NCBI RefSeq assembly: GCF_000498575.2
Contig: NZ_AWSQ01000004.1
Coordinates: 263,527 to 327,526, forward strand
DNA: 64,000 nt
Direction: 5' to 3'
Origin: Pseudomonas taeanensis MS-3
Lineage (GTDB): Bacteria; Pseudomonadota; Gammaproteobacteria; Pseudomonadales; Pseudomonadaceae
The notes under the pieces are model-generated. The model made no database searches. It saw only the letters and a program-made list of their open reading frames with translations, and had not been told where the DNA came from. Of the stretch, positions 1 through 64,000 are shown in pieces; within the stretch, counting starts at the first letter, position 1; every line of letters begins with the position of its first letter. The position numbers and the translations under genes are program-made.

Positions 1-238
1 TGTCGTAGGCGAAGGTGTCTAGGGCGACGTAGGGCACGTTGGCCTTGAGCGTACCGGCATCGCTGTACAGCCCGTCGGCAATCGCCCGCGCCGACGCCAG
101 CAGGGTGCGGTCATAGGCGGTGTCGGCGGCGCGCCGGGCACTCCAGTAGGCGCTCAGGCTGCTGAGCAACAGGATCAGCGCCAACAGCACGGCCAAGCGC
201 CTTAACAGTCGCCCGCGCAGGCTCCCGGTTTCAGCCAT
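1..238 (-). CDS. tctE: Sensor histidine kinase TctE, N-terminal fragment (runs off window)
   Basis: Only the first 79 codons are present; the gene continues past base 1. The frame begins at an ATG (238-236) preceded by GGAGGCG, 16 bases after the stop of the response regulator gene. It encodes MAETGSLRGRLLRRLAVLLA and a hydrophobic segment (about residues 14-32) followed by a periplasmic start containing ARRAADTAYDRTLLASARAI, typical of the sensor region of TctE-type kinases. The kinase core lies outside the window. Paired with the adjacent OmpR-type regulator and divergent from a tricarboxylate porin/transporter operon, it is most likely the citrate/tricarboxylate sensor. The gene name rests mainly on this context. 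Confidence 0.8.
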   Translation of the reverse strand, partial: MAETGSLRGRLLRRLAVLLALILLLSSLSAYWSARRAADTAYDRTLLASARAIADGLYSDAGTLKANVPYVALDTFAYD

Positions 239-254
239 CGACCGCCTCCAGCGC

Positions 255-926
255 TCAGTCACCGACAGCCTCCAACAAATAACCGAGGCCGCGGAAGGTG
301 ACGATGCGCACACCACCACCGTCGAGCTTCTTGCGCAGACGATGGACGTAGATTTCGATGGAGTCGGCGTTGGCATCGTCGTCCAGACCAAAGACCTGGG
401 CCGCCAGTTGCTCCTTGCTCATCACCCGTCCTGGCCGGGCGATCATCGCTTCCAGCACCGCGTGCTCTCGCGATGTCAAGCTGAGGGTAGCCTCCAGCAG
501 ACTGAAGCGCCGGGTGTTCAGGTCGTAGAGCAGATTGCCGCAGCGCTGTTGTTGTTCACCGCCGAGCACGCTGCGCCGCAGCAGCGCCTTGACCCGAGCC
601 TCCAGCTCAGTCAGCTCGAAGGGTTTGGCCAGGTAATCGTCGGCTCCTAAATTGAGTCCGTGTACGCGGTCCTTGACCTCGCCACGCGCGGTCAACATCA
701 GCACCGGCAGGGTTTTGCCGCGCCCCCGCAAGCGCGCCAACACCTCGAAACCATCCATCCGCGGCAGGCCGACATCGAGAATCGCCAGGGCATAGTCCTC
801 GCTGCTCAGCGCCAGATCGGCGGCCACTCCGTCGTGCAGCACGTCCACCGTCCAACCGGCACTTCTCAAGGCCTGGGTCACGCTTGCCGCCAGTTGCGGA
901 TGGTCTTCGACCAGCAGAATTCGCAT
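255..926 (-). CDS. tctD: Response regulator TctD (OmpR/PhoB family)
   Basis: This is a 223-residue OmpR-type regulator. The N-terminal receiver starts MRILLVEDHPQ, has the phosphorylatable Asp51 in AILDVGLPRMDG and the conserved Lys in DDYLAKPFE. The C-terminal winged helix contains LTSREHAVLEAMI and IYVHRLRKKL. The ATG at 926 is chosen over the upstream start at 953 because a perfect GGAGGT (931-936) precedes it and the receiver begins there. tctE follows 16 bases downstream in the same direction, and opdH-tctCBA diverges 260 bases away. In Pseudomonas, TctD with TctE controls the tricarboxylate porin and transporter; that role is inferred here from gene order. Confidence 0.88.
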   Translation of the reverse strand: MRILLVEDHPQLAASVTQALRSAGWTVDVLHDGVAADLALSSEDYALAILDVGLPRMDGFEVLARLRGRGKTLPVLMLTARGEVKDRVHGLNLGADDYLAKPFELTELEARVKALLRRSVLGGEQQQRCGNLLYDLNTRRFSLLEATLSLTSREHAVLEAMIARPGRVMSKEQLAAQVFGLDDDANADSIEIYVHRLRKKLDGGGVRIVTFRGLGYLLEAVGD

Positions 927-1186
927 CGCCACCTCCAACTGAAGACTCGCCAATAGCCGTTACCGAGCGCGCCGCCCGCACTATTCGAAAGCAGGAGTTT
1001 ACCGCCACTGCGCGCGCCGTGACTGGCCTTAATGCAGGCACACAGCAGTCGCCAGAAAACTTTCAGCGCTGAAAGCCTGGCGAAAGCTTGACCCCCTAGC
1101 ATCGGTTTCAGGTGGCTCGAACCACCTACCAGAACGGTTTGCACAGTGGTGTGCAGCCGCGACAAAAATAATAGTGGAGACCACAG

Positions 1187-2452
1187 ATGCCCATCGCATC
1201 GCCTCAAGCAATGCCGCCTGTCCGCCTGCTTAGCCTAGCCGTAACCGCAGCGCTGTTCGCGCCTGTCGCCCAGGCCGCGTTTCTCGACGACAGCACAGCC
1301 AGCCTGACCACCACCAACATCTACCTGAACCGTGATTTCCGCGAAGGCACAGGTCAGAGCAAGCGTGAAGAATGGGGTCAGGGCTTCCTGCTCGACATCC
1401 AGTCTGGCTACACCGAAGGCACAGTGGGCTTCGGCCTCGACGCCCTGGGCCTGCTCGGCGTCAAGCTCGACTCCGGCGGCGGCCGCACCGGCACCGACCT
1501 GCTACCCGTACAGGACGACGGCGGCACCCCGGATGAGTTCAGCCGCCTGGGCCTGACCGCCAAGGTCAAGCTGTCCGCCAGCGAGTTTCGCTACGGCTCG
1601 CACGTGCCCGAGCTGCCGGTGGTCAAGGCCAGCGACAGCCGCCTGCTGCCTCAGGTATTCGAGGGCGGCCTGCTGACCTCCAGCGAGCTGGACGGCCTGA
1701 CCTTCACCGGCGGACGTCTGGACAAGGTCATCGACCGCGCCTCGACCAACTCCGAGGAGCTGGTGCTCAACAGCAAGAACAAGCGCTTCCCGGGCGGTGT
1801 GACTGCCGACCACCTGGACCTGGCTGGTCTCGACTACCAGTTCGGCGCTGGTTTCAGTGGCCGCTACTTCTACGGCGAGCTGGACGACATCTACCGCCAG
1901 CACTTCTTCAACCTGCTCTCCAGCCACAAGATCGGCCCCGGCACCCTGTCCGCCGACCTGCGCCTGATGCTCAGTAACGACAGCGGCGCGGCCAAGGCCG
2001 GCAAGGTCGACAACCGCGCGCTGAATGGCAGCCTCGCCTACGCCCTCGGCGGCCACAAGCTGACCCTGGCTTACCAGGACATGAGCGGCGACACCGGCTA
2101 CGCCTACATCGACGGCGGCGACCCCTACCTGGTCAACTTCGTGCAGATCAACGACTTCGCCAACCCCGACGAACGCTCCTGGCAGGCCCGCTACGACTAC
2201 AACTTCGCCGCCCTCGGGGTGCCTGGCCTGAGCTTCCTCACCCGCTACGTCAGCGGCGATGACGCACGCATCACCGGCAGCAGCGCCCGCGGCAGCGAGT
2301 GGGAGCGCGACATCGAGTTCAAGTACGTGGTGCAGAGCGGCCCGGCGAAGAACCTCTATGTGCGCCTGCGCAACGCCAGCTTCCGCTCCGACTTCGCCCG
2401 CAATGCGGACGAGAACCGCGTGATCGTCGGCTACACACTGCCGATTTGGTAA
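1187..2452 (+). CDS. opdH: OprD-family porin, tricarboxylate-specific type (OpdH-like)
   Basis: The product has 421 residues, as expected for OprD-family 18-stranded outer-membrane channels. A signal peptide ends near VAQAAFLDD, and family landmarks follow: TNIYLNRDFREG, EEWGQGFLLDIQSGYT, VGFGLDALGLLGVKLD, the late [13 protein letters not shown] and the C-terminal ENRVIVGYTLPIW ending in an aromatic residue. It is divergent from tctD and immediately upstream of tctC (29 bases), matching the known opdH-tctCBA order in Pseudomonas. It would let citrate or cis-aconitate-type tricarboxylates cross the outer membrane. The start at 1187 has GTGGAG upstream. Substrate specificity is inferred from context because OprD paralogues are hard to separate by eye. 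Confidence 0.85.
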   Translation: MPIASPQAMPPVRLLSLAVTAALFAPVAQAAFLDDSTASLTTTNIYLNRDFREGTGQSKREEWGQGFLLDIQSGYTEGTVGFGLDALGLLGVKLDSGGGRTGTDLLPVQDDGGTPDEFSRLGLTAKVKLSASEFRYGSHVPELPVVKASDSRLLPQVFEGGLLTSSELDGLTFTGGRLDKVIDRASTNSEELVLNSKNKRFPGGVTADHLDLAGLDYQFGAGFSGRYFYGELDDIYRQHFFNLLSSHKIGPGTLSADLRLMLSNDSGAAKAGKVDNRALNGSLAYALGGHKLTLAYQDMSGDTGYAYIDGGDPYLVNFVQINDFANPDERSWQARYDYNFAALGVPGLSFLTRYVSGDDARITGSSARGSEWERDIEFKYVVQSGPAKNLYVRLRNASFRSDFARNADENRVIVGYTLPIW

Positions 2453-2481
2453 CCCACAATAACAATTGAGAGGAATCCACC

Positions 2482-3459
2482 ATGAAAACTGCCTTTACCC
2501 GTATTGCCCTGACCACCGCCTGCCTGGCCTTCGCCGGCCAACTGCTGGCCGGCGAACCGAAGCGCCCGGAATGCATCGCCCCGGCCAAGCCCGGCGGCGG
2601 CTTCGACCTGACCTGCAAGCTAGCCCAGAACGGCCTGAAAGACGGCGGCCTGCTCAAGGCGCCGATGCGCGTCACCTACATGCCCGGCGGTGTTGGCGCA
2701 GTGGCCTACAACGCGGTGGTTGCTCAGCGCGCAGACGATCCTGGCACCATCATCGCCTTCTCCAGTGGTTCGCTGCTCAACCTGGCCCAGGGCAAGTTCG
2801 GTCGTTACGACGAATCGGCGGTGCGCTGGCTGGCCGCGGTCGGCACCGACTATGGCGCCATCACCGTACGTGCCGACTCGCCATATCAGACGCTGAATGA
2901 TCTGGTCGAGGCGCTGAAGAAAGACCCGTCGAGCATCGTCTTCGGCGCCGGCGCGACCATCGGCGGCCAGGACTGGATGCAGACCGCACTGATCGCCCGC
3001 GCCGCTGGCATCGACCCGAAAAACCTGCGCTACGTGGCCTTCGAAGGCGGCGGCGAGACCCTCACCGCGATGCTCGGCGGCCACGTACAGGTGACCAGCA
3101 GCGGCCTGGGCGAGGTCACCCCGCAACTGGAGGCGAAGAAAGTACGCATCCTCGCAGTGCTCGCCGATGATCGCCTGCCGGGCAAACTGGCCGATATCCC
3201 CACCGCCAAGGAACAGGGCTACCCGATCAGCTGGCCGGTGATCCGCGGCTTCTATGTCGGCCCAGAGGTCAGCGACGAGCAGTACGGCTGGTGGAAGCAG
3301 CAGTTCGACAGCCTGCTGGCCAGCGAAGACTTCGCCAAGCTGCGCGAGCAGCGTGACTTGCTGCCGCTGTCGATGACCGGCGACGAGCTCAATGCCTTCG
3401 TCCTCAAGCAAGTGGAAGAGTACAAGACGCTGGCCGGCGAGTTCGGCCTGGTCCAGTAA
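2482..3459 (+). CDS. tctC: Tripartite tricarboxylate transporter substrate-binding protein TctC
   Basis: The product is a 325-residue periplasmic binding protein of the TTT (Bug/TctC) family. A signal peptide (MKTAFTRIALTTACLAFAGQ...LLAG) is followed by PECIAPAKPGGGFDLTCKL, the usual first ligand loop, and by later blocks such as VTYMPGGVGAVAYN and GGQDWMQTALIARAAG. An RBS (GAGAGGAAT) lies about 10 bases before the ATG. It captures the tricarboxylate and delivers it to the TctBA membrane complex encoded next. The gap before tctB holds a dispersed repeat of about 140 bases, so tctC and tctB are not translationally coupled here. Confidence 0.92.
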   Translation: MKTAFTRIALTTACLAFAGQLLAGEPKRPECIAPAKPGGGFDLTCKLAQNGLKDGGLLKAPMRVTYMPGGVGAVAYNAVVAQRADDPGTIIAFSSGSLLNLAQGKFGRYDESAVRWLAAVGTDYGAITVRADSPYQTLNDLVEALKKDPSSIVFGAGATIGGQDWMQTALIARAAGIDPKNLRYVAFEGGGETLTAMLGGHVQVTSSGLGEVTPQLEAKKVRILAVLADDRLPGKLADIPTAKEQGYPISWPVIRGFYVGPEVSDEQYGWWKQQFDSLLASEDFAKLREQRDLLPLSMTGDELNAFVLKQVEEYKTLAGEFGLVQ

Positions 3460-3597
3460 GGAAGCTACTGCGCTCGATAATGCTGCGTTGGCAAGCGGCT
3501 CGAAATGCTCATTTACAGACGTAAACTGCGCTTTCTCGCCGCTTGCCGCCTTGCCTTCCCGTCGCTCGCTACGCTTCCTCGAATCTCCTGACCTCGT
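3454..3597. repeat. Dispersed intergenic element, copy A (degenerate ends)
   Basis: The stretch between tctC and tctB starts at the tctC stop (CAGTAAGGAAGCTACTGC) and ends GCTTCCTCGAATCTCCTGAC. It shares the core GAAGCTACTGCGCTCGATAA, a TGCTCATTTACA...GTAAACT block and CGCCTTGCC/GTCGCTCGC with two other loci (18048-18356 and 35138-35278). The flanking GGAAGC/GCTTCC arms are inverted. The RBS of tctB (GAGGT, 3599-3603) lies just after it. Confidence 0.75.
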
Positions 3598-3612
3598 CGA
3601 GGTATCCCATTT

Positions 3613-4056
3613 ATGTACGTCCGCCTGTTTTCCGCGGTCTGGCTGCTGCTTTGCGCCGGACTCGCCATTATCGCCTGGGGTTTCCAGGCGCCCTTCGCCT
3701 ACGACCCGGTCGGCCCTCGCGCCTACCCCTTGCTGTTGCTGGCACTGATGAGTGCAGGCTCGCTGTGGCTACTGTTCAAGCCGGGCGTGCTGCAGCAACA
3801 ACTGCATCTGCCCAGCGCTAAACGTGCGGTGCTGTGCGTGCTGACGCTGCTGGCCTATGTCCTGACGTTCGAAGCGCTGGGTTTTGTCCTCAGCACCGCC
3901 CTGGCCACCTTCGCCATGGGTCTGTTGTTCACCGGCCGCCTGCTGCCCTGCGCCATCAGTGGCGTACTGATGGGCGTGCTGCTCTATGGCCTGTTTGATT
4001 TAGTCCTGGACGTGCCGCTGCCGCTCGGCCTGTTCGAAGCGTTTGTGGAGAGTTGA
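3613..4056 (+). CDS. tctB: Tripartite tricarboxylate transporter small membrane subunit TctB
   Basis: The product is a 147-residue hydrophobic protein with about four membrane segments, the size and profile of TctB. The N-terminal helix VRLFSAVWLLLCAGLAIIAW is followed by the characteristic AYDPVGPRAYPLLLLALM motif near residue 30 and by the C-terminal YGLFDLVLDVPLPLG. The ATG at 3613 has GAGGT nine bases upstream, downstream of the intergenic repeat. The stop TGA (4054-4056) is separated from the tctA ATG by one base, so the two membrane subunits are probably translationally coupled. It forms the inner-membrane complex with TctA. Confidence 0.9.
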   Translation: MYVRLFSAVWLLLCAGLAIIAWGFQAPFAYDPVGPRAYPLLLLALMSAGSLWLLFKPGVLQQQLHLPSAKRAVLCVLTLLAYVLTFEALGFVLSTALATFAMGLLFTGRLLPCAISGVLMGVLLYGLFDLVLDVPLPLGLFEAFVES

Positions 4057-4057
4057 G

Positions 4058-5566
4058 ATGGAAACCTTACATTTCTTGTTACAAGGCTTCGATGTCGCCA
4101 CCCGCCCGAACAACCTGCTGGTGGCGCTGTTCGGCGCCTTCGTCGGCACCATCGTCGGCCTGCTGCCGGGCCTTGGCCCGATCAACGGCGTGGCCCTGCT
4201 GCTACCGCTGGCCTTCGCCTTCGGTTTACCCCCGGAAACCGCACTGATCCTGTTGGCCGCGGTGTACCTGGGTTGCGAGTACGGCGGTCGCATCTCCGCC
4301 ATCCTGCTCAACGTACCGGGCGACGCCGCGGCGGTGATGACCACCCTCGACGGCTACCCGCTGGCGCGTCAGGGCAAGGCCGGTATCGCCCTGTCGCTGT
4401 CGGCAGTCAGCTCCTTTACCGGCAGCATCATCGCCACCTGCGGCGTGGTGTTGTTCGCCCCGTTGCTGGCGAAATGGGCGGTGGCCTTCGGCCCGGCGGA
4501 ATACTTCGTACTGATGATTTTCGCCATCGCCTGCCTCGGCGGCATGGTCGGCGACAAACCGGTGAAAACCCTGATGGCCGCACTGATCGGCCTGGCCCTG
4601 GCGACTGTCGGCGTCGACTCCACCACCGGCGTCTACCGCTTTACCTTCGGCAGCGTCAGCCTGTCCGACGGCATCCAGTTCATCATCGTGGTGATCGGCT
4701 TCTTCAGCGTCAGTGAAATCCTGGTCATGCTGGAAAACACCCACAGCGGGCAGAAGGCGGTGAAAGCCAGCGGCCGCCTGCTGTTCAACTTCAAGGAATT
4801 CTGCGCCACCTTCTGGACCATGATCCGCAGCTCGCTGGCCGGCTTCGTCATCGGCACGCTGCCCGGCGCCGGCGCGACCATCGCCAGCGCCATGACCTAC
4901 ATGACCGAGAAGCGCCTGGCCGGAAGCGGGGGCAAGTTCGGCGAAGGCGACCTGCGCGGCCTGGCCGCCCCAGAAGCGGCCAACAATGCCTCGGCCTGCG
5001 GCTCGCTGATTCCCATGCTGACCCTGGGCGTACCCGGCTCGGGCACCACCGCGGTGATGATCGGCGCCCTGTCGCTGTACAACATCACCCCCGGCCCGCT
5101 GCTGTTCGAACAGCAGCCGGATGTGGTCTGGGGCCTGATCGCCTCGCTGTTCATCGGCAACGTGATCCTGCTGGTGATGAACATCCCGCTGGTCGGCCTG
5201 TTCTCGCGCATGCTCAGCGTGCCCAACTGGGTACTGGTGCCGGCGATCAGCGTGATCAGTATGGTTGGCGTCTACGCGGTACACAGCACCACCTTCGACC
5301 TGGTGCTGATGATCGGCCTCGGGGTGTTCGGCTATATCCTGCGCAAGCTGGATTTCCCGCTGTCGGCGGTGATCCTCGGTTTCGTTCTCGGTGAGCTGAT
5401 GGAAGACAACCTGCGCCGCGCCCTGTCGATCTCCGCTGGCGAGCTGGGCATCCTCTGGCAAAGCCCGATCAGCCTGTGCCTGTGGGCGCTGGCGGCGCTG
5501 ATGCTGGCCCTGCCCGGCCTGCGCTGGTGGCGGGCGCGCAACAAGGCCCGCCTGGCCCATGCCTAA
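4058..5566 (+). CDS. tctA: Tripartite tricarboxylate transporter large membrane subunit TctA
   Basis: The product has 502 residues with about 12 predicted membrane helices. It carries the two family signature regions: FVGTIVGLLPGLGPINGVALL near the N-terminus and IGTLPGAGATIASAMTYMTE mid-protein, plus LTLGVPGSGTTAVMIGAL. The start METLHFLLQGFDV at 4058 is preferred over the longer frame from 4043 because GTGGAGAG precedes it and it directly follows the tctB stop. The gene overlaps the next one by eight bases (ATGCCTAA). TctA is the main permease of the citrate/tricarboxylate system, using TctC as binding protein. Confidence 0.93.
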   Translation: METLHFLLQGFDVATRPNNLLVALFGAFVGTIVGLLPGLGPINGVALLLPLAFAFGLPPETALILLAAVYLGCEYGGRISAILLNVPGDAAAVMTTLDGYPLARQGKAGIALSLSAVSSFTGSIIATCGVVLFAPLLAKWAVAFGPAEYFVLMIFAIACLGGMVGDKPVKTLMAALIGLALATVGVDSTTGVYRFTFGSVSLSDGIQFIIVVIGFFSVSEILVMLENTHSGQKAVKASGRLLFNFKEFCATFWTMIRSSLAGFVIGTLPGAGATIASAMTYMTEKRLAGSGGKFGEGDLRGLAAPEAANNASACGSLIPMLTLGVPGSGTTAVMIGALSLYNITPGPLLFEQQPDVVWGLIASLFIGNVILLVMNIPLVGLFSRMLSVPNWVLVPAISVISMVGVYAVHSTTFDLVLMIGLGVFGYILRKLDFPLSAVILGFVLGELMEDNLRRALSISAGELGILWQSPISLCLWALAALMLALPGLRWWRARNKARLAHA

Positions 5567-6593
5567 ACTGCCCACGGCGCTGCAGCACTGGCGCAGCTGG
5601 TGGCTCACGCCCCTGATTGGTCTGGTCGGGGGCTACCTGGCCAGCCTGATTGGCTGGCCACTGCCGTGGATCATCGGCTCGCTGCTGGCGGTGATCGCCG
5701 CCCGTTGCAGTGGTTGGCGGGTCACTGAGCTGCCCGGCGGCCGGCAGACCGGTCAATGGCTGGTGGCCAGCGGCATCGGCCTGCACTTCACCGGCGCGGT
5801 GATGGCGCAAGTGCTCAGCCATTTCCCGCTGATCCTCGCCGGCGCGCTCGGCACCCTGCTGCTCAGCCTGATCGGCATTGCCCTGCTGCGGCGGGCCGGG
5901 GTCGACCGCGCCACGGCGTTTTTCGCCAGCATGCCCGGCGGGGCCAGCGAGATGGTCAACCTGGCACAACGCCACGACGCGCAGATAGCCCGGGTCGCCG
6001 CCGCGCACAGCCTGCGCCTGTTGTTGGTGGTGTTATTGATACCGGCGCTGTTCACCTGGAGCCTGGCGCCGATCCAGGCGCCCGCCCCCGCCCCGGTCGA
6101 CTGGTATTGGCTGGCCCTCCTGCTGCCGGGCGGCGCATTGTTGGCCCTGCTGTGGAAAAAACTGCGCCAGCCCAACCCCTGGATGCTCGGCCCCTTGACC
6201 GTCTGCGCCGCCGCCAGCGTGACGTTCGACCTGCAACTGGGTCTGCCGCCAGGCCTTGGCCAGGTCGGTCAATGGTTGATCGGCTGCGCCCTGGGCTGCC
6301 ACTTCGACCGCGCGTTCTTTCGCAGCGCACCGGGCTTTCTCGCGCGAATCCTGCTGTTCAGCCTGCTCGCCATGCTCGGCGCCGCGTTACTGGCACAAGG
6401 GCTCAGCTGGCTGGCCAGTCAGGATGGAACCTCGCTGATGCTCGGCATGATGCCCGGCGGCATCACCGAACTGTGCCTGACCGCCGAAGCACTGCAACTG
6501 TCGGTGGCCCTGGTCACCGCCCTGCAGGTGCTGCGGCTGTTTCTGGTGATGTTCCTCGCCGAGCCGCTGTTTCGCCTCTGGCAACGCTCTTAG
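5559..6593 (+). CDS. AbrB-family (duplicated-domain) inner-membrane protein
   Basis: The product has 344 residues and is strongly hydrophobic, with an internal duplication. Each half has a glycine-rich block (GWPLPWIIGSLLAV, residues about 31-44, and KLRQPNPWMLGPLTVCAA, about 200-218) and a later MPGG motif (FASMPGGASEMVNLAQ and GMMPGGITELCLTAEAL). This is the arrangement of the Gram-negative AbrB membrane family (formerly ammonia monooxygenase-like); it is not the DNA-binding AbrB. Its start overlaps the end of tctA, so it is co-transcribed and may be an accessory to tricarboxylate use. No substrate is known from sequence. Confidence 0.82.
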   Translation: MPKLPTALQHWRSWWLTPLIGLVGGYLASLIGWPLPWIIGSLLAVIAARCSGWRVTELPGGRQTGQWLVASGIGLHFTGAVMAQVLSHFPLILAGALGTLLLSLIGIALLRRAGVDRATAFFASMPGGASEMVNLAQRHDAQIARVAAAHSLRLLLVVLLIPALFTWSLAPIQAPAPAPVDWYWLALLLPGGALLALLWKKLRQPNPWMLGPLTVCAAASVTFDLQLGLPPGLGQVGQWLIGCALGCHFDRAFFRSAPGFLARILLFSLLAMLGAALLAQGLSWLASQDGTSLMLGMMPGGITELCLTAEALQLSVALVTALQVLRLFLVMFLAEPLFRLWQRS

Positions 6594-6628
6594 CGCGGGG
6601 ACGACCCACACAGCACGCCCACGTTTAG

Positions 6629-6652
6629 CCCGCCTTGTGCGGGTTCTTTTTT
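6629..6652 (+). terminator. Rho-independent terminator after the tct operon
   Basis: The stem CCCGC/GCGGG (6629-6633 and 6639-6643) encloses a CTTGT loop and is followed by TTCTTTTTT. It lies 35 bases after the stop of the AbrB-type gene. Confidence 0.75.
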
Positions 6653-6732
6653 GCCGATAGCAGCCACCCGGGCAACAGGCAAATGCCTGGCGTATTCTGC
6701 AGTGAGCGACCGACATCCACGAGGCAGATCGA

Positions 6733-7626
6733 ATGATGCTGCGCCTGCAAAGCCACCTGAAGAGCCTGCTGGTACTGCTCTGCCTCGGCCTGCTGCTCGT
6801 CGGCTGCAGCCGCCTAGAACTGCTCTACCGCAACCTCGACTGGTTGCTGCCCTGGCGCCTGGACCACTACCTGGACCTCGACCGCCAGCAACAAGCCTGG
6901 CTCAGGCCGCGCCTGCAGGCACACCTGGACTGGCACTGCAGCGTCGAGCTGCCGCGTTATCTGGACTGGCTGCAACGCACCCGCCACCTGCTCGAGCAGC
7001 CTGCCCCCAGCCCCGCGCAGCTGCGCAGCCAGTTCGCCGAAATCGACGACGCGCTGCAGCGCATCGCCGTGCAGATCACCCCCACGGCCATAGCCTTGCT
7101 GCAGACGCTCAGCGCGGAACAGGTGGCTAGACTGTTTACCACCCTGGATGAAGACAACCGCGAAGCGCGCGAGGATTTCCTCGAGCCGCCGCTGGCCGAG
7201 CAGATAGGCCAGCGCAGCGAGCGCATGCAGGAGCGCCTGCGTCCCTGGTTCGGCCCACTGAACCCAACGCAACGACGGCAGATCGCGCACTGGTCGAACC
7301 GCACGGGCGAGCAGAATCGTCTGTGGCTGGGCAACCGCCTGCGCTGGCAGCAGGCGTTGCGCGACGCCCTGGCCACGCGTCACCAGGCAGACTTCCCCAG
7401 GCGCCTGACGCGCCTGCTGCAGCAGCGCGAACACTTCGCCGACGCCGACTACCGGAAGCACCAGGCGGATATGCGCCAGGGCCTGGCCGAGCTGCTCAGC
7501 GACCTGCTCGGCAGTGCCGACAGCCAGCAACGCGCACAGCTCAATCAGCGCTTGCGAACGCTCAGTCGAGACCTCGCCGAACAGCTCTGCGCCCGGCCAA
7601 GCCCGCCCGCACTCACACCGAGTTAA
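6733..7626 (+). CDS. Putative lipoprotein (DUF6279-like)
   Basis: The product has 297 residues. A lipoprotein signal peptide (LLVLLCLGLLLVGCSRLELL, lipobox LVGC near residue 25) is followed by YRNLDWLLPWRLDHYLDLDR. The rest is an Arg/Gln/Leu-rich, probably all-helical domain with repeated QQ/QR pairs and possible coiled coil. This pattern fits the DUF6279 lipoproteins common in Pseudomonas, whose function is not known to me. Start: two adjacent ATGs (6733, 6736) after GAGG. It stands alone between the tct terminator and the convergent ung gene. Confidence 0.75.
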   Translation: MMLRLQSHLKSLLVLLCLGLLLVGCSRLELLYRNLDWLLPWRLDHYLDLDRQQQAWLRPRLQAHLDWHCSVELPRYLDWLQRTRHLLEQPAPSPAQLRSQFAEIDDALQRIAVQITPTAIALLQTLSAEQVARLFTTLDEDNREAREDFLEPPLAEQIGQRSERMQERLRPWFGPLNPTQRRQIAHWSNRTGEQNRLWLGNRLRWQQALRDALATRHQADFPRRLTRLLQQREHFADADYRKHQADMRQGLAELLSDLLGSADSQQRAQLNQRLRTLSRDLAEQLCARPSPPALTPS

Positions 7627-7639
7627 CTCGAGCGGCGCC

Positions 7640-8332
7640 TTACAACGGGGGCAGAGCCCAATCGATCGGCGTCAGGCCGTGCTGGGCGAGGAATTTATTG
7701 CTGCGACTGAAGTGACCGTTGCCGATAAAACCACGATGGGCCGACAACGGCGAAGGGTGCGGCGAACGCAGGATCAGGTGTTTGGTCGGATCGATCAGGC
7801 GCTCCTTGCTCTGCGCATGCTTGCCCCACAGCAGGAACACCAGATGCGGACGCTGCTCGCTGACCACTTCGATCACCCGGTCGGTGAAGTGCTGCCAGCC
7901 TTTGCCGGCATGTGCCCCGGCATTGCCGCGCTCGACCGTCAGCGAGGTGTTGAGCAGCAGCACGCCCTGCTCGGCCCAATGCTGCAGGCAACCGTGCGCG
8001 GCGATGTCGATATTCAGGTCGCGCTTGAGTTCCTTGTAGATGTTCAACAAGGACGGCGGCGTGGCCTCCCCGGGCTGCACCGAGAAACACAGTCCATGGG
8101 CCTGGCCCGGACCGTGGTAGGGGTCCTGGCCGATGATCACCACCTTTACCCGGTCCAGCGGAGTGGAATCCAGGGCATTGAAGATCAGCGCCCCCGGCGG
8201 GTAGATCTCCTTGCCGGCAGCTTTCTCCTGACGCAGGAACTCGCTCAATTCCTGCATATAGGGCTTGTCGAACTCCTCGCGCAGGGCGTGTTTCCAGCCG
8301 GCTTCGAGCTTGATCTTGTCTGCGGCGGTCAT
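7640..8332 (-). CDS. ung: Uracil-DNA glycosylase
   Basis: This 230-residue family-1 UDG removes uracil from DNA as the first step of base excision repair. Its catalytic motif [13 protein letters not shown] places the water-activating Asp at residue 70. The uracil-binding segments [10 protein letters not shown] and the leucine-loop motif [11 protein letters not shown] (His192) are intact. Length and start ([13 protein letters not shown]) match pseudomonad Ung proteins. It is convergent with the lipoprotein gene, with 13 bases between the stops. Position next to the tct operon agrees with the gene order I recall around ung in P. aeruginosa. Confidence 0.97.
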
Positions 8333-8389
8333 GCCTGACTCCTGCGCGGGCGAACGAAGACGGCACGCTAGTGAAGCGCCCCGCGCAAG

Positions 8390-9049
8390 TCAAGGCAGCC
8401 CGGGGTGATCTACCCAGTCGTACTGCATCTGCCGGGCCGTGGCTCGCGCGACCTCATCACCCAGTATCCGCGCGACCAGGTGCAGGCTCATGCCGATTCC
8501 GGCCGAGATACCCGCGCTGGTAATCCGCGTACCCAGATCGACATAGGGCACGCCCTCGACCACCTTGAGGTGTGGGTACTGTCTTTGCAGGTCGGCGATA
8601 TCCTCCCAGTGCGTGGTCACCATCTGCCCCTCGAGCAGCCCGGCTTCGGCCAGGACAAAGGCACCGGTACACACCGATGCGATCAGCTGAGCCCGGACGG
8701 CGGTCGCGCCGATCCAGTTCAGAGTGGCCCTGTCTTGCAGCGGTTGGGTGACCACGCCCCCCGGCACGATCAGCACATCGCAGGGCAACTCATCGGCAAA
8801 GCTCGCATCGGGTATCAGCCGCAGCCCGTGCCGCGCAGTTAGCGGAGACGCGCTTGCCGCCACCGTACGGACTTCAAAGGCTGCGTGGGGCAACAGCCGA
8901 TCCCGCCTAGTGACACGGGACGCCACCGAAAACACCTCATAGGGCCCGGCAAAGTCGAGAATTTCGACCTCGGGAAACAGCAGTATGTCGACGCGTAAAG
9001 GGCGCTGCCGCGATAGAGCGGCAAGTCCCGAGTGACAGGATTCAAGCAT
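8390..9049 (-). CDS. DJ-1/PfpI (GATase-1-like) family protein
   Basis: The product has about 219 residues from the ATG at 9049 (after AGGGGG); a longer frame opens at 9124 but lacks family sequence. The domain begins RVDILLFPEVEILDFAGPYEVF, typical of DJ-1/PfpI proteins related to isonitrile hydratases and AraC-type regulators with this sensor domain. The nucleophile-elbow cysteine is in IASVCTGAFVLAEAGLL and is followed by VTTHW. No DNA-binding domain is attached. It is on the same strand as and 57 bases from the upstream AraC gene's 3' end region. Substrate is unknown; isonitrile hydratase-like activity is only a possibility. Confidence 0.8.
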   Translation of the reverse strand: MLESCHSGLAALSRQRPLRVDILLFPEVEILDFAGPYEVFSVASRVTRRDRLLPHAAFEVRTVAASASPLTARHGLRLIPDASFADELPCDVLIVPGGVVTQPLQDRATLNWIGATAVRAQLIASVCTGAFVLAEAGLLEGQMVTTHWEDIADLQRQYPHLKVVEGVPYVDLGTRITSAGISAGIGMSLHLVARILGDEVARATARQMQYDWVDHPGLP

Positions 9050-9146
9050 GGCGACCCCCTGATTCAATGTTGCCTGCCATGATCGAGCTACCTGACAACG
9101 CGGGAAAGGACAATATCCCCACAATTATTGCCACTGCCACCAGACC

Positions 9147-10028
9147 CTAGCCCTGGTGCAGCGCCCGATAATGGCTGGGCGCCATGCCCACTACCTTGCG
9201 AAACAAGCGCGAGAAGTAATACACGTCCTCATAGCCCAGTTGCTCGGCCACCTCGCGAATACCCTGCTCGCCCTCGTCGAGCAGGCGGCAGGCATGGGCC
9301 ATCTTCAGTTGAATGAAATCCTGGATCGGCGCGTGACCGGTGAGGGCGCGGTAGGTCTTGGCGAAGTGAAAGCGCGACAGTTTGAACTGCGCGGCCAGCG
9401 CGTCGAGATTGAGCGAATCGTGCAGGTGGCTGCGCATCACCGCCTGCACCGCATCGACGTCGAGCACTCGCCCGGACTTCAGTTTGGCCCGTGCCGGCAG
9501 CACCGCCAGTGAAGCCAGCAAAGCCTGCAGCTGATGGGCGGCGTAGATGAAGTGCGGCAGGCTCAGGCCCTGCTTGCGCAAATTCAGCAGCGCATCGAAC
9601 TCGGCCAGCAAACGCGGCTGCACGCCGATGCGCCACAGCGGGCCCTTGCCCAACGGGCGCAGAAAATCCGCCACCAGCTCGCCATCGAAGTGCACCCAAT
9701 ACAGGGTCCAGGGTTTTTCGGGGTCCGCGCCGTAGGCATGCGCCCGCCCTTTGGGCAGCAGCAGCAAGTCACCGCCACCGATAGCTAATCGTCCATCCTC
9801 GGTCTCCAGCCAACCCTGCCCCGCTCGACAATAGATCAACAGGTAATCGTCCGGTGCCGGACGGCTCATGCGATGGCCCAATGCATCCGGGTAAAAACCC
9901 AGGGCCAGCGGGTAACAGCCGGCAGTCAGCGGATGGCGGACCAGCGTGCGACGCAGGCGCGGCGGGGTGATGAAGCGCAGACCGTTGGCCGGCAATGGCC
10001 AGTTGGAAGTTTCGACCCGCGTACTCAT
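9147..10028 (-). CDS. AraC-family transcriptional regulator (MmsR-like)
   Basis: The product has 293 residues. A cupin-like N-terminal sensor contains DDYLLIYCRAGQGWLETEDG and LLLLPKGRAHAYG. The C-terminal double helix-turn-helix has LDALAAQFKLSRFHFAKTYR and IREVAEQLGYEDVYYFSRLF. The start at 10028 has GAGGAGATCA upstream; the frame extends to 10133 but that part is non-conserved. It is divergent from the acyl-CoA/semialdehyde catabolic operon beginning at 10210, so it most likely activates that operon, as MmsR activates mmsAB in P. aeruginosa. It may instead be the orthologue of the regulator beside the PA0747-type cluster. Confidence 0.85.
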   Translation of the reverse strand: MSTRVETSNWPLPANGLRFITPPRLRRTLVRHPLTAGCYPLALGFYPDALGHRMSRPAPDDYLLIYCRAGQGWLETEDGRLAIGGGDLLLLPKGRAHAYGADPEKPWTLYWVHFDGELVADFLRPLGKGPLWRIGVQPRLLAEFDALLNLRKQGLSLPHFIYAAHQLQALLASLAVLPARAKLKSGRVLDVDAVQAVMRSHLHDSLNLDALAAQFKLSRFHFAKTYRALTGHAPIQDFIQLKMAHACRLLDEGEQGIREVAEQLGYEDVYYFSRLFRKVVGMAPSHYRALHQG

Positions 10029-10039
10029 TGATCTCCTCG

Positions 10040-10060
10040 GTAGCCCGGATGCAATCCGGG
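10040..10060. repeat. Solitary half of a GTAGCCCGGAT-type REP
   Basis: The sequence GTAGCCCGGATGCAATCCGGG just upstream of the AraC gene's RBS matches the half-element seen at 23619-23679 and 47057-47115. It lies in the regulator's 5' leader. Confidence 0.6.
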
Positions 10061-10209
10061 AAAGTGGCCAAAAATAGCGTCCTGGATAGCTATCCAATCC
10101 CAAGATAGTCCATCCACTGACCAAGATCGTCAATCCACAAGCGCCCTGCCCGCGGCTATAACACTAAGACAACAACATCCGGCCCACCCCGAGCCCACTG
10201 GAGAACGCG

Positions 10210-11703
10210 ATGAGCAAGGCAATCCCGCAGTTGATCAATGGTGAATGGCGCGAAAGCCGCGCCCGCGAGTTCATCGAAGTCACCGACCCGGCGACCCAGG
10301 AGGTGCTGGCCCTGGCACCGAAGGCCACTGCCGAGGAAATCGAAGCGGCCATCGCCAGTGCCAAAGCCGCCTTTCTCAGCTGGCGCGAAGTGCCGGTGCC
10401 GGAACGTGCGCGGCTGATGCTGCGCTACCAGCACCTGCTCAAGGAGCACCACGACGAGCTGGCGCAATTGCTCGCCAAGGAAACCGGCAAGACCTTCGCC
10501 GACGCCAAGGGCGATGTCTGGCGCGGCATCGAGGTGGTCGAGCAGGCGGCGAATATTGCCAGCCTGATGATGGGCGAGACGACCGAGAACGTCGCCCGCG
10601 ATATCGACACCGCCAGCTGGATTCAGCCGCTCGGCGTCTGTACCGGAATCACCCCGTTCAACTTCCCGGCGATGATTCCCTTGTGGATGTTTCCCTTGGC
10701 CATCGCCGCCGGCAACAGCTTCATCCTCAAACCCTCCGAACAGGACCCGATGACGCCGAATCGCCTGGCCGAGCTGTTTATCGAAGCCGGCGCACCTCCA
10801 GGCGTGTTGCAGGTGCTGCACGGCGGCCGCGAGGTAGTCGACAGCCTGCTCACCCACCCTGATATCCGCGCGATCTCCTTCGTCGGTTCGGTGCCTGTCG
10901 GCCAGCACATCTACCGCACCGGCACCGCCCACCTGAAGCGCGTGCAGGCCTTCGCCGGGGCGAAGAACCACATGGTGATCCTGCCCGACGCGAACAAGGA
11001 CCAGGTGCTCAGCAATCTGGTTGGCGCCAGCTGCGGTGCGGCCGGCCAGCGCTGCATGGCGATCAGCGTGGCGGTGTTCGTCGGCGAATCGAAACAGTGG
11101 ATCGACGAGTTGCGCGCGCAGATGGCCGAGCTGCGCCCCGGCCCGTGGACCGACCAACATGCGGCCTTCGGCCCGCTGATCAGCCAGCAGGCCAAACAAC
11201 GGGTGCTGCGCCTGATCGCCGAGGGCAAGGCCGAAGGCGCCGAGTGCCTGCTGGACGGTTCGCAGTGCAAGGTCGAGGGTTATCCCAACGGCAACTGGCT
11301 CGGCCCGACCCTGTTCCGCGGCGTGACCACCAAGATGGGCCTGTACCGCGAGGAAATCTTCGGCCCGGTGCTGGTGTGCATGGAGGTCGACACCCTGGAT
11401 GAGGCCATCGAGCTGGTCAACGCCAGCCCCTACGGCAACGGCACCAGTATCTTCACCCGCTCCGGCGGCGCCGCCCGGCATTACCAGCATGCGGTGGAAG
11501 TCGGTCAAGTGGGCATCAACGTGCCGGTGCCGGTACCGCTGCCGTTCTTCTCCTTCACCGGCTGGAAGGGCTCGTTCTACGGTGACCTGCACGCCTACGG
11601 CAAACAGGGCGTACGCTTCTACACCGAGACCAAGACGGTCACCAGCCGCTGGTTCGACGACAGTCCAGTGACTGGACCGAACATGACCATTCAGTTGAAA
11701 TAA
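10210..11703 (+). CDS. mmsA: CoA-acylating methylmalonate-semialdehyde dehydrogenase family protein
   Basis: The 497-residue aldehyde dehydrogenase has the MMSDH signatures: [17 protein letters not shown] (cofactor region) and the catalytic cysteine Cys282 in [14 protein letters not shown], plus [19 protein letters not shown] near the end. MMSDH converts (methyl)malonate semialdehyde to propionyl- or acetyl-CoA in valine catabolism. It opens an operon with acyl-CoA dehydrogenase, hydratases and a 3-hydroxyisobutyrate dehydrogenase-like gene, and a divergent AraC gene precedes it. The order agrees with the P. aeruginosa PA0747-PA0743 cluster, a paralogue of mmsAB, so the physiological substrate may differ from classic MmsA. 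RBS: GGAGAACGCG before ATG. Confidence 0.88.
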
Positions 11704-11774
11704 GCCGTCGCCGGGCCGATCACGAGTCGGCCTGGTCCCTTTACCTGGGATTATCGATCTCGCAAGGACTTGTC

Positions 11775-12938
11775 ATGGATTTTGACCTCACCGAAGAGCA
11801 ACGCCTGCTGGTCGACAGCGCCCGCGCCTTCGCCACCCGTGAATTGGCGCCGCATGCCGCCGACTGGGACCGCGACCACCACTTTCCAGTGAAGGTAATC
11901 AAACAGGCCGCCGAGCAAGGCTATCTGGCCCTGTACATCAACGAGGAAGACGGCGGTCTGGGCCTGTCACGGCTGTCGGCGGCGCTGATCTTCGAACAGC
12001 TGGCGGCCGGTTGCGTGGCCACCACGGCCTTTATCACCATTCACAACATGGCCTGCTGGATGCTCGCCAGCTTCGCCGACCCGGCCCTCAAGGAGCAGTG
12101 GCTGCCGCGCCTGATCGGTGGCGAGCTGCTCGCCTCCTACTGCCTGACCGAACCGGACGCCGGGTCCGACGCTGCCCACCTGCGCACCCGCGCCCGACGC
12201 GAGGACGATCACTATGTGATCGACGGCAGCAAGTGCTTCATCTCCGGCGCAGGCAGCACCGAAGTGTTGATCGTCATGGCGCGCACCGGCCAAGAAGGCG
12301 CCAAGGGCATCTCCTGCTTCCTGGTGCCGGGCGATGCCGAGGGCGTCAAATACGGACGCAACGAGCTGAAGATGGGCTGGCGCGCGCAACCGACGCGCAC
12401 CATCACCTTCGAGGGCGTACGCATTCCCACTGGCAACCGCATCGGCCCCGAGGGCCAGGGCTTCGTCTACGCGATGAAAGGCCTGGACGGCGGCCGCATC
12501 AACATCGCCAGTTGTTCACTCGGCGCGGCCCAGGCGGCGCTGGAACAGTCGCTGCGCTACGTCGAGGAACGCAAGCAGTTCGGCAAGCCGCTGAGCGAGT
12601 TCCAGGCCCTGCAGTTCAAGCTGGCCGACATGCTCACCGACCTCACCGCCAGCCGGCAGATGGTGCGTCTGGCCGCGCACAAGCTGGATCACCGGCACAG
12701 CGAAGCCAGCCTGTACTGCGCCATGGCCAAACGCTTCGCCACCGATCACTGCTTCAACCTGTGCAACGAGGCGCTGCAGCTGCATGGCGGCTACGGTTAC
12801 CTGAACGACTATCCACTGGAGCGCTGGGTACGCGACAGTCGCGTGCATCAGATTCTCGAAGGCACCAACGAAATCATGCGGGTGATCATCGCCCGCCGCC
12901 TACTGGAACAAGACGGCATGCTCGACCGCCTGCTGTAA
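11775..12938 (+). CDS. Acyl-CoA dehydrogenase (isobutyryl-CoA dehydrogenase-like)
   Basis: This 387-residue FAD enzyme starts MDFDLTEEQRLLVDSARAFA. It has the FAD/substrate block YCLTEPDAGSDAAHLRTRA, the LGAAQAALEQSLRYVEERKQFG segment, and the C-terminal LQLHGGYGYLNDYPLERWVRDSRVHQILEGTNEIMR containing the region of the catalytic Glu (shown here by position, residues about 338-373). It would oxidise a short branched acyl-CoA such as isobutyryl-CoA to the enoyl-CoA. It lies 71 bases after mmsA and is followed by enoyl-CoA hydratase genes, forming a beta-oxidation-type series. Confidence 0.9.
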   Translation: MDFDLTEEQRLLVDSARAFATRELAPHAADWDRDHHFPVKVIKQAAEQGYLALYINEEDGGLGLSRLSAALIFEQLAAGCVATTAFITIHNMACWMLASFADPALKEQWLPRLIGGELLASYCLTEPDAGSDAAHLRTRARREDDHYVIDGSKCFISGAGSTEVLIVMARTGQEGAKGISCFLVPGDAEGVKYGRNELKMGWRAQPTRTITFEGVRIPTGNRIGPEGQGFVYAMKGLDGGRINIASCSLGAAQAALEQSLRYVEERKQFGKPLSEFQALQFKLADMLTDLTASRQMVRLAAHKLDHRHSEASLYCAMAKRFATDHCFNLCNEALQLHGGYGYLNDYPLERWVRDSRVHQILEGTNEIMRVIIARRLLEQDGMLDRLL

Positions 12939-12950
12939 CCAACCGAAGCT

Positions 12951-13009
12951 GTAGGAGCCAGGGTGCCAGCGATCGAGGCCTCCAGACATCGCCAGCACAC
13001 TGGTCCTAC
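12951..13009. repeat. REP element (GTAGGAGCCA type)
   Basis: An imperfect inverted repeat runs from GTAGGAGCCAGGGTGCCAGC to GCCAGCACACTGGTCCTAC in the gap before the next hydratase gene. It matches the better-conserved copies at 23755, 26219 and 46153. Confidence 0.75.
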
Positions 13010-13031
13010 ACCAGCACATACGAGGACGCTT

Positions 13032-13850
13032 ATGAGCAACGCCATGGAACCCTACAAGCCCGGGGTATTCGACCTGACCCACAAGCTCACCGTGGAAAAA
13101 CACGGTCACACCGCCCTGCTGACCATCAACCACCCGCCGGCCAATACCTGGGACCGCGAGTCGCTGATCGGCCTCAAGCAACTGGTCGAACACCTCAACC
13201 ACGACGATGACATCTACGCCCTGGTCATCACCGGCCAGGGCGGCAAGTTCTTCTCCGCCGGCGCCGACCTCAAGCTGTTCGCCGACGGCGACAAGGCCCG
13301 CGCCCGCGAGATGGCCCGACGCTTCGGCGAGGCCTTCGAGGCGCTGCGCGATTTTCGCGGCGTGTCGATCGCCGCGATCAATGGCTACGCCATGGGCGGC
13401 GGCCTGGAGTGCGCCCTGGCTTGCGACATTCGTATCGCCGAGCGCCAGGCGCAGATGGCCCTGCCGGAAGCCTCGGTAGGCCTGTTGCCCTGTGCCGGCG
13501 GCACGCAAAACCTGGCCTGGCTGGTCGGTGAAGGCTGGGCTAAACGGATGATTCTGTGTGGCGAACGCATCGATGCCGAGACCGCCCAGCGCATCGGCCT
13601 GGTCGAGCAAGTGGTCGACAGCGGCGAAGCGCGCGGCCACGCCCTGTTGCTGGCGGCGCGAGTCGCACGGCAGAGCCCGGTGGCGGTGCGCACCATCAAA
13701 CCGCTGATCCAGGGTGCCCGCGAGCGCAGCCCGAATGCCTGGCTGAGCGAGGAGCGTGAGCGCTTCGTCGACCTGTTCGACGCCGACGACACCCGCGAGG
13801 GCGTGAATGCCTTCCTGGAAAAACGCGACCCACAGTGGCACAACAAATGA
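13032..13850 (+). CDS. Enoyl-CoA hydratase (DspI-like)
   Basis: The product has 272 residues from the ATG at 13032, which has GAGGA eight bases upstream; the frame also opens upstream through the REP. Crotonase-fold motifs: GQGGKFFSAGADLKLFADGD (first oxyanion loop, residues about 70-90) and AINGYAMGGGLECALACDIRIAE (second), followed by LPEASVGLLPCAGGTQNL. It probably hydrates methacrylyl-CoA or another 2-enoyl-CoA. Length and neighbours match P. aeruginosa PA0745 (DspI), reported to be needed for the cis-2-decenoic acid dispersal signal; that link is from memory and unproven here. A valine-pathway role is equally possible. Confidence 0.85.
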   Translation: MSNAMEPYKPGVFDLTHKLTVEKHGHTALLTINHPPANTWDRESLIGLKQLVEHLNHDDDIYALVITGQGGKFFSAGADLKLFADGDKARAREMARRFGEAFEALRDFRGVSIAAINGYAMGGGLECALACDIRIAERQAQMALPEASVGLLPCAGGTQNLAWLVGEGWAKRMILCGERIDAETAQRIGLVEQVVDSGEARGHALLLAARVARQSPVAVRTIKPLIQGARERSPNAWLSEERERFVDLFDADDTREGVNAFLEKRDPQWHNK

Positions 13851-13935
13851 CCGAGGGAGGGATGAGCCTGTTTTCATCCGCCCTGTTCGTGCGGGATGTT
13901 GCATACGCACATCCTGCCTACCGACGAGATCGAGC

Positions 13936-15054
13936 ATGAATATTCAGTTTGAAGAACTCGCCAGCCTGCACGGCTTTCGCATCGGCATCGCCAGCCTGGA
14001 CGCCGCACAGAGCCTCAATGCGCTATCCCTGCCGATGATCGAGGCGCTGGACGCCAAACTCGCGGCCTGGGCGGATGATCCGGGCATTGCCTGCGTACTG
14101 CTACGCGGCAACGGCGCCAAAGCCTTCTGCGCCGGCGGCGACGTGCGCAAGCTGGTCGACGCCTGCCGCGAGCACCCAGGGGAAATCCCCGACCTGGCCC
14201 GGCGTTTCTTCGCCGACGAGTACCGCCTCGACTACCGCATCCATTGCTACCCGAAACCCTTGATCTGCTGGGCCCACGGCCATGTGCTGGGTGGCGGCAT
14301 GGGCCTGATGCAGGGTGCCGGCATCCGCATCGTCACCCCGTCCAGCCGCCTGGGCATGCCGGAGATCAACATCGGCCTGTACCCGGATGTCGGCGGCAGC
14401 TGGTTCCTCGCCCGTCTGCCCGGCAAGCTCGGCCTGTTCCTCGGCCTCACCGCCAGCGCCATCAACGCCCGCGATGCCCTGGACCTGAATCTTGCCGACC
14501 GTTTCCTGCTCGACAGCCAGCAGGATGAATTGATCGACGGCCTGGTGCAGCTGAACTGGCAGGAACAACCCCAACTACAACTGCACAGCCTGCTCAAGGC
14601 ACTGGAGCACGAAGCCCACGATGAACTTCCGGAGGCCCAATGGCTGCCACGCCGCGCGCGGATCGACGAGTTGCTCGACCAGGCCGACCTGCCTGCCGCC
14701 TGGCACGCCCTGACCGCCCTGCACAGCGACAGCGACCTGCTTATGGCACGCGCCGCCAAGACCCTGGCCGGCGGCAGCCCGCTGACCGCCCACCTGGTCT
14801 GGCAGCAGATCGCCCGCGCCAAGCAGCTGTCCCTGGCCCAGGTATTCCAGATGGAATACGCCATGAGCCTGAACTGCTGCCGCCATCCAGAGTTTCCCGA
14901 AGGTGTGCGCGCCCGCCTGATCGACAAAGATCAAGCCCCCCGCTGGCACTGGCCAGATGTCGCGAGCATTCCCGACGAGGTGATCGAATCCCACTTCAGC
15001 GCGGTCTGGGAGGGCGCCCATCCGCTTACGGATTTATCCACACACCACCAGTAG
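13936..15054 (+). CDS. Enoyl-CoA hydratase/isomerase family, 3-hydroxyisobutyryl-CoA hydrolase type
   Basis: The product has 372 residues, longer than ordinary enoyl-CoA hydratases and typical of 3-hydroxyisobutyryl-CoA hydrolases. Motifs: GNGAKAFCAGGDVRKLVD (residues about 56-73), ICWAHGHVLGGGMGLMQGAG and MPEINIGLYPDVGGSWFLARLPG, the last containing the Glu/Asp of HIBYL-CoA hydrolases. A helical C-terminal extension includes FQMEYAMSLNCCRHPEFPEG. The start at 13936 (MNIQFEELASLHGFRIGIA) is preferred to the frame's first ATG at 13807, which overlaps the preceding gene. In the operon it would release 3-hydroxyisobutyrate for the next enzyme. Confidence 0.85.
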   Translation: MNIQFEELASLHGFRIGIASLDAAQSLNALSLPMIEALDAKLAAWADDPGIACVLLRGNGAKAFCAGGDVRKLVDACREHPGEIPDLARRFFADEYRLDYRIHCYPKPLICWAHGHVLGGGMGLMQGAGIRIVTPSSRLGMPEINIGLYPDVGGSWFLARLPGKLGLFLGLTASAINARDALDLNLADRFLLDSQQDELIDGLVQLNWQEQPQLQLHSLLKALEHEAHDELPEAQWLPRRARIDELLDQADLPAAWHALTALHSDSDLLMARAAKTLAGGSPLTAHLVWQQIARAKQLSLAQVFQMEYAMSLNCCRHPEFPEGVRARLIDKDQAPRWHWPDVASIPDEVIESHFSAVWEGAHPLTDLSTHHQ

Positions 15055-15165
15055 GCTGGGTTAGCGGCGCCTGCAAGTAGCAGCACCGCCCAGCGCGATA
15101 GCGGCAACCACGCAGAACCCATGCTGGCCCCAGCAAACCCGGTCATCCAGACAAGGAGCACAACA

Positions 15166-16050
15166 ATGCAGACAATCGCCTTTATCGGCCTTGGCCACAT
15201 GGGCCTGCCCATGGCCCGCAACCTGCTCAAAGCGGGCTTCAACCTGAAGGTCTTCGACCTGGTGCAGGCCTCGGTAGACGAGCTGGCCAAGGAAGGCGCG
15301 CAAGCCGCCAGCAGCGCCGCCGATGCGGCACTCGGCGCCGACAGCGTGGTGACCATGCTGCCGGCCAGCCGCCACGTCGAAGGCCTGTATCTCGGCGATA
15401 GCGGTCTGCTCTCCGCGCTCAAACCAGGCACCCTGGTGCTGGAGTGCTCGACCATCGCCCCGGAATCCGCACGCAAGGTGCACAAGGCCGCCGCCGAGCG
15501 CGGCATCGAACTGCTCGACGCACCGGTTTCCGGCGGCACCGCGGGCGCAGCTGCCGGCACCCTGACTTTCATGATTGGTGGCGAAGCAGCAGTTCTTGAT
15601 AAGGCCCGGCCGGTCTTCGAGGCCATGGGCAAGAACATCTTCCATGCCGGCCCCGATGGTGCCGGCCAGGTGGCCAAGGTCTGCAACAACCAGGTGCTGG
15701 CGGTGCAGATGATCGCCACCGCAGAAGCCATGGCCCTGGGCGTGGCCAACGGTCTGGATCCGGCCGTGCTGGCCGAGATCATGCGCCAGAGTTCGGGCGG
15801 CAACTGGACCCTGGAGAAATACAACCCCTGGCCCGGGGTGATGGAGAACGCCCCGGCCTCCAAGGGCTACAGCGGCGGTTTCATGGCCGAGTTGATGGCC
15901 AAGGACCTCGGCCTGGCCCAGGAGGCGGCTCAAGTCACCGCCAGCAGCACACCGATGGGCGCCCTGGCCTTGCAGCTGTATCGCCTGCTACTCAAGCAGG
16001 GCAAAGGCCAGAAGGATTTTTCCGTGGTGCAGCAGTTGTTCGTCGAGTAA
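15166..16050 (+). CDS. mmsB: 3-hydroxyisobutyrate dehydrogenase family protein
   Basis: The 294-residue beta-hydroxyacid dehydrogenase opens with the NAD-binding IAFIGLGHMGLPMARNLLKAG. The substrate-binding stretch is LDAPVSGGTAGAAAGTLTFM, and the catalytic-lysine region is GAGQVAKVCNNQVLAVQM (Lys about residue 171). The start at 15166 is preceded by AAGGAG. It would oxidise 3-hydroxyisobutyrate to methylmalonate semialdehyde, the substrate of the mmsA product at the head of the operon. The P. aeruginosa homologue at this position (PA0743) has been described as an NAD-dependent L-serine dehydrogenase, so the mmsB name is provisional. Confidence 0.85.
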   Translation: MQTIAFIGLGHMGLPMARNLLKAGFNLKVFDLVQASVDELAKEGAQAASSAADAALGADSVVTMLPASRHVEGLYLGDSGLLSALKPGTLVLECSTIAPESARKVHKAAAERGIELLDAPVSGGTAGAAAGTLTFMIGGEAAVLDKARPVFEAMGKNIFHAGPDGAGQVAKVCNNQVLAVQMIATAEAMALGVANGLDPAVLAEIMRQSSGGNWTLEKYNPWPGVMENAPASKGYSGGFMAELMAKDLGLAQEAAQVTASSTPMGALALQLYRLLLKQGKGQKDFSVVQQLFVE

Positions 16051-16133
16051 TGCACGCAATAACCATCGCCGCGGACAGCAGCGATGATCGCTGACAGTGA
16101 CCCACTGATTAAAATCGACCATGGCTGACAGCC

Positions 16134-16164
16134 ATAACCCCACCACTCTCGGGTGGCGGGGTTA
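16134..16164 (+). terminator. Hairpin after the catabolic operon
   Basis: The inverted repeat ATAACCCCACCAC / GGGTGGCGGGGTTAT with a TCTC loop lies 84 bases after mmsB and before the next gene's RBS. There is no T-run, so it is either a weak terminator or mRNA-stabilising hairpin. Confidence 0.5.
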
Positions 16165-16200
16165 TGCTGAGCATGAGCCGGCAAGAGTAAGGAGAGGTCG

Positions 16201-16539
16201 ATGTTGTATGTAAAGCGCGATACCTGGGGCAAGCTGCAACGCGTCGAGGCGGCGCCGTTCGACGAGATGAACGGCGAACTGGCCGCGGACAGCCAGGAAG
16301 CCCAGGACTGGTTTGCCAATCAGGCCGTGGAAAACAGCCTGCTGAAGTTGCAGCAGAGCGACCTGGACATGATCCGGGTGCTGGAAGACCTGATTAGCGT
16401 GCTGATCCGCAAGGGTGTTGTGCGTATCACCGATTTGCCCGAAGAGGCCCAGGCCAAGCTGGTAGGGCGCAGCAAGGCCCGTGATGCCTTAGGCGGGCTG
16501 AACCGGCTGATCAATGACGATGAGTCCGAGTTGATCTGA
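16201..16539 (+). CDS. Conserved hypothetical protein
   Basis: The product has 112 residues, acidic and helical, with no signal peptide or membrane segment. It has AAPFDEMNGELAADSQEAQDW, WFANQAVENSLLKLQQSDLD and IRKGVVRITDLPEEAQAKLV. A strong RBS (AAGGAGAGG) precedes ATG. Very similar short proteins occur in Pseudomonas and are sometimes mis-labelled as tryptophan synthase beta-like; nothing in this sequence supports that. It is convergent with the lapD remnant. No function can be assigned. Confidence 0.8.
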   Translation: MLYVKRDTWGKLQRVEAAPFDEMNGELAADSQEAQDWFANQAVENSLLKLQQSDLDMIRVLEDLISVLIRKGVVRITDLPEEAQAKLVGRSKARDALGGLNRLINDDESELI

Positions 16540-16552
16540 TCGACCCCAGCTC

Positions 16553-16784
16553 TTACTGCCAGGGGGCCGGTTCGCCGAACAGACGGCCCTGCACACCTTC
16601 GATCCCCATTGAACGCAACACCTGCCACTCTCCCTCGCTCTCGACCCGCTCGGCAATTGGGCATAGGCGCGCAACTGGTGACTTGCTGCTCGCGTGAGCT
16701 CTCCACGCTCACCAGAAAACTGCCAGTAAAGTTCACCAGCATCAGTACACAGATGGCGATGAACAACTACTTGAACAGTGACGT
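16553..16784 (-). pseudogene. lapD: lapD remnant: N-terminus joined to EAL C-terminus by a large deletion
   Basis: Reading the minus strand from 16784, the frame is ACG-TCA-CTG-TTC-AAG-TAG, i.e. MSLFKQ with the start changed to ACG and Gln6 changed to an amber stop. It continues LFIAICVLMLVNFTGSFLVS and VESSRE, the transmembrane start of LapD. A one-base loss near 16700 shifts the frame (expected ...VNQLRAYAQ). Around 16655-16662 the sequence jumps to the end of an EAL-type domain, IAERVESEGEWQVLRSMGIE and GVQGRLFGEPAPWQ, then TAA (16555-16553). About 570 residues, including the HAMP, GGDEF and most of EAL, are missing relative to a normal LapD of about 650. It lies directly after lapG in the same direction, the usual lapG-lapD order. 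Confidence 0.82.
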
Positions 16785-16806
16785 AAGCGGCTTCTATGGG
16801 CCGGCC

Positions 16807-17529
16807 TCAGGGAAAGCCCTCGGCGCGCATTTTCCTCAATAGATCTTGCCAGCGCGACAACCGCTTACTGTCCCCGACAGACTTGTCGCCGCGACTGCCA
16901 GGGAGCCATAAACCTTCGGCATTGAACGCATAAACCGGCAGCAAATCGCTGCGCTGACTGGAGGGCTGGATGGCGTCGATCAAGTTGTCCAACACCAACG
17001 GCATGGCGTTCGGCTGGGCGTAGTAGGTGACCACCATGTGCGCCTGGTTCAGGCGCAGCGCCTTGACGTAAGTGATGCGCAGCTTCTCGCTCGGCACGCC
17101 GAGTTGGCGCAGGCTGAAGTACTTGGCGATAGCGAAGTCCTCACAGTCTCCCCCGCCCAGCAGCAATGCCTCGACCGGGGTGGCCCAGTAATCCTTGACC
17201 CGCCACAGTTCGATATCATCGCGAAACCGCAGGCGCAGGTTGAAGAACAGATTGACCGCCTTGAGCTGCGCCATTTCATCGGCCCCGACCTGCTCCTGCA
17301 ACAGGCGCTGCCAGTCGTCGATCCGCCCTCGCCCCGCCCCGAGCGGCCCGTATAACTGCTCGGCTCTTTTACTGATGAGGGTGAAATCCCAGTCGGCTTG
17401 CAGCGCACCGACGCCCAGCAATGCGGACAGCAGCAAGACTGACGCTGCAGGCCAGCGACGACACGCACGCAAAGCGTTGAGACGACCCGTCAGCAAGCCG
17501 AGATTTCCATATATCAGGATGATGGCCAT
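16807..17529 (-). CDS. lapG: LapG-type periplasmic cysteine protease
   Basis: This bacterial transglutaminase-like cysteine proteinase (BTLCP/DUF920) cleaves the LapA-type surface adhesin to release biofilm cells. From the ATG at 17529 it has about 240 residues. A hydrophobic export signal (about residues 27-43) is followed by QADWDF. The catalytic triad is visible: Cys129 in GGGDCEDFAIAKYF, His164 in LNQAHMVV, and Asp181 in PLVLDNLID. The start is uncertain (17574 also possible) and no clear RBS is seen. Its normal partner, the c-di-GMP receptor LapD, is a degenerate remnant immediately downstream, so LapG may be uncontrolled unless another LapD exists. Confidence 0.88.
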   Translation of the reverse strand: MAIILIYGNLGLLTGRLNALRACRRWPAASVLLLSALLGVGALQADWDFTLISKRAEQLYGPLGAGRGRIDDWQRLLQEQVGADEMAQLKAVNLFFNLRLRFRDDIELWRVKDYWATPVEALLLGGGDCEDFAIAKYFSLRQLGVPSEKLRITYVKALRLNQAHMVVTYYAQPNAMPLVLDNLIDAIQPSSQRSDLLPVYAFNAEGLWLPGSRGDKSVGDSKRLSRWQDLLRKMRAEGFP

Positions 17530-18047
17530 GGTGCGGGGGCGATGTAAAAAAAACAATCGCCAGAATACTGACACAACTTGAGAGAGCGCCCGAATGCGCG
17601 CCGGCTGGCAACCTCATGGCGCCTGAGCCATGAGACAAGCCACTCAACGCCCGGTCAGCTCAATCGGCACCTCGCTGAAGTCAAAGCAACCAAAGGAAGG
17701 TCATGATATCCAGCAGGTTGCCATCGACCTCGACGACGCCCAGCAGCGCTCCTCTGAGCAGACACTTCCGCCGCTCATCTGGGTGTCTAGGTAGGATTTA
17801 TCGAGGACAATCCAGGTTTACCGCCTGGCATCCAGTGGCCAAGGCGGTGCGCGGCGGACATCAGGTCTTGCTGCCACTTACCGCGTGAGGATGGGCAGAC
17901 AGTTAGCCTCTGACCGGGTCAGCCGCGCCGCACACAATCTGGCCCGACAGCACTGATCTGAACAGATCCAGCCGGAAGATCGCCAGCCGACCCCGTCGCC
18001 CCCAGGGGCTTGTGCGGAGGTTACGCCGACCACGCGTTGGCCATTAG
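17530..18047. other. Non-coding stretch with an unidentified ORF remnant
   Basis: No credible gene is seen. On the minus strand about 17674-17795 there is a short open frame without a start codon ending VVEVDGNLLDIMTFLWLL and stop; it looks like the 3' end of a lost gene but I do not recognise it. The rest shows no motif. Together with the next repeat this leaves about 0.8 kb without a gene beside the lapD/lapG lesion, consistent with local gene decay. Confidence 0.5.
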
Positions 18048-18356
18048 CAGGCCGTTGTAAACTACTGCGCTAGGTTATGCAGCGTTGAAATCGGCCCGGG
18101 ACGCAGCGTCTCAAAATGCTCAATGACAACGCGTACACTCGGCTCGGGCATCCTGCTTCGCCCTACCTCCTGCATCCATGCCGTCGTGCGCTTTTGATTC
18201 GCTACGCTCACCCTGCGGGCCAGCCTCCGGCTGTTACTCCGCCTCGCTGCGTTGCGGCCGATTCGCCTTGTGACCCACAGGGATGTGGGAAATGCCGTTA
18301 CCCGTAGGGAACGGCTACGGCCCTAACCGTCGCTCGCTACATTTTTCAACGACCTG
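18048..18356. repeat. Dispersed intergenic element, copy B (long form)
   Basis: The element begins CAGGCCGTTGTAAACTACTGC and ends ATTTTTCAACGACCTG, i.e. the same terminal inverted repeat as copy C (CAGGTCGTTGAGAAGC). It shares GCGTTGAAATCGGCC, TGCTCAATGACA...CGTACACTC and CGATTCGCCTTG with the other copies but is about 170 bases longer, with extra internal sequence. The outer end abuts the TAA stop of the lipoprotein gene at 18357. Confidence 0.75.
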
Positions 18357-18851
18357 TTAGTTGTGTCGTATATCCATACCGCGCCGCCGATCCCCGCGCG
18401 ATCGGTGGTCACCACGTTGGTCGTGCCGTTGGTACCTCGGTGTACGCTCTTGCGGATCGAAGCGCTGGCCGTTCCAGCCCCGCCGCTGTTGCGTATCACG
18501 ATAGTCGTGGCGACGCTGATCGCGGTGCCCGTCGATGCGATGGCCCGAGCGCCGCTCATGGTTGGAAAAGCGCGCCGGTGGTGCCGGCAGATAGCGGCGC
18601 TGGTCATGCCGTTGTTGGTTGAAATGGCGCGGGTCATGTCGTCGATTATCGAAATGGCGCCTGTCATAACGCCGGTTGTCATAACCGTAATGCCGCGGCG
18701 CAACATAGACCGGATAGCGCTGCACCTGATAGGAGCTGCCGGCGTAATAGCGGTCATGGCCGCGATAAGCATGATCGTAACCGCCGCCGTACACCGCACA
18801 ACCGGTTAGGCTCAGGCCCAGCAGCGCAGCAAGTAAGACTTTGTAGGGCAT
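18357..18851 (-). CDS. Small lipoprotein rich in His, Arg, Tyr and Asp
   Basis: The product has 164 residues. A lipoprotein signal (MPYKVLLAALLGLSLTGCAV) has the lipobox LTGC with Cys18. The mature part is very low in hydrophobic residues and rich in Arg, His, Tyr, Asp and Gln, with imperfect repeats such as RRYDRRHFDNRRHDPRHF and later QRRHDYRDTQQRR. A PAPPARFSNHER stretch separates two halves. No enzymatic domain is visible. The composition suggests a surface or periplasmic polyelectrolyte able to bind metal or anions, but this is only inference. Its stop codon directly touches the dispersed element (copy B). It is a single gene with GGAGGCC upstream of ATG. Confidence 0.7.
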   Translation of the reverse strand: MPYKVLLAALLGLSLTGCAVYGGGYDHAYRGHDRYYAGSSYQVQRYPVYVAPRHYGYDNRRYDRRHFDNRRHDPRHFNQQRHDQRRYLPAPPARFSNHERRSGHRIDGHRDQRRHDYRDTQQRRGWNGQRFDPQERTPRYQRHDQRGDHRSRGDRRRGMDIRHN

Positions 18852-19195
18852 AGTGGCCTCCTGCGATCACTGAAACGGTGCAGACCGCTGTCGGCACCTG
18901 GGATCGTCTCTCACAAAATCAGACCCTCTGTTTCGGCTTGCAGTGCAGTCCCACACGGTCTATTCGATGACCAATTGTTTCAAGGTGCGCGCGACGGCGA
19001 GTCTCGCGGCGTCTCGACAGCCACTGCCGGCAACTGAGCAGCAAGGGACGACCTCGGGCCGCCGACGGTGGCGAGCCTGGAAGACGCCCCGCGAAGTAGC
19101 ACAAGGCGGTCATTGCGCACCATCACGGCGCAGGCGACCCAGCCACTCTACCGGCATCGCCGCCACAGACCTCAAGCTAGAACGCCCGGCGTAAC
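18852..19195. other. Intergenic region upstream of the guanidine operon
   Basis: About 340 bases without a convincing gene; short frames on both strands lack RBS and family signal. It lies between the divergent lipoprotein gene and the sigma-54-like promoter at 19196. The segment TGCGCACCATCACGGCGCA (about 19114-19132) has partial dyad symmetry resembling an NtrC site, roughly 90 bases before the transcription start inferred from the promoter; this is suggestive only. Confidence 0.4.
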
Positions 19196-19211
19196 TGGCA
19201 CGATGTTCGCT
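19196..19211 (+). promoter_or_regulatory. Sigma-54 (-24/-12) promoter of the guanidine operon
   Basis: TGGCACGATGTTCGCT matches the TGGCACG-N4-TTGCW consensus with one mismatch and has the required GG-N10-GC spacing (GG 19197-19198, GC 19209-19210). Transcription would start near 19222, some 50 bases before the riboswitch. It fits RpoN/NtrC control of a nitrogen-source operon. Confidence 0.65.
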
Positions 19212-19271
19212 TACCCCTGAGTGTGCAGGAATAACCCGGCTAGCCGGGATCGCGGCACCACAATTTGCAAT

Positions 19272-19380
19272 AGCCGACTAGGGTTCCGACCCGCCGATCA
19301 GAGAATCGACGGGTGACTGGTCCGAGAGTTGGCGACCTCCTTCGAGGTTACACGGCGGGATAAAAGCCCGGGAGAACGCG
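19272..19380 (+). promoter_or_regulatory. Guanidine-I riboswitch (ykkC class)
   Basis: The highly conserved blocks of the ykkC/guanidine-I aptamer occur in order: CTAGGGTTCCG (19278-19288), ACTGGTCCGAGAG (19316-19328) and, at 19350-19375, ACACGG then GGGATAAAAGCCCGGGAGA. Intervening arms pair (GACCCGCCGAT with ATCGACGGGT; GGCGACCTC with GAGGTTAC). A downstream CCCCAttcaTGGGG hairpin (19381-19394) may belong to the expression platform. It sits in the leader of the ABC-transporter/urea-carboxylase operon, exactly the context known for this riboswitch, where guanidine binding turns expression on. Confidence 0.95.
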
Positions 19381-19441
19381 CCCCATTCATGGGGAGACCG
19401 CCGCGCACTCCTGCCGTCCCTACTCGAACTGGAGGTTCCTT

Positions 19442-20509
19442 ATGCGTACGCCCCGCCTGATCGCAGTACTCGCCGCCGGCCTCGCTGCCGCCATCAGCTT
19501 CAACGGCCATGCCGCCGCCAAAGACAACTTCAGTGTCTGCTGGACCATCTATGCCGGCTGGATGCCCTGGGAATATGGCGCCGCCGAAGGCATCGTCGAC
19601 AAGTGGGCGAAGAAGTACGACATCAACATCGATGTGGTGCAGATCAACGACTACGTCGAGTCGATCAACCAATACAGCGCCGGCCAATTCGACGGCTGCA
19701 CCATGACCAACATGGACGCCCTGACCATACCGGCGGCCAGCGGCGTCGATTCCACCGCGTTGCTGATCGGCGACTTTTCCAACGGTAACGACGGCATCGT
19801 CATCAAGGGTGAGAACAAGACCCTCGGCGACCTCAAGGGTCAGCCGGTCAACCTGGTCGAACTCTCCGTGTCCCACTACCTGCTGGCCCGCGGCCTGGAA
19901 AAGGTCGGCCTCTCCGAACAAGACCTCAGCGTGGTCAACACCTCGGACGCCGACCTGGTGGCCGCCTTCAGCACCGCCGATGTACAGGCCGTCGCCACCT
20001 GGAACCCACTGCTGGCCGAGGTCGCCGCCACCCCGAAGGTGACCCAGGTGTTCGACTCCAGCCGGATCCCCGGCGAGATCATCGACCTGATGGTGGTCAA
20101 CAGCGACACCCTCAAGGACAACCCGGCCTTCGGCAAGGCCCTGACCGGTGCCTGGTACGAGATCATGGCGATCATGAGCGCCGATACCGCTGAGGGCAAA
20201 GCCGCCCGCGCGCACATGGCCAAGGCCTCCGGCACCGATCTGGCCGGCTACGAGGCACAACTGGCGGCGACCAAGATGTTCTATGCGGCCAAGGATGCCG
20301 TGGCCTTCGCCAACAGCCCGAAACTGCCGGCGACCATGAGCAAGGTCGCGAGTTTCTCCTTCGACCACGGCCTGCTCGGCGAGGGTGCGCAGAGCAGCGA
20401 TGCCATCGGCATGGGCTTCGCCAGGAACGTGGTCACCGGCGATAAGGGCAACCTCAAGCTGCGCTTCGACCCGAGTTATATGCAGATGGCCGCCGACGGC
20501 GCGCTCTGA
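19442..20509 (+). CDS. ABC transporter substrate-binding protein (guanidine/urea-carboxylase-associated)
   Basis: The 355-residue periplasmic binding protein of the NMT1/TauA (SsuA-like) class has a signal peptide (MRTPRLIAVLAAGLAAAISF...HAAA). It is followed by FSVCWTIYAGWMPWEYGAAE, QINDYVESINQYSAGQFDGC and TMTNMDALTIPAASGVDSTA, the ligand-binding layout of this class. GGAGG lies six bases before the ATG, downstream of the guanidine riboswitch. With the permease and ATPase that follow it forms the importer usually linked to urea carboxylase operons; guanidine is the probable ligand, inferred from the riboswitch. Confidence 0.88.
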   Translation: MRTPRLIAVLAAGLAAAISFNGHAAAKDNFSVCWTIYAGWMPWEYGAAEGIVDKWAKKYDINIDVVQINDYVESINQYSAGQFDGCTMTNMDALTIPAASGVDSTALLIGDFSNGNDGIVIKGENKTLGDLKGQPVNLVELSVSHYLLARGLEKVGLSEQDLSVVNTSDADLVAAFSTADVQAVATWNPLLAEVAATPKVTQVFDSSRIPGEIIDLMVVNSDTLKDNPAFGKALTGAWYEIMAIMSADTAEGKAARAHMAKASGTDLAGYEAQLAATKMFYAAKDAVAFANSPKLPATMSKVASFSFDHGLLGEGAQSSDAIGMGFARNVVTGDKGNLKLRFDPSYMQMAADGAL

Positions 20510-20520
20510 CGGGAGTCGCC

Positions 20521-20573
20521 GGAGCGGATTTATTTGCGATTGCGCACTCCGCCATCGCGGATTAATCCGCTCC
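20521..20573. repeat. Intercistronic inverted repeat
   Basis: GGAGCGGATTTATT and GGATTAATCCGCTCC are inverted arms separated by a GCGATTGCGC...CATCGC inner pair. It lies between the binding protein and permease genes and could form an mRNA-stabilising hairpin favouring the upstream message; it resembles Pseudomonas REP structures. Confidence 0.65.
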
Positions 20574-20611
20574 CACACCTGCTATCCCATGAGCGCCCTA
20601 GGATACGTCAC

Positions 20612-21427
20612 ATGCGCCTGATCAACCGCCATCCCGACCGCAGCGGCCGTCTGTTGCTGATACTGCTGCCCTTCGCCCTGCTGCTGTTCGCCTACTTCAC
20701 CGGTTCGGCGCAGCGCCTGGCGAACAATCCCAACGACAAGCTGCTGCCCAGCGCTACACAGATGGCCGCGGCGGTCGATCGCCTGGCCTTCACGGCAGAC
20801 AAGCGCAGCGGCAACTACCTGTTCTGGCAGGACAGCGCCGCCAGCCTCAAGCGCCTCGGCATGGGCCTGGGCATCGCTGCGTTGCTTGGCCTGTGCCTGG
20901 GCATCGCCGCCGGAACTCTGCCGCTGTTCAGCGCGCCGCTGTCGCCGCTGCTCACCGTGCTATCGATGGTGCCACCGCTGGCGATTCTGCCGATCCTGTT
21001 CATCACCTTCGGCCTCGGCGAACTGGCCAAGGTCATGCTGATTGTCATCGGCATCACCCCGGTTCTGGCCCGCGACCTGGAGCAGCGTGCCCGCGAGATT
21101 CCACCGGAACTGCTGATCAAGGCGCAGACCCTTGGCGCCAGCACCTGGACCCTGATCCTGCGCGTGGTGTTGCCGCAGATCCTGCCGCGCCTATTGATTG
21201 CCCTGCGTCTGGTGCTCGGCTCGGCCTGGCTGTTCCTGATCGCCGCCGAGGCCATCGCCAGTACCGACGGCCTCGGCTACCGGATCTTTCTGGTGCGCCG
21301 CTACATGGCAATGGACGTGATTCTGCCCTACGTGGCCTGGATCACCCTGCTTGCCTGGCTGATGGACCTCGGCCTGCGCCAGCTCACCCGCCTGGCCTTC
21401 CCCTGGTATGCAGGAGCCAAGGCATGA
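20612..21427 (+). CDS. ABC transporter permease (SsuC/TauC-like)
   Basis: The 271-residue permease starts MRLINRHPDRSGRLLLILLP (the frame is open from 20534 but upstream sequence is intergenic repeat). About six membrane helices are seen, with the EAA-type loop near ELLIKAQTLGASTWTLILRVV, which contacts the ATPase. The remainder resembles the nitrate/taurine-type permeases (FLIAAEAIASTDGLGYRIFL). The stop overlaps the ATPase start (ATGA), showing translational coupling. No strong RBS is visible before the ATG. It would carry guanidine with the flanking genes. Confidence 0.87.
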   Translation: MRLINRHPDRSGRLLLILLPFALLLFAYFTGSAQRLANNPNDKLLPSATQMAAAVDRLAFTADKRSGNYLFWQDSAASLKRLGMGLGIAALLGLCLGIAAGTLPLFSAPLSPLLTVLSMVPPLAILPILFITFGLGELAKVMLIVIGITPVLARDLEQRAREIPPELLIKAQTLGASTWTLILRVVLPQILPRLLIALRLVLGSAWLFLIAAEAIASTDGLGYRIFLVRRYMAMDVILPYVAWITLLAWLMDLGLRQLTRLAFPWYAGAKA

Positions 21428-22218
21428 GCGCGTTCATCACGGTTAAAAATGTCTGGCAGGAGTACGGCGACCAGGTCGTGCTCGAACGCTTGAACCTGAG
21501 GATCAACGAAGGCGAGTTCTGCACCCTGGTCGGCGCGTCCGGCTGTGGCAAGTCGACCTTCCTGCGCCTGCTGCTCGGCCAGGAACGCGCCAGCCGCGGC
21601 GAGATCCACATCCAAGGCCAGCCGCTGACGGACGAGCCCGATGCCAGTCGCGGCGTGGTGTTCCAGCGTTACTCGGTGTTCCCCCACCTGAGCGTGCTGG
21701 ATAATGTCGCCCTCGGCCTGGAGCTGCCGCGCGCGCCGCTGTGCGGCCGGCTGTTCGGCGCGGACAAACGCCTGGCGCGGGACGAAGCGGCGCAGATGCT
21801 GACCAAGGTCGGCCTCGGCCATGCCCTGGACAAATACCCCAGCGCGCTGTCCGGCGGCATGCAGCAACGCCTGGCAATTGCCCAGGCGCTGATCATGCAG
21901 CCGCGTGTACTGCTGCTCGACGAGCCCTTCGGCGCGCTCGACCCGGGCATCCGCAAGGACATGCACGCGCTGCTGCTGGAGCTGTGGCACGAGACCAAGC
22001 TGACCGTGTTCATGGTCACCCACGACCTGAGCGAGGGCTTCAGCCTCGGCACCCGCTTGCTGGTGTTCGACAAGGTGCGCCTCGATCCCCATGCACCGAA
22101 CGCCTTCGGCGCGCGCATCACCTACGACATTCCATTGAACAGCGACCGCCGCGCCACCCGCGCCGCCGTCGAGGCGTTGCCGTCGCACATCAGCGGCAAC
22201 CTGCACCCGGCCCTGTAA
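21424..22218 (+). CDS. ABC transporter ATP-binding protein (SsuB/TauB-like)
   Basis: The 264-residue ATPase starts at the ATGA overlap with the permease; the same frame is open far upstream but only by chance. It has the Walker A GASGCGKSTF, Q-loop VVFQRYSVFP, signature LSGGMQQRLAIAQAL, Walker B VLLLDEPFGALD and the H-loop in VFMVTHDLSEGF. The unusual GASGCGKS Walker A and SPFGALDPGIR-type sequence match nitrate/sulfonate/guanidine-type importers. It energises uptake together with the two upstream genes. Confidence 0.9.
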   Translation: MSAFITVKNVWQEYGDQVVLERLNLRINEGEFCTLVGASGCGKSTFLRLLLGQERASRGEIHIQGQPLTDEPDASRGVVFQRYSVFPHLSVLDNVALGLELPRAPLCGRLFGADKRLARDEAAQMLTKVGLGHALDKYPSALSGGMQQRLAIAQALIMQPRVLLLDEPFGALDPGIRKDMHALLLELWHETKLTVFMVTHDLSEGFSLGTRLLVFDKVRLDPHAPNAFGARITYDIPLNSDRRATRAAVEALPSHISGNLHPAL

Positions 22219-22229
22219 GGACTCTCTCC

Positions 22230-22958
22230 ATGACTGCCTCACTCACCCTGCGCCCCACCCTCTACCAAGAAACCCTGCCCGGCGGCGGCCACAGCTCGTT
22301 CGTGCTCAAACGCGGCCAATTGCTGCGCCTGACCGATCTCGAAGGCGGCGCCAACGTCAGCCTGCTGCTGCTCAACGCCCATGAGAAGAGCGAACGGCTG
22401 AACCTGCCGGACAGCCTCAAGTGCCAGCACACAGCCAAACTCACCGCCGGCCACTGCCTGTATTCGGACATGGGCCGGGTGCTCGCCGCCATCACCGCCG
22501 ACACCTGCGGCTGGCACGACAGCTTGGGCGGCGTGCTGAATGCCGAGGAAGTACGGGAGAAATACGGCGCTGGCCGTTATCAGGAACTGCGCAACGGTTT
22601 CTTCCGCAACGGCGTGGACAACCTGCTGGTGGAACTGGGCAAGTGGAACCTGAACCTGCAGGACCTGCTGATGTGCCTGAATCTGTTCAGCAAGGTCAGC
22701 GTCGATGGTGACGGCGGCCTGCACTTTCAGCCGGGCAACTCCCAGGCCGGCGACTACCTCGAACTGTACGCACCGATGGACACACTGGTCGTGCTCAGCG
22801 CCCTGCAACACCCGCTTGACCCCAACCCTGCCTATGCGCCCAAGCCGGTGCAACTGAGCTGGCACCAGATCGAGAGCGACGGTATCAGCGTGCTCTGTCG
22901 CACCTCGCGCCCGGAAAACCAGCGCGGCTTCCACAACACCGAACGTCTGTATCTCTGA
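22230..22958 (+). CDS. Urea carboxylase-associated protein 2 (carboxyguanidine deiminase subunit)
   Basis: The 242-residue protein belongs to the DUF1989 family found beside urea carboxylase. It contains [45 protein letters not shown] and [27 protein letters not shown] at 22217-22221. The next gene is a paralogue sharing the TADTCG...HD block. In recent work (from memory) such pairs, named CgdAB, form a deiminase that converts carboxyguanidine to allophanate with release of ammonia. The conserved Cys and His in [10 protein letters not shown] are the likely catalytic or metal residues. Which member is A or B is not certain here. Confidence 0.88.
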
Positions 22959-22968
22959 GGGCTGCCCC

Positions 22969-23604
22969 ATGACTCTTATCCGAAGCGACAAGCACCCGGA
23001 AGCCGCTGTGTACCGCGCCACCATCGGCGCCGGTGAACCCTTCCTCTGCGAGGTCAAGGCCGGGCAGACCCTGCGCTTGCTCGACCTGGAAGGCAACCAG
23101 GCGGTCGACACCCTGTTCTACAGCGCGCGCAACCCGCGCGAGCGCTATGACCCGCAGCGCACCCTGCGCAAGCAAAAGCGCGTCTACCTGACCACCGGCA
23201 GCGTGCTCTATTCCAACCTGGGCAACCCGCTGCTCACTATCACGGCCGACACCTGCGGCCGCCACGACACCCTCGGCGGCGCCTGCGCCCAGGAGAGCAA
23301 CACGGTCAGGTACGCGCTGGACAAGCGCCATATGCACAGCTGCCGCGACAACTTCCTGCGTGCCAGTCTGCACGACGGGCGCCTGGAGAAGCGCGACATC
23401 GGCGCCAACATCAACTTCTTCATGAACGTGCCAGTGACCCCCGAGGGTGGCCTGACCTTCGAGGACGGCATCTCCGCCGCCGGCAAATACGTCGAGCTGC
23501 AGGCGCACATGGACGTGATCGTGCTGATCTCCAACTGCCCGCAGCTGAACAACCCGTGCAACGGCTACAACCCGACCCCGGCCGAGGTACTGGTATGGGA
23601 CTGA
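22969..23604 (+). CDS. Urea carboxylase-associated protein 1 (carboxyguanidine deiminase subunit)
   Basis: The 211-residue DUF1989 protein is paralogous to the preceding gene product. Motifs: [41 protein letters not shown] and [20 protein letters not shown], ending [17 protein letters not shown]. The spacing from the previous stop is only 10 bases. It probably assembles with UCA2 as the deiminase acting between guanidine carboxylase and allophanate hydrolase. It is followed by 300 bases with two REP elements before the carboxylase gene. Confidence 0.88.
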
Positions 23605-23618
23605 AGCGACGTTGTCCC

Positions 23619-23679
23619 CGTAGCCCGGATGTCATCCGGGAAACCAGCGCCGCCATGCCCCGGATTGCATCCGGGCTAC
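23619..23679. repeat. REP element (GTAGCCCGGAT type)
   Basis: Inverted arms GTAGCCCGGATGTCATCCGGG and CCCCGGATTGCATCCGGGCTAC lie between UCA1 and the carboxylase gene. The 301-base gap 23605-23905 is otherwise non-coding and holds this and the next REP. Confidence 0.85.
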
Positions 23680-23754
23680 GCAGCTGGCTACTGCGCCTGT
23701 GCCAGAGCCGCTCCGGGCAGTGTTTGCAGCAAAAGCCCGATAACACCGCGAACC

Positions 23755-23820
23755 CGTAGGAGCCAGCTTGCTGGCGATGCTTTTGCGTCGCCGCTGATCG
23801 CCAGCAAGCTGGCTCCTACA
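23755..23820. repeat. REP element (GTAGGAGCCAGCTTGCTGG type)
   Basis: Near-perfect inverted arms GTAGGAGCCAGCTTGCTGGC and GCCAGCAAGCTGGCTCCTAC with an inner loop. The same sequence, slightly diverged, lies inside the carboxylase gene downstream (26219-26281) and upstream of benK (46153-46208). Confidence 0.9.
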
Positions 23821-23905
23821 AGAAAACCGCATTCCAGCCCCGGACGACCGGGGTGCAGACCGAATACCGCGGGACGGCCCGCCTGCCCTTTCGAGGGAAA
23901 CAACC

Positions 23906-26900
23906 ATGTTCGACACACTGCTGATCGCCAACCGCGGCGCCATCGCCTGCCGCATCCTGCGTACTCTCCATGAACTGCGCGTAGGCAGCGTGGCCGTGTA
24001 CGCCGAGGCCGACGCCGCCAGCCTGCATATCCAGCAGGCCGACCAGGCCCACAGCCTCGGCGAAGGCCCGGCCGCCAACACCTACCTGGTCGTGGAGAAG
24101 ATTCTCGCCATCGCCAAGGCCAGTGGCGCCACCGCCATCCACCCCGGCTACGGCTTCCTCTCGGAGAACGCTGCCTTCGCCGAAGCTTGCGAAGCGGCCG
24201 GCATCGCCTTCGTCGGCCCGACGCCCGAGCAGTTGCGGGTGTTCGGGCTCAAGCACACCGCCCGCGCCCTGGCCAAGCAGCACGGGGTGCCGATGCTGGA
24301 GGGCACCGAGCTGCTGGAAAGCCTCGAGGCCGCGCTGAGCGCAGGTGAAACTATCGGCTACCCAGTGATGCTGAAGAGTACCGCCGGCGGCGGCGGCATC
24401 GGCATGCGCGTGTGCCACTCGGCCGAGGAGCTGAGTGAGGCCTTCGACGCGGTCAAACGCTTGGGACAGAACAACTTCAGTGACGCCGGCGTGTTTATCG
24501 AGAAGTACATCCAGCGTGCCCGGCACCTGGAGGTGCAGGTATTCGGCGACGGGCGCGGCGAGGTGCTGGCCCTCGGCGTACGCGACTGCTCGGTGCAGCG
24601 GCGCAACCAGAAGGTGCTGGAGGAAACCCCGGCGCCGAACCTGCCCGCCGGCATGGCCGAACAACTGTGCGCCGCGGCGATCACGCTGGCCAAGGCGGTC
24701 GACTACCGCAGCGCCGGCACCGTCGAATTCGTCTACGACAGCGCGGCCGAGCGCTTCTATTTCTTAGAAGTGAACACCCGCCTGCAGGTCGAGCACGGCG
24801 TCACCGAGCAGGTGTGGGGCGTCGACCTGGTGCGCTGGATGATCGAACTGGCGGCCGGCGACCTGGCCCCGCTGAGCGAGCTGGGCAAAGGCCTCACGCC
24901 CAACGGCCACGCGATCCAGGCACGCCTGTATGCCGAAGACCCGGGCCGCGACTTCCAGCCCAGCCCCGGCCTGCTCACCGCCGTCGAGTTCCCCCAAGCC
25001 GATGGCCAGGCGCTGCGCATCGACACTTGGGTCGAGGCCGGCTGCGAGATCCCGCCCTACTTCGACCCGATGCTCGCCAAGCTGATCGCCTGGGCGCCGA
25101 GCCGCGATCAGGCCAGCCTGGCGCTGGATCAGGCCCTGGCCGATACCCTGCTGTATGGCGTGGAAAGCAACCGCGACTACCTGCGGCAGATCCTGCTCGA
25201 CGCGCCCTTCGCCAGCGGCAGCCCCTGGACCCGCTGCCTGGAAGGACTGGTGTACCGTGCCAACACCTTCGAAGTGCTGGCCGCCGGCACCCAGACCACG
25301 GTGCAGGACTACCCCGGCCGCCTTGGCTACTGGGCCGTCGGCGTACCGCCGTCGGGGCCGATGGACGACCGCGCCCTGCGCCTGGGCAACCGCCTGCTGG
25401 GTAATGAACAAGGCGCCGCCGCCCTGGAAATCACCATGAGCGGACCGAACCTGCGCTTCAACACCGATGCACTGGTGGCGGTGACCGGCGCGGTGATTCC
25501 GCTACTGCTCGACGGTGAACCACGCCCCATGAACACCGCGCTGCTGATCAAGGCCGGCAGCAGCCTCAGCCTGGGCAGCATCGCCGGCAGCGGCGCGCGC
25601 AGCTACCTGTGCCTGCGCGGCGGCCTGCAGGTGCCGGATTACCTGGGCAGCAAGAGCACCTTCACCCTCGGCCAGTTCGGCGGCCACGGCGGCCGCGCCC
25701 TGCGCGCCGGCGATGTGTTGCACCTTTTACCTCTCGCCGAGGCGCATGCCGGCGCACAACTGCCCACAGAACTGTGCGAGCCGTTACCGGCCGTGCGCGA
25801 GATCCGCGTGATCTACGGCCCCCACGGCGCCCCGGAATATTTCACCGAGGGCTACATCGACACCTTCTTCGCCACCGCCTGGGAAGTGCACTTCAACTCC
25901 AGCCGCACCGGCGTGCGCCTGATCGGGCCCAAGCCGGAATGGGTACGCGACAGCGGCGGTGAGGCCGGCCTGCACCCCTCGAATATTCACGACAACCCCT
26001 ACGCCATCGGCGCGGTGGACTTTACCGGCGACATGCCGGTGATCCTCGGCCCGGACGGCCCCAGTCTGGGCGGCTTCGTTTGCCCGGTGAGCATCATCGA
26101 GGCCGACCTGTGGCAGCTCGGCCAGCTCAAAGCCGGCGATAAGGTCAGGTTTGCCCCGGTGGATATCGCCACGGCAAGGACCTTGGCCAAAGCCAAAAAC
26201 CTTGAATGTGCAAACCTATGTAGGAGCCAGCTTGCTGGCGATCCTGCGGTATCCCTGATCGCGAGCAAGCTCGCGCCTACACAAGCAAATGGCCTCCCCT
26301 CGCCCATCGTCCTCGACATCGGCCAAGGCGACTGCCGCCTGGTCGCCCGCCTGTCCGGCGACACTCACCTGCTGCTGGAAATCGGCGAGCCGGAACTGGA
26401 CCTGGTGCTGCGCTTTCGTGGCCACGCACTGATGCAGGCGCTGGAGGCGAAGAGCCTCGACGGTGTCATTGATCTCACTCCGGGCATCCGCTCGCTGCAG
26501 CTGCACTACCTGCCGGAAACCCTGGCACTCAATGACCTGCTCGGCATAGTCGCCGGTGAATGGGACGCGGTGTGCGCCGCCCAGGATCTCAAGGTGCCGT
26601 CGCGTATCGTTCACCTGCCGCTGTCCTGGGACGATCCGGCCTGCCAGTTGGCCATCGACAAGTACATGACCACGGTGCGCAAGGACGCCCCCTGGTGCCC
26701 GAGCAATCTGGAGTTCATTCGCCGGATCAACGACCTGCCGAATCTCGACGAGGTCTACCGCACCGTATTCGAGGCCAGCTACCTGGTGATGGGCCTGGGC
26801 GACGTCTACCTCGGCGCGCCGGTGGCCACTCCGCTGGACCCGCGTCATCGCCTGGTCACCACCAAGTACAACCCGGCCCGCACCTGGACCGCGGAGAACT

Positions 26901-27547
26901 CGGTGGGCATCGGCGGCGCCTACATGTGCGTGTACGGCATGGAAGGCCCGGGCGGCTACCAGTTCGTCGGCCGCACCCTGCAGATGTGGAACCGCTACCG
27001 CGAAGTGGCCGCCTTCGACGGCAAACCCTGGCTGCTGCGCTTCTTCGATCAGATCCGCTTCTACCCGGTGAGCGCCGAGGAACTGCTGCGCATCCGCCGC
27101 GATTTCCCCCTCGGTCGCTACGACTTGCGCATCGAGCACAGCGAACTGCACCTGGCCGACTACCAGGACTTCCTCGCTGCAGAGGCCGAGGGCATCGCCG
27201 CCTTCCGCCACCAGCAACGCGGCGCCTTCGCCGCCGAACGGCAGCGCTGGATCGACTCTGGCCAGGCGCACTTCGACAGCGAGGAGGTGGCAGTCGAGAT
27301 TGGCCAGGACGTTGCCCTCGGTACCGGCCAGCACGGCATCGACAGCCATATCGCCGGCAACCTCTGGCAGGTGCAAGTGGCGGTCGGCGACCGAGTCAAA
27401 GCCGGCGAGACGCTGGTGATTCTCGAGTCGATGAAGATGGAGATCCCGCTCACCGCGCCGCGTGACGGCCTGGTTCGGGAAGTCCGCGTGCAGCCAGGCT
27501 CGCCGGTGCGCGCCGGCCAGTGCGTGGTGGTGCTCGAAGAAGCCTGA
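23906..27547 (+). CDS. Urea carboxylase / guanidine carboxylase (biotin-dependent)
   Basis: The 1213-residue multidomain enzyme has a biotin carboxylase part (residues 1-450; GGGGIGMRVCHS ATP-grasp loop, EVNTRLQVEHGVTE), an allophanate hydrolase subunit 2/KipA-like part (about 455-765; GTQTTVQDYPGRLGYWAVG), a subunit 1/KipI-like part (about 800-1020) and a C-terminal biotinyl domain with Lys1177 in ESMKMEI. It carboxylates urea or, in riboswitch-linked operons, guanidine to carboxyguanidine. An REP element is inserted in frame in the linker between the two carboxyltransferase halves (residues about 771-792). It is followed by allophanate hydrolase, and upstream are UCA1/2 and the ABC importer. 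The start has GAGGGAAACA upstream. Confidence 0.93.
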   Translation: MFDTLLIANRGAIACRILRTLHELRVGSVAVYAEADAASLHIQQADQAHSLGEGPAANTYLVVEKILAIAKASGATAIHPGYGFLSENAAFAEACEAAGIAFVGPTPEQLRVFGLKHTARALAKQHGVPMLEGTELLESLEAALSAGETIGYPVMLKSTAGGGGIGMRVCHSAEELSEAFDAVKRLGQNNFSDAGVFIEKYIQRARHLEVQVFGDGRGEVLALGVRDCSVQRRNQKVLEETPAPNLPAGMAEQLCAAAITLAKAVDYRSAGTVEFVYDSAAERFYFLEVNTRLQVEHGVTEQVWGVDLVRWMIELAAGDLAPLSELGKGLTPNGHAIQARLYAEDPGRDFQPSPGLLTAVEFPQADGQALRIDTWVEAGCEIPPYFDPMLAKLIAWAPSRDQASLALDQALADTLLYGVESNRDYLRQILLDAPFASGSPWTRCLEGLVYRANTFEVLAAGTQTTVQDYPGRLGYWAVGVPPSGPMDDRALRLGNRLLGNEQGAAALEITMSGPNLRFNTDALVAVTGAVIPLLLDGEPRPMNTALLIKAGSSLSLGSIAGSGARSYLCLRGGLQVPDYLGSKSTFTLGQFGGHGGRALRAGDVLHLLPLAEAHAGAQLPTELCEPLPAVREIRVIYGPHGAPEYFTEGYIDTFFATAWEVHFNSSRTGVRLIGPKPEWVRDSGGEAGLHPSNIHDNPYAIGAVDFTGDMPVILGPDGPSLGGFVCPVSIIEADLWQLGQLKAGDKVRFAPVDIATARTLAKAKNLECANLCRSQLAGDPAVSLIASKLAPTQANGLPSPIVLDIGQGDCRLVARLSGDTHLLLEIGEPELDLVLRFRGHALMQALEAKSLDGVIDLTPGIRSLQLHYLPETLALNDLLGIVAGEWDAVCAAQDLKVPSRIVHLPLSWDDPACQLAIDKYMTTVRKDAPWCPSNLEFIRRINDLPNLDEVYRTVFEASYLVMGLGDVYLGAPVATPLDPRHRLVTTKYNPARTWTAENSVGIGGAYMCVYGMEGPGGYQFVGRTLQMWNRYREVAAFDGKPWLLRFFDQIRFYPVSAEELLRIRRDFPLGRYDLRIEHSELHLADYQDFLAAEAEGIAAFRHQQRGAFAAERQRWIDSGQAHFDSEEVAVEIGQDVALGTGQHGIDSHIAGNLWQVQVAVGDRVKAGETLVILESMKMEIPLTAPRDGLVREVRVQPGSPVRAGQCVVVLEEA
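26219..26281. repeat. REP element inserted in frame in the carboxylase coding sequence
   Basis: GTAGGAGCCAGCTTGCTGGC ... GAGCAAGCTCGCGCCTAC is a full GTAGGAGCC-type REP within the gene. It is translated as CRSQLAGDPAVSLIASKLAPT without a stop or frameshift, between ECANL and QANGLPSPIVLD. It interrupts the carboxyltransferase linker. Confidence 0.9.
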
Positions 27548-27601
27548 CAGAGAAGCCCTACCGGCCGCACGGCCGGCCCATTGACGATGCCTCAGCATCG
27601 C

Positions 27602-27631
27602 TGGTGGATGGATACAACGCCATCCACCCTA
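27602..27631. repeat. Short inverted repeat (GGTGGATGG type)
   Basis: GGTGGATGG and CCATCCACC are inverted around ATACAACG in the 99-base gap before the allophanate hydrolase gene. A similar GGGTGGATGA/TCATCCACCC pair is at 42232-42259. Confidence 0.65.
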
Positions 27632-27646
27632 CAGAGGACGCGACCT

Positions 27647-29452
27647 ATGCAGCACGAATTCGACCTGCGCCTGAGCGCCTTGCAAGCCGCCTACAGCGAT
27701 GGCAGCCTGACCCCGCGCCAGCTGATCCTCGCCCTGCGCGAGAAGGCCATGGCGCTCAACCCCGAGTTCAACCTATTCATCCACCTGCTCAGCGAAGCCG
27801 AGCTGGAGCCCTACCTGGCCGCGCTGGACGGCAGGACCGCGGCCGAGCTGCCGCTGTACGGCGTGCCCTTCGCCATCAAGGACAACATCGACCTGGCCGG
27901 CGTGCCCACCACCGCTGCCTGCCCGGCCTTCGCCTATCTGCCCGAACAGAGTGCCACCCTGGTCGCACAACTGATCGCCCTCGGCGCGGTGCCCCTGGGC
28001 AAGACCAACCTCGACCAGTTCGCCACCGGCCTCAACGGCACCCGCTCGCCCTACGGCGCATGCCGCAACAGCCTGCACCCGGATTATCCATCCGGCGGTT
28101 CCAGCGCTGGATCGGCGCTGGCCGTGGCCCTCGGCGTGGCCAGCTTCGCCCTCGGCACCGACACCGCAGGCAGCGGCCGAGTACCGGCGGCGCTGAACAA
28201 CCTGGTCGGCCTCAAGCCGACCAAGGGCCTGCTCTCCACCGCCGGCGTGGTACCGGCCTGCCGCACCCTGGACTGCGTCAGCTACTTCAGTGCCAGCGCC
28301 CGCGAGGCCAGCCAGTTGCTGGCGCTGACCGCCACGCTGGATGCGCGCGATGCCTACAGTCGGGGCAACCCGCTGTGGAATGACACCAGCGCCTTCGGTG
28401 TTCCGCGCCCAGGCTGGCGCTTCGGCGTGCCCAAGCAACTGGAGTTCCTCGGCTGCCCGGAAAGCCCCGCGCTATTCGCCAGCACCATCGAGCACCTCAA
28501 GGCACTCGGCGGCGAAGCCATCGAAATCGACTTCACGCCCTTCCTGGAAGCCGCCCGCTTGCTCTATGCAGGTCCCTGGGTGGCCGAACGCTACAGCGTC
28601 GCCGGCGAGCTGATCGAGGCCCAGCCCGACGCGGTACTGCCGGTGATCCGCGCCGTGCTGGAACAGGCGCCGGGTACCAGCGCAGTGGACGCCTTCCGTG
28701 CGCAGTACCGCCTGCAGGCGCTCAAGGCCGAGTGCGAGCGGATCATGACCGAGCTCGGCTGCGTGCTGACTCCGGCCTACCCGCGCCCGGTGACCCTGGC
28801 CGAACTGCAGGCCGAACCGGTCGCCCGCAACTCCGACCTGGGCTACTACACCAATTTCATGAACATGCTCGACTACGCCGCCGTCGCAGTGCCGGCCGGA
28901 TTCATGGCGGGCGGCCTGCCCTGGGGCGTGACCCTGTTCGGCCGTGCCTTCACCGACCAGTACCTGCTCAGCCTGGCCGACGCCCTGCAGCGCCACAGCG
29001 ACCTGCCGCTGGCCGGCGAGCGCGCCTTGCAGCTGCCGGCCCCAGCCAACCTGGCGGGCAACGACCGCGCCCGCCTGGTGGTCTGTGGCGCACACCTCGA
29101 CGGCCTGGTGCTGAACTGGCAACTGAAGCAACGCGGTGGTCGACTGATCGAAGCCACCCACAGCTCGCCCGATTATCAGCTCTATGCCTTGGCCGGCGGC
29201 CCACCATTGCGCCCGGGTATGCTGCGGGTCACCCAAGGCGGTCGGGCTATCGCGGTCGAAGTCTGGGAACTGCCCAGTAGCGAGCTCGGTTCATTCCTCA
29301 CCGGCATCCCCGCACCCCTCGGTCTGGGTAAAGTGCAACTGGCCGACGGCCGCTGGGAAACCGGTTTCATCTGCGAGCCCTGCGGCATCGAAGGCGCGGT
29401 AAACATCAGCCACTTTGGCGGATGGCGCGCCTTCCTCAGCAGCCTCAGCTGA
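27647..29452 (+). CDS. atzF: Allophanate hydrolase
   Basis: The 601-residue enzyme consists of an N-terminal amidase domain and a C-terminal allophanate hydrolase extension (about 470-601). The amidase-signature Ser-cisSer-Lys triad is seen in GVPFAIKDNIDL (Lys), YPSGGSSAGSALAVALG and DTAGSGRVPAALNN. It hydrolyses allophanate to ammonia and CO2, the last step of the pathway. The start at 27647 has GAGGA ten bases upstream; a frame from 27581 passes through the repeat. It ends the operon and is followed by a GC-rich hairpin. Confidence 0.92.
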   Translation: MQHEFDLRLSALQAAYSDGSLTPRQLILALREKAMALNPEFNLFIHLLSEAELEPYLAALDGRTAAELPLYGVPFAIKDNIDLAGVPTTAACPAFAYLPEQSATLVAQLIALGAVPLGKTNLDQFATGLNGTRSPYGACRNSLHPDYPSGGSSAGSALAVALGVASFALGTDTAGSGRVPAALNNLVGLKPTKGLLSTAGVVPACRTLDCVSYFSASAREASQLLALTATLDARDAYSRGNPLWNDTSAFGVPRPGWRFGVPKQLEFLGCPESPALFASTIEHLKALGGEAIEIDFTPFLEAARLLYAGPWVAERYSVAGELIEAQPDAVLPVIRAVLEQAPGTSAVDAFRAQYRLQALKAECERIMTELGCVLTPAYPRPVTLAELQAEPVARNSDLGYYTNFMNMLDYAAVAVPAGFMAGGLPWGVTLFGRAFTDQYLLSLADALQRHSDLPLAGERALQLPAPANLAGNDRARLVVCGAHLDGLVLNWQLKQRGGRLIEATHSSPDYQLYALAGGPPLRPGMLRVTQGGRAIAVEVWELPSSELGSFLTGIPAPLGLGKVQLADGRWETGFICEPCGIEGAVNISHFGGWRAFLSSLS

Positions 29453-29456
29453 TTGC

Positions 29457-29487
29457 CGCGCGGGCCTGGCTGACACCGGCCCGCGCG
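29457..29487 (+). terminator. GC-rich hairpin after allophanate hydrolase gene
   Basis: Perfect arms CGCGCGGGCC and GGCCCGCGCG surround an 11-base loop just after the stop codon. No T-run follows, so termination may be weak. The rest of the 240-base gap to the next gene shows nothing else. Confidence 0.55.
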
Positions 29488-29692
29488 ACTCAACCGCTAG
29501 AAGCCACTCGGTGCCACACCGGTTCGAGATTGTCGCTCGACTTGCAGCCGCAGCAGATCGGCGACGATTCCGGGCGGTTGGTCCGGCAACCATCCACGCC
29601 GCATCGCGCAGCCGGCCTAGCTCTGGATAGCCGTTCTGGCATCCCAGACCTGGCCGGGCTAGGATAGCAGCCACTATTCCCAGGCTTTACCC

Positions 29693-31165
29693 ATGCAGCA
29701 GACCCCGCCCATCCATCGCCAGCGCTACCTGCTGCTGTTCCTCCTGCTGCTGCTCGGCAGCGGTTTTCTCGCCACTTCATTGGCCAGTTACTACGCCGCG
29801 CTCGAGACGGTGCGCGACAACATCGTCAACACCGAACTGCCGCTGACCTCGGATAACGTCTACTCGGAAATCCAGAAGGATCTGGTCCGTCCCGTGCTGA
29901 TTGGCTCGATGATGGCGCGCGACACCTTCGTCCGTGACTGGGTGATGGCCGGCGAGCAGGACACCGCGCAAATGACCCGCTACCTCAGCGAGGTGCAGGA
30001 ACATTACGGCGCAGTCACCAGCTTCTTCGTCTCGGAAAACACCCACACCTACTACCAGGCCAAAGGTGTGCTGAAACAGGTCAAACTCAACGAGCCACGG
30101 GACGACTGGTACTTTCGCGTACGCGATATGCAGGCGCCCTACGAGATCAATGTCGACGTCGACCTGGCCAACCAGGATCGCCTGACGTTCTTTATCAATC
30201 ACCGGGTGTTCGACTACCAGCAGCGCTTTATCGGCGCCACCGGCGTGGGCCTCACCGTGGATGCGGTGGTGCAACTGATCGACGCCTACCAGCAGCGCTA
30301 CGGTCGCAGCGTGTATTTCGTCGACGCCAGCGGACGTATCGCCCTCACGGGGGCCAATGGCGGCCCAGAGGGCGCGAAAACCGGCCAGATGCTCAGCGAA
30401 GTGCCGGGCCTGGCAGAATTGCAGACGAAACTGCCACAACCGCAGAGCGGCAATTTCGAGTACCAGGCACAGGGCCGCGCACACTTCCTCAACGTGCGTT
30501 TCATTCCCGAATTGAACTGGTATTTGTTCGTCGACAAACAGGAAAACGGCGTCCTGGCCGGCATCCGTCACTCACTCTATGTGAACCTGCTGATCTGCCT
30601 GCTGGTCATCGGCGTGGTGCTCGGCCTGGTGAGCATCGCCCTGCGCCGCTATCAAGCGCGTATCGCCACCCTGGCCACCACCGACTCGCTCACCGGTTTG
30701 CCCAATCGCCGCGGCTTCGATCTGCTGGTCAATCAGGCCATTCAGGAGTCGCGCCGTGAGCAGAGTCCACTGTGCGCGCTACTGCTCGACCTGGATAACT
30801 TCAAACAGCTCAACGACAGTCAGGGTCACCTCGCTGGAGACGAAGTGCTGCGTGGCTTCGCCCAGCAGCTACAGAACAACCTGCGCCAGTCCGACATCAT
30901 CTGTCGCTGGGGCGGCGAGGAATTTATCCTGCTGCTCAAGAACACTACCCCGCAACAAGCGCACCAGCTGGGTGAGAAGATTCGCCAGCAAACCGAGCAG
31001 ACTCCCTTCCTCTTCAACGGCACCGCCCTGCAGGTCACCGTTAGCATCGGTCTGAGCGAGCTGCGCTCGGGCGATGCGCTCGACCACTTGCTCGCCCGTG
31101 CCGACCAGGCGCTCTATCGAGCCAAGCAAGCCGGGCGCAACCGCCTCTGCGAGGACGCCACATGA
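29693..31165 (+). CDS. Membrane diguanylate cyclase with dCache-like sensor
   Basis: The 490-residue protein has an N-terminal membrane helix (LLLFLLLLLGSGFLATSLA), a periplasmic sensor of about 260 residues with YFRVRDMQAPYEINVDVD and GATGVGLTVDAVVQLIDAY typical of dCache domains, a second helix (LLICLLVIGVVLGLVSIAL, about 297-316) and a C-terminal GGDEF domain. The active motif is GGEEF (RWGGEEFILLLKN) with DSLTGLPNRRGFD upstream, so it should make c-di-GMP. No inhibitory RxxD is evident immediately before the motif. Its stop overlaps the next gene (ATGA). Confidence 0.9.
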   Translation: MQQTPPIHRQRYLLLFLLLLLGSGFLATSLASYYAALETVRDNIVNTELPLTSDNVYSEIQKDLVRPVLIGSMMARDTFVRDWVMAGEQDTAQMTRYLSEVQEHYGAVTSFFVSENTHTYYQAKGVLKQVKLNEPRDDWYFRVRDMQAPYEINVDVDLANQDRLTFFINHRVFDYQQRFIGATGVGLTVDAVVQLIDAYQQRYGRSVYFVDASGRIALTGANGGPEGAKTGQMLSEVPGLAELQTKLPQPQSGNFEYQAQGRAHFLNVRFIPELNWYLFVDKQENGVLAGIRHSLYVNLLICLLVIGVVLGLVSIALRRYQARIATLATTDSLTGLPNRRGFDLLVNQAIQESRREQSPLCALLLDLDNFKQLNDSQGHLAGDEVLRGFAQQLQNNLRQSDIICRWGGEEFILLLKNTTPQQAHQLGEKIRQQTEQTPFLFNGTALQVTVSIGLSELRSGDALDHLLARADQALYRAKQAGRNRLCEDAT

Positions 31166-31380
31166 GTGCTCAGGCCCTCACCTGCCCACGCTGTGGCCAA
31201 CCCAACCAATGCGCCCAGGCCAACGCGCAAACGCCCGTGGCGCACTGCTGGTGTTTCGCTGCCCGCATCGAGCCCGGTGTGCTCGACAGCCTGCCGCCCG
31301 AGCTGCGCAATCGCGCCTGCCTGTGCCCGAATTGCGCGCAAGCACTACCGCCGGCTGAGACTGAACCCACAGCCCGATAG
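31162..31380 (+). CDS. Cysteine-rich CWC family protein
   Basis: This 72-residue protein overlaps the diguanylate cyclase stop by four bases. It has seven or more cysteines arranged CPRCGQPNQC, HCWCF and CLCPNC, the pattern of the small CWC proteins. It probably binds metal; the function is unknown. It is next to a pseudouridine synthase gene, a neighbour often found with CWC proteins in Pseudomonas. The gap to that gene is three bases, so the three genes form one operon. Confidence 0.8.
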   Translation: MSAQALTCPRCGQPNQCAQANAQTPVAHCWCFAARIEPGVLDSLPPELRNRACLCPNCAQALPPAETEPTAR

Positions 31381-31383
31381 CCC

Positions 31384-32076
31384 ATGCGCCTCGACCGTTT
31401 CCTCAGCAACCTGCCCCGCTTCAACCGTCAGGAAGTACGCCAACTGTTGGCCAGCGGACGCATCCGCCTGGACGGCCAGACCTGCTGCGACAGGCACAGC
31501 GAGGTCAGCGTGTTCAGCCGGGTCGAGCTGGATGATGAGCTGCTGCAAACCGGCAAAGCCGCGCGCTACTTCATGCTGCATAAGCCAATCGGCGTGGTCA
31601 GCGCCACCGAGCATCCCGAACACCGCACCGTGCTCGACCTGCTCGCCGAGCCGGACAAACACGAGCTGCACCTGGCCGGTCGTCTCGACCTCAACACCAG
31701 CGGTCTGCTGCTGATCACCAACGACGGCCAGTGGTCACGCCGGGCGACCTCGCCGCAACACAAGCAGCCCAAGGTATACCTGGTCGAGACCGAAGAGCCG
31801 ATTGACCCCGCCTGTATCGCCACTTTCGCCCAAGGCCTTTACTTTCGCTTTGAGGACCTGATCACCCAGCCCGCCGAACTTGAAATTCTAGCGCCGCGCC
31901 GTGCCCGGTTGACCCTGTGCGAAGGCCGCTACCATCAGGTCAAGCGCATGTTCGGCCACTTCCAGAACAAGGTCGTCGGCCTACATCGCATCAGCATGGG
32001 CGCAATCGTCCTCGACGAACGACTCGCCCCCAGTCAGTACCGCGCGCTGACAGCGGCCGAGATCGCCTGTTTCTGA
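31384..32076 (+). CDS. rsuA: RsuA-family 16S rRNA pseudouridine synthase
   Basis: The 230-residue enzyme has an N-terminal S4 domain (MRLDRFLSNLPRFNRQEVRQ) and the catalytic Asp motif AGRLDLNTSGLLLITNDG. The family blocks LHKPIGVVSA and CEGRYHQVKRMFGHFQNKVV are clear. It would modify uridine to pseudouridine in small-subunit rRNA, position 516 in E. coli; pseudomonads often have a second RsuA-like paralogue, so the site is not certain. It shares an operon with the CWC protein and diguanylate cyclase. Confidence 0.85.
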   Translation: MRLDRFLSNLPRFNRQEVRQLLASGRIRLDGQTCCDRHSEVSVFSRVELDDELLQTGKAARYFMLHKPIGVVSATEHPEHRTVLDLLAEPDKHELHLAGRLDLNTSGLLLITNDGQWSRRATSPQHKQPKVYLVETEEPIDPACIATFAQGLYFRFEDLITQPAELEILAPRRARLTLCEGRYHQVKRMFGHFQNKVVGLHRISMGAIVLDERLAPSQYRALTAAEIACF

Positions 32077-32487
32077 GGCAACTGACGACCAGTTCGGCCC
32101 AAGTCACAATCATTAGCTCACTACCCGATAAACGGTAGGCCACTAATGAAATTAGCGCTTGCCACGACTGGGGCCCACTGCTTAAATCGAGCCATAAGGT
32201 CTTGATGTGACCGTCGAGTCACAGAAGCCATCTAAGCGTTCTTTCGGTTGCTTGCGCGCTGCGCGAAATGGGTTCCTGCCTGGTTACAAGACGCCCTCCA
32301 ACACCTTGAAAAAGGTTGGAGAGGATGCTCTATTTCGGCCCTAACCGATTGAAAATAAATAACTTATAAAAATCCCCAGCCTGACATTCGTTTGTCATGT
32401 CCAGGCGCTTTCCTACTGTCCTACCTTGCTTGCCCGGCGAACGGCTGCCCCGTTCGCCAAGCCTAACTTGCGCCAGGAGGAAACAAC
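32077..32487. other. Long leader region upstream of phaG
   Basis: 411 bases with no gene. There is a CCAACACC-N8-GGTTGG hairpin-like repeat (about 32298-32320) and an AT-rich stretch, AATAAATAACTTATAAAAATCC (around 32352-32373), the most AT-rich part of the area and a plausible promoter region. RBS before phaG: AGGAGGAAAC. Confidence 0.5.
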
Positions 32488-33372
32488 ATGAAGCCAGCTA
32501 TCGCTGTCGTCGATGTTCACGGGACTTACAAGGTTCACACGGAGTTTTACGCAAGCCCTGCAGCGCGCAAGACCATCATCCTGGTCAATGGCTCGCTGTC
32601 CACCACCGCCGCCTTCGCGCAAACGGTCAAGTACCTGCAGACGCAATTCAACGTGGTGCTCTACGATCAGCCCTACGCCGGCCAGTCCAAGCCGCACAAC
32701 AGCAACGCTCACTCGATCAGCAAGGAAGACGAGGCCTTCATCCTCCTCGACCTGATCGAGCACTTTCGCGTCGACTACCTGCAGTCCTTCTCCTGGGGTG
32801 GTGTCGCCGCCCTGCTGGCCCTGGCCCAACGCCCGGCACGCATCGAAAAAGCGGTGATCACCTCCTTCTCGCCGCTGCTCAACGAGCCGATGCTCGACTA
32901 CCTGGAAAAAGGCCTGAGCTACCTGCACGCAGCGGACGGCAGCAATCTCGGCCACTTGGTCAACAACACCATCGGCAAACACCTGCCGTCGCTGTTCAAG
33001 CGCTTCAACCATCGCCACATCGCCAGCCTGGACGCACACGAATACCGGCAGATGTTCTCCCACGTAGATCAGGTGGTGCACATGGAAAATCACTGCCAGA
33101 TGGAGTGCCTGGCCGGCATCAAGATTCCGCTGCTGTTCGTCAATGGCGAGCACGATGAATACGCCGCGCCCGAGGACGTGCGCGTGCTCACCCAACACCT
33201 CAGTGATTGCCACTTCGCCACCATCGACAATGCCGGACACTTCCTCGACATGGAACACAAGGCCGCTTGGCTGCAAAGCCGGGATGTATTGCTGGGCTTT
33301 CTGCAAAGCACGCCGCAACGCAGCACAACCTTCCGCCCGCAAGTCGAACTGCAGCACGCGATGGCCGTATGA
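32488..33372 (+). CDS. phaG: PhaG-type 3-hydroxyacyl-ACP:CoA transacylase/thioesterase (alpha/beta hydrolase)
   Basis: The 294-residue alpha/beta hydrolase of the PhaG/RhlA family has ILVNGSLSTTAAFAQTVKYL, FNVVLYDQPYAGQSKPHN, the elbow QSFSWGGVAALLAL (Ser102), IGKHLPSLFKRFNHRH and the terminal DNAGHFLDMEHK. These agree closely with PhaG of P. putida, which links fatty acid synthesis to medium-chain polyhydroxyalkanoate by releasing 3-hydroxyacids from ACP. RhlA, its relative in rhamnolipid synthesis, is a weaker fit; no rhlB neighbour exists. A strong RBS (AGGAGG) and a following terminator mark a monocistronic gene. Confidence 0.87.
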   Translation: MKPAIAVVDVHGTYKVHTEFYASPAARKTIILVNGSLSTTAAFAQTVKYLQTQFNVVLYDQPYAGQSKPHNSNAHSISKEDEAFILLDLIEHFRVDYLQSFSWGGVAALLALAQRPARIEKAVITSFSPLLNEPMLDYLEKGLSYLHAADGSNLGHLVNNTIGKHLPSLFKRFNHRHIASLDAHEYRQMFSHVDQVVHMENHCQMECLAGIKIPLLFVNGEHDEYAAPEDVRVLTQHLSDCHFATIDNAGHFLDMEHKAAWLQSRDVLLGFLQSTPQRSTTFRPQVELQHAMAV

Positions 33373-33394
33373 AACATGCCATTCTGCTGCTCTA

Positions 33395-33437
33395 GCACCG
33401 AGTCGCAACAAGATTGCGCTCGGTGCGGGCTTCTTTT
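33395..33437 (+). terminator. Rho-independent terminator after phaG
   Basis: Arms GCACCGAG (33395-33402) and CTCGGTGC (33419-33426) are followed by GGGCTTCTTTTA. It precedes the tRNA gene. Confidence 0.85.
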
Positions 33438-33472
33438 AGCGCGCGACTTCTGGTACAAAGGCATCCGCAAAA

Positions 33473-33546
33473 GCGGGCGTCGTATAATGGCATTACTCCA
33501 GCTTCCCAAGCTGATAACGAGGGTTCGATTCCCTTCGCCCGCTCCA
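33473..33546 (+). tRNA. tRNA-Gly (anticodon CCC)
   Basis: A full cloverleaf is visible: acceptor GCGGGCG pairing CGCCCGC, anticodon arm CCAGC-TTCCCAA-GCTGA with CCC at the centre, T arm with TTCGATT, and an encoded CCA end. It decodes GGG. A terminator follows at 33562. In P. aeruginosa a tRNA-Gly near phaG-like and rsuA-like genes is the Pf-type filamentous phage attachment site; no integrase or phage gene is present here. Confidence 0.95.
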
Positions 33547-33561
33547 GATTGTTCAAGTTAA

Positions 33562-33588
33562 AGCCCTGTTTTCCGACAGGGCTTTTTC
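33562..33588 (+). terminator. Terminator after tRNA-Gly
   Basis: Arms AGCCCTGT (33562-33569) and ACAGGGCT (33576-33583) lead into a T-run (TTTTTC). Confidence 0.9.
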
Positions 33589-33852
33589 GTTTCCGGCTTT
33601 TGCCAATGTGAACACTGTGGAAATCAGTCAACGACCCTAATCGAATAGCCTCATTCCGAGGCTCAGGCTGGACAGCGATGACTTCAGCGAGGTAGCGGGA
33701 AGAACGCCGCGCCATCGACTGGTGGCTGGCATTGCGGAGTTTGGGCTCCCGCAGGCTTTGCTGGGCGAGCCGAGTGACCGGCGCTGACGCGTGATCACAA
33801 GGCAACTGGTATTTGAGCCTCGTCGAAAACCTTGTAGGTTGTGACTGAAGCG
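33589..33852. other. Intergenic stretch after tRNA-Gly
   Basis: About 260 bases with no start/RBS-supported gene. A minus-strand frame reads LRNASHQSMARRSSRYLAEV and similar but lacks conserved domain signal I can name. It could be a trace of an earlier insertion at the tRNA; I cannot support that further. Confidence 0.35.
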
Positions 33853-34167
33853 CTACTTGTCGAGGGCCGCCGCAACCTCGACTGCCTGAATATCGGCAAG
33901 CACCAGCGGCTGCAAGAGCACCTCTTCCATGGCGTGCGGTGGGGCTACCATCACGCCTGATAACTGGCTGATGATCTGCCACTGCTGATCGAGTTCGGTG
34001 TTGACCGCTGCCATACGCGTAATCATGCGTTTGCCGGCTGCCCGCACGACCTTGTCTTCGCTAGCGATCAGCTCGAACGACATCGCCGTTATCGAGGCGG
34101 TCAGATGGGTAAGGCTGCGCGCCGTCAAGCTCAACAACTCAGCCATTTGTTTTTCCCTGGCGTCCAT
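33853..34167 (-). CDS. Small hypothetical protein
   Basis: The 104-residue helical protein starts at the ATG 34167 with AAGGAG six bases upstream (the TTG at 34173 touches the RBS and is rejected). It begins MDAREKQMAELLSLTARSLTHL and ends QAVEVAAALDK, with no signal peptide or membrane span. The alternating hydrophobic pattern suggests a helical bundle or dimer, as in phasin-like or PHA-related small proteins, but the similarity is not specific and I do not assign a role. Confidence 0.7.
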   Translation of the reverse strand: MDAREKQMAELLSLTARSLTHLTASITAMSFELIASEDKVVRAAGKRMITRMAAVNTELDQQWQIISQLSGVMVAPPHAMEEVLLQPLVLADIQAVEVAAALDK

Positions 34168-34360
34168 TCCCAACTCCTTTGTTCAGTACTTCCAAGCACT
34201 GCATGGCCATTACGGCTCGCTAATTCCTCGCCCTGGTTCAATAGAGCGATTGCTGCCGGGAGAAGTGTGCCTGCTTTAAAAGACAAAGTGGAAGCGGCAC
34301 GTGTTAGCTCGGATCGATTTCCAGTGCCGCACCCTGCTGCCCCCCTGGCACAGCAATCGC

Positions 34361-35122
34361 TCAGCTCTTCAGGCGGTAGCCAGTCTTGAAGATCCAGCCG
34401 ACCGTGAGGATGCACAGCAGCAGAAAGCCGAAAATCATCCCCAGGCTGAGCACTACGTTGACGTCCGAGACGCCATAGAAGCTCCAGCGAAAGGCGCTGA
34501 TCAGGTACACCACCGGGTTGAACAGGGTCACGGTCTGCCACAGCGGCGGTAGCATACTGATCGAGTAGAAGCTGCCGCCGAGGAAGGTCAGCGGCGTGAC
34601 GATCAGCGCCGGCACCACCTGCAGCTTCTCCCAACCGTCGGCCCAGACGCCGATGATGAAGCCGAACAGGCTGAAGGTCACCGCCGTCAGCACCAGCAAG
34701 GCCAGCATCCACAGCGGATGGAGAATCTCGAAATCGACGAACAGGCGCGCGGTGACCAGGATCACCAATCCGAGGATGATCGACTTGGTCGCCGCCGCGC
34801 CGACGTAGCCGATAAGGATTTCCAGGTAGGACACCGGCGCCGACAGCACCTCGTAGATGGTCCCGGAGTACTTGGGCATATAGATGCCAAACGAGGCGTT
34901 GGAGATGCTCTCGGTGAGCAGCGCCAGCATAATCAGCCCCGGCACGATAAAGGCGCCGTAACTGACGCCATGCACCTCGGTCATGCTCGAACCGATGGCC
35001 GAGCCGAACACCACGAAATACAGCGAGGTGGAAATCACCGGGGTGGCGATGCTCTGCAGCAGGGTGCGCCAGGTGCGCGCCAGCTCGAACAGGTAGATTG
35101 CGCGGATCGCATAGAAATTCAT
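34361..35122 (-). CDS. ABC-2 type permease (YadH-like)
   Basis: The 253-residue integral membrane protein has about six helices. It contains [59 protein letters not shown] and [14 protein letters not shown], the ABC-2/YadH family hallmarks. It partners with the upstream ATPase whose C-terminal two-thirds is YadG-like. The 145-base gap to that ATPase holds copy C of the dispersed element; the RBS GGAG lies just outside it. Export of an unknown hydrophobic or polymer substrate is typical for the family. Confidence 0.87.
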
Positions 35123-35137
35123 GACCGTGACTCCGAT

Positions 35138-35267
35138 TCAGGTCGTTGAGAAGCATCGCGAGCGAAGGCTAGGCAAGGCGAAATCGGGCGAGGCCGCGGA
35201 GTGTACGAGTTGTACATGAGCAGGCCGAGCCCGATTTCAACGCGGCATAATCGAGTGCAGTAGCTTC

Positions 35268-35278
<11 letters not shown>
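35138..35278. repeat. Dispersed intergenic element, copy C, with terminal inverted repeats
   Basis: The ends CAGGTCGTTGAGAAGC (35138-35153) and GCTTCTCATCGACCTG (35263-35278) are inverted repeats with 15 of 16 bases matching. The core includes CGCGGCATAATCGAGTGCAG and TGTACATGAGCAGGCC. The end overlaps the stop of the ABC ATPase: its last codons TCA GGT CGA TGA are element sequence. It is related to copies A (3454) and B (18048). Confidence 0.85.
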
Positions 35279-36187
<909 letters not shown>

Positions 36188-36191
<4 letters not shown>

Positions 36192-37228
36192 ACACTGGTC
36201 TCCTTGTTCACCGCGACGGCAGTGGACAGCGCCGCGTCGTCGGCGGGCTTGGCTTTGCGCGCACTGCACAGCTGCAACAGCAGCCCGGCGATGCCGCGCG
36301 GCAACAGCAGGACCATGGCAATCACCACCAGGCCCATCGGCAGCTCCCAATGCGGGGTCAGCCCGGCGAACAGCTGGTGCAGGCCTTCGAAGGCGAAGGC
36401 GCCGAGAATGGGGCCGAACAGGCTGCCCATGCCGCCGAGGATGACCATCACCAGGGCGTGGGCCGAGAGCTGCCAACTGACCTGGCCGGGGCTGACGAAG
36501 CCGTACTGGGTGGCCGAGAGCATGCCGGCGTAACCGGCAATGGTGCCGGCGATGACGAAGGCCGCCAGTTTGTAGAACAGCGGGTTGTAGCCCATGGAAC
36601 GGACCCGCTCCTCGTTGTGCTTGATACCCAGCAGCACCCGGCCGAACGGCGCGCGCAGGCAAGTACGCAGCAGCAGGTAGAGCAGCACCAACGAGCCGAG
36701 TACCAGGTAGAACAGGCTGCGCGGGTTTTCCAGGTCGAGCAGCTGCACCCCGGCGATGGCCACCTCGGGTTTAAGGAACAGGTAGATGCCATCCGAGCCG
36801 CCGGCGAAGGCCGAGTCGTGGAACAGGTAATAGAGCATCTGCGAGAAGGCGATGGTCGCCATGATGAAGAAGATCCCCGAGGTGCGGATGATCAACAGGC
36901 CCATCAGCAGCGCAGCGGCGGCGCTGACCGCCAGGCACAGCGCCAGGGCCAGCCAGAAATTCACCGCCTCGAACTCCGGGGCGAACAGCACCAGGCTGTA
37001 GCCGGCGATACCGAAGAACGCCGCCTGGGCCAGGCTGACCATGCCGGTCACGCCGACCAGCAGGTCGAGGCTGAGGGCGACGATGGCGAGGATCATGATG
37101 TGGGTCAGTTGCTGCAGGTGGTAGCTGTGCTGCTCGCCGCTGAGGCTCTCGCCGAACAGCGGAAAAGCGGCCAGCAGCAGGGTCAGTGCCAGCAACAGAT
37201 AGCGGATGGTGCGAGGTAAGGGACGCAT
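36188..37228 (-). CDS. livM: Branched-chain amino acid-type ABC permease LivM
   Basis: The 346-residue permease has about 10 helices, with [20 protein letters not shown] near residue 55, [20 protein letters not shown] and [12 protein letters not shown], all typical of LivM. It lies between livH and the chimeric ATPase, overlapping the latter by four bases. Because the operon is beside benzoate genes, its ligand could be an aromatic acid rather than an amino acid; the sequence does not decide. Without a normal livG/livF its transport activity is in doubt. Confidence 0.85.
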
Positions 37229-37254
37229 GGTGCATATCCTCCGAAGGGCAGGTG

Positions 37255-38115
37255 TCAGGCGAACAGCCCGCGCGGTTTGAACAGCAGCACGACGGCCATC
37301 AGCAGGTAGATCGCCATGCCCGCGTACTCGGGCACCAGCACCGCGCCCCAGGTGGCAGTCAGGCCCACCAGCAGTGCGGCAAGGAAGGCGCCGCGAATCG
37401 AGCCGAGGCCGCCGATCACCACCACTACGAAGGCGATGATGAGGATCTGGTTGCCCATGCCCGGATACACCGAGGACACCGGCGCAGCGATCATCCCGGC
37501 GAACGCGGTGAGCGCCGTGCCGGCGGCGAACACCAGGCTGTAGATGACCCGGATATTGATGCCCAGACCCTGGACCATCTCGCGGTTGCTGGCGCCGCCG
37601 CGAATGACGATGCCCAGCCGGGTGCGCTGCAGCACCCCGTACATGGCCAGGGCAATCAGCCCGCAGACCGCGGAAATGAACAGCCGGTAGACCGGGTATT
37701 CGAGGGTCTCGGTGAGCTGGATCGAGCCCTCCAGCAACGCCGGAATCGCCACGCTGTGGACGTCGTTGCCCCAGGCGATGCTGCGCAGCGAGTCGATCAC
37801 AAGGATCATGCCGAAGGTCATCAGCACCTGGTCGAGGTGGTCGCGGCGGTACAGCGCCTGCATCAGGAAGCGTTCGATCAGCACCCCGAGCAGCGCTGCC
37901 AGCGGCAGGCCAAGGAGAATGGCGAGAAACAGGTTGCCGGTCAGCGCGGTCAACCAGAAGGCCAGGTAGGCGCCGACCATGTAGAGGGCGCCGTGGGCCA
38001 GGTTGATGATCTGCATGATGCCGAAGATCAGGGTCAGGCCGCTGGCGATGAGGAACAGCAGCAGGCCGTACTGCAGACCGTTCATGGTCTGGATGAGAAC
38101 AGTGGAGAAATCCAT
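37255..38115 (-). CDS. livH: Branched-chain amino acid-type ABC permease LivH
   Basis: The 286-residue permease starts MDFSTVLIQTMNGLQYGLLL (the frame extends to 38154 without conserved sequence). It contains ASGLTLIFGIMQIINLAHGA, VVVIGGLGSIRGAFLAALLV and the central GLGINIRVIYSLVFAAG, matching LivH. It follows the substrate-binding gene by 75 bases and precedes livM by 26. The SD is weak (AGGTAC). It is the second membrane subunit of the importer. Confidence 0.87.
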   Translation of the reverse strand: MDFSTVLIQTMNGLQYGLLLFLIASGLTLIFGIMQIINLAHGALYMVGAYLAFWLTALTGNLFLAILLGLPLAALLGVLIERFLMQALYRRDHLDQVLMTFGMILVIDSLRSIAWGNDVHSVAIPALLEGSIQLTETLEYPVYRLFISAVCGLIALAMYGVLQRTRLGIVIRGGASNREMVQGLGINIRVIYSLVFAAGTALTAFAGMIAAPVSSVYPGMGNQILIIAFVVVVIGGLGSIRGAFLAALLVGLTATWGAVLVPEYAGMAIYLLMAVVLLFKPRGLFA

Positions 38116-38190
38116 CGGGAGTACCTGGCGTAGACGAGTGAACCGCCCGCGCACGCGCTCATGGCGCGGCGCGGGCGGAGGCCGGAACGC

Positions 38191-39363
38191 TTACTGCAGC
38201 TTGCAGCCTGGCGCCGGATCGGCCAGCGCGGTGGCCGCGATGCTGGCCACCTGGTTGGCGCCGTCACGCACCTCGCGCAGGTAGACGTTTTGCACCGGGT
38301 TATGCGCCTTGGAGAAGCTCCAGTCGCCGCGTGGGCTGGCGATGTGTGCCTGGCTCATGGCGGCAATCCAGGCGTTGCGGTCCTCGGTGTTGCCGGCTAC
38401 CTGTTGCAGCGACTGGGCCAGCAGCAGGCCCGTGTCGAAGCCCTGCACCGCGTAGATGTCCGCCTCCTTGCCGAACTGCTGGCGATAGGCGTCACGGAAA
38501 CTACGGTTCTGCTCGGTGTCCAGGCTGTCGGCGTAGTGCAGTGTGGTCAGCACCCCTTCGGCGGCCTGGCCTTGCGCGGCCAGGGTGCCCTCGGTGAGGA
38601 AGCCCGAACCGAGCAGCGGGATCTTGCCCTGCAGACCCGCTGCGGCGTAGTCCTGGACGAACTTGGCGGCGCCGCCACCGGCGAAGAAGACGAACACTGC
38701 GTCCGGCTTCAGCGCGGCAATCTCGGTCAGCTGCGACTGGAACTCAACGTCTGGAAACGGCACGTAGATTTCCTTGCTGACGGTGCCGCCGGCCTTCTCG
38801 AAGCCTTCCTTGAAGCCCTCTACCGATTCGGTGCCGAAACCATAGCGCCAGGCCACGGTGACGATGTTCTTGTAGCCCTTGTCGGCGGCCACCTGGCCCA
38901 TCGGGTAGGCGGTCTGCCAGGAGGTAAACGAGGTGCGGAAGATGTTCGGTGCACACAGCGGGCCGGTGGCGGCGTTAAAGCCGGCATTCGGGATGATCAG
39001 CGGCACCCCGCTGTCCCGGGCGACCTTGACCGCGCCCATGCCGACCCCGGAATGCACCGGGCCGACCACCACGTCGACCTTGGCGCCGTCGACCAGTTTC
39101 TGCATGTTCGGCACCGCCTTGCCCGGGTTGGCCTCGCTGTCGACGCTGACGTACTCCACCGCACGCCCGCCGAGTTGGCCGCCCTGCTGCTCGATGGCCA
39201 TCTTCATGCCGTTGGTGATGGCCTCGCCGAGGGCCGCATAGGTGCCGGTGTAGGGCAGGAGCAGGCCGACCTTGACTGGGTCGGCGGCCTGCACATTGCC
39301 GAACAGGGCCAGCGTGAGGGCGGCGGAGCCGAGGGTGGAAGCGATTTTCTTATAGTTGTTCAT
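38191..39363 (-). CDS. ABC transporter substrate-binding protein (LivK/aromatic type)
   Basis: The 390-residue periplasmic protein has a signal peptide MNNYKKIASTLGSAALTLAL...VQA followed by VKVGLLLPYTGTYAALGEAI, the start of Peripla_BP_6 proteins. Other blocks: VDVVVGPVHSGVGMGAVKV, FRTSFTSWQTAYPMGQVAAD and KPDAVFVFFAGGGAAKFVQD. It is adjacent to the ben cluster and an OprD-like porin and resembles binding proteins for aromatic acids, so benzoate-like compounds are a possible ligand (inference). The start at 39363 is preferred to 39384 by the signal peptide. Confidence 0.82.
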   Translation of the reverse strand: MNNYKKIASTLGSAALTLALFGNVQAADPVKVGLLLPYTGTYAALGEAITNGMKMAIEQQGGQLGGRAVEYVSVDSEANPGKAVPNMQKLVDGAKVDVVVGPVHSGVGMGAVKVARDSGVPLIIPNAGFNAATGPLCAPNIFRTSFTSWQTAYPMGQVAADKGYKNIVTVAWRYGFGTESVEGFKEGFEKAGGTVSKEIYVPFPDVEFQSQLTEIAALKPDAVFVFFAGGGAAKFVQDYAAAGLQGKIPLLGSGFLTEGTLAAQGQAAEGVLTTLHYADSLDTEQNRSFRDAYRQQFGKEADIYAVQGFDTGLLLAQSLQQVAGNTEDRNAWIAAMSQAHIASPRGDWSFSKAHNPVQNVYLREVRDGANQVASIAATALADPAPGCKLQ

Positions 39364-39450
39364 CGTGGTTATCCAGGTTCGCAAGGTTATCGGGATGTAA
39401 CGGATCTCCGTTGCGCCGCGCCGACGAGCTGGCCGGAGCGGCGCAGGAGG

Positions 39451-40740
39451 TCAGAGCAGGTTCCAGGTGTAATTGAAAATCAGCCGGTTCTCGTCGACGT
39501 CGGTGCGGTAGTTGGAGCGCGCGGTGACGTTGCGCACTTTCACGCCCAGGCCCTTGAGCGAGCCGCTCTGCACCACGTAGCCGATGTCCAGGTCGCGCTC
39601 CCACTCCTTGCCCTCGAAGCCACGGCCGGTGTCGACGTTGTCGCCCTTGATGTAGCGCACTCCGGCTACCAGGCCTGGCGCGCCCAGGGCGGCGAAGTCG
39701 TAGTCGTAGCGCGCCTGCCAGGAGCGCTCGTCGGCTGCGTCGAACGCGTAGGTCGGCACCTCGTTGCCCAGCGGGCTGACGTTGGCGAACACCCGCGGCA
39801 GGCCGTCGTCGCCGAACATTGCCTGGTAGCCGAGGTAGACAGTGTGGCCGCCGTACTTGGCCGACAGCAGGGAGAACGCCGCCTGGTTGTCCAGCTTGCC
39901 GATCAGCTGCTCACCGTCCTCGGCCGAGTCGAAGTAGCCGAGGCTGGCACCGAGCACCCAGTCGCCGACCGGTTCGCTGTGCTTGAGGCTGAAATAGCGC
40001 TGGTTGTAGATATCTTCCAGCTGGGAGTACCAGGCACCGACCGCGGTGCGGTTGTCGTTGAAGGCATAGTCGGCACCGGCGTAGTTGAAACGGTCAGTGG
40101 TGACCAACTGGCCGGCCTGGCGCCGCGGGACGAAGCCGACCATGGCGCCGAGTTCGCCGTCGCCAGCCTCGTTGCGCAGGCTGGTGGAGCGCAACTGACC
40201 GCCTTGCAGGGTCAGCCCGGCGATCTCGTTGGAAACGATGCTGGCGCCCTGGTAGGTCGGCGGCAGCAGGCGTATATCGCCGAAATACAGCACCGGCAGC
40301 ATGGGTTGCAGCTCGCCGATCTTCAGCTCGGTCTTCGACAGTTTGACCTTCAGCGCCGCGCCCAGACGGCTGTAGCCATCGGCCGCCTTGCCCGCGTCGG
40401 TTACTGGCAGCAGGCCGGTGTTGACCCGATCACGGCTGCTGTCGAGCTTAAGGCCGAGCAGGCCCACGGCATCCACGCCGAAGCCCAGGGTGCCCGGGGT
40501 GTAGCCGGACTTGAAGTTGAGGATAAAGCCCTGGGCCCACTCCTCGGCCTTGGACTGTTGGTTCGGCCCGACAATGCCTGAGTAGTCGCGGCTGAAGTAG
40601 TAGTTGCGCGCGGTGAGGGTCGCGCTGCTGTCTGCGAGAAAACCACCTTCGGCCGCCATCAGGCTCGAGGGCACCGCCAGGGCAACAGCCAGGGCCAAGT
40701 GGGCACGCATTGCACGAGGTACAGGGTTTGATTGCTTCAT
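39451..40740 (-). CDS. benF: OprD-family porin, benzoate-type (BenF-like)
   Basis: The 429-residue porin has a signal peptide ending [18 protein letters not shown] and OprD landmarks: [60 protein letters not shown] and a C-terminal [13 protein letters not shown]. It begins at 40740 with AGAGTG upstream. Placed next to benE, it corresponds to BenF, the benzoate-uptake channel of Pseudomonas. A vanillate-type OpdK-like role is possible, as the paralogues differ mainly in loops. Confidence 0.82.
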
Positions 40741-40885
40741 CGTTTCACTCTTTGTAGTTGTTGTAGTGGTGTTGACTTCCACCCTTGCCGGCAGCGAGGC
40801 GCGGCAACGCAAGCGGGTGGCCTTACCCCCGCCCTGCCCCGGTCTCCCCCAGGCAGAGCGGCAATAACCGATAAAAACGGGTTGC

Positions 40886-42100
40886 TTAGCGCGCCACCTC
40901 CCGTTCGCCGAGTGGCTCGACCTGGCGGCGCTCAGTCCGGCGTGCGCTCAGCAGCAGGTGGGCGGCGATGCCGAAGATCAGGCCCCAGAACGCCGCCGAC
41001 AGGCCGAGAAAGGACATGCCCGAGGCCGTGACCAGGAAAGTGATCAGCGCCGCCTCGCGGTCGTCCGGCGTCGCCATGGCACTGGCCAGCGCACCGCCGA
41101 TGGCGCCGAACAACGCTAGCCCGGCCAGTGCCGCGATCAGCTCTTTGGGCAAGGCGCTGAACAGCGACACCAGGGTGGCGCCGAACAGCCCCAGCAACAG
41201 GTAGCAGAGGCCGCCGGCGACGCCGGCCACATAGCGTTTACGCGGATCCTCATGGGCCTCGCGACCGGTGCAGATGGCCGCGGTGATCGCTGCCAGATTG
41301 AGGCCGTGGCAGCCGAATGGCGCCAGCAGCAGACTGGCTGTGGCACTGGCACTGATGAGGGGGCTGGCCGGGGTCTGGTAGCCGGCGTTGCGCAGCACTG
41401 CCATACCGGGCACGAACTGCCCGGTCAGCGCGACCATCACCAGCGGCAAGGCGATATTCAGAGTCGCGGCCAGGCTGAACTCCGGGGTGATCCACAGCGG
41501 TATGGCCAGGCCGATCACCAGCGCCTCGCCGTGCAGTTCGCCGCTGACCAGGGCAATCAGGCAGCCGACCAGCAGCACCGCCATCACCGCGTAACGCGGC
41601 AACAGACGTTTGACAATCAGGTAGGTGGCGAACATTGCCAGCACCAGCAAGGGCTGGCTCTGCAGCGAGACGAACAGGCCGGTGCCGAAATTGAACAGGA
41701 TGCCGGCCAGCATGGCCGCGGAGATCGCCGGCGGCAGGCGACCGATGATGCGGTCGAAGGCGCCGGACAGGCCGACCAGCAGGATGATCAGGTTGGCCAC
41801 CAGGTAGGCGCCGACCGCCTCGTTCAGGCTGATCTGCGGCAGCAGCGAAACCAGCAGCGCCGAGCCCGGCGCCGACCAGGCGATGACCAGCGGCACCCGG
41901 TAACGCAGGCTTAGGCCGATGCCGAGCACGGCGCTGCCGATGGAAATCGCCCAGACCCAGGACGACAACACGGTATGGGACAGGCCGGCGCTGTCGGCCA
42001 CCTGGAAGATGATCACCAAGGGCCCGGCGTAGGAAATCAGCGTGGCGATGCAGCCTGCCACCAGGGCGGACAGGGACAAATCGTGGAACAGGGCTTTCAT
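40886..42100 (-). CDS. benE: Benzoate/H+ symporter BenE
   Basis: The 404-residue BenE-family transporter starts [20 protein letters not shown] with GAGGT before the ATG. About 12 helices are predicted; family signatures include [46 protein letters not shown] and [22 protein letters not shown]. It is transcribed from catA onward in the cluster, 165 bases after it. It takes up benzoate with protons. Confidence 0.9.
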
Positions 42101-42183
42101 AAGACCTCGCCGCAAGGCGCAGCTCGCCATCCGTGGTCAGAAACCCGGATCGCTGTTGTTATGGATGCAGCAGGGAGACCTCG

Positions 42184-42259
42184 GGTGGCTGGCGCTTTAT
42201 CCAGCCACCGTTGGGCTCTGGCACAGGGTGTGGGTGGATGAAAGCCGCGTCATCCACCC
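42184..42259. repeat. Two short hairpins between catA and benE
   Basis: GGTGGCTGG/CCAGCCACC (42184-42209) and GGGTGGATGA/TCATCCACCC (42232-42259) are inverted repeats in the gap. The second resembles the short repeat at 27602. They may stabilise the catBCA message or attenuate benE. Confidence 0.7.
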
Positions 42260-42265
42260 GTGCCG

Positions 42266-43204
42266 TCAGGCGTCCTGCAGGGCCCGTGGGCGTTGGCTGC
42301 GCTGCTCGGCGGCCGGTGCCGGCGCCTTCTGCAACTGGAAGTCGAACGCCAGCTCGGCGAAGCGCCCTTGCACCCCACGCGCCTCGGCCGCCGCCGCGTC
42401 CTCGACGAAGCGCAGCGCACCGACCAGGCCTTCGCGGGTGGCGTATGCGAAGTCGTCCCACAGGTACTGGTCACCATCCAGGTTGATCTGGGTAGTCAGA
42501 TGGCGGTGGCCCGGCGCCGCGACGAAGAAGTGGATATGCGCCGGACGCTGGCCATGGCGGCCGAGCAGGTCCAGGCACTCCTGGGTCGGGCCGTCCGGGG
42601 CGCAGCCGTAGCCGCTCGGCACTATGCTGCGCGCGCGGTAGCGGCCCTCGGCGTCGGTGACGATGCGCCGACGCAGGTTGTATTCGCTCTGGCTCTGGTC
42701 GAAGAAGGAGTAGTTGCCCTTGGTATTGGCGTGCCACAGGTCGACCACCGCGCCGGCCACTGGTTGGCCATCGGTGTCGCGCACCACGCCCTCGAGGAAC
42801 ATCACGGTGGCCTCGGTCAGCTCGCTGCCGTCGTCCATCCGCGCCTGACCTTCGCTGATCGGCGCGCCGGCTACGTACAGCGGGCCTTCGATGGTCCGCG
42901 GCGTGCCGCCGCTGAGGCCGGCCTGGGCGTCCTTGGCGTCCTGCAGCAGGTCGAGGAAGTGCTCCAGGCCCAGACCAGGTACCAGCAGGCCGAACTCGCT
43001 GCGCGCGCCCAGGCGGTTGAGGTAGTCCACGGCGGTCCAGAATTCGTCGTCGCTCACTTGCAGGTCTTCGATGATCTTCGCCGCGTCCTGGACGATGCGC
43101 AGCACCAGCTGCTTGACCCGCGGGCTGCCCTGGTCGTTGCCGAAGCCAGCGGCTTCTTCGAAGAACTTCTGAATCTCGGCAGTCTGGGAAATTTTTACAG
43201 TCAT
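42266..43204 (-). CDS. catA: Catechol 1,2-dioxygenase
   Basis: The 312-residue intradiol dioxygenase opens catechol to cis,cis-muconate. The iron ligands can be placed at Tyr165 (GNYSFFDQ), Tyr199 (IVPSGYGCAPDG), His223 and His225 (RPAHIHFFVAAPGH). An N-terminal helical linker domain (about 1-105) precedes the catalytic part with GPLYVAGAPISEG. It lies after catC (50 bases) in a catB-catC-catA series. The start MTVKISQTAEIQKFFEEAAG is standard. In this cluster it follows BenD, which supplies catechol. Confidence 0.95.
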   Translation of the reverse strand: MTVKISQTAEIQKFFEEAAGFGNDQGSPRVKQLVLRIVQDAAKIIEDLQVSDDEFWTAVDYLNRLGARSEFGLLVPGLGLEHFLDLLQDAKDAQAGLSGGTPRTIEGPLYVAGAPISEGQARMDDGSELTEATVMFLEGVVRDTDGQPVAGAVVDLWHANTKGNYSFFDQSQSEYNLRRRIVTDAEGRYRARSIVPSGYGCAPDGPTQECLDLLGRHGQRPAHIHFFVAAPGHRHLTTQINLDGDQYLWDDFAYATREGLVGALRFVEDAAAAEARGVQGRFAELAFDFQLQKAPAPAAEQRSQRPRALQDA

Positions 43205-43254
43205 GACGGTTAACCTCGCGTTGTTGTTATGGCGTCTGCTTAGGGCCTGGCGCC

Positions 43255-43545
43255 TTAGCGGTCGTCGCTATGGATCGACGAGGGATGGCGGCACAAGCCG
43301 TCGATCTCGATATCCATGTAGGGGAACAGCGGCAGCTGCATCAGGGTGTCGTGCAGCGCCTCGACACTCTCCAGGTCGAACACGCTGTAGTTGGCGTAGT
43401 GCCCGGCGATGCGCCACAGGTGGCGCCACTTGCCCTCGCGCTGCAGGCGCTGGGCCAGCTCCTTCTCGTCGGCCTTGAGCTGGCTGGCGCGGGCCGGGTC
43501 CATATCCACCGGCAGTTTTACGGTCATCTTTACGTGGAACAGCAT
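43255..43545 (-). CDS. catC: Muconolactone delta-isomerase
   Basis: The 96-residue protein matches CatC in length. It begins MLFHVKMTVKLPVDMDPARA and contains WRHLWRIAGHYANYSVFDLE and LHDTLMQLPLFPYMDIEIDG, the conserved core including a catalytic Glu/Lys region. It isomerises muconolactone to beta-ketoadipate enol-lactone as a decamer. It is located between catB (39 bases away) and catA. Confidence 0.95.
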   Translation of the reverse strand: MLFHVKMTVKLPVDMDPARASQLKADEKELAQRLQREGKWRHLWRIAGHYANYSVFDLESVEALHDTLMQLPLFPYMDIEIDGLCRHPSSIHSDDR

Positions 43546-43584
43546 GGGTTTCTCTCCTCGGCCGGTGGGCCAATGGTTGGGGCG

Positions 43585-44721
43585 TTAGGGGCGGCGGAAG
43601 AACGCCAGGCGCTCTTCGTCCAGGCTCAGGCCGAGGCCGGGAGTCGCCGGTACGTGCAGGTGAAAGTCGCGGTACAGCGGCGCTTCGCTGACGATTTCCT
43701 CGGTCAGCAGCAGCGGGCCGAACAGCTCGGTGTGCCAGGTCAGCTGCTTGAGCGTGAGGAAGGCATGGGCCGCGGCCAGGGTACCGATCGCGCCTTCGAG
43801 CATGGTCCCGCCGTACAGGGCGATGCCGGCCGCCTCGGCGATCTGTGCGGTACGCAGCACCGCGCGCGGGCCGCCGTTCTTGGCGATCTTCAGGGCGAAG
43901 ATGCTCGCCGCACCGTCGGCCGCCAGGCTGAAGGCGTCCTCGACGCTCTCGATCGACTCATCGGCCATGATCGGCGCCGGGCTGCGCTGGTTCAGGCGGA
44001 TCTGCCCGCCGCGATTGATCCGCGAAATGGGCTGCTCGATCAGGTCGATACCGTTGTCGCCGAGAATGCGGCAGGCACGCAGGGCCACCGACTCGTCCCA
44101 GGCCTGGTTGACGTCGACCCGTACGCTGGCGGAGTCACCCAGCGCCCGCTTGATGGCAATCACGTGCTTGAGGTCGTGGCTGACTTCGTTGGCACCGATC
44201 TTCAGCTTGAAGATGCGGTGGCGCCGCGCCTCAAGCATCTGTTCGGCCTCGGCGATGTCCTTGACGGTGTCGCCCGAGGCCAGGGTCCAGGCCACTTCCA
44301 GGCTGTCGCGTACGCGGCCGCCGAGCAGTTCGCTGACCGGCAGACCGAGGCGCTTGCCCTGGGCATCGAGCAGCGCGCTTTCCAGACCGGACTTGGCGAA
44401 GGTGTTGCCCTTGGCCGCCTTGTCCAGACGCTGCATGGCGGCGTTGATGTTGCCCGCGTCCTGGCCGACCAGCAGCGGGGCCAGGTGGCTGTCGATGTTC
44501 TGCTTGATGCTCTCCGGGCTCTCGTTGCCGTAGGCCAGGCCACCGATGGTGGTCGACTCGCCCAGGCCTTCGATGCCGTCCGAGCAGCGCAGGCGGATCA
44601 CCACCAGGGTCTGCTTTTGCATGGTGTGCATCGCCAGCTTGTGCGGGCGGATGGTCGGCAGATCGACGATGATCGCCTCGATGCTTTCGATCAGGATGCT
44701 TTCATTCAGGACAGGGCTCAT
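43585..44721 (-). CDS. catB: Muconate cycloisomerase
   Basis: The 378-residue enolase-superfamily enzyme contains PTIRPHKLAMHTMQKQTLVV, the catalytic Lys region FKLKIGANEVSHDL, the metal ligands in RVDVNQAWDE, LIEQPISR and IMADESIES, and FALKIAKNGGP. It lactonises cis,cis-muconate to muconolactone. The start at 44721 (MSPVLNESILIES) is preferred; an in-frame ATG at 44754 overlaps the benK stop (TGATG), so translation might also begin there by coupling. catB leads catBCA and no catR gene is adjacent. Confidence 0.93.
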   Translation of the reverse strand: MSPVLNESILIESIEAIIVDLPTIRPHKLAMHTMQKQTLVVIRLRCSDGIEGLGESTTIGGLAYGNESPESIKQNIDSHLAPLLVGQDAGNINAAMQRLDKAAKGNTFAKSGLESALLDAQGKRLGLPVSELLGGRVRDSLEVAWTLASGDTVKDIAEAEQMLEARRHRIFKLKIGANEVSHDLKHVIAIKRALGDSASVRVDVNQAWDESVALRACRILGDNGIDLIEQPISRINRGGQIRLNQRSPAPIMADESIESVEDAFSLAADGAASIFALKIAKNGGPRAVLRTAQIAEAAGIALYGGTMLEGAIGTLAAAHAFLTLKQLTWHTELFGPLLLTEEIVSEAPLYRDFHLHVPATPGLGLSLDEERLAFFRRP

Positions 44722-44753
44722 TTCAGGTTCCGGTAGGTTCCGCAGGGTTGTCA

Positions 44754-46094
44754 TCAGGAAGCCGCCAGCGCAGCGCCCTGCGCGGCACGGCTGCGGCGCT
44801 GGCTGCTGAGGGCGAACAGGATCATGGCAATGGCAGCCACCGCGCCCGGCAGGGCGAAGGCCATGAAGTTGAGTTGCAGCGGCAGGTTGATGCCGAGCAG
44901 CGCACCACCGAGCAGCGGGCCGACTATGGCGCCATTGCGGCCGATGCCCGAGGCCCAGCCGAGGCCGGTGGAGCGGATGTTCATCGAGTAGAACTGCGCG
45001 GCGCAGGCGTACAGCAGGATCTGCGAACCGATGGTGGTGGCGCCGGCGATGGCGATCAGGCCGTAGAGCACCGGGGTTGGGCTGTTGAAACCGAGCAGGC
45101 TGATCGACACCGCGGCGATGACGAAGAACACCGCCAGCACTCGCGGCAGATTGAGGCGGTCGCCCAGCACCCCACCACCAATGGCGCCGAAGATCGCGCC
45201 GACATTCAACACCAGCAGGAAGGACAGGCTCGAACCCAGGCTGTAACCGGCATTGGCCATCAACTTGGGCAGCCAGGAACTCAGCGCGTAAACCATCAGC
45301 AGGCAGCAGAAAAACGCCAGCCAGAGCATCAGGGTGCGCAGCGCACGGCCCTCACTGAACAACTGCAGCACCGGCGTGCCGGCACTCTTGGGCGCGGCCA
45401 TCAACAGCTCGTCGCCAGCGCTCAGTGGATACTGCGGATCGACCCGCTTGAGCACCTGGCGCGCCTCATCCTGGCGCCCGGTGCGCAGCATGAAACCGAC
45501 CGACTCGGGCAGCAGGTAGACCACCAGCGGCAGCAGCAACAGCGGGATACCGGCAATCAAGAACATCACCTGCCAGCCGAACTGCGGGATCAGCCACATG
45601 CCCAGACCGGCCGAGAGCATGCCGCCCACCGAGTAGCCGCTGAACATGATGGCCACCAGGGTGCTGCGGATCTTCTTCGGCGCGTATTCGTTCATCAGCG
45701 CCACCACGTTGGGCATCACCCCGCCAATGCCGAGGCCGGCAATGAAGCGGCAGGCGCCGAATTCCATGGGGTTGCGCGCGAAGCCGTTGAGTACGGTGAA
45801 ACCGCTGAACAACACGACGCAAATGGTGATGGCCTTCTTGCGCCCGATACGGTCGGCCAGCGGGCCGAAGAACAGCGCGCCGAACATCATGCCGAACAGC
45901 GCATAGCTGCCCAGGGCACCGGCTTCCAGGGGACTCAGGCCCCATTCCTTCATTAACAACGGCAGCACCACGCCGTAGATGACCAGGTCGTAACCGTCGA
46001 AGATGATGATCAGGGCACACCAGAACAGCACCATCCAGTGGAAGCCGTTGAAGCGTGCGTTGTCGATGATGTCGTGGACGTCGATCTTGCGCAT
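44754..46094 (-). CDS. benK: Aromatic acid:H+ symporter, MFS type (BenK)
   Basis: The 446-residue major facilitator starts MRKIDVHDIIDNARFNGFHW. It has the motif WCALIIIFDGYDLVIYGVVL, the loop 2-3 signature GPLADRIGRKKAI, and the SGYSVGGMLSAGLG region, matching the AAHS/BenK-PcaK family. BenK imports benzoate. Its frame is open into the upstream REP (46153-46208) but the start at 46094 fits BenK. It lies after benD in the cluster, and its stop overlaps a possible catB start. Confidence 0.92.
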   Translation of the reverse strand: MRKIDVHDIIDNARFNGFHWMVLFWCALIIIFDGYDLVIYGVVLPLLMKEWGLSPLEAGALGSYALFGMMFGALFFGPLADRIGRKKAITICVVLFSGFTVLNGFARNPMEFGACRFIAGLGIGGVMPNVVALMNEYAPKKIRSTLVAIMFSGYSVGGMLSAGLGMWLIPQFGWQVMFLIAGIPLLLLPLVVYLLPESVGFMLRTGRQDEARQVLKRVDPQYPLSAGDELLMAAPKSAGTPVLQLFSEGRALRTLMLWLAFFCCLLMVYALSSWLPKLMANAGYSLGSSLSFLLVLNVGAIFGAIGGGVLGDRLNLPRVLAVFFVIAAVSISLLGFNSPTPVLYGLIAIAGATTIGSQILLYACAAQFYSMNIRSTGLGWASGIGRNGAIVGPLLGGALLGINLPLQLNFMAFALPGAVAAIAMILFALSSQRRSRAAQGAALAAS

Positions 46095-46152
46095 GGCATG
46101 GGACTCTTTTGTTGTTGTGGAAGCGCTGTTGAATCGTTCGTGGATGCGTCTT

Positions 46153-46208
46153 GTAGGAGCCAGCTTGCTGGCGATGCTTGGGCTGATCGCGAGCAAGCTC
46201 GCTCCTAC
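46153..46208. repeat. REP element (GTAGGAGCCAGCTTGCTGG type)
   Basis: Arms GTAGGAGCCAGCTTGCTGGC and GAGCAAGCTCGCTCCTAC, in the 122-base gap between benD and benK. Confidence 0.9.
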
Positions 46209-46216
46209 AGGTGCCG

Positions 46217-46993
46217 CTAGCCCAAATCACCGCCGCCCACCGGCAGGGTCACGCCGGTGATGTAGGCGGCATCGTCCGAGGCCAGGAAGAGGATCGCCCC
46301 GGCCTGCTCGTCGATGCTGCCGTAGCGTTTCATCAGGCTGCTGCTGACGGTCTGGTCGACGATCTGCTGGTACCAGCGCTTGTCCTGCTCGCTCTGCTCG
46401 GCGGCGTTACGCGGAATGCGCCGCGGCGGTGCCTCGGTGCCACCGGGTGCGGTGGCATTGACGCGAATACCGCGCTCGGCGGTCTCGAACGCCAGGCAGG
46501 CGGTCAGTGCGTTGACCCCGCCCTTCGCCGCGCCGTAGGGCACCCGATTGACCCCGCGGGTGGCGACGGAGGACAGGTTGACGATGGCGCCACTGCCCTG
46601 CTCGAGCATCTGCGGCAGTGCGGCATGGCAGCACCACAGGGTGGGGAACAGCGAGCGGCGCACTTCGGCCTCGATCTCCTCGGCCTGGTAGTGCTCGAAC
46701 GGCTTGGCCCAGATGGTGCCGCCGACGTTGTTGACCAGGATGTCCAGGCGACCGAAATGCTCGACCGCCGCCTTCATCACCCGCTGGCAATCGGCGAACT
46801 GCTCGAGGTCGGCGGTCAGAGTCAGCACCGGGCTGACGTCTACCAGCTCATGGGCCAGTTCATGCACCAGCTCGGAGCGGTCGACCAGCACCAGGCGCGC
46901 GCCCTCCTCGGCCATGCGCTCGGCCACGCGCCGGCCGATGCCCTGGGCGGCGCCGGTGATCACTGCGACCTTGTCTTGAAAACGCTTGTTCAT
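46217..46993 (-). CDS. benD: 1,6-dihydroxycyclohexa-2,4-diene-1-carboxylate dehydrogenase
   Basis: The 258-residue short-chain dehydrogenase starts MNKRFQDKVAVITGAAQGIG (Rossmann glycine motif TGAAQGIG). Catalytic residues are Ser141-142 in NLSSVATRG and Tyr153/Lys157 in VPYGAAKGG. It oxidises the benzoate cis-diol to catechol with release of CO2 and NADH. It follows benC in the cluster, with 176 bases containing a REP between. Confidence 0.93.
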   Translation of the reverse strand: MNKRFQDKVAVITGAAQGIGRRVAERMAEEGARLVLVDRSELVHELAHELVDVSPVLTLTADLEQFADCQRVMKAAVEHFGRLDILVNNVGGTIWAKPFEHYQAEEIEAEVRRSLFPTLWCCHAALPQMLEQGSGAIVNLSSVATRGVNRVPYGAAKGGVNALTACLAFETAERGIRVNATAPGGTEAPPRRIPRNAAEQSEQDKRWYQQIVDQTVSSSLMKRYGSIDEQAGAILFLASDDAAYITGVTLPVGGGDLG

Positions 46994-47056
46994 AGTCCCG
47001 ACCTCAATCAACGAAGCAGCTGTGGCAGCGGGCTGGCCCGCTATGCTTCAAGTCCC

Positions 47057-47115
47057 GTAGCCCGGATGTAATCCGGGATTGCTCTAGCGGATTCCCCGGA
47101 GTACCTCCGGGCTAC
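47057..47115. repeat. REP element (GTAGCCCGGAT type)
   Basis: Arms GTAGCCCGGATGTAATCCGGG and CCCCGGAGTACCTCCGGGCTAC lie between benC and benD. Confidence 0.85.
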
Positions 47116-47169
47116 TGCCTAGCCGAATAAAACAGGCCCGCTTACCGGGTAAGCGAACCAAAGGAGCTC

Positions 47170-48180
47170 TTAGGCGCTGGCAGCGAACTTCTCGTAGTAG
47201 AAGTTCGCCGGCGCGATGCCCTGCTCTCGGATGTAATGGCTGACCGCCTCGACCATCGGCGGCGGGCCGCACAGGTACACGTCGACCTCGCCGTCGTTGA
47301 GGTGCTTGGGCTCGATGTGCTGGGTCACGTAACCCTTGAGCGGGTGGCTGCTGTCCGGATTGGCCACGCAGGCGCTGAAGCTGAAGTTGGGGATGCGCGC
47401 GGCCAGGGCCTCGAGCTTGTCCATCTCGACCAGGTCGAAATCGTTGGTCACCCCGTAGATCAGGTGCAGCGGATGCTCGCTGCCCTGCTCGGCGATCTTC
47501 TCCAGCATCGCGGTGAACGGCGCCAGGCCGGTGCCGCCGGCCAGCAACAGCAGCGGGCGCTTGATCTCGCGCAGGTAGAAGCTGCCCAGGGGGCCGGCCA
47601 GGGTCATGCTGTCGCCGGCCTTGGCCAGGCCAGTGAGGAAGCTGCTCATCAGCCCGCCCGGCACGTTGCGGATCAGGAAGCTGACCTCGCCGTCCTTTTG
47701 CAGGGTGCTGAAGGAGTAGGCGCGGGTCTGCTCGCTGCCCGGCACCTGCAGGTTGACGTACTGGCCCGGCAGGAACGCCAGCTTGCTCAGCGCTTCACCC
47801 TTGATCGACAGCGCGATGGTGCTGTCGGAGAGCTGACGCACGGCACTGATCGCCGCCTCGAAGCTGGCCTGCTGGGTCTTGCACAGTTCTGACGACGCGG
47901 GTACGCGGATAACGCAGTCACTCTGTGCGCGCATCTGGCAGGTGAGCACATAGCCCTGTTCGGCTTCTTCCGCACCCAAGGCGTCATCAACGTACTCGTC
48001 GCCCAGGTCGTAGCTGCCGGCTTCGGCAAAGCATTTGCAGGTGCCGCAGGCGCCGTCGCGGCAGTCCAGGGGAATATTGATGCCTTGGCGATAGGAGGCA
48101 TCGGCCACGGTTTCGCTGGCGTCGGCATCGATGAAGCGGGTGACCCCGTCTTCGAAATTCAGGGCGATTTTATGGCTCAT
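47170..48180 (-). CDS. benC: Benzoate 1,2-dioxygenase electron-transfer component
   Basis: The 336-residue reductase has a chloroplast-type 2Fe-2S domain with Cys40, Cys45, Cys48 (CRDGACGTCKC) and Cys81 (YVLTCQ), an FAD-binding barrel with RAYSFSTLQ, and an NAD domain (LLLAGGTGLAPFTAML, VYLCGPPPMVEAV). It passes electrons from NADH to the BenAB oxygenase. The start MSHKIALNFEDGVTRFIDAD is at 48180 with GAGGT upstream; the longer frame to 48483 lies in the gap after benB. Confidence 0.95.
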   Translation of the reverse strand: MSHKIALNFEDGVTRFIDADASETVADASYRQGINIPLDCRDGACGTCKCFAEAGSYDLGDEYVDDALGAEEAEQGYVLTCQMRAQSDCVIRVPASSELCKTQQASFEAAISAVRQLSDSTIALSIKGEALSKLAFLPGQYVNLQVPGSEQTRAYSFSTLQKDGEVSFLIRNVPGGLMSSFLTGLAKAGDSMTLAGPLGSFYLREIKRPLLLLAGGTGLAPFTAMLEKIAEQGSEHPLHLIYGVTNDFDLVEMDKLEALAARIPNFSFSACVANPDSSHPLKGYVTQHIEPKHLNDGEVDVYLCGPPPMVEAVSHYIREQGIAPANFYYEKFAASA

Positions 48181-48305
48181 GGCACACCTCGCTTGGCAGT
48201 GGTTACACACGGTTTCGGGCGTTTTTGGCGCGAGCTCGCCCCCGACGGGAGGCCAGCAGGCCTCCCAGCCTTGAGTACGAGCCTGCGCCGGCTCCGAACG
48301 GGTAA

Positions 48306-48794
48306 TTAGATGTGGTAGACGTCGATGACCTGACGCACGTAATCGTTCTTCAGCACCACCTTCTTGGCCTTGATCAGCGGGCTGTCGCCGCGCACATCGA
48401 GGGTGTAGAAGCTGCTGCCGAAATAACTGTCCACGGTCTTGTAGCGGAAGCTCAGGGTGTGCCAGTTGAAGCGCACCTTGCACAGCCCGTCCGCCTGCTC
48501 GAGGATCTCGATGTTGCTGATGTTGTGCGAGGTCCGGGTGTCCGGGATGCTCGCGCTGGAACGCTCGGTCTTGATGCGAAACACCCGGTCTTCCAGGCCA
48601 CCCCGATTGCCGTACCAGATCAGCGAAATTTCGCTCTGCGGGTCTTCGGTCAGCTCGTCGTTGTCATCCCAGGACGGCATCCAGAAGCTGGCGTCGGCGG
48701 CGTAGAGCTCCAGCCAGCTGTCCCAGTCCTTGTCGTCCAGGTAGCGCGCTTCGCGGTAGAGGAAGTCGCGCACGGCGTCATAGGAAATGCTCAT
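48306..48794 (-). CDS. benB: Benzoate 1,2-dioxygenase small (beta) subunit
   Basis: The 162-residue ring-hydroxylating dioxygenase beta subunit starts [20 protein letters not shown]. It has the family blocks WDSWLELYAADASFWMPSWD, ISLIWYGNRGGLEDRVFRIKT and SSFYTLDVRGDSPLIKAKKV. Start and stop of benA overlap (TGATG), so benA and benB are coupled. It assembles with BenA as the terminal oxygenase. Confidence 0.95.
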   Translation of the reverse strand: MSISYDAVRDFLYREARYLDDKDWDSWLELYAADASFWMPSWDDNDELTEDPQSEISLIWYGNRGGLEDRVFRIKTERSSASIPDTRTSHNISNIEILEQADGLCKVRFNWHTLSFRYKTVDSYFGSSFYTLDVRGDSPLIKAKKVVLKNDYVRQVIDVYHI

Positions 48795-50158
48795 CACAGG
48801 CCCTCCACGGGAATCAGTTGCGCCTGTTCCTTGTGCAACGCCTCGATCATGGTCTTCTGCCAGTACTGGTGTTGCAGCACGAACAGGCCTTCATCTTCGG
48901 TGCGCACGCCGGAGAGCAGCGGTTTCAACTGGATTTCCTCGGCGGCCTGGTCGGCGCCCTCGATCCAGTGCTCGGCGCCGCGCGACATGTCGTTCCAGCC
49001 ACGGCTGCCCTGATAGCCGAGCTGGCAGGAACGGAATTCCTCCAGATCGTCCGGGGTGGCCATGCCGCTGACGTTGAAGAAGTCTTCGTATTGGCGGATG
49101 CGCCGGGTGCGGGCCTCGGCGCTCTCGCCCTTGGGCGCGATGCAGTAGATGGTGATCTCGGTCTTGTCCACGGAGATCGGTCGGGCGATGCGGATCTGCG
49201 AGCTGAACTGGTCCATCAGATAGACGTTCGGGTACAGGCACAGGTTGCGCGAGTTCTCGATCATCCAGTCGGCGCGGGCCTGGCCGAAATCGCTGGCCAG
49301 CTCGTCGCGGCGCTCGTACAGCGGGCGATCCTCGGGATTGGCCCAGCGGGTCCAGAGCAGCAGGTGGCCTTTGTCGAAGGAGTAGAAACCGCCGCCGTTC
49401 TTGGCCCAGCTGCCGGCGCTCATGGTCTTGATCTCTTCGCCGGCCTCGCGCTGCTTGCGCTGCTGCTGGGTGGCGGCGTAGTTCCAGTGCACCGCGCTGA
49501 CGTGGTAACCGTCGGCGCCGTTCTCGGCGGTCAGCTTCCAGTTGCCTTCATAGATATAGCTGCTCGAACCGCGCAGCACTTCCAGGCCATCGGCCGACTG
49601 GTCGACGATCATGTCGATGATCTTCGCCGACTCGCCGAGGTGCTCGACCAGCGGCGGCACGTCGGGATTGAGGCTGCCAAACAGGAAGCCACGATAGGAC
49701 TCGAAGCGCGCGACCTTGGTCAGGTCGTGGGAGCCATCGCAGTTGAAACTCGACGGATAGCCGGCCTCCTTGGGATCCTTGACCTTGAGCAGCTTGCCGG
49801 AGTTGTTGAAGGTCCAGCCATGAAACGGGCAGGTATAGGAGCTCTTGTTGCCGGTCTTGTGCCGACAGAGCATGGCGCCACGGTGGCTGCAGGCGTTGAG
49901 AAAGGCGTTGAGCTCACCGTCCTTGTTGCGCGCGATGAAGATCGACTGGCGGCCCATGGTGGTGGTGAGGTAGTCGTTGATCTCGGGAAGCTGGTTCTCG
50001 TGGGCCAGGTACAACCAGTTGCCCTCGAAGATGTGCTTCATCTCCAGGTCGAACAACCGAGGATCGGTGAACATCTCGCGCTTGCAGCGGTAGATGCCCT
50101 TGTCCTTGTCTTCTTCAAGCAGGCTATTGAGGTATTCGAGTCCCAGGGTCATGGCCAT
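48794..50158 (-). CDS. benA: Benzoate 1,2-dioxygenase large (alpha) subunit
   Basis: The 454-residue Rieske oxygenase has Rieske ligands Cys90, His92 (NACSHRGAM) and Cys110, His113 ([10 protein letters not shown]). The mononuclear iron site includes [14 protein letters not shown]. BenA dihydroxylates benzoate to the 1,2-cis-diol. It is the first gene of the ben operon; GGAG precedes the ATG at 50158 and two BenR/XylS-type boxes lie upstream (50216-50252). Confidence 0.96.
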
Positions 50159-50188
50159 GGCTCCGTTGTTATTGTTTCAACGGTATTA

Positions 50189-50252
50189 AGGCTACGGGGC
50201 AAACTTGTCGGACAATATCCGCTTTGTGCATGACCGTTATCCGTTTTCTGCA
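50189..50252 (-). promoter_or_regulatory. benA promoter with two BenR/XylS boxes
   Basis: On the minus strand two direct copies of TGCA-N6-GGATA are found: TGCAGAAAACGGATA (50252-50238) and TGCACAAAGCGGATA (50230-50216), 22 bases apart. A TAGCCT (50194-50189) lies 21 bases after the proximal box, resembling the -10 of the XylS-controlled Pm promoter (TAGGCT). The architecture suits activation of benABCD by the adjacent BenR with benzoate. Confidence 0.82.
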
Positions 50253-50273
50253 CAGGGACAGAAAACGGATAAC
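50236..50273. repeat. Perfect 15-bp palindrome overlapping the distal BenR box
   Basis: GTTATCCGTTTTCTG (50236-50250) and CAGAAAACGGATAAC (50259-50273) are exact inverted arms around CACAGGGA. It contains the upstream TGCA-N6-GGATA box and may be a second operator or a hairpin in the benR 3' region. Confidence 0.75.
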
Positions 50274-50381
50274 GGCGCCGGCGCGCGGACGCACGCCCTC
50301 GCCGACCGCGCTTGCGCGGGCCGCCAAGGGCTACTGTGGGGTTGCGCAGTCAGGTCGCGGGCGCGCCATGCGCAGGAGGAA

Positions 50382-51347
50382 TCAGCCGCGCCGACGCAGG
50401 GTATCGGACGGCAACTCGCCGAAGCTGTTCTTGTAGCTCTCGGAGAAGCGCCCGAGGTGCAGGAAGCCATAGTCCAGAGCGATCTCGGTGACGCTGCGCA
50501 CATGGCAGTTCGGGTCGCTCAGGCAACTGTGGATGCGCGCCAATTTGCGCTCACGGACATACTGCTTGGGGGTGCTGCCGGAGTGGCGCTCGAACAGGGC
50601 GTAGAGAGAACGCAGACTGATCTGCGCACAGGCGGCCAGGTGCTCGGCGCTGATGTCCTGCTTGAGGTTGGCCTCGATGTACTCGATCAGGTGCTCGAAG
50701 GGTGCAGCCTGGGGCAGTGGCTGCTCGCGACAGACATTGCTGCCGAGTTGGGTCAACAGCTTGCTGGCGACGATGCGGCTGTAGTGTTCCTGGGTCTGCA
50801 GGGCGTTGTCGTCGGCCTCGGCCTCCAGGCATACCAGACCGAGCAGACGGGTCAGGCTCTCCAGCTCCGGCAAGGCATACAGGTTACGGGTGAAGTGGAT
50901 GCCCTTATCCGGCACTTTCCAGCGCTGCTCGTCGCAGGTGGCCTGCAACAGGCTGACCGGCAGCTTGAGGATGAACTTCTCGCAGTCCTCGGAATAGGTC
51001 AGGTCGACCGGGTCGTCCGGGTTGATCAGCAGCAGTTCGCCGGGAGCCAGGTAATGCTCGTTGTGGCGGCTGCGCCACAGGCAGTGGCCCTTGAGCAGGA
51101 TCTGCAGGTGGTAGATGGTTTCCAGCGCCTCCGAGGTAACCCGTGCACTGCCGCCATAGCTGATTCGGCACAGGTCCATACTGGCAAACTTGCGGTGACT
51201 GAGGCTGGCCGAGACGCTGCCCTTGCTCGGCAACTGGATGCAATGATGCCCTACGTGCTGGTCGACATAACCCGACACGGCATAGGGGTCGGCATGGTCG
51301 AACACCATGCTCTTGTCACTCAGTAACAGCATCCGCGAAGTACCCAT
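50382..51347 (-). CDS. benR: AraC/XylS-family activator BenR
   Basis: The 321-residue regulator has an N-terminal effector domain (YGGSARVTSEALETIYHLQI, LLLINPDDPVDLTYS) and a C-terminal double HTH: ISAEHLAACAQISLRSLYALF and VTEIALDYGFLHLGRFSESY. The match is to BenR/XylS. It lies directly upstream of benA in the same direction and should activate the ben promoter in response to benzoate. No clear SD precedes the ATG at 51347 (AT-rich leader). The gap to the IclR gene is 203 bases. Confidence 0.92.
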   Translation of the reverse strand: MGTSRMLLLSDKSMVFDHADPYAVSGYVDQHVGHHCIQLPSKGSVSASLSHRKFASMDLCRISYGGSARVTSEALETIYHLQILLKGHCLWRSRHNEHYLAPGELLLINPDDPVDLTYSEDCEKFILKLPVSLLQATCDEQRWKVPDKGIHFTRNLYALPELESLTRLLGLVCLEAEADDNALQTQEHYSRIVASKLLTQLGSNVCREQPLPQAAPFEHLIEYIEANLKQDISAEHLAACAQISLRSLYALFERHSGSTPKQYVRERKLARIHSCLSDPNCHVRSVTEIALDYGFLHLGRFSESYKNSFGELPSDTLRRRG

Positions 51348-51550
51348 TTATTTTTATATTGACGCCCGCTATTGCGTGCGTTGCACCGGCTAGTGTCTCT
51401 CTGAGTCTACCCAACAGCAGGGAAACGTCTGAGCAAACGGACGAGCGGCCTCGTCGAATTATTGGCAGACCTCCACCATAGGAAACAGCCTTGAACCCCG
51501 TCAATTGCTAGCCGCCAAAAGCGTTCGATTATCGCTCGCGCGCCCTGCTC

Positions 51551-52396
51551 TTACAGAGGTGCAAACAGCTGGCTACTCAGCTCCCGACTGGCGTTGAGCA
51601 TGATCGGCAGGAAGCGCTTCTGCAGTTCGCTGGCCGGCACACGGCCGGCGTGGGTACTGACATTCATCGCCGCCAGTACATGCCCGGCCGAGTCGTACAC
51701 CGGCACCGCCAGCGAGCGCAGGCCCTGCTCCAGCTCCTGATCGACCACGCACCAGCCCTGCTGGCGCACCTGCTGCAGGCACTCCCACAAGGCTTGCGGC
51801 GTGCACAGGGTACGGCTGGTCTTGGCCTGCAACTCGGCGTTATTCAGATAGTCGTGCAGGCTGTCGTCGTCCAGCGCGGCCAGCAGGATGCGGCCCATGG
51901 AGGTGCAATAGGCCGGCAGGCGGCTGCCGACACTCAAATCTACCGAGATCAGCCGCTGGGGAATCGCCGAGCGGGCGATGTAGAGCACCTGCTCGCCCTC
52001 CAGGGTGGCCAGGTTGCAGGCCTCGTGCAGCTGCTCACTGATCCGGTCCAGGTAAGGCTGCGCCGACACCGCCAAGGGAGTGGACGACAGATAGGCATGG
52101 CCGAGGGTCAGCACCTTGGGCAGCAACGAATAGGTACGCCCGTCAGTGGTCGCGTAGCCCAATTGCATCAGGGTATACAGGCAACGACGTACCGCAGCGC
52201 GAGGGATCTCGGTACGGTGGCTGATCTGGGCGATGGTCAGGTGGCGCTTGCGCTCCTGAAAGGCATTGATAACCGCCAGGCCGCGCGCCAGGGAACTCAT
52301 GAAGTTCGCATCGCCGCCGAATTCGGCGATGCGCTTGGCCGGCGACACATAGGGCGGTGGCGCCAAGGAAGAAAGGGGCGGTCGCGTTTCGCTCAT
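51551..52396 (-). CDS. IclR-family regulator (PcaR-like)
   Basis: The 281-residue regulator has an N-terminal winged HTH (LTIAQISHRTEIPRAAVRRC) and an effector domain with GSRLPAYCTSMGRILLAAL, the signature of the PcaR/PcaU/PobR subgroup. Start MSETRPPLSSLAPPPYVSP at 52396 with GGAGG upstream. It lies upstream of benR on the same strand and may be PcaR, which controls the beta-ketoadipate branch (pca genes are not in this window), or another aromatic-pathway regulator. Confidence 0.82.
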   Translation of the reverse strand: MSETRPPLSSLAPPPYVSPAKRIAEFGGDANFMSSLARGLAVINAFQERKRHLTIAQISHRTEIPRAAVRRCLYTLMQLGYATTDGRTYSLLPKVLTLGHAYLSSTPLAVSAQPYLDRISEQLHEACNLATLEGEQVLYIARSAIPQRLISVDLSVGSRLPAYCTSMGRILLAALDDDSLHDYLNNAELQAKTSRTLCTPQALWECLQQVRQQGWCVVDQELEQGLRSLAVPVYDSAGHVLAAMNVSTHAGRVPASELQKRFLPIMLNASRELSSQLFAPL

Positions 52397-52521
52397 ACAG
52401 CCTCCGATGAAGAGTTGGGTGGACTTTCGAGCGATTATCGAACGCAAGGTCGATAATCGCAATTGGTCCGCGTCTTTCAACGGATGACCTGGTCATCTTC
52501 CAGTCTTGCGGCTTCAAGGGC

Positions 52522-52710
52522 TGGTACGAGGATGGGCCTTACCTGGCCGTTGTGTTCGAGCGTTTCTCAGCCCAAGTAGTCGATCAAGACTTAGTCAACC
52601 ACACATGACTGCTGGCGGTCTGGCGACGCAAAGCGACGGCTCAAGCCATGATTCATTTCGATCGGGGCAAGAAGGCGCATCTAGGGAGTTACGCAAAGCC
52701 ACGCCTATGC
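52522..52710 (+). pseudogene. Decayed IS3-family transposase (orfB DDE) fragment
   Basis: A frame on the plus strand reads GWYEDGPYLAVVFERFSAQV, then after a TGA, LLAVWRRKATAQAMIHFDRG, then KKAHLGSYAKP. It resembles the IS3-type block (WLYLAVVLDLFSRQVVGW ... LLMAVWRRK ... HSDQGSQ) with the DDE aspartate regions altered and an in-frame stop. Only about 60 codons remain and no inverted repeats are seen. The rest of the 448-base gap 52397-52844 contains nothing else apart from the hairpin at 52780. Confidence 0.65.
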
Positions 52711-52779
52711 TACGCGGCGTCAGGTGCACTTGGATTGTCCTGAGGCCACGTACAACATAGGGCCGAGCATTTAGATTTC

Positions 52780-52816
52780 AGCACGTGTTCGAGTCTTTCA
52801 GGCTCGAACACGTGCT
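52780..52816. terminator. Strong hairpin between the IS remnant and mexS
   Basis: Perfect 14-base arms AGCACGTGTTCGAG (52780-52793) and CTCGAACACGTGCT (52803-52816). It is downstream of the mexS stop (minus strand) and probably terminates it, though a T-run is only weak (TTT on the plus side). Confidence 0.6.
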
Positions 52817-52844
52817 TTGTGGCTACTCGTAGTAGCGATTTGGT

Positions 52845-53858
52845 TTAAACCTGCAGCACCACTCGGCCCCGGCTTGGGCAGGTTTCCATATGGCGATGCG
52901 CTTCGACGACCTTGTCAAAGTCGAACACCGAGTCAATCAGTGGTCGCAGCAAACCGTCGGCGGTGAGTTGATTGATGCCTTTGAGCGCCTTGGCCACGGC
53001 GTCCTTGTCCTGCGGGATGTCCAGTTCTTCCTTGCCGATGAAGTTACCGATGCAGTGGACGAAGAACTGAATATTCTTCTGAAAGGCGGCGCAAGCTGGG
53101 AACGGCGTCTCGTTACCGCCCTGCAGGCCATAGAGTATCAAGCGTCCGCGTGGCGCCAGGGCGTCACCGAGCAGGCACATCTGCGGGCCGCCGAGGGCAT
53201 CCATCACCACATCGACACCACGGCCATCGGTGAGCTTATTCACTCGGCTAACCAGATCCTGCTCCTCGGTGAGGATCACATGATCGGCTCCCAGTTCACG
53301 CAGAAACTCGCTGTCTTCAGGCGCTTCGCTGGCAGCGATGACGCGCGCACCCAGGGCCTTGGCCATTTGTACGATATAAGGCCCCCAGCAGCGGCTGGCT
53401 TGGGTAACCAGTACGGTTTCGTTCGCCTGCAATCGAGCCAGTTCGGTGAAGCCGAACCAGCCGACTAGCGATGGCAGATAGTGCACGCTGGCTTGCTGCG
53501 GGGTCAGCCCATCCGGGTAACGGGTCAGGGAACTGCGCGGCAGCACCACTTCTTCGGCATAGCTGGGGTAACGGTTGATGCTATGACCGGGGAAACTGGC
53601 GACTGTGTCGCCGACCGCAAGGTCATCGATACCCTCGCCCACGGCCAGTACTTCACCGGCCATTTCATGGCCGAGTCCTGCCGGCAGATGGGCCGGTGTG
53701 GTTGCCAGGTTCTGCCGCCAGAGCACGTCATACCAACTGACGCCAATGGCGCCAACGCGCAACAGAACCTCGCCTGCGCCTGGCTTCGGAGTTTGACGCT
53801 CTTCAATCTTGAGAACGTCGGCTTCGCCAAACTGATGGAAACGAATGATGCGGGACAT
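52845..53858 (-). CDS. mexS: Zinc-less quinone oxidoreductase/MDR-family protein MexS
   Basis: The 337-residue medium-chain dehydrogenase starts MSRIIRFHQFGEADVLKIEE. It has the GLGHEMAGEVLAVGEGIDDLA catalytic domain without zinc-binding cysteines and an NADP Rossmann part (VLVTQASRCWGPYIVQMAKALGA). It is divergent from a MexT-like LysR gene and next to mexEF-oprN, the P. aeruginosa arrangement where MexS lowers MexEF-OprN expression, apparently by removing an electrophilic or toxic metabolite. The A-to-C region ASRCWGP replaces the more usual GGVG motif. Confidence 0.88.
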   Translation of the reverse strand: MSRIIRFHQFGEADVLKIEERQTPKPGAGEVLLRVGAIGVSWYDVLWRQNLATTPAHLPAGLGHEMAGEVLAVGEGIDDLAVGDTVASFPGHSINRYPSYAEEVVLPRSSLTRYPDGLTPQQASVHYLPSLVGWFGFTELARLQANETVLVTQASRCWGPYIVQMAKALGARVIAASEAPEDSEFLRELGADHVILTEEQDLVSRVNKLTDGRGVDVVMDALGGPQMCLLGDALAPRGRLILYGLQGGNETPFPACAAFQKNIQFFVHCIGNFIGKEELDIPQDKDAVAKALKGINQLTADGLLRPLIDSVFDFDKVVEAHRHMETCPSRGRVVLQV

Positions 53859-54069
53859 TGCAAACCTCGCCGGTTAACCCCAATGCCGTGGACTTTATCT
53901 GGGCTTTACCAGCAATACCACCTGCCGAAACTGATAATCACCATGTCTGTCGCTGATGATACAGCCGCTAAATATCACTCACCTCGACTTGTGTATTGCC
54001 TATCCGCGGTGATCCGCATTAGCCTGAGACCAGCAGAATCCTGCGCCCCACACCCAGAATGGACACCGG

Positions 54070-54987
54070 ATGAACCGCAACGATCTCCGCAGAGTCGATC
54101 TCAACCTATTGATCGTTTTTGAAACGCTGATGCATGAGCGCAGTGTGACGCGCGCGGCGGAAAAGTTGTTTCTTGGCCAACCAGCCATCAGTGCTGCCCT
54201 CTCCCGCTTACGCAGTCTGTTCGACGACCCGCTGTTTGTACGCACTGGCCGCAGCATGGAGCCTACGGCCAGGGCTCAGGAAATCTTCGCCCTGCTCACG
54301 CCGGCGCTGGACTCTATCTCCACGGCCGTCAGCCGGGCCGCCGACTTCAATCCGGCGACCAGCAATGCGGTGTTTCGCATTGGCTTGTCCGATGACGTCG
54401 AGTTCGGTCTATTGCCACCGCTGATCAAACGTTTGCGTGCCGAGGCACCGGGTGTGGTGTTGGTCATCAGGCGAACCAACTACCTGTTAATGCCAGGCCT
54501 GTTGGCCTCGGGCGAAATTTCCGTCGGGGTGAGTTACACCGAGGAATTGCCGGCGAATGCCAAGCGCAAGGTACTGCGCCGCAGTAGGGCCAAGCTGCTA
54601 CGCGCCGATAGCGCTCTAGGCGCGCTGAGCCTGGATGACTATTGTTCCCGTCCCCATGCGCTGGTGTCGTTTGCCGGCGACCTCAGTGGCTTCATCGATG
54701 CCGCATTGGAAAAAATTGGCCGTAAGCGCCGCGTGGTGTTGGCCGTGCCACAGTTCAGTGGCCTCGGCACCCTGCTCAGCGGTACCGATATTCTCGCCAC
54801 CGTGCCCGACTACACTGCTGCAGCGCTGACCGCAGCCGGTGGTCTGCGGGCCGAAGAGCTGCCGCTGGAAACCCAGACTTTCGAGCTGCACATGACCTGG
54901 CGCGGCGCGCAGGACAACGACCCGGCCGAGCGCTGGCTGCGTTCGCGGATCCAGATGTTCTGCGGCGACCCGGACAGCCTGGATTAA
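54070..54987 (+). CDS. mexT: LysR-family activator MexT
   Basis: The 305-residue LysR protein has an N-terminal HTH beginning MNRNDLRRVDLNLLIVFETL with ERSVTRAAEKLFLGQPAISA. The effector domain has RIGLSDDVEFGLLPPLIKRL and SVGVSYTEELPANAKRKVL. The N-terminus agrees nearly word for word with P. aeruginosa MexT. It is intact with no frameshift. It sits between mexS and mexE and should activate mexEF-oprN. Confidence 0.9.
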   Translation: MNRNDLRRVDLNLLIVFETLMHERSVTRAAEKLFLGQPAISAALSRLRSLFDDPLFVRTGRSMEPTARAQEIFALLTPALDSISTAVSRAADFNPATSNAVFRIGLSDDVEFGLLPPLIKRLRAEAPGVVLVIRRTNYLLMPGLLASGEISVGVSYTEELPANAKRKVLRRSRAKLLRADSALGALSLDDYCSRPHALVSFAGDLSGFIDAALEKIGRKRRVVLAVPQFSGLGTLLSGTDILATVPDYTAAALTAAGGLRAEELPLETQTFELHMTWRGAQDNDPAERWLRSRIQMFCGDPDSLD

Positions 54988-55127
54988 GCCGCATTATTGG
55001 TCATGATCGATTGAAGCGGCGTTATCATCATTCCGGCTGATATTAACCTTCGTAGCGTTCGATTCGTGCACTTGCTGCCTGCGACCCAAACTCCGCCCGT
55101 CCACATATTCGACTGGCGGAGTCACAC

Positions 55128-56369
55128 ATGGAACGGTTCACACATTTCTCCTGGCGTTTTTCACTGGCCCTAGCGGCAGTACTGGTGTTGAGCGCTTGCG
55201 GCAAGGCAGCAGAAACCAGCCAGCAACCCCCGGTCGCCCTGGTCAGCGTCGCGGAAGTCATTCAGCAACCAATCAATGAATGGGATGAGCTCAGCGGTCG
55301 CCTTGAAGCACCGGAGTCGGTGGAAATCCGCCCACGCGTATCGGGCTTTATCGACGCTGTCGCGTTCGCCGAAGGCAGTCTGGTGAGCAAAGGTGGTCTG
55401 CTGTTCCAGATCGATCCGCGGCCGTTCCAGGCCGAGGTCAAGCGCCTCGAAGCCCAGTTGCAGCAAGCCCGCGCCGGCCAGACCCGAGCCATCAGCGAGG
55501 CCCGCCGTGGCGAACGCCTGCGCCAGAGCAATGCGATCTCCGCAGAACTGGCCGATGCCCGCGCCAGTGCGGCTCAAGAGGCCAAGGCAGCGGTGAGCGG
55601 TATTCAGGCCGAGCTGGACAATGCACGCCTCAACCTCAGTTTCACCCGAGTGACTGCACCCATCGACGGTCGTATCAGTCGTGCAGAAGTCACCGCCGGT
55701 AACCTGGTGGGTGCCGGGCAGAGCCTGCTCACTACGGTAGTCAGCACCGACAAGGTATATGCCTACTTCGACGCCGATGAGCGGGTGTTTCTCAAGTACA
55801 TCGAGCTTGCGCGCCAGGACGGTGGTGATGCCCGTGACGCCAGCCCGGTCTATCTAGGCCTGTCCAACGAGGACGGATATCCCCATCTGGGCCAACTGGA
55901 TTTTCTCGATAACCAGGCCAACCCGAAGACCGGGACGATTCGTGGTCGTGCGGTATTCGACAACCGCGACGGCCAGTTCACCCCCGGACTCTATGCACGC
56001 CTCAAACTGGTCGGCAGCAGCACCTACGACGCCACCCTGATCAAGGACGAGGCCGTCGGCACCGACTTGGGCAAGAAGTACGTGCTGGTGCTCGGCGACG
56101 GCAACAGCGTGGGCTACCGGGCCATCGAGCTGGGGCCCAAATTGCAAGGCTTGCGCGTCGTTCGCAGCGGCTTGGCCAAGGGCGAGCAGATCGTGGTCAA
56201 TGGCCTGCAACGCGCCCTGCCCGGCTCGACTGTCGATCCGCAAAGCGTGCCCATGGCCGATGCCGAAACCCTCGCGGCCCTGGCGCGTGAGCGCCGGGCC
56301 GTGGACGCCAGCGACGCACCACGCGTCGCCGAGCAGAACCGCAAGCCGATCAGCACGCCGCGCGGCTAA
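55128..56369 (+). CDS. mexE: RND efflux periplasmic adaptor MexE
   Basis: The 413-residue membrane-fusion lipoprotein has a lipobox LVLSACGKAA near residue 25. The barrel-sandwich/lipoyl block is RPRVSGFIDAVAFAEGSLVSKGGLLFQIDPRPFQAEV, in which the residues about 65-102 frame the lipoyl motif, and a coiled-coil hairpin spans about 105-165. Other marks: FTRVTAPIDGRISRAEVTAG. It connects the MexF pump and the OprN channel. RBS GGAG at about 55117. It begins the mexEF-oprN operon, 140 bases after mexT. Confidence 0.92.
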   Translation: MERFTHFSWRFSLALAAVLVLSACGKAAETSQQPPVALVSVAEVIQQPINEWDELSGRLEAPESVEIRPRVSGFIDAVAFAEGSLVSKGGLLFQIDPRPFQAEVKRLEAQLQQARAGQTRAISEARRGERLRQSNAISAELADARASAAQEAKAAVSGIQAELDNARLNLSFTRVTAPIDGRISRAEVTAGNLVGAGQSLLTTVVSTDKVYAYFDADERVFLKYIELARQDGGDARDASPVYLGLSNEDGYPHLGQLDFLDNQANPKTGTIRGRAVFDNRDGQFTPGLYARLKLVGSSTYDATLIKDEAVGTDLGKKYVLVLGDGNSVGYRAIELGPKLQGLRVVRSGLAKGEQIVVNGLQRALPGSTVDPQSVPMADAETLAALARERRAVDASDAPRVAEQNRKPISTPRG

Positions 56370-56381
56370 AGGTAGATAACC

Positions 56382-59300
56382 ATGAACTTCTCGCAATTTT
56401 TCATTCAGCGGCCGATTTTCGCCGCCGTGTTGTCACTGTTGATCCTGATCGGCGGGGCTATCTCGCTGTTCCAGTTGCCGATCAGTGAATACCCGGAAGT
56501 GGTGCCACCGACCGTGGTGGTGCGTGCCAGCTTTCCCGGCGCCAACCCCAAGGTGATTGGCGAAACCGTGGCATCGCCGCTGGAACAGGCGATCACCGGG
56601 GTCGAGGGCATGCTTTATATGTCGTCCCAGGGCACCGCCGACGGCAAGTTGACCCTGACCATCACCTTCGCCCTGGGCACCGATCTGGATACCGCCCAGG
56701 TACAGGTGCAGAACCGCGTGACCCGCACCATGCCGACCCTGCCCACCGAAGTGCAGCGGCTCGGCGTCACCGTCGACAAGGCCTCGCCCGACCTGACCAT
56801 GGTGGTGCATCTGACTTCGCCTGACGACCGCTACGACATGCTCTATCTGTCCAACTACGCGGCGCTCAACGTCAAGGACGAGCTGGCGCGCCTGGATGGT
56901 GTCGGCGATGTGCAGCTGTTCGGCCTGGGTAACTATTCCCTGCGCGTCTGGCTGGACCCGCACAAGGTGGCCTCGCGTAACCTCACCGCCACCGACGTGG
57001 TCAATGCCATCCGCGAGCAGAACCGTCAGGTTGCTGCCGGTTCCCTCGGCGCGCCGCCTGCGGCGAGCGACAACAGCTTCCAGCTGTCGATCAACACCCA
57101 GGGCCGCCTGGTCAACGAGGAAGAGTTCGAGAACATCATCGTGCGGGCCGGTGAAGACGGCGAGATCACCCGCCTGAAAGATATCGCCCGGATCGAGCTG
57201 GGCTCCAGCCAGTACGCCCTGCGTTCGTTGCTGAACAACAAGCCGGCGGTGGCCATCCCGGTGTTCCAGCGTCCGGGCTCCAACGCCATCGAGATTTCCG
57301 ACGCGGTGCGCGGGCGCATGGCCGAACTGAAGCAGAGCTTCCCCCAGGGTGTGGACTACGAAATCGTCTATGACCCGACCATCTTCGTTCGCGGCTCCAT
57401 CGAAGCGGTGGTGCACACCCTGCTCGAAGCCATCGTGCTGGTGGTGCTGGTGGTGATCCTGTTCCTGCAGACCTGGCGCGCCTCGATCATTCCGCTGGCC
57501 GCCGTACCGGTGTCCCTGATCGGCACCTTCGCCGTGATGCACATGTTCGGCTTCTCGCTCAACGCACTGTCCTTGTTCGGCCTGGTACTGGCCATCGGCA
57601 TCGTGGTGGACGATGCCATCGTGGTGGTGGAGAACGTCGAACGCAATATCGGCCTGGGCAAAACTCCGGTCGAAGCCACCAAGCAGGCGATGAAGGAAGT
57701 CACCGGGCCGATTGTCGCCACCGCCCTGGTGCTCTGTGCGGTATTCGTGCCGACCGCCTTTATCTCCGGCCTTACCGGACAGTTTTATCAGCAGTTTGCC
57801 CTGACCATCGCGATTTCCACGGTGATCTCCGCGTTCAACTCGCTGACCCTGTCGCCGGCCTTGGCCGCCGTGCTGCTGCGCAGCCATGATGCGCCCAAGG
57901 ACCGCTTCTCCAAGGGGCTCGACAAGTTGTTCGCTGGTTGGCTGTTCAAACCCTTCAACCGCCTGTTCGACCGCGCCAGTCATGGCTATGTCGGCACCGT
58001 CAAGCGGGTGCTGCGTGGCAGCGGTATCGCCCTGGTGGTTTATGCGGGACTGATGGGGCTGACCTACCTGGGTTTTGCCAGCACGCCGACCGGGTTCGTA
58101 CCGCCGCAGGACAAACAGTACCTGGTGGCCTTCGCCCAACTGCCGGATGCTGCCTCCCTGGACCGCACCGAGGAGGTGATCAAACGCATGTCGGCGATCG
58201 CCGCGCAGCACCCGGGCGTGGAGAACACCGTGGCCTTCCCTGGTCTGTCGATCAACGGCTTCACCAACAGCCCGAACAGCGGCATCGTCTTCACCCCGCT
58301 GAAGCCCTTCGATCAGCGTACAGATCCGTCGCTGAGCGCCGGCGCCATTGCCGCCGAGCTGAATCAGCAGTTCGGTGCCATTCAGGACGCCTACATCGCC
58401 ATCTTCCCGCCACCACCGGTGCAAGGGCTCGGCACCATTGGCGGCTTCCGCGTACAGCTGCAGGACCGCGGCAATCTGGGCTACGACGAACTGTACAAGC
58501 AGACGCAGAACATCATCGCCAAAAGCCAGAACGTACCGGAGCTGGCTGGCCTGTTCAGCAGCTATCAGGTCAACGTGCCGCAGGTCGATGCCGATATCGA
58601 CCGCGAGAAGGCCAAGACCCACGGCGTGGCGATCAGCGACATCTTCGACACCATGCAGGTCTATCTCGGTTCATTGTATGCCAACGACTTCAACCGCTTC
58701 GGCCGAACCTACCAGGTCAACGTCCAGGCCGAGCAACAGTTCCGTCTGGCCCCCGAGCAGATCGGCCAACTCAAGGTGCGTAACAACCGTGGCGAGATGG
58801 TGCCGCTGTCGACTTTCGTCAAGGTCAGTGACAGTGCCGGCCCCGACCGAGTAATGCACTACAACGGCTTCCTCACCGCCGAGATCAATGGTGCGGCTGC
58901 GCCCGGCTACAGTTCCGGTCAGGCCGAGGCTGCCATGGAACGCCTGCTCAAGGCAGAGCTGCCCAACGGCATGAGTTTCGAGTGGACCGAACTGACCTTT
59001 CAGCAGATCCTCGCCGGCAACAGCGCGATCTTCGTCTTCCCGCTGTGCGTGCTGCTGGCCTTCCTGGTGCTGGCCGCCCAGTACGAAAGCTGGAGCCTGC
59101 CGCTGGCGGTGATCCTGATCGTGCCGATGACCCTGTTGTCAGCCATTACCGGGGTGATCCTGACCGGGGGTGACAACAACATCTTCACCCAGATCGGTTT
59201 GATCGTATTGGTCGGTTTGGCCTGTAAGAACGCCATCCTGATCGTCGAGTTTGCCAAAGAGAAACAGGATGAAGGCCTGGATCGCGTCAGCGCGGTGCTG

Positions 59301-59555
59301 CAAGCCTGCCGCCTGCGCCTGCGGCCGATCCTGATGACCAGCTTCGCCTTCATCATGGGTGTGGTGCCGCTGGTGATTTCCTCCGGTGCCGGTGCCGAAA
59401 TGCGCCACGCCATGGGCGTCGCGGTGTTCAGCGGGATGCTTGGGGTGACCTTCTTCGGCCTGCTGTTGACCCCGCTGTTCTATGTGCTGATCCGCGGTTT
59501 CGTCGAGCGGCGTGAAGCGAAAAAAGCCATGCGGCTGCAGGAGGTGCAGGCATGA
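56382..59555 (+). CDS. mexF: RND multidrug efflux transporter MexF
   Basis: The 1057-residue HAE1-type RND pump starts MNFSQFFIQRPIFAAVLSLL. It has twelve predicted helices, the proton-relay Asp pair region LALFGLVLAIGIVVDDAIVVVENVER, and the late block ITGVILTGGDNNIFTQIGLI followed by VGLACKNAILIVEFAKE. Two large periplasmic domains are in the usual positions. It exports chloramphenicol, fluoroquinolones and related compounds with MexE and OprN. The stop overlaps oprN (ATGA). Confidence 0.94.
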   Translation: MNFSQFFIQRPIFAAVLSLLILIGGAISLFQLPISEYPEVVPPTVVVRASFPGANPKVIGETVASPLEQAITGVEGMLYMSSQGTADGKLTLTITFALGTDLDTAQVQVQNRVTRTMPTLPTEVQRLGVTVDKASPDLTMVVHLTSPDDRYDMLYLSNYAALNVKDELARLDGVGDVQLFGLGNYSLRVWLDPHKVASRNLTATDVVNAIREQNRQVAAGSLGAPPAASDNSFQLSINTQGRLVNEEEFENIIVRAGEDGEITRLKDIARIELGSSQYALRSLLNNKPAVAIPVFQRPGSNAIEISDAVRGRMAELKQSFPQGVDYEIVYDPTIFVRGSIEAVVHTLLEAIVLVVLVVILFLQTWRASIIPLAAVPVSLIGTFAVMHMFGFSLNALSLFGLVLAIGIVVDDAIVVVENVERNIGLGKTPVEATKQAMKEVTGPIVATALVLCAVFVPTAFISGLTGQFYQQFALTIAISTVISAFNSLTLSPALAAVLLRSHDAPKDRFSKGLDKLFAGWLFKPFNRLFDRASHGYVGTVKRVLRGSGIALVVYAGLMGLTYLGFASTPTGFVPPQDKQYLVAFAQLPDAASLDRTEEVIKRMSAIAAQHPGVENTVAFPGLSINGFTNSPNSGIVFTPLKPFDQRTDPSLSAGAIAAELNQQFGAIQDAYIAIFPPPPVQGLGTIGGFRVQLQDRGNLGYDELYKQTQNIIAKSQNVPELAGLFSSYQVNVPQVDADIDREKAKTHGVAISDIFDTMQVYLGSLYANDFNRFGRTYQVNVQAEQQFRLAPEQIGQLKVRNNRGEMVPLSTFVKVSDSAGPDRVMHYNGFLTAEINGAAAPGYSSGQAEAAMERLLKAELPNGMSFEWTELTFQQILAGNSAIFVFPLCVLLAFLVLAAQYESWSLPLAVILIVPMTLLSAITGVILTGGDNNIFTQIGLIVLVGLACKNAILIVEFAKEKQDEGLDRVSAVLQACRLRLRPILMTSFAFIMGVVPLVISSGAGAEMRHAMGVAVFSGMLGVTFFGLLLTPLFYVLIRGFVERREAKKAMRLQEVQA

Positions 59556-60967
59556 GCAGCTTCGCAACCAATCCCCTGAGAACCAGCCTGCTCGGCCTGG
59601 CCGCTTCATTCACCCTGGCGGCCTGCACCGTCGGCCCGGACTATCGAGTACCGCTGACTGAACCTGCCGTGCTGGCCAGCGCTACAAGCGGCGACTACGA
59701 CCGTTCACGTTTCGAGTCGGTCTGGTGGCAGCAGTTCGACGACCCGACCCTGGACCAACTGGTGCAGCAGTCTCTTACCGATAACCGCGAACTGCGGGTG
59801 GCCTTTGCCCGCCTGCGTGCGGCTCGCGCCATCCGCGACGACGCGGCCAATGATCGCCTGCCGACCATCACCAGCCGCGCCAGCAGTGAAATCGGCAAGG
59901 CCCAGCAGCCTGGGGTGACTGAACAGCGGGTGAATGCCGAGCGCTATGACCTGGGTCTGGACATGGCCTGGGAACTGGATCTGTTCGGCCGTATTCAGCG
60001 CCAGCTGGAAGCCAGCGATGCCGAGGCGCAAGTGGCCGAAGCCGAGCTGTACCAGTTGCAGGTCAGCCTGATTGCCGAGTTGGTCGATGCCTACGGTAGC
60101 CTGCGTGGCGCTCAGCTGCGCGAGGGTATCGCCCGCGACAACCTGAAGAACCAGCACGCCTCGCGCGATCTCACCGAGCGGCTGCGCGAGGCCGGGGTCG
60201 GCAGCGAACTGGACGTGTTGCGCGCCGACGCACGCCTGGCGGCCACCGAAGCCAGCCTGCCGCAACTGCAGGCCGAAGAAGCGCGGGCGCGTCACCGTAT
60301 CGCCACCCTCCTCGGCCAGCGTCCCGAACAGCTGAGCGTGGATCTATCCGCCCGCCCGCTGCCGGTGATCGGCAAACGCCTGCCTATCGGCGAGCCCGCC
60401 GAACTGTTGCGCCGCCGCCCGGACATCCTCGCCGCCGAGCGTCAACTGGCGGCGGCCACCGCCAATGTCGGGGTCGCCACCGCCGACCTGTTCCCGCGGG
60501 TCAGCCTCAGTGGTTTTCTCGGTTTTACCGCCGGGCGCGGCTCGCAGCTGGGTTCTTCGGCCGCGCGTGCCTGGGCGGTAGCGCCGACCATCAGTTGGGC
60601 CGCCTTCGATCTGGGCAGCGTGCGGGCTCGCCTGCGTGGCGCCGAAGCCGAATCCGAGGGTGCCCTGGCTAACTACGAGCAGCAGGTGCTACTGGCGCTG
60701 GAGGAATCGGCAAACGCTTTCAGCGACTACGCCCAATACCAACAGCGCCTGCTCGCCCTGGTCCGTCAATCGGAAGCCAGCCGCGCCGCCGCACAACAGG
60801 CCGGTGTGCGTTATCGCGAAGGCACGGTGGACTTTCTGGTGCTGCTGGATGCCGAACGCGAGCGGCTGGCTGCCGAAGATGCCCAGGCCCTGGCCGAAGT
60901 TGCGCTGTACCGCGGCATAGTCGCCATCTACAAGGCGCTGGGCGGCGGTTGGCAGCCGCGCGCCTGA
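59552..60967 (+). CDS. oprN: Outer-membrane efflux channel OprN
   Basis: The 471-residue OMF lipoprotein has a lipobox FTLAACTVGPDYRVP (Cys near residue 25). It has the two repeats of the OEP family, with helical hairpins around LRVAFARLRAARAIRDDAAN and a second copy including LANYEQQVLLALEESANAF. TADLFPRVSLSGFLGF marks the channel region. The coupled start (ATGA) shows one mRNA with mexF. The terminator at 61005 ends the operon. Confidence 0.9.
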   Translation: MSSFATNPLRTSLLGLAASFTLAACTVGPDYRVPLTEPAVLASATSGDYDRSRFESVWWQQFDDPTLDQLVQQSLTDNRELRVAFARLRAARAIRDDAANDRLPTITSRASSEIGKAQQPGVTEQRVNAERYDLGLDMAWELDLFGRIQRQLEASDAEAQVAEAELYQLQVSLIAELVDAYGSLRGAQLREGIARDNLKNQHASRDLTERLREAGVGSELDVLRADARLAATEASLPQLQAEEARARHRIATLLGQRPEQLSVDLSARPLPVIGKRLPIGEPAELLRRRPDILAAERQLAAATANVGVATADLFPRVSLSGFLGFTAGRGSQLGSSAARAWAVAPTISWAAFDLGSVRARLRGAEAESEGALANYEQQVLLALEESANAFSDYAQYQQRLLALVRQSEASRAAAQQAGVRYREGTVDFLVLLDAERERLAAEDAQALAEVALYRGIVAIYKALGGGWQPRA

Positions 60968-61004
60968 TACCGAGCTCCTGGGTCGGCGCTGCCGACCTCT
61001 TTGT

Positions 61005-61041
61005 GCCCCACGCTCTGTGCTCCTGAGCGTGGGGCTTTTTT
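61005..61041 (+). terminator. Terminator after mexEF-oprN
   Basis: Arms GCCCCACGCTC (61005-61015) and GAGCGTGGGGC (61025-61035) followed by TTTTTT. Confidence 0.95.
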
Positions 61042-61147
61042 GCGCACAGGATTGCTCAATCGCCTATGTGTTTGAGCGCTCAGCCTGCCGATTCGAACGC
61101 AGGGCGTTATACTCGCGCGCCGCCCTCTTCCGCGATCCCACACCTCC

Positions 61148-62437
61148 ATGCAGAAAGTATTGGTTATTGGTTACGTCTGGCCCGAGCCCCGCTCTTCGGC
61201 TGCCGGCAGCCGCATGATCGAACTACTCGAGCTGTTCTGCGCCCAGGGCTGGCAGGTCAGCTTCGCCTGCGCCGCGGCGCTGTCGGAGCACCGTGCCGAC
61301 CTGCGCGAGTTGGGCGTGCCGGAAGTATCCATTGCACTGAACTGCGACAGCTTCGATGCCTACGTCGCCGAGCTGCAGCCGGATCTGGTGCTGTTCGACC
61401 GCTTCTTCACCGAGGAGCAATTCGCCTGGCGGGTCGAGCGCGCCTGCCCGACGGCGCTGCGCGTACTCGACACCAGCGACCAGCACAGCCTTCGCGAGGC
61501 CCGCCAGCAGTTATTGAAGAGCGCGCAGCAGGCGTGCGCCAGCGAAGCAGAAAAACACCAGTTAACCGCGGTGCAAGCCAGTCCAGAGCAGCTGTTCGCG
61601 GCCATGGCGACCAGCGACAGCGCCCAGCGCGAGATCGCCGCGATCTACCGCAGCGACCTGACGCTGATGATTTCCGAGTTCGAGATGCAGCTGTTACAGG
61701 GACAATTCGGCGTACCCGCCGCGCTGTTGCACCACTGCGCCCTGATGCTGATTCCACCGGCCACGGCGTGCCTGGAGTTCGAGCAGCGCGCGCACTTCAT
61801 CAGCATCGGCAACTTCCGCCACGCGCCTAACTGGGATGCGGTGCTGTGGTTGAAACATGCGCTATGGCCGCTGATTCGCCAGCGCCTGCCGCAGGCCCAG
61901 CTGCATGTCTACGGCGCCTACCCGCCGCCCAAGGCCACTGCGCTGCACAACACCAGGCAGGGCTTTCATGTGCTCGGCTGGGTCGACGATGCCCATCGGG
62001 TGATGAGTCAGGCGCGGGTGTGCCTGGCGCCGCTGCGCTTTGGCGCAGGGATCAAAGGCAAGCTGGCCGATGCCATGGCCTGCGGCACCCCGAGCGTGAC
62101 GACGGCGATCGGCAGCGAGGGCATGTGTGGCGAGCTGCCCTGGGGCGGCGCGGTAGTCGAAGACCCGCAGACTTTTGCCGACGCGTCGGTACGGCTGTAT
62201 CAGGACCGCGAACGCTGGCTACTAGCGCAGCAACGCGGCTCGGCGATATTGGCGCGACGTTTCCAGCGCGGCGCACTGGGCGAGGCCCTGATCGCCCGTT
62301 TGCAGCAGCTCGATGCCGAGCGCGAGGTGCATCGCCAGCAGAATTTCGTCGGGGCCATGCTGCGTCACCATCAGCACAAGAGCACGCAGTACATGTCGCA
62401 GTGGATCGCGGCGAAGAACCGGGCTACCCGGTCTTAG
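61148..62437 (+). CDS. Glycosyltransferase (family 4-like)
   Basis: The 429-residue protein has an N-terminal Rossmann-like domain (VLVIGYVWPEPRSSAAGSRM) and a C-terminal domain with HFISIGNFRHAPNWDAVLWL, HVLGWVDDAHRVMSQARVCL and APLRFGAGIKGKLADAMACG, the GT4 nucleotide-sugar-binding signature, plus TTAIGSEGM. It may add a sugar to a surface polysaccharide or glycoprotein; the acceptor is unknown. It is isolated, with no polysaccharide genes nearby. Confidence 0.85.
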   Translation: MQKVLVIGYVWPEPRSSAAGSRMIELLELFCAQGWQVSFACAAALSEHRADLRELGVPEVSIALNCDSFDAYVAELQPDLVLFDRFFTEEQFAWRVERACPTALRVLDTSDQHSLREARQQLLKSAQQACASEAEKHQLTAVQASPEQLFAAMATSDSAQREIAAIYRSDLTLMISEFEMQLLQGQFGVPAALLHHCALMLIPPATACLEFEQRAHFISIGNFRHAPNWDAVLWLKHALWPLIRQRLPQAQLHVYGAYPPPKATALHNTRQGFHVLGWVDDAHRVMSQARVCLAPLRFGAGIKGKLADAMACGTPSVTTAIGSEGMCGELPWGGAVVEDPQTFADASVRLYQDRERWLLAQQRGSAILARRFQRGALGEALIARLQQLDAEREVHRQQNFVGAMLRHHQHKSTQYMSQWIAAKNRATRS

Positions 62438-62583
62438 TGGTGCAGGGCAGTATTGGCTCGAAGAAGTTCTCGTGGCTGCCTGCTGATCTGTCGTGCTGGG
62501 TTTCGCTGCGCTCTACGCCAGCCTACGCTGACATCAGTTTTAGCGCCTGGGGTACTGCACAGTCCTCGCGGCGGTATGCTATT

Positions 62584-64000
62584 TCACCCCACAACGACGT
62601 CTGTCGATGCGGCGCTAATGATGGCCTGCATGAATTGATCTGCCGGTAGCGGATGACCCAGCAGGAAACCCTGCAATGAGTTGCAGCCCAGCTTAGTCAG
62701 GAAGTCCTGTTGCTGACGGGTTTCCACGCCCTCGGCGACGATGCGCAGGTTCAACGCCTGACCCAGGGCCACGATCGCGGAGACGATCGCGGCGTCATCG
62801 CCATCGTGGACCAGGTCGCGTACGAAACCACGGTCTATTTTCAACTCATTGGCTGGTAAGCGCTTGAGATAGAGCAGACTCGAATAGCCGGTGCCGAAGT
62901 CGTCGATGGACAAGTCGACGCCCATCTCCGCCAATTGTTTAAGCACCTGCAGGCTGGCGTCGGCGTCGCTCATCGCCGTGGTTTCGGTTATTTCCAGGGT
63001 CAGGCAGTTGGCCGGTAACTCATACTTCGCTAAAGCGTGGGCGACGCTATCGACCAATCCTGCATGACAGAACTGCAAGGCCGAGAGGTTGACCGCCACC
63101 CGCCAGTCGTGATGCCCCTGTTCATACCACTGGCGCATCTGCCGGCAGGCTTGTTGCAGGACCCAGTCGCCGATAGGAATGATCAGTCCGGTCTTCTCGG
63201 CCAAACCGATAAACTCGCTCGGCGGCACGAGTCCGCGCTCTGGGTGTTGCCAGCGCAGCAGAGCTTCGGCGCCGACCGGGCGACCGTTAACCGCGTCGAA
63301 CTTGGGTTGGTAATGCAGGCAGAACTCTTCGCGCTCCAGGCCCGAGCGCAGGTCGTTGAGTAACTGCAATTGATTGCGCGCATTGGTATTCATCGACGCT
63401 TCGAAGAAGCTGTAACCGTTTTTGCCAGCGCCTTTGGCGTGGTACATCGCAGCATCGGCATTCATCAGCAGTTCCTGCTGATTCGCCCCATCGCCTGGGT
63501 ACAACGCAATACCCACGCTGGTCGACACGCGCAGCTCATGTTCGCCAACCTGAAACGACTGGCTGACCAGGCTGACGATCTGTTCGGCGACATTCACCGC
63601 ATCGCTTGGCTCACGCAATTCGGCGAGCAGCACGAACTCATCACCGCCAACCCGTGCCAGGGTGTCCTGGGCGCGCAGGCGCTCACGCAGGCGCAGTCCG
63701 ACTTCATGCAGCAGCAAATCACCGACGTGGTGACCATAGGCATCATTAACCGGCTTGAAGCCATCCAGATCCATGAACATCAACGCAAAATGGCCACCAT
63801 TGCGTGACACTTTATGAATGCTTTGCTGGATCCGATCTTCCAGCAACAGGCGATTAGGCAGTTTGGTCAGGTTGTCATGCAACGCCAGCTCGGTCAGCTC
63901 CAGGTTGACCTCGGCCAGTGTGCTGTTCAGTACGGCCATACGCGTCTCCAGCCGAGCGTCCAGCACCGAGGTCAGCAAGGCAATCGTCAGTACGGCCAAG
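62584..64000 (-). CDS. Bifunctional GGDEF-EAL protein, C-terminal part (runs off window)
   Basis: The last 472 codons are present; the N-terminus is beyond 64000. After hydrophobic VLTIALLTSVLDARLETRMA a GGDEF domain (LHDNLTKLPNRLLLEDRI, active motif RVGGDEFVLL) and an EAL domain follow (GAEALLRWQHPERG, VAVNLSALQF, SIDDFGTGYSSLLYLKRL, AEGVETRQQQ). Both active motifs look intact, so it could make and break c-di-GMP. The linker sequence resembles MHYT-GGDEF-EAL proteins such as MucR; if so, an MHYT membrane domain lies upstream. Confidence 0.88.
   Translation of the reverse strand, partial: LAVLTIALLTSVLDARLETRMAVLNSTLAEVNLELTELALHDNLTKLPNRLLLEDRIQQSIHKVSRNGGHFALMFMDLDGFKPVNDAYGHHVGDLLLHEVGLRLRERLRAQDTLARVGGDEFVLLAELREPSDAVNVAEQIVSLVSQSFQVGEHELRVSTSVGIALYPGDGANQQELLMNADAAMYHAKGAGKNGYSFFEASMNTNARNQLQLLNDLRSGLEREEFCLHYQPKFDAVNGRPVGAEALLRWQHPERGLVPPSEFIGLAEKTGLIIPIGDWVLQQACRQMRQWYEQGHHDWRVAVNLSALQFCHAGLVDSVAHALAKYELPANCLTLEITETTAMSDADASLQVLKQLAEMGVDLSIDDFGTGYSSLLYLKRLPANELKIDRGFVRDLVHDGDDAAIVSAIVALGQALNLRIVAEGVETRQQQDFLTKLGCNSLQGFLLGHPLPADQFMQAIISAASTDVVVG

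Follow-up and report, generated by a model that had tools for sequence, protein, structure and literature searches.

According to the accessible sections of the papers cited here, a conserved GWxQ loop (W125) lets LapD hold the protease LapG when c-di-GMP is high, and P. fluorescens and Legionella proteins form mixed LapG-LapD output complexes that depend on this Trp (PMC4359373). LapG enzymes cut di-alanine sites of different adhesins (PMC6890996; PMC13090378), and in several organisms a single LapD/LapG pair governs two or more adhesins (PMC13090378; for V. cholerae, PMC6890996). The lapD mutants of P. putida are biofilm-deficient, and the authors interpreted plasmid-borne overexpression of LapG as going beyond the capacity of LapD to hold the protease (PMC4694147). 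For Yersinia and Shigella, pseudogenes are described among other c-di-GMP genes (PMC10333796); in the literature searched, as far as its accessible text goes, we found no report of a lapD pseudogene beside lapG.

Here, we analysed such a locus in a stretch of 64,000 nucleotides (the window), which corresponds to positions 263527-327526 of contig C4 (G000:C4) of Pseudomonas taeanensis MS-3. The genome comprises 5.45 Mb in 18 contigs with an estimated contamination of 2.78%, and this single assembly of one strain is the basis of all lesion calls. We named the cluster of the window Lap1, the paralogous cluster on contig C9 Lap2, and the three LapG-type genes of the genome LapG1, LapG2 and LapG3; the contig of the window is 842 kb and that of Lap2 486 kb long. 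A lapG homologue search placed the relatives of the window in Pseudomonas, and relatives were drawn by DNA search across 398 sampled genomes of the genus. LapG and LapD were called by the NCBIfam equivalogs NF045674 (320 bits) and NF045673 (1020 bits), respectively.

The lapD1 remnant and the lapG1 gene

The features of the locus, in window coordinates, are as follows.

15157 to 16050, plus strand: mmsB-like 3-hydroxyisobutyrate dehydrogenase, bordering the ancestral Lap1 cluster on its other side (Pfam; 97% identical in G259)
16087 to 16107, no strand: scar where G259 has lapC1-lapB1-lapE1-lapA1 (comparison with G259; lapC1-mmsB adjacency)
16201 to 16539, plus strand: gene of 112 aa beside lapD, kept here (adjoins lapD in 23 of 27 loci)
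16553 to 16784, minus strand: lapD1 remnant, 232 bp (direct reading and comparison with G259)
16657 to 16658, no strand: internal deletion junction of lapD1, with 1-bp ambiguity (two BLAST segments meet)
16807 to 17529, minus strand: lapG1, intact periplasmic BTLCP cysteine protease LapG of cluster 1 (NF045674, PF06035, identity to G259)

We found that lapD1 had lost its start codon, was cut short by a stop at codon 6 and contained a frameshift of one base, two of its lesions being single-base substitutions. What survived was a piece of about 127 bp from the N-terminal region, followed by the final 34 codons with the stop. These two parts aligned to the intact 644-aa LapD of G259, a relative, with 89% identity at residues 2-38 and 97% at residues 611-644, a match not due to chance, and the homology to LapD claimed in the earlier note stands. 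The flanks of the junction were colinear with the DNA of G259, and 1,701 bp were missing in the DNA alignment. In place of a full LapD_MoxY_N, HAMP, GGDEF and EAL frame, the window locus held 232 bp with several lesions, and a PF16448 search of this locus gave no match at E 0.001.

The adjoining lapG1 frame runs on the minus strand from an ATG start at 17529 to 16807. LapG1 passed the equivalog cut-off (377.6 vs 320 bits) and matched PF06035 (58.5 vs a threshold of 27), in agreement with the earlier reading of a lapD pseudogene beside an intact lapG, and it was 94.6% identical to the LapG1 of G259 and 69% identical to the P. fluorescens LapG of solved structure (4u65). We take the Cys of the P. 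fluorescens LapG triad to be position 135. With this numbering, the residues D111, A169, Y176, V205 and Y206 named in the accessible text of PMC4359373 were placed correctly. The retention of the Cys-His-Asp triad, also part of the earlier note, was confirmed by the alignment to 4u65, in which Cys, His and Asp were kept at aligned positions 135, 170 and 187, together with the calcium-site positions D111, D134 and E136. A calcium role for the Asp and Glu on either side of the Cys is based, in the available portion of PMC13090378, on D316/E318 of DvhG. LapG1 and LapG2 were only 59% identical; they shared the four interface positions probed in the part of PMC4359373 at hand, and LapG3 differed at one of them.

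About 400 bp upstream of lapG1 (18016-18417) did not align to G259, and pieces of this stretch gave 68 matches in the genome, their own place included; the stretch appears to be pieced together from dispersed repeats, as a mosaic. A repeat search within 17500-18450 found no repeat of 16 bp or more inside that stretch. Elsewhere in the window, a palindromic element lies at 26219 to about 26280 within an open reading frame of 1213 aa (23906-27547) whose frame it leaves unbroken, and one arm matches a copy at 23756-23819; presumably it is a REP-like element. Five plasmid records matched the region: in three of them lapG, alone or together with lapD, was matched distantly (66-70%), and in the other two the match was 49 bp long.

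Losses from Lap1 and a complete second cluster

The earlier note had called for comparison with a relative carrying a full lapD, and G259, the closest relative found in the 398 genomes, served this purpose: its DNA was 94% identical over mmsB, 93% over lapG and 89-95% in longer blocks, and its intact lapD1 shows the extent of the deletion in that gene. The G259 locus (L110) reads lapG1-lapD1 (644 aa)-112-aa gene-lapA1-lapE1-lapB1-lapC1-mmsB, and G259 also has Lap2 genes and LapG3. Compared with it, the interval from the 112-aa gene to mmsB was about 8.0 kb shorter in the window, a figure measured against a G259 lapA1 copy with a 98-bp run of N. The true loss may be larger, because the lapA1 open frames of other relatives are longer (4,126 codons in G380, 4,807 in G241 and 5,549 in G184). 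No adhesin with a retention module and no lapEBC, as in a complete Lap operon, were present at the window locus.

The gene lapC1 adjoined mmsB in 15 of the 19 relatives with fetched mmsB loci and was absent in the stretch seen for G137, G257, G153 and G302. The state of the window is therefore a loss, and an ancestral window state followed by gene gain in the relatives was ruled out by the same adjacency. A whole-genome search found no Lap1 lapA, lapE, lapB or lapC elsewhere in the genome, which rules out that the adhesin and secretion genes had moved; the 112-aa gene, found at the locus itself, excepted, the long matches to Lap1 genes elsewhere were Lap2 genes at 67-74%, and the others were shorter than 125 bp. 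The comparison of these sequences shows that the ancestral cluster was mmsB-lapC1-lapB1-lapE1-lapA1-112-aa gene-lapD1-lapG1, and that this lineage lost the adhesin, its genes for type I secretion and the greater part of lapD1; lapG1 and the 112-aa gene stayed. Contrary to the premise of the earlier note, which had noticed neither the absence of about 8 kb nor the second cluster, LapD was thus not lost alone.

A near full-length LapD match directly followed lapG in all 27 loci checked (L009-L035, taken from 80 lapG loci; they overlap with the 398-genome panel and are not independent of it), and the 112-aa gene stood beside lapD in 23 of them. Neither Pfam nor NCBIfam matched this gene at E 0.001; it may belong to the Lap neighbourhood as a component still without a name. 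A relative of it, 44-52% identical, was a neighbour of lapD2 in G137, G193, G290 and G302; in G184, it adjoined lapG2.

Lap2 was complete on contig C9, with lapC, lapB, lapE, lapA (retention module and cleavage site), lapD and lapG; lapC2, lapB2 and lapE2 lie at L128:13138-18044, and lapA2, lapD2 and lapG2 at L004. LapD2 is 648 aa long (L004:7254-9200), scored 1061.9 vs the LapD cut-off of 1020 bits and carries the LapG-docking GWxQ loop as GWEQ with W125; the genome's one PF16448 (LapD N-domain) match was on C9. The retention module of lapA2 (130.2 vs 50 bits) likewise occurred once in the genome, on C9. The LapA-type adhesin with a TAAG site that the earlier note had proposed to look for is also found here: LapA2 holds TAAG at residues 119-122, counted from L004:495, a putative substrate site for LapG. 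A third LapG-like gene stands alone at C9:421900 and scored 277.4 bits, below the LapG cut-off. This brings the genome to three LapG-type genes, with a single LapD and a single adhesin that carries a retention module. Given the complete Lap2, the events at the window locus amount to a rather commonplace loss of a duplicate.

The broken lapD could be a sequencing or assembly error, or the Lap2 genes could be contamination, given one assembly with 2.78% estimated contamination and two lesions that are single-base substitutions. However, the two absences are separate, of kilobase scale and far from the ends of an 842-kb contig, and their flanks are colinear; the missing genes were found nowhere else in the genome, and the Lap2 genes diverge from G259 to the same order as the window genes (LapD2 93% and LapE2 98% of residues). 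We consider such an artefact highly improbable.

The full-length LapD2 also rules out a genome without LapD and is the very finding, a full-length lapD elsewhere, that the earlier note had named as speaking against it; its statement that losing LapD alone should leave LapG active is not supported here. LapG1 could still be uncontrolled without LapD1, so that the cell sheds its adhesin and disperses easily: at least two LapGs face one LapD here, and in the accessible part of PMC4694147 the lapD mutants of P. putida are biofilm-deficient. We regard such uncontrolled shedding as unlikely and give it little weight, since LapD2 is of full length with its LapG-binding loop, LapD and LapG of different genera form mixed complexes (PMC4359373, accessible part), and LapA1, the adhesin of the Lap1 cluster, is gone.

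lapG without lapD among the relatives and selection on lapG1

The pairing of lapG with lapD was surveyed in 55 genomes, the window's genome and 54 picked from the DNA search for a close mmsB. Sixty-six LapG genes scored above the cut-off, a count that excludes nine LapG-like genes of 265-320 bits, all without LapD nearby, with lower scores left unclassified, and 64 of the 66 had a LapD within 1.5 kb. The two exceptions were lapG1 of the window and lapG2 of G184, and both genomes have a LapD elsewhere. In G184, Lap2 kept lapA2 and lapG2 without lapD2 (L133:15637-16779); the neighbourhood of its lapG2 held no recognisable scrap of lapD2 (best E 0.29), with about 70 bp between the lapG2 match and that of the next gene. 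This genome also carries a Lap1 lapG-lapD pair. Conversely, one LapD of 65, in G092, was without an above-cut-off LapG; at G092:C5:4221-4974, an open LapD frame (657 aa) was observed next to a LapG fragment with an internal stop.

Other relatives kept the adhesin of one cluster without the lapG and lapD of that cluster. In G108 (L138) and G193 (L136), the Lap1 adhesin and at least some secretion genes were kept without lapG and lapD, G193 having no lapE1 match; in G241 (L141), the same was found for the Lap2 adhesin and at least some secretion genes. This suggests that the adhesins in G108, G193 and G241 without a pair of their own are served by the other pair. These partial clusters and the lone lapG2 of G184 indicate that duplicate Lap clusters are lost piecemeal. 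No Lap1-type LapG was found, by score, in 6 of the 19 relatives, of which G137, G108, G193 and G302 also lacked it by identity and G257 and G153 by score alone.

The earlier note had read the several lesions of lapD1 as long-standing decay. However, they were absent from G259 and are therefore younger than the split from it. On the window branch, the 69 surviving codons of lapD1 that were compared showed three non-synonymous changes, two of them disabling, and five synonymous ones, with one change unassigned. Three non-synonymous changes of eight, against about six expected without constraint (binomial P of about 0.02, in a small sample), leave no need for a long decay.

For lapG1, dN/dS between the window's genome and G259 was 0.12, and 0.08 for the mature part. 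Values in the same range were obtained for lapD2 (0.12), lapG2 (0.17), lapG3 (0.13) and the 112-aa gene (0.14), and lower ones than lapG1 for mmsB (0.06), lapE2 (0.03) and a nearby substrate-binding protein (0.01). Branch changes in lapG1 were polarised by majority vote of 12 outgroup sequences, with tied votes (about 2 of 53) dropped. In its mature part, the window branch carried 7 non-synonymous and 20 synonymous changes (P of about 3e-8 vs neutrality). For the G259 branch, the counts were 5 and 11, not distinguishable from those of the window branch (Fisher P of 0.74). By these counts lapG1 looks constrained, and the constraint may be older than the loss of lapD1, so it is no proof of present function.

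These data bear on the main rival reading, an idle LapG1 that has not yet decayed: a bystander being lost, with no present role since LapG2 does the work. The piecemeal loss of Lap1 in those six relatives, the youth of the lapD1 lesions and the presence of LapG2 and LapG3 in the genome speak for it. Nevertheless, LapG1 is of full length with its catalytic and calcium-site residues, and its branch is as constrained as that of G259, which still has LapD1. We hold a bystander to be possible, though rather unlikely.

A protease probably shared between clusters, and comparison with known systems

On the sequence evidence, we favour the reading that the window holds the remains of one of two Lap systems, and that LapG1 is now probably shared into Lap2 under LapD2. 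The loss of lapD1 would be tolerated since LapD2 could hold LapG proteases generally via the conserved GWxQ loop. LapG1, presumably still secreted and active, would cleave LapA2 at TAAG when c-di-GMP is low and would be held by LapD2 when c-di-GMP is high. The net effect would be more LapG per LapD (two or three LapG to one LapD), which would shift the threshold of release and not lead to unchecked release.

A broader idea, that in genomes with two clusters the loss of lapD with lapG kept is a way to retune adhesion, is doubtful, and we find it on balance improbable. If true, several LapGs would compete for one LapD, so more c-di-GMP would be needed to hold the adhesin on the surface, and two cases would have arisen independently, in the window's genome by loss of lapD1 and in G184 by loss of lapD2.

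The locus shows how duplicated c-di-GMP adhesin systems fall apart and which pieces survive, in this case a protease that lacks both the receptor and the substrate of its cluster. An active orphan LapG would make the locus a natural experiment on cross-talk among Lap paralogues, and on whether the LapG:LapD ratio sets the threshold of detachment. The locus also calls for caution, in that no phenotype should be read from one broken lapD without a view of the rest of the genome.

Compared with the Lap system of P. fluorescens and P. putida, the window is alike in the ancestral set of lapC, B, E, A, D and G, in a LapG1 69% identical to 4u65 with the catalytic and calcium-site residues, and in that the broken gene is lapD. 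It differs in that the adhesin, the secretion genes and the LapD of the cluster are missing, and any control would come from the second cluster. The control of P. fluorescens LapA/MapA and of V. cholerae FrhA/CraA by one LapD/LapG pair is similar in serving the adhesin of another locus, as we infer for LapG1; those systems have more adhesins than proteases, whereas here three LapG-type genes accompany one LapD and one adhesin. The lapG-lapD pair PA1433/PA1434 (LapD/LapG) of P. aeruginosa, which acts with CdrA, resembles the ancestral pair, and the level of LapG vs LapD matters for release there (PMC4694147, accessible part); unlike the window, it is intact and works with a type Vb adhesin, and the same part of that paper mentions no degraded duplicate. 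Dvh of Desulfovibrio vulgaris, with DvhG and the receptor DvhD, likewise encodes no true LapD in the operon of its LapG-type protease, but DvhD replaces LapD there, whereas the window has no replacement receptor beside lapG. Each element of the locus is of a known kind, and its mild interest lies in the surviving orphan protease and in G184 as a second case in the other cluster.
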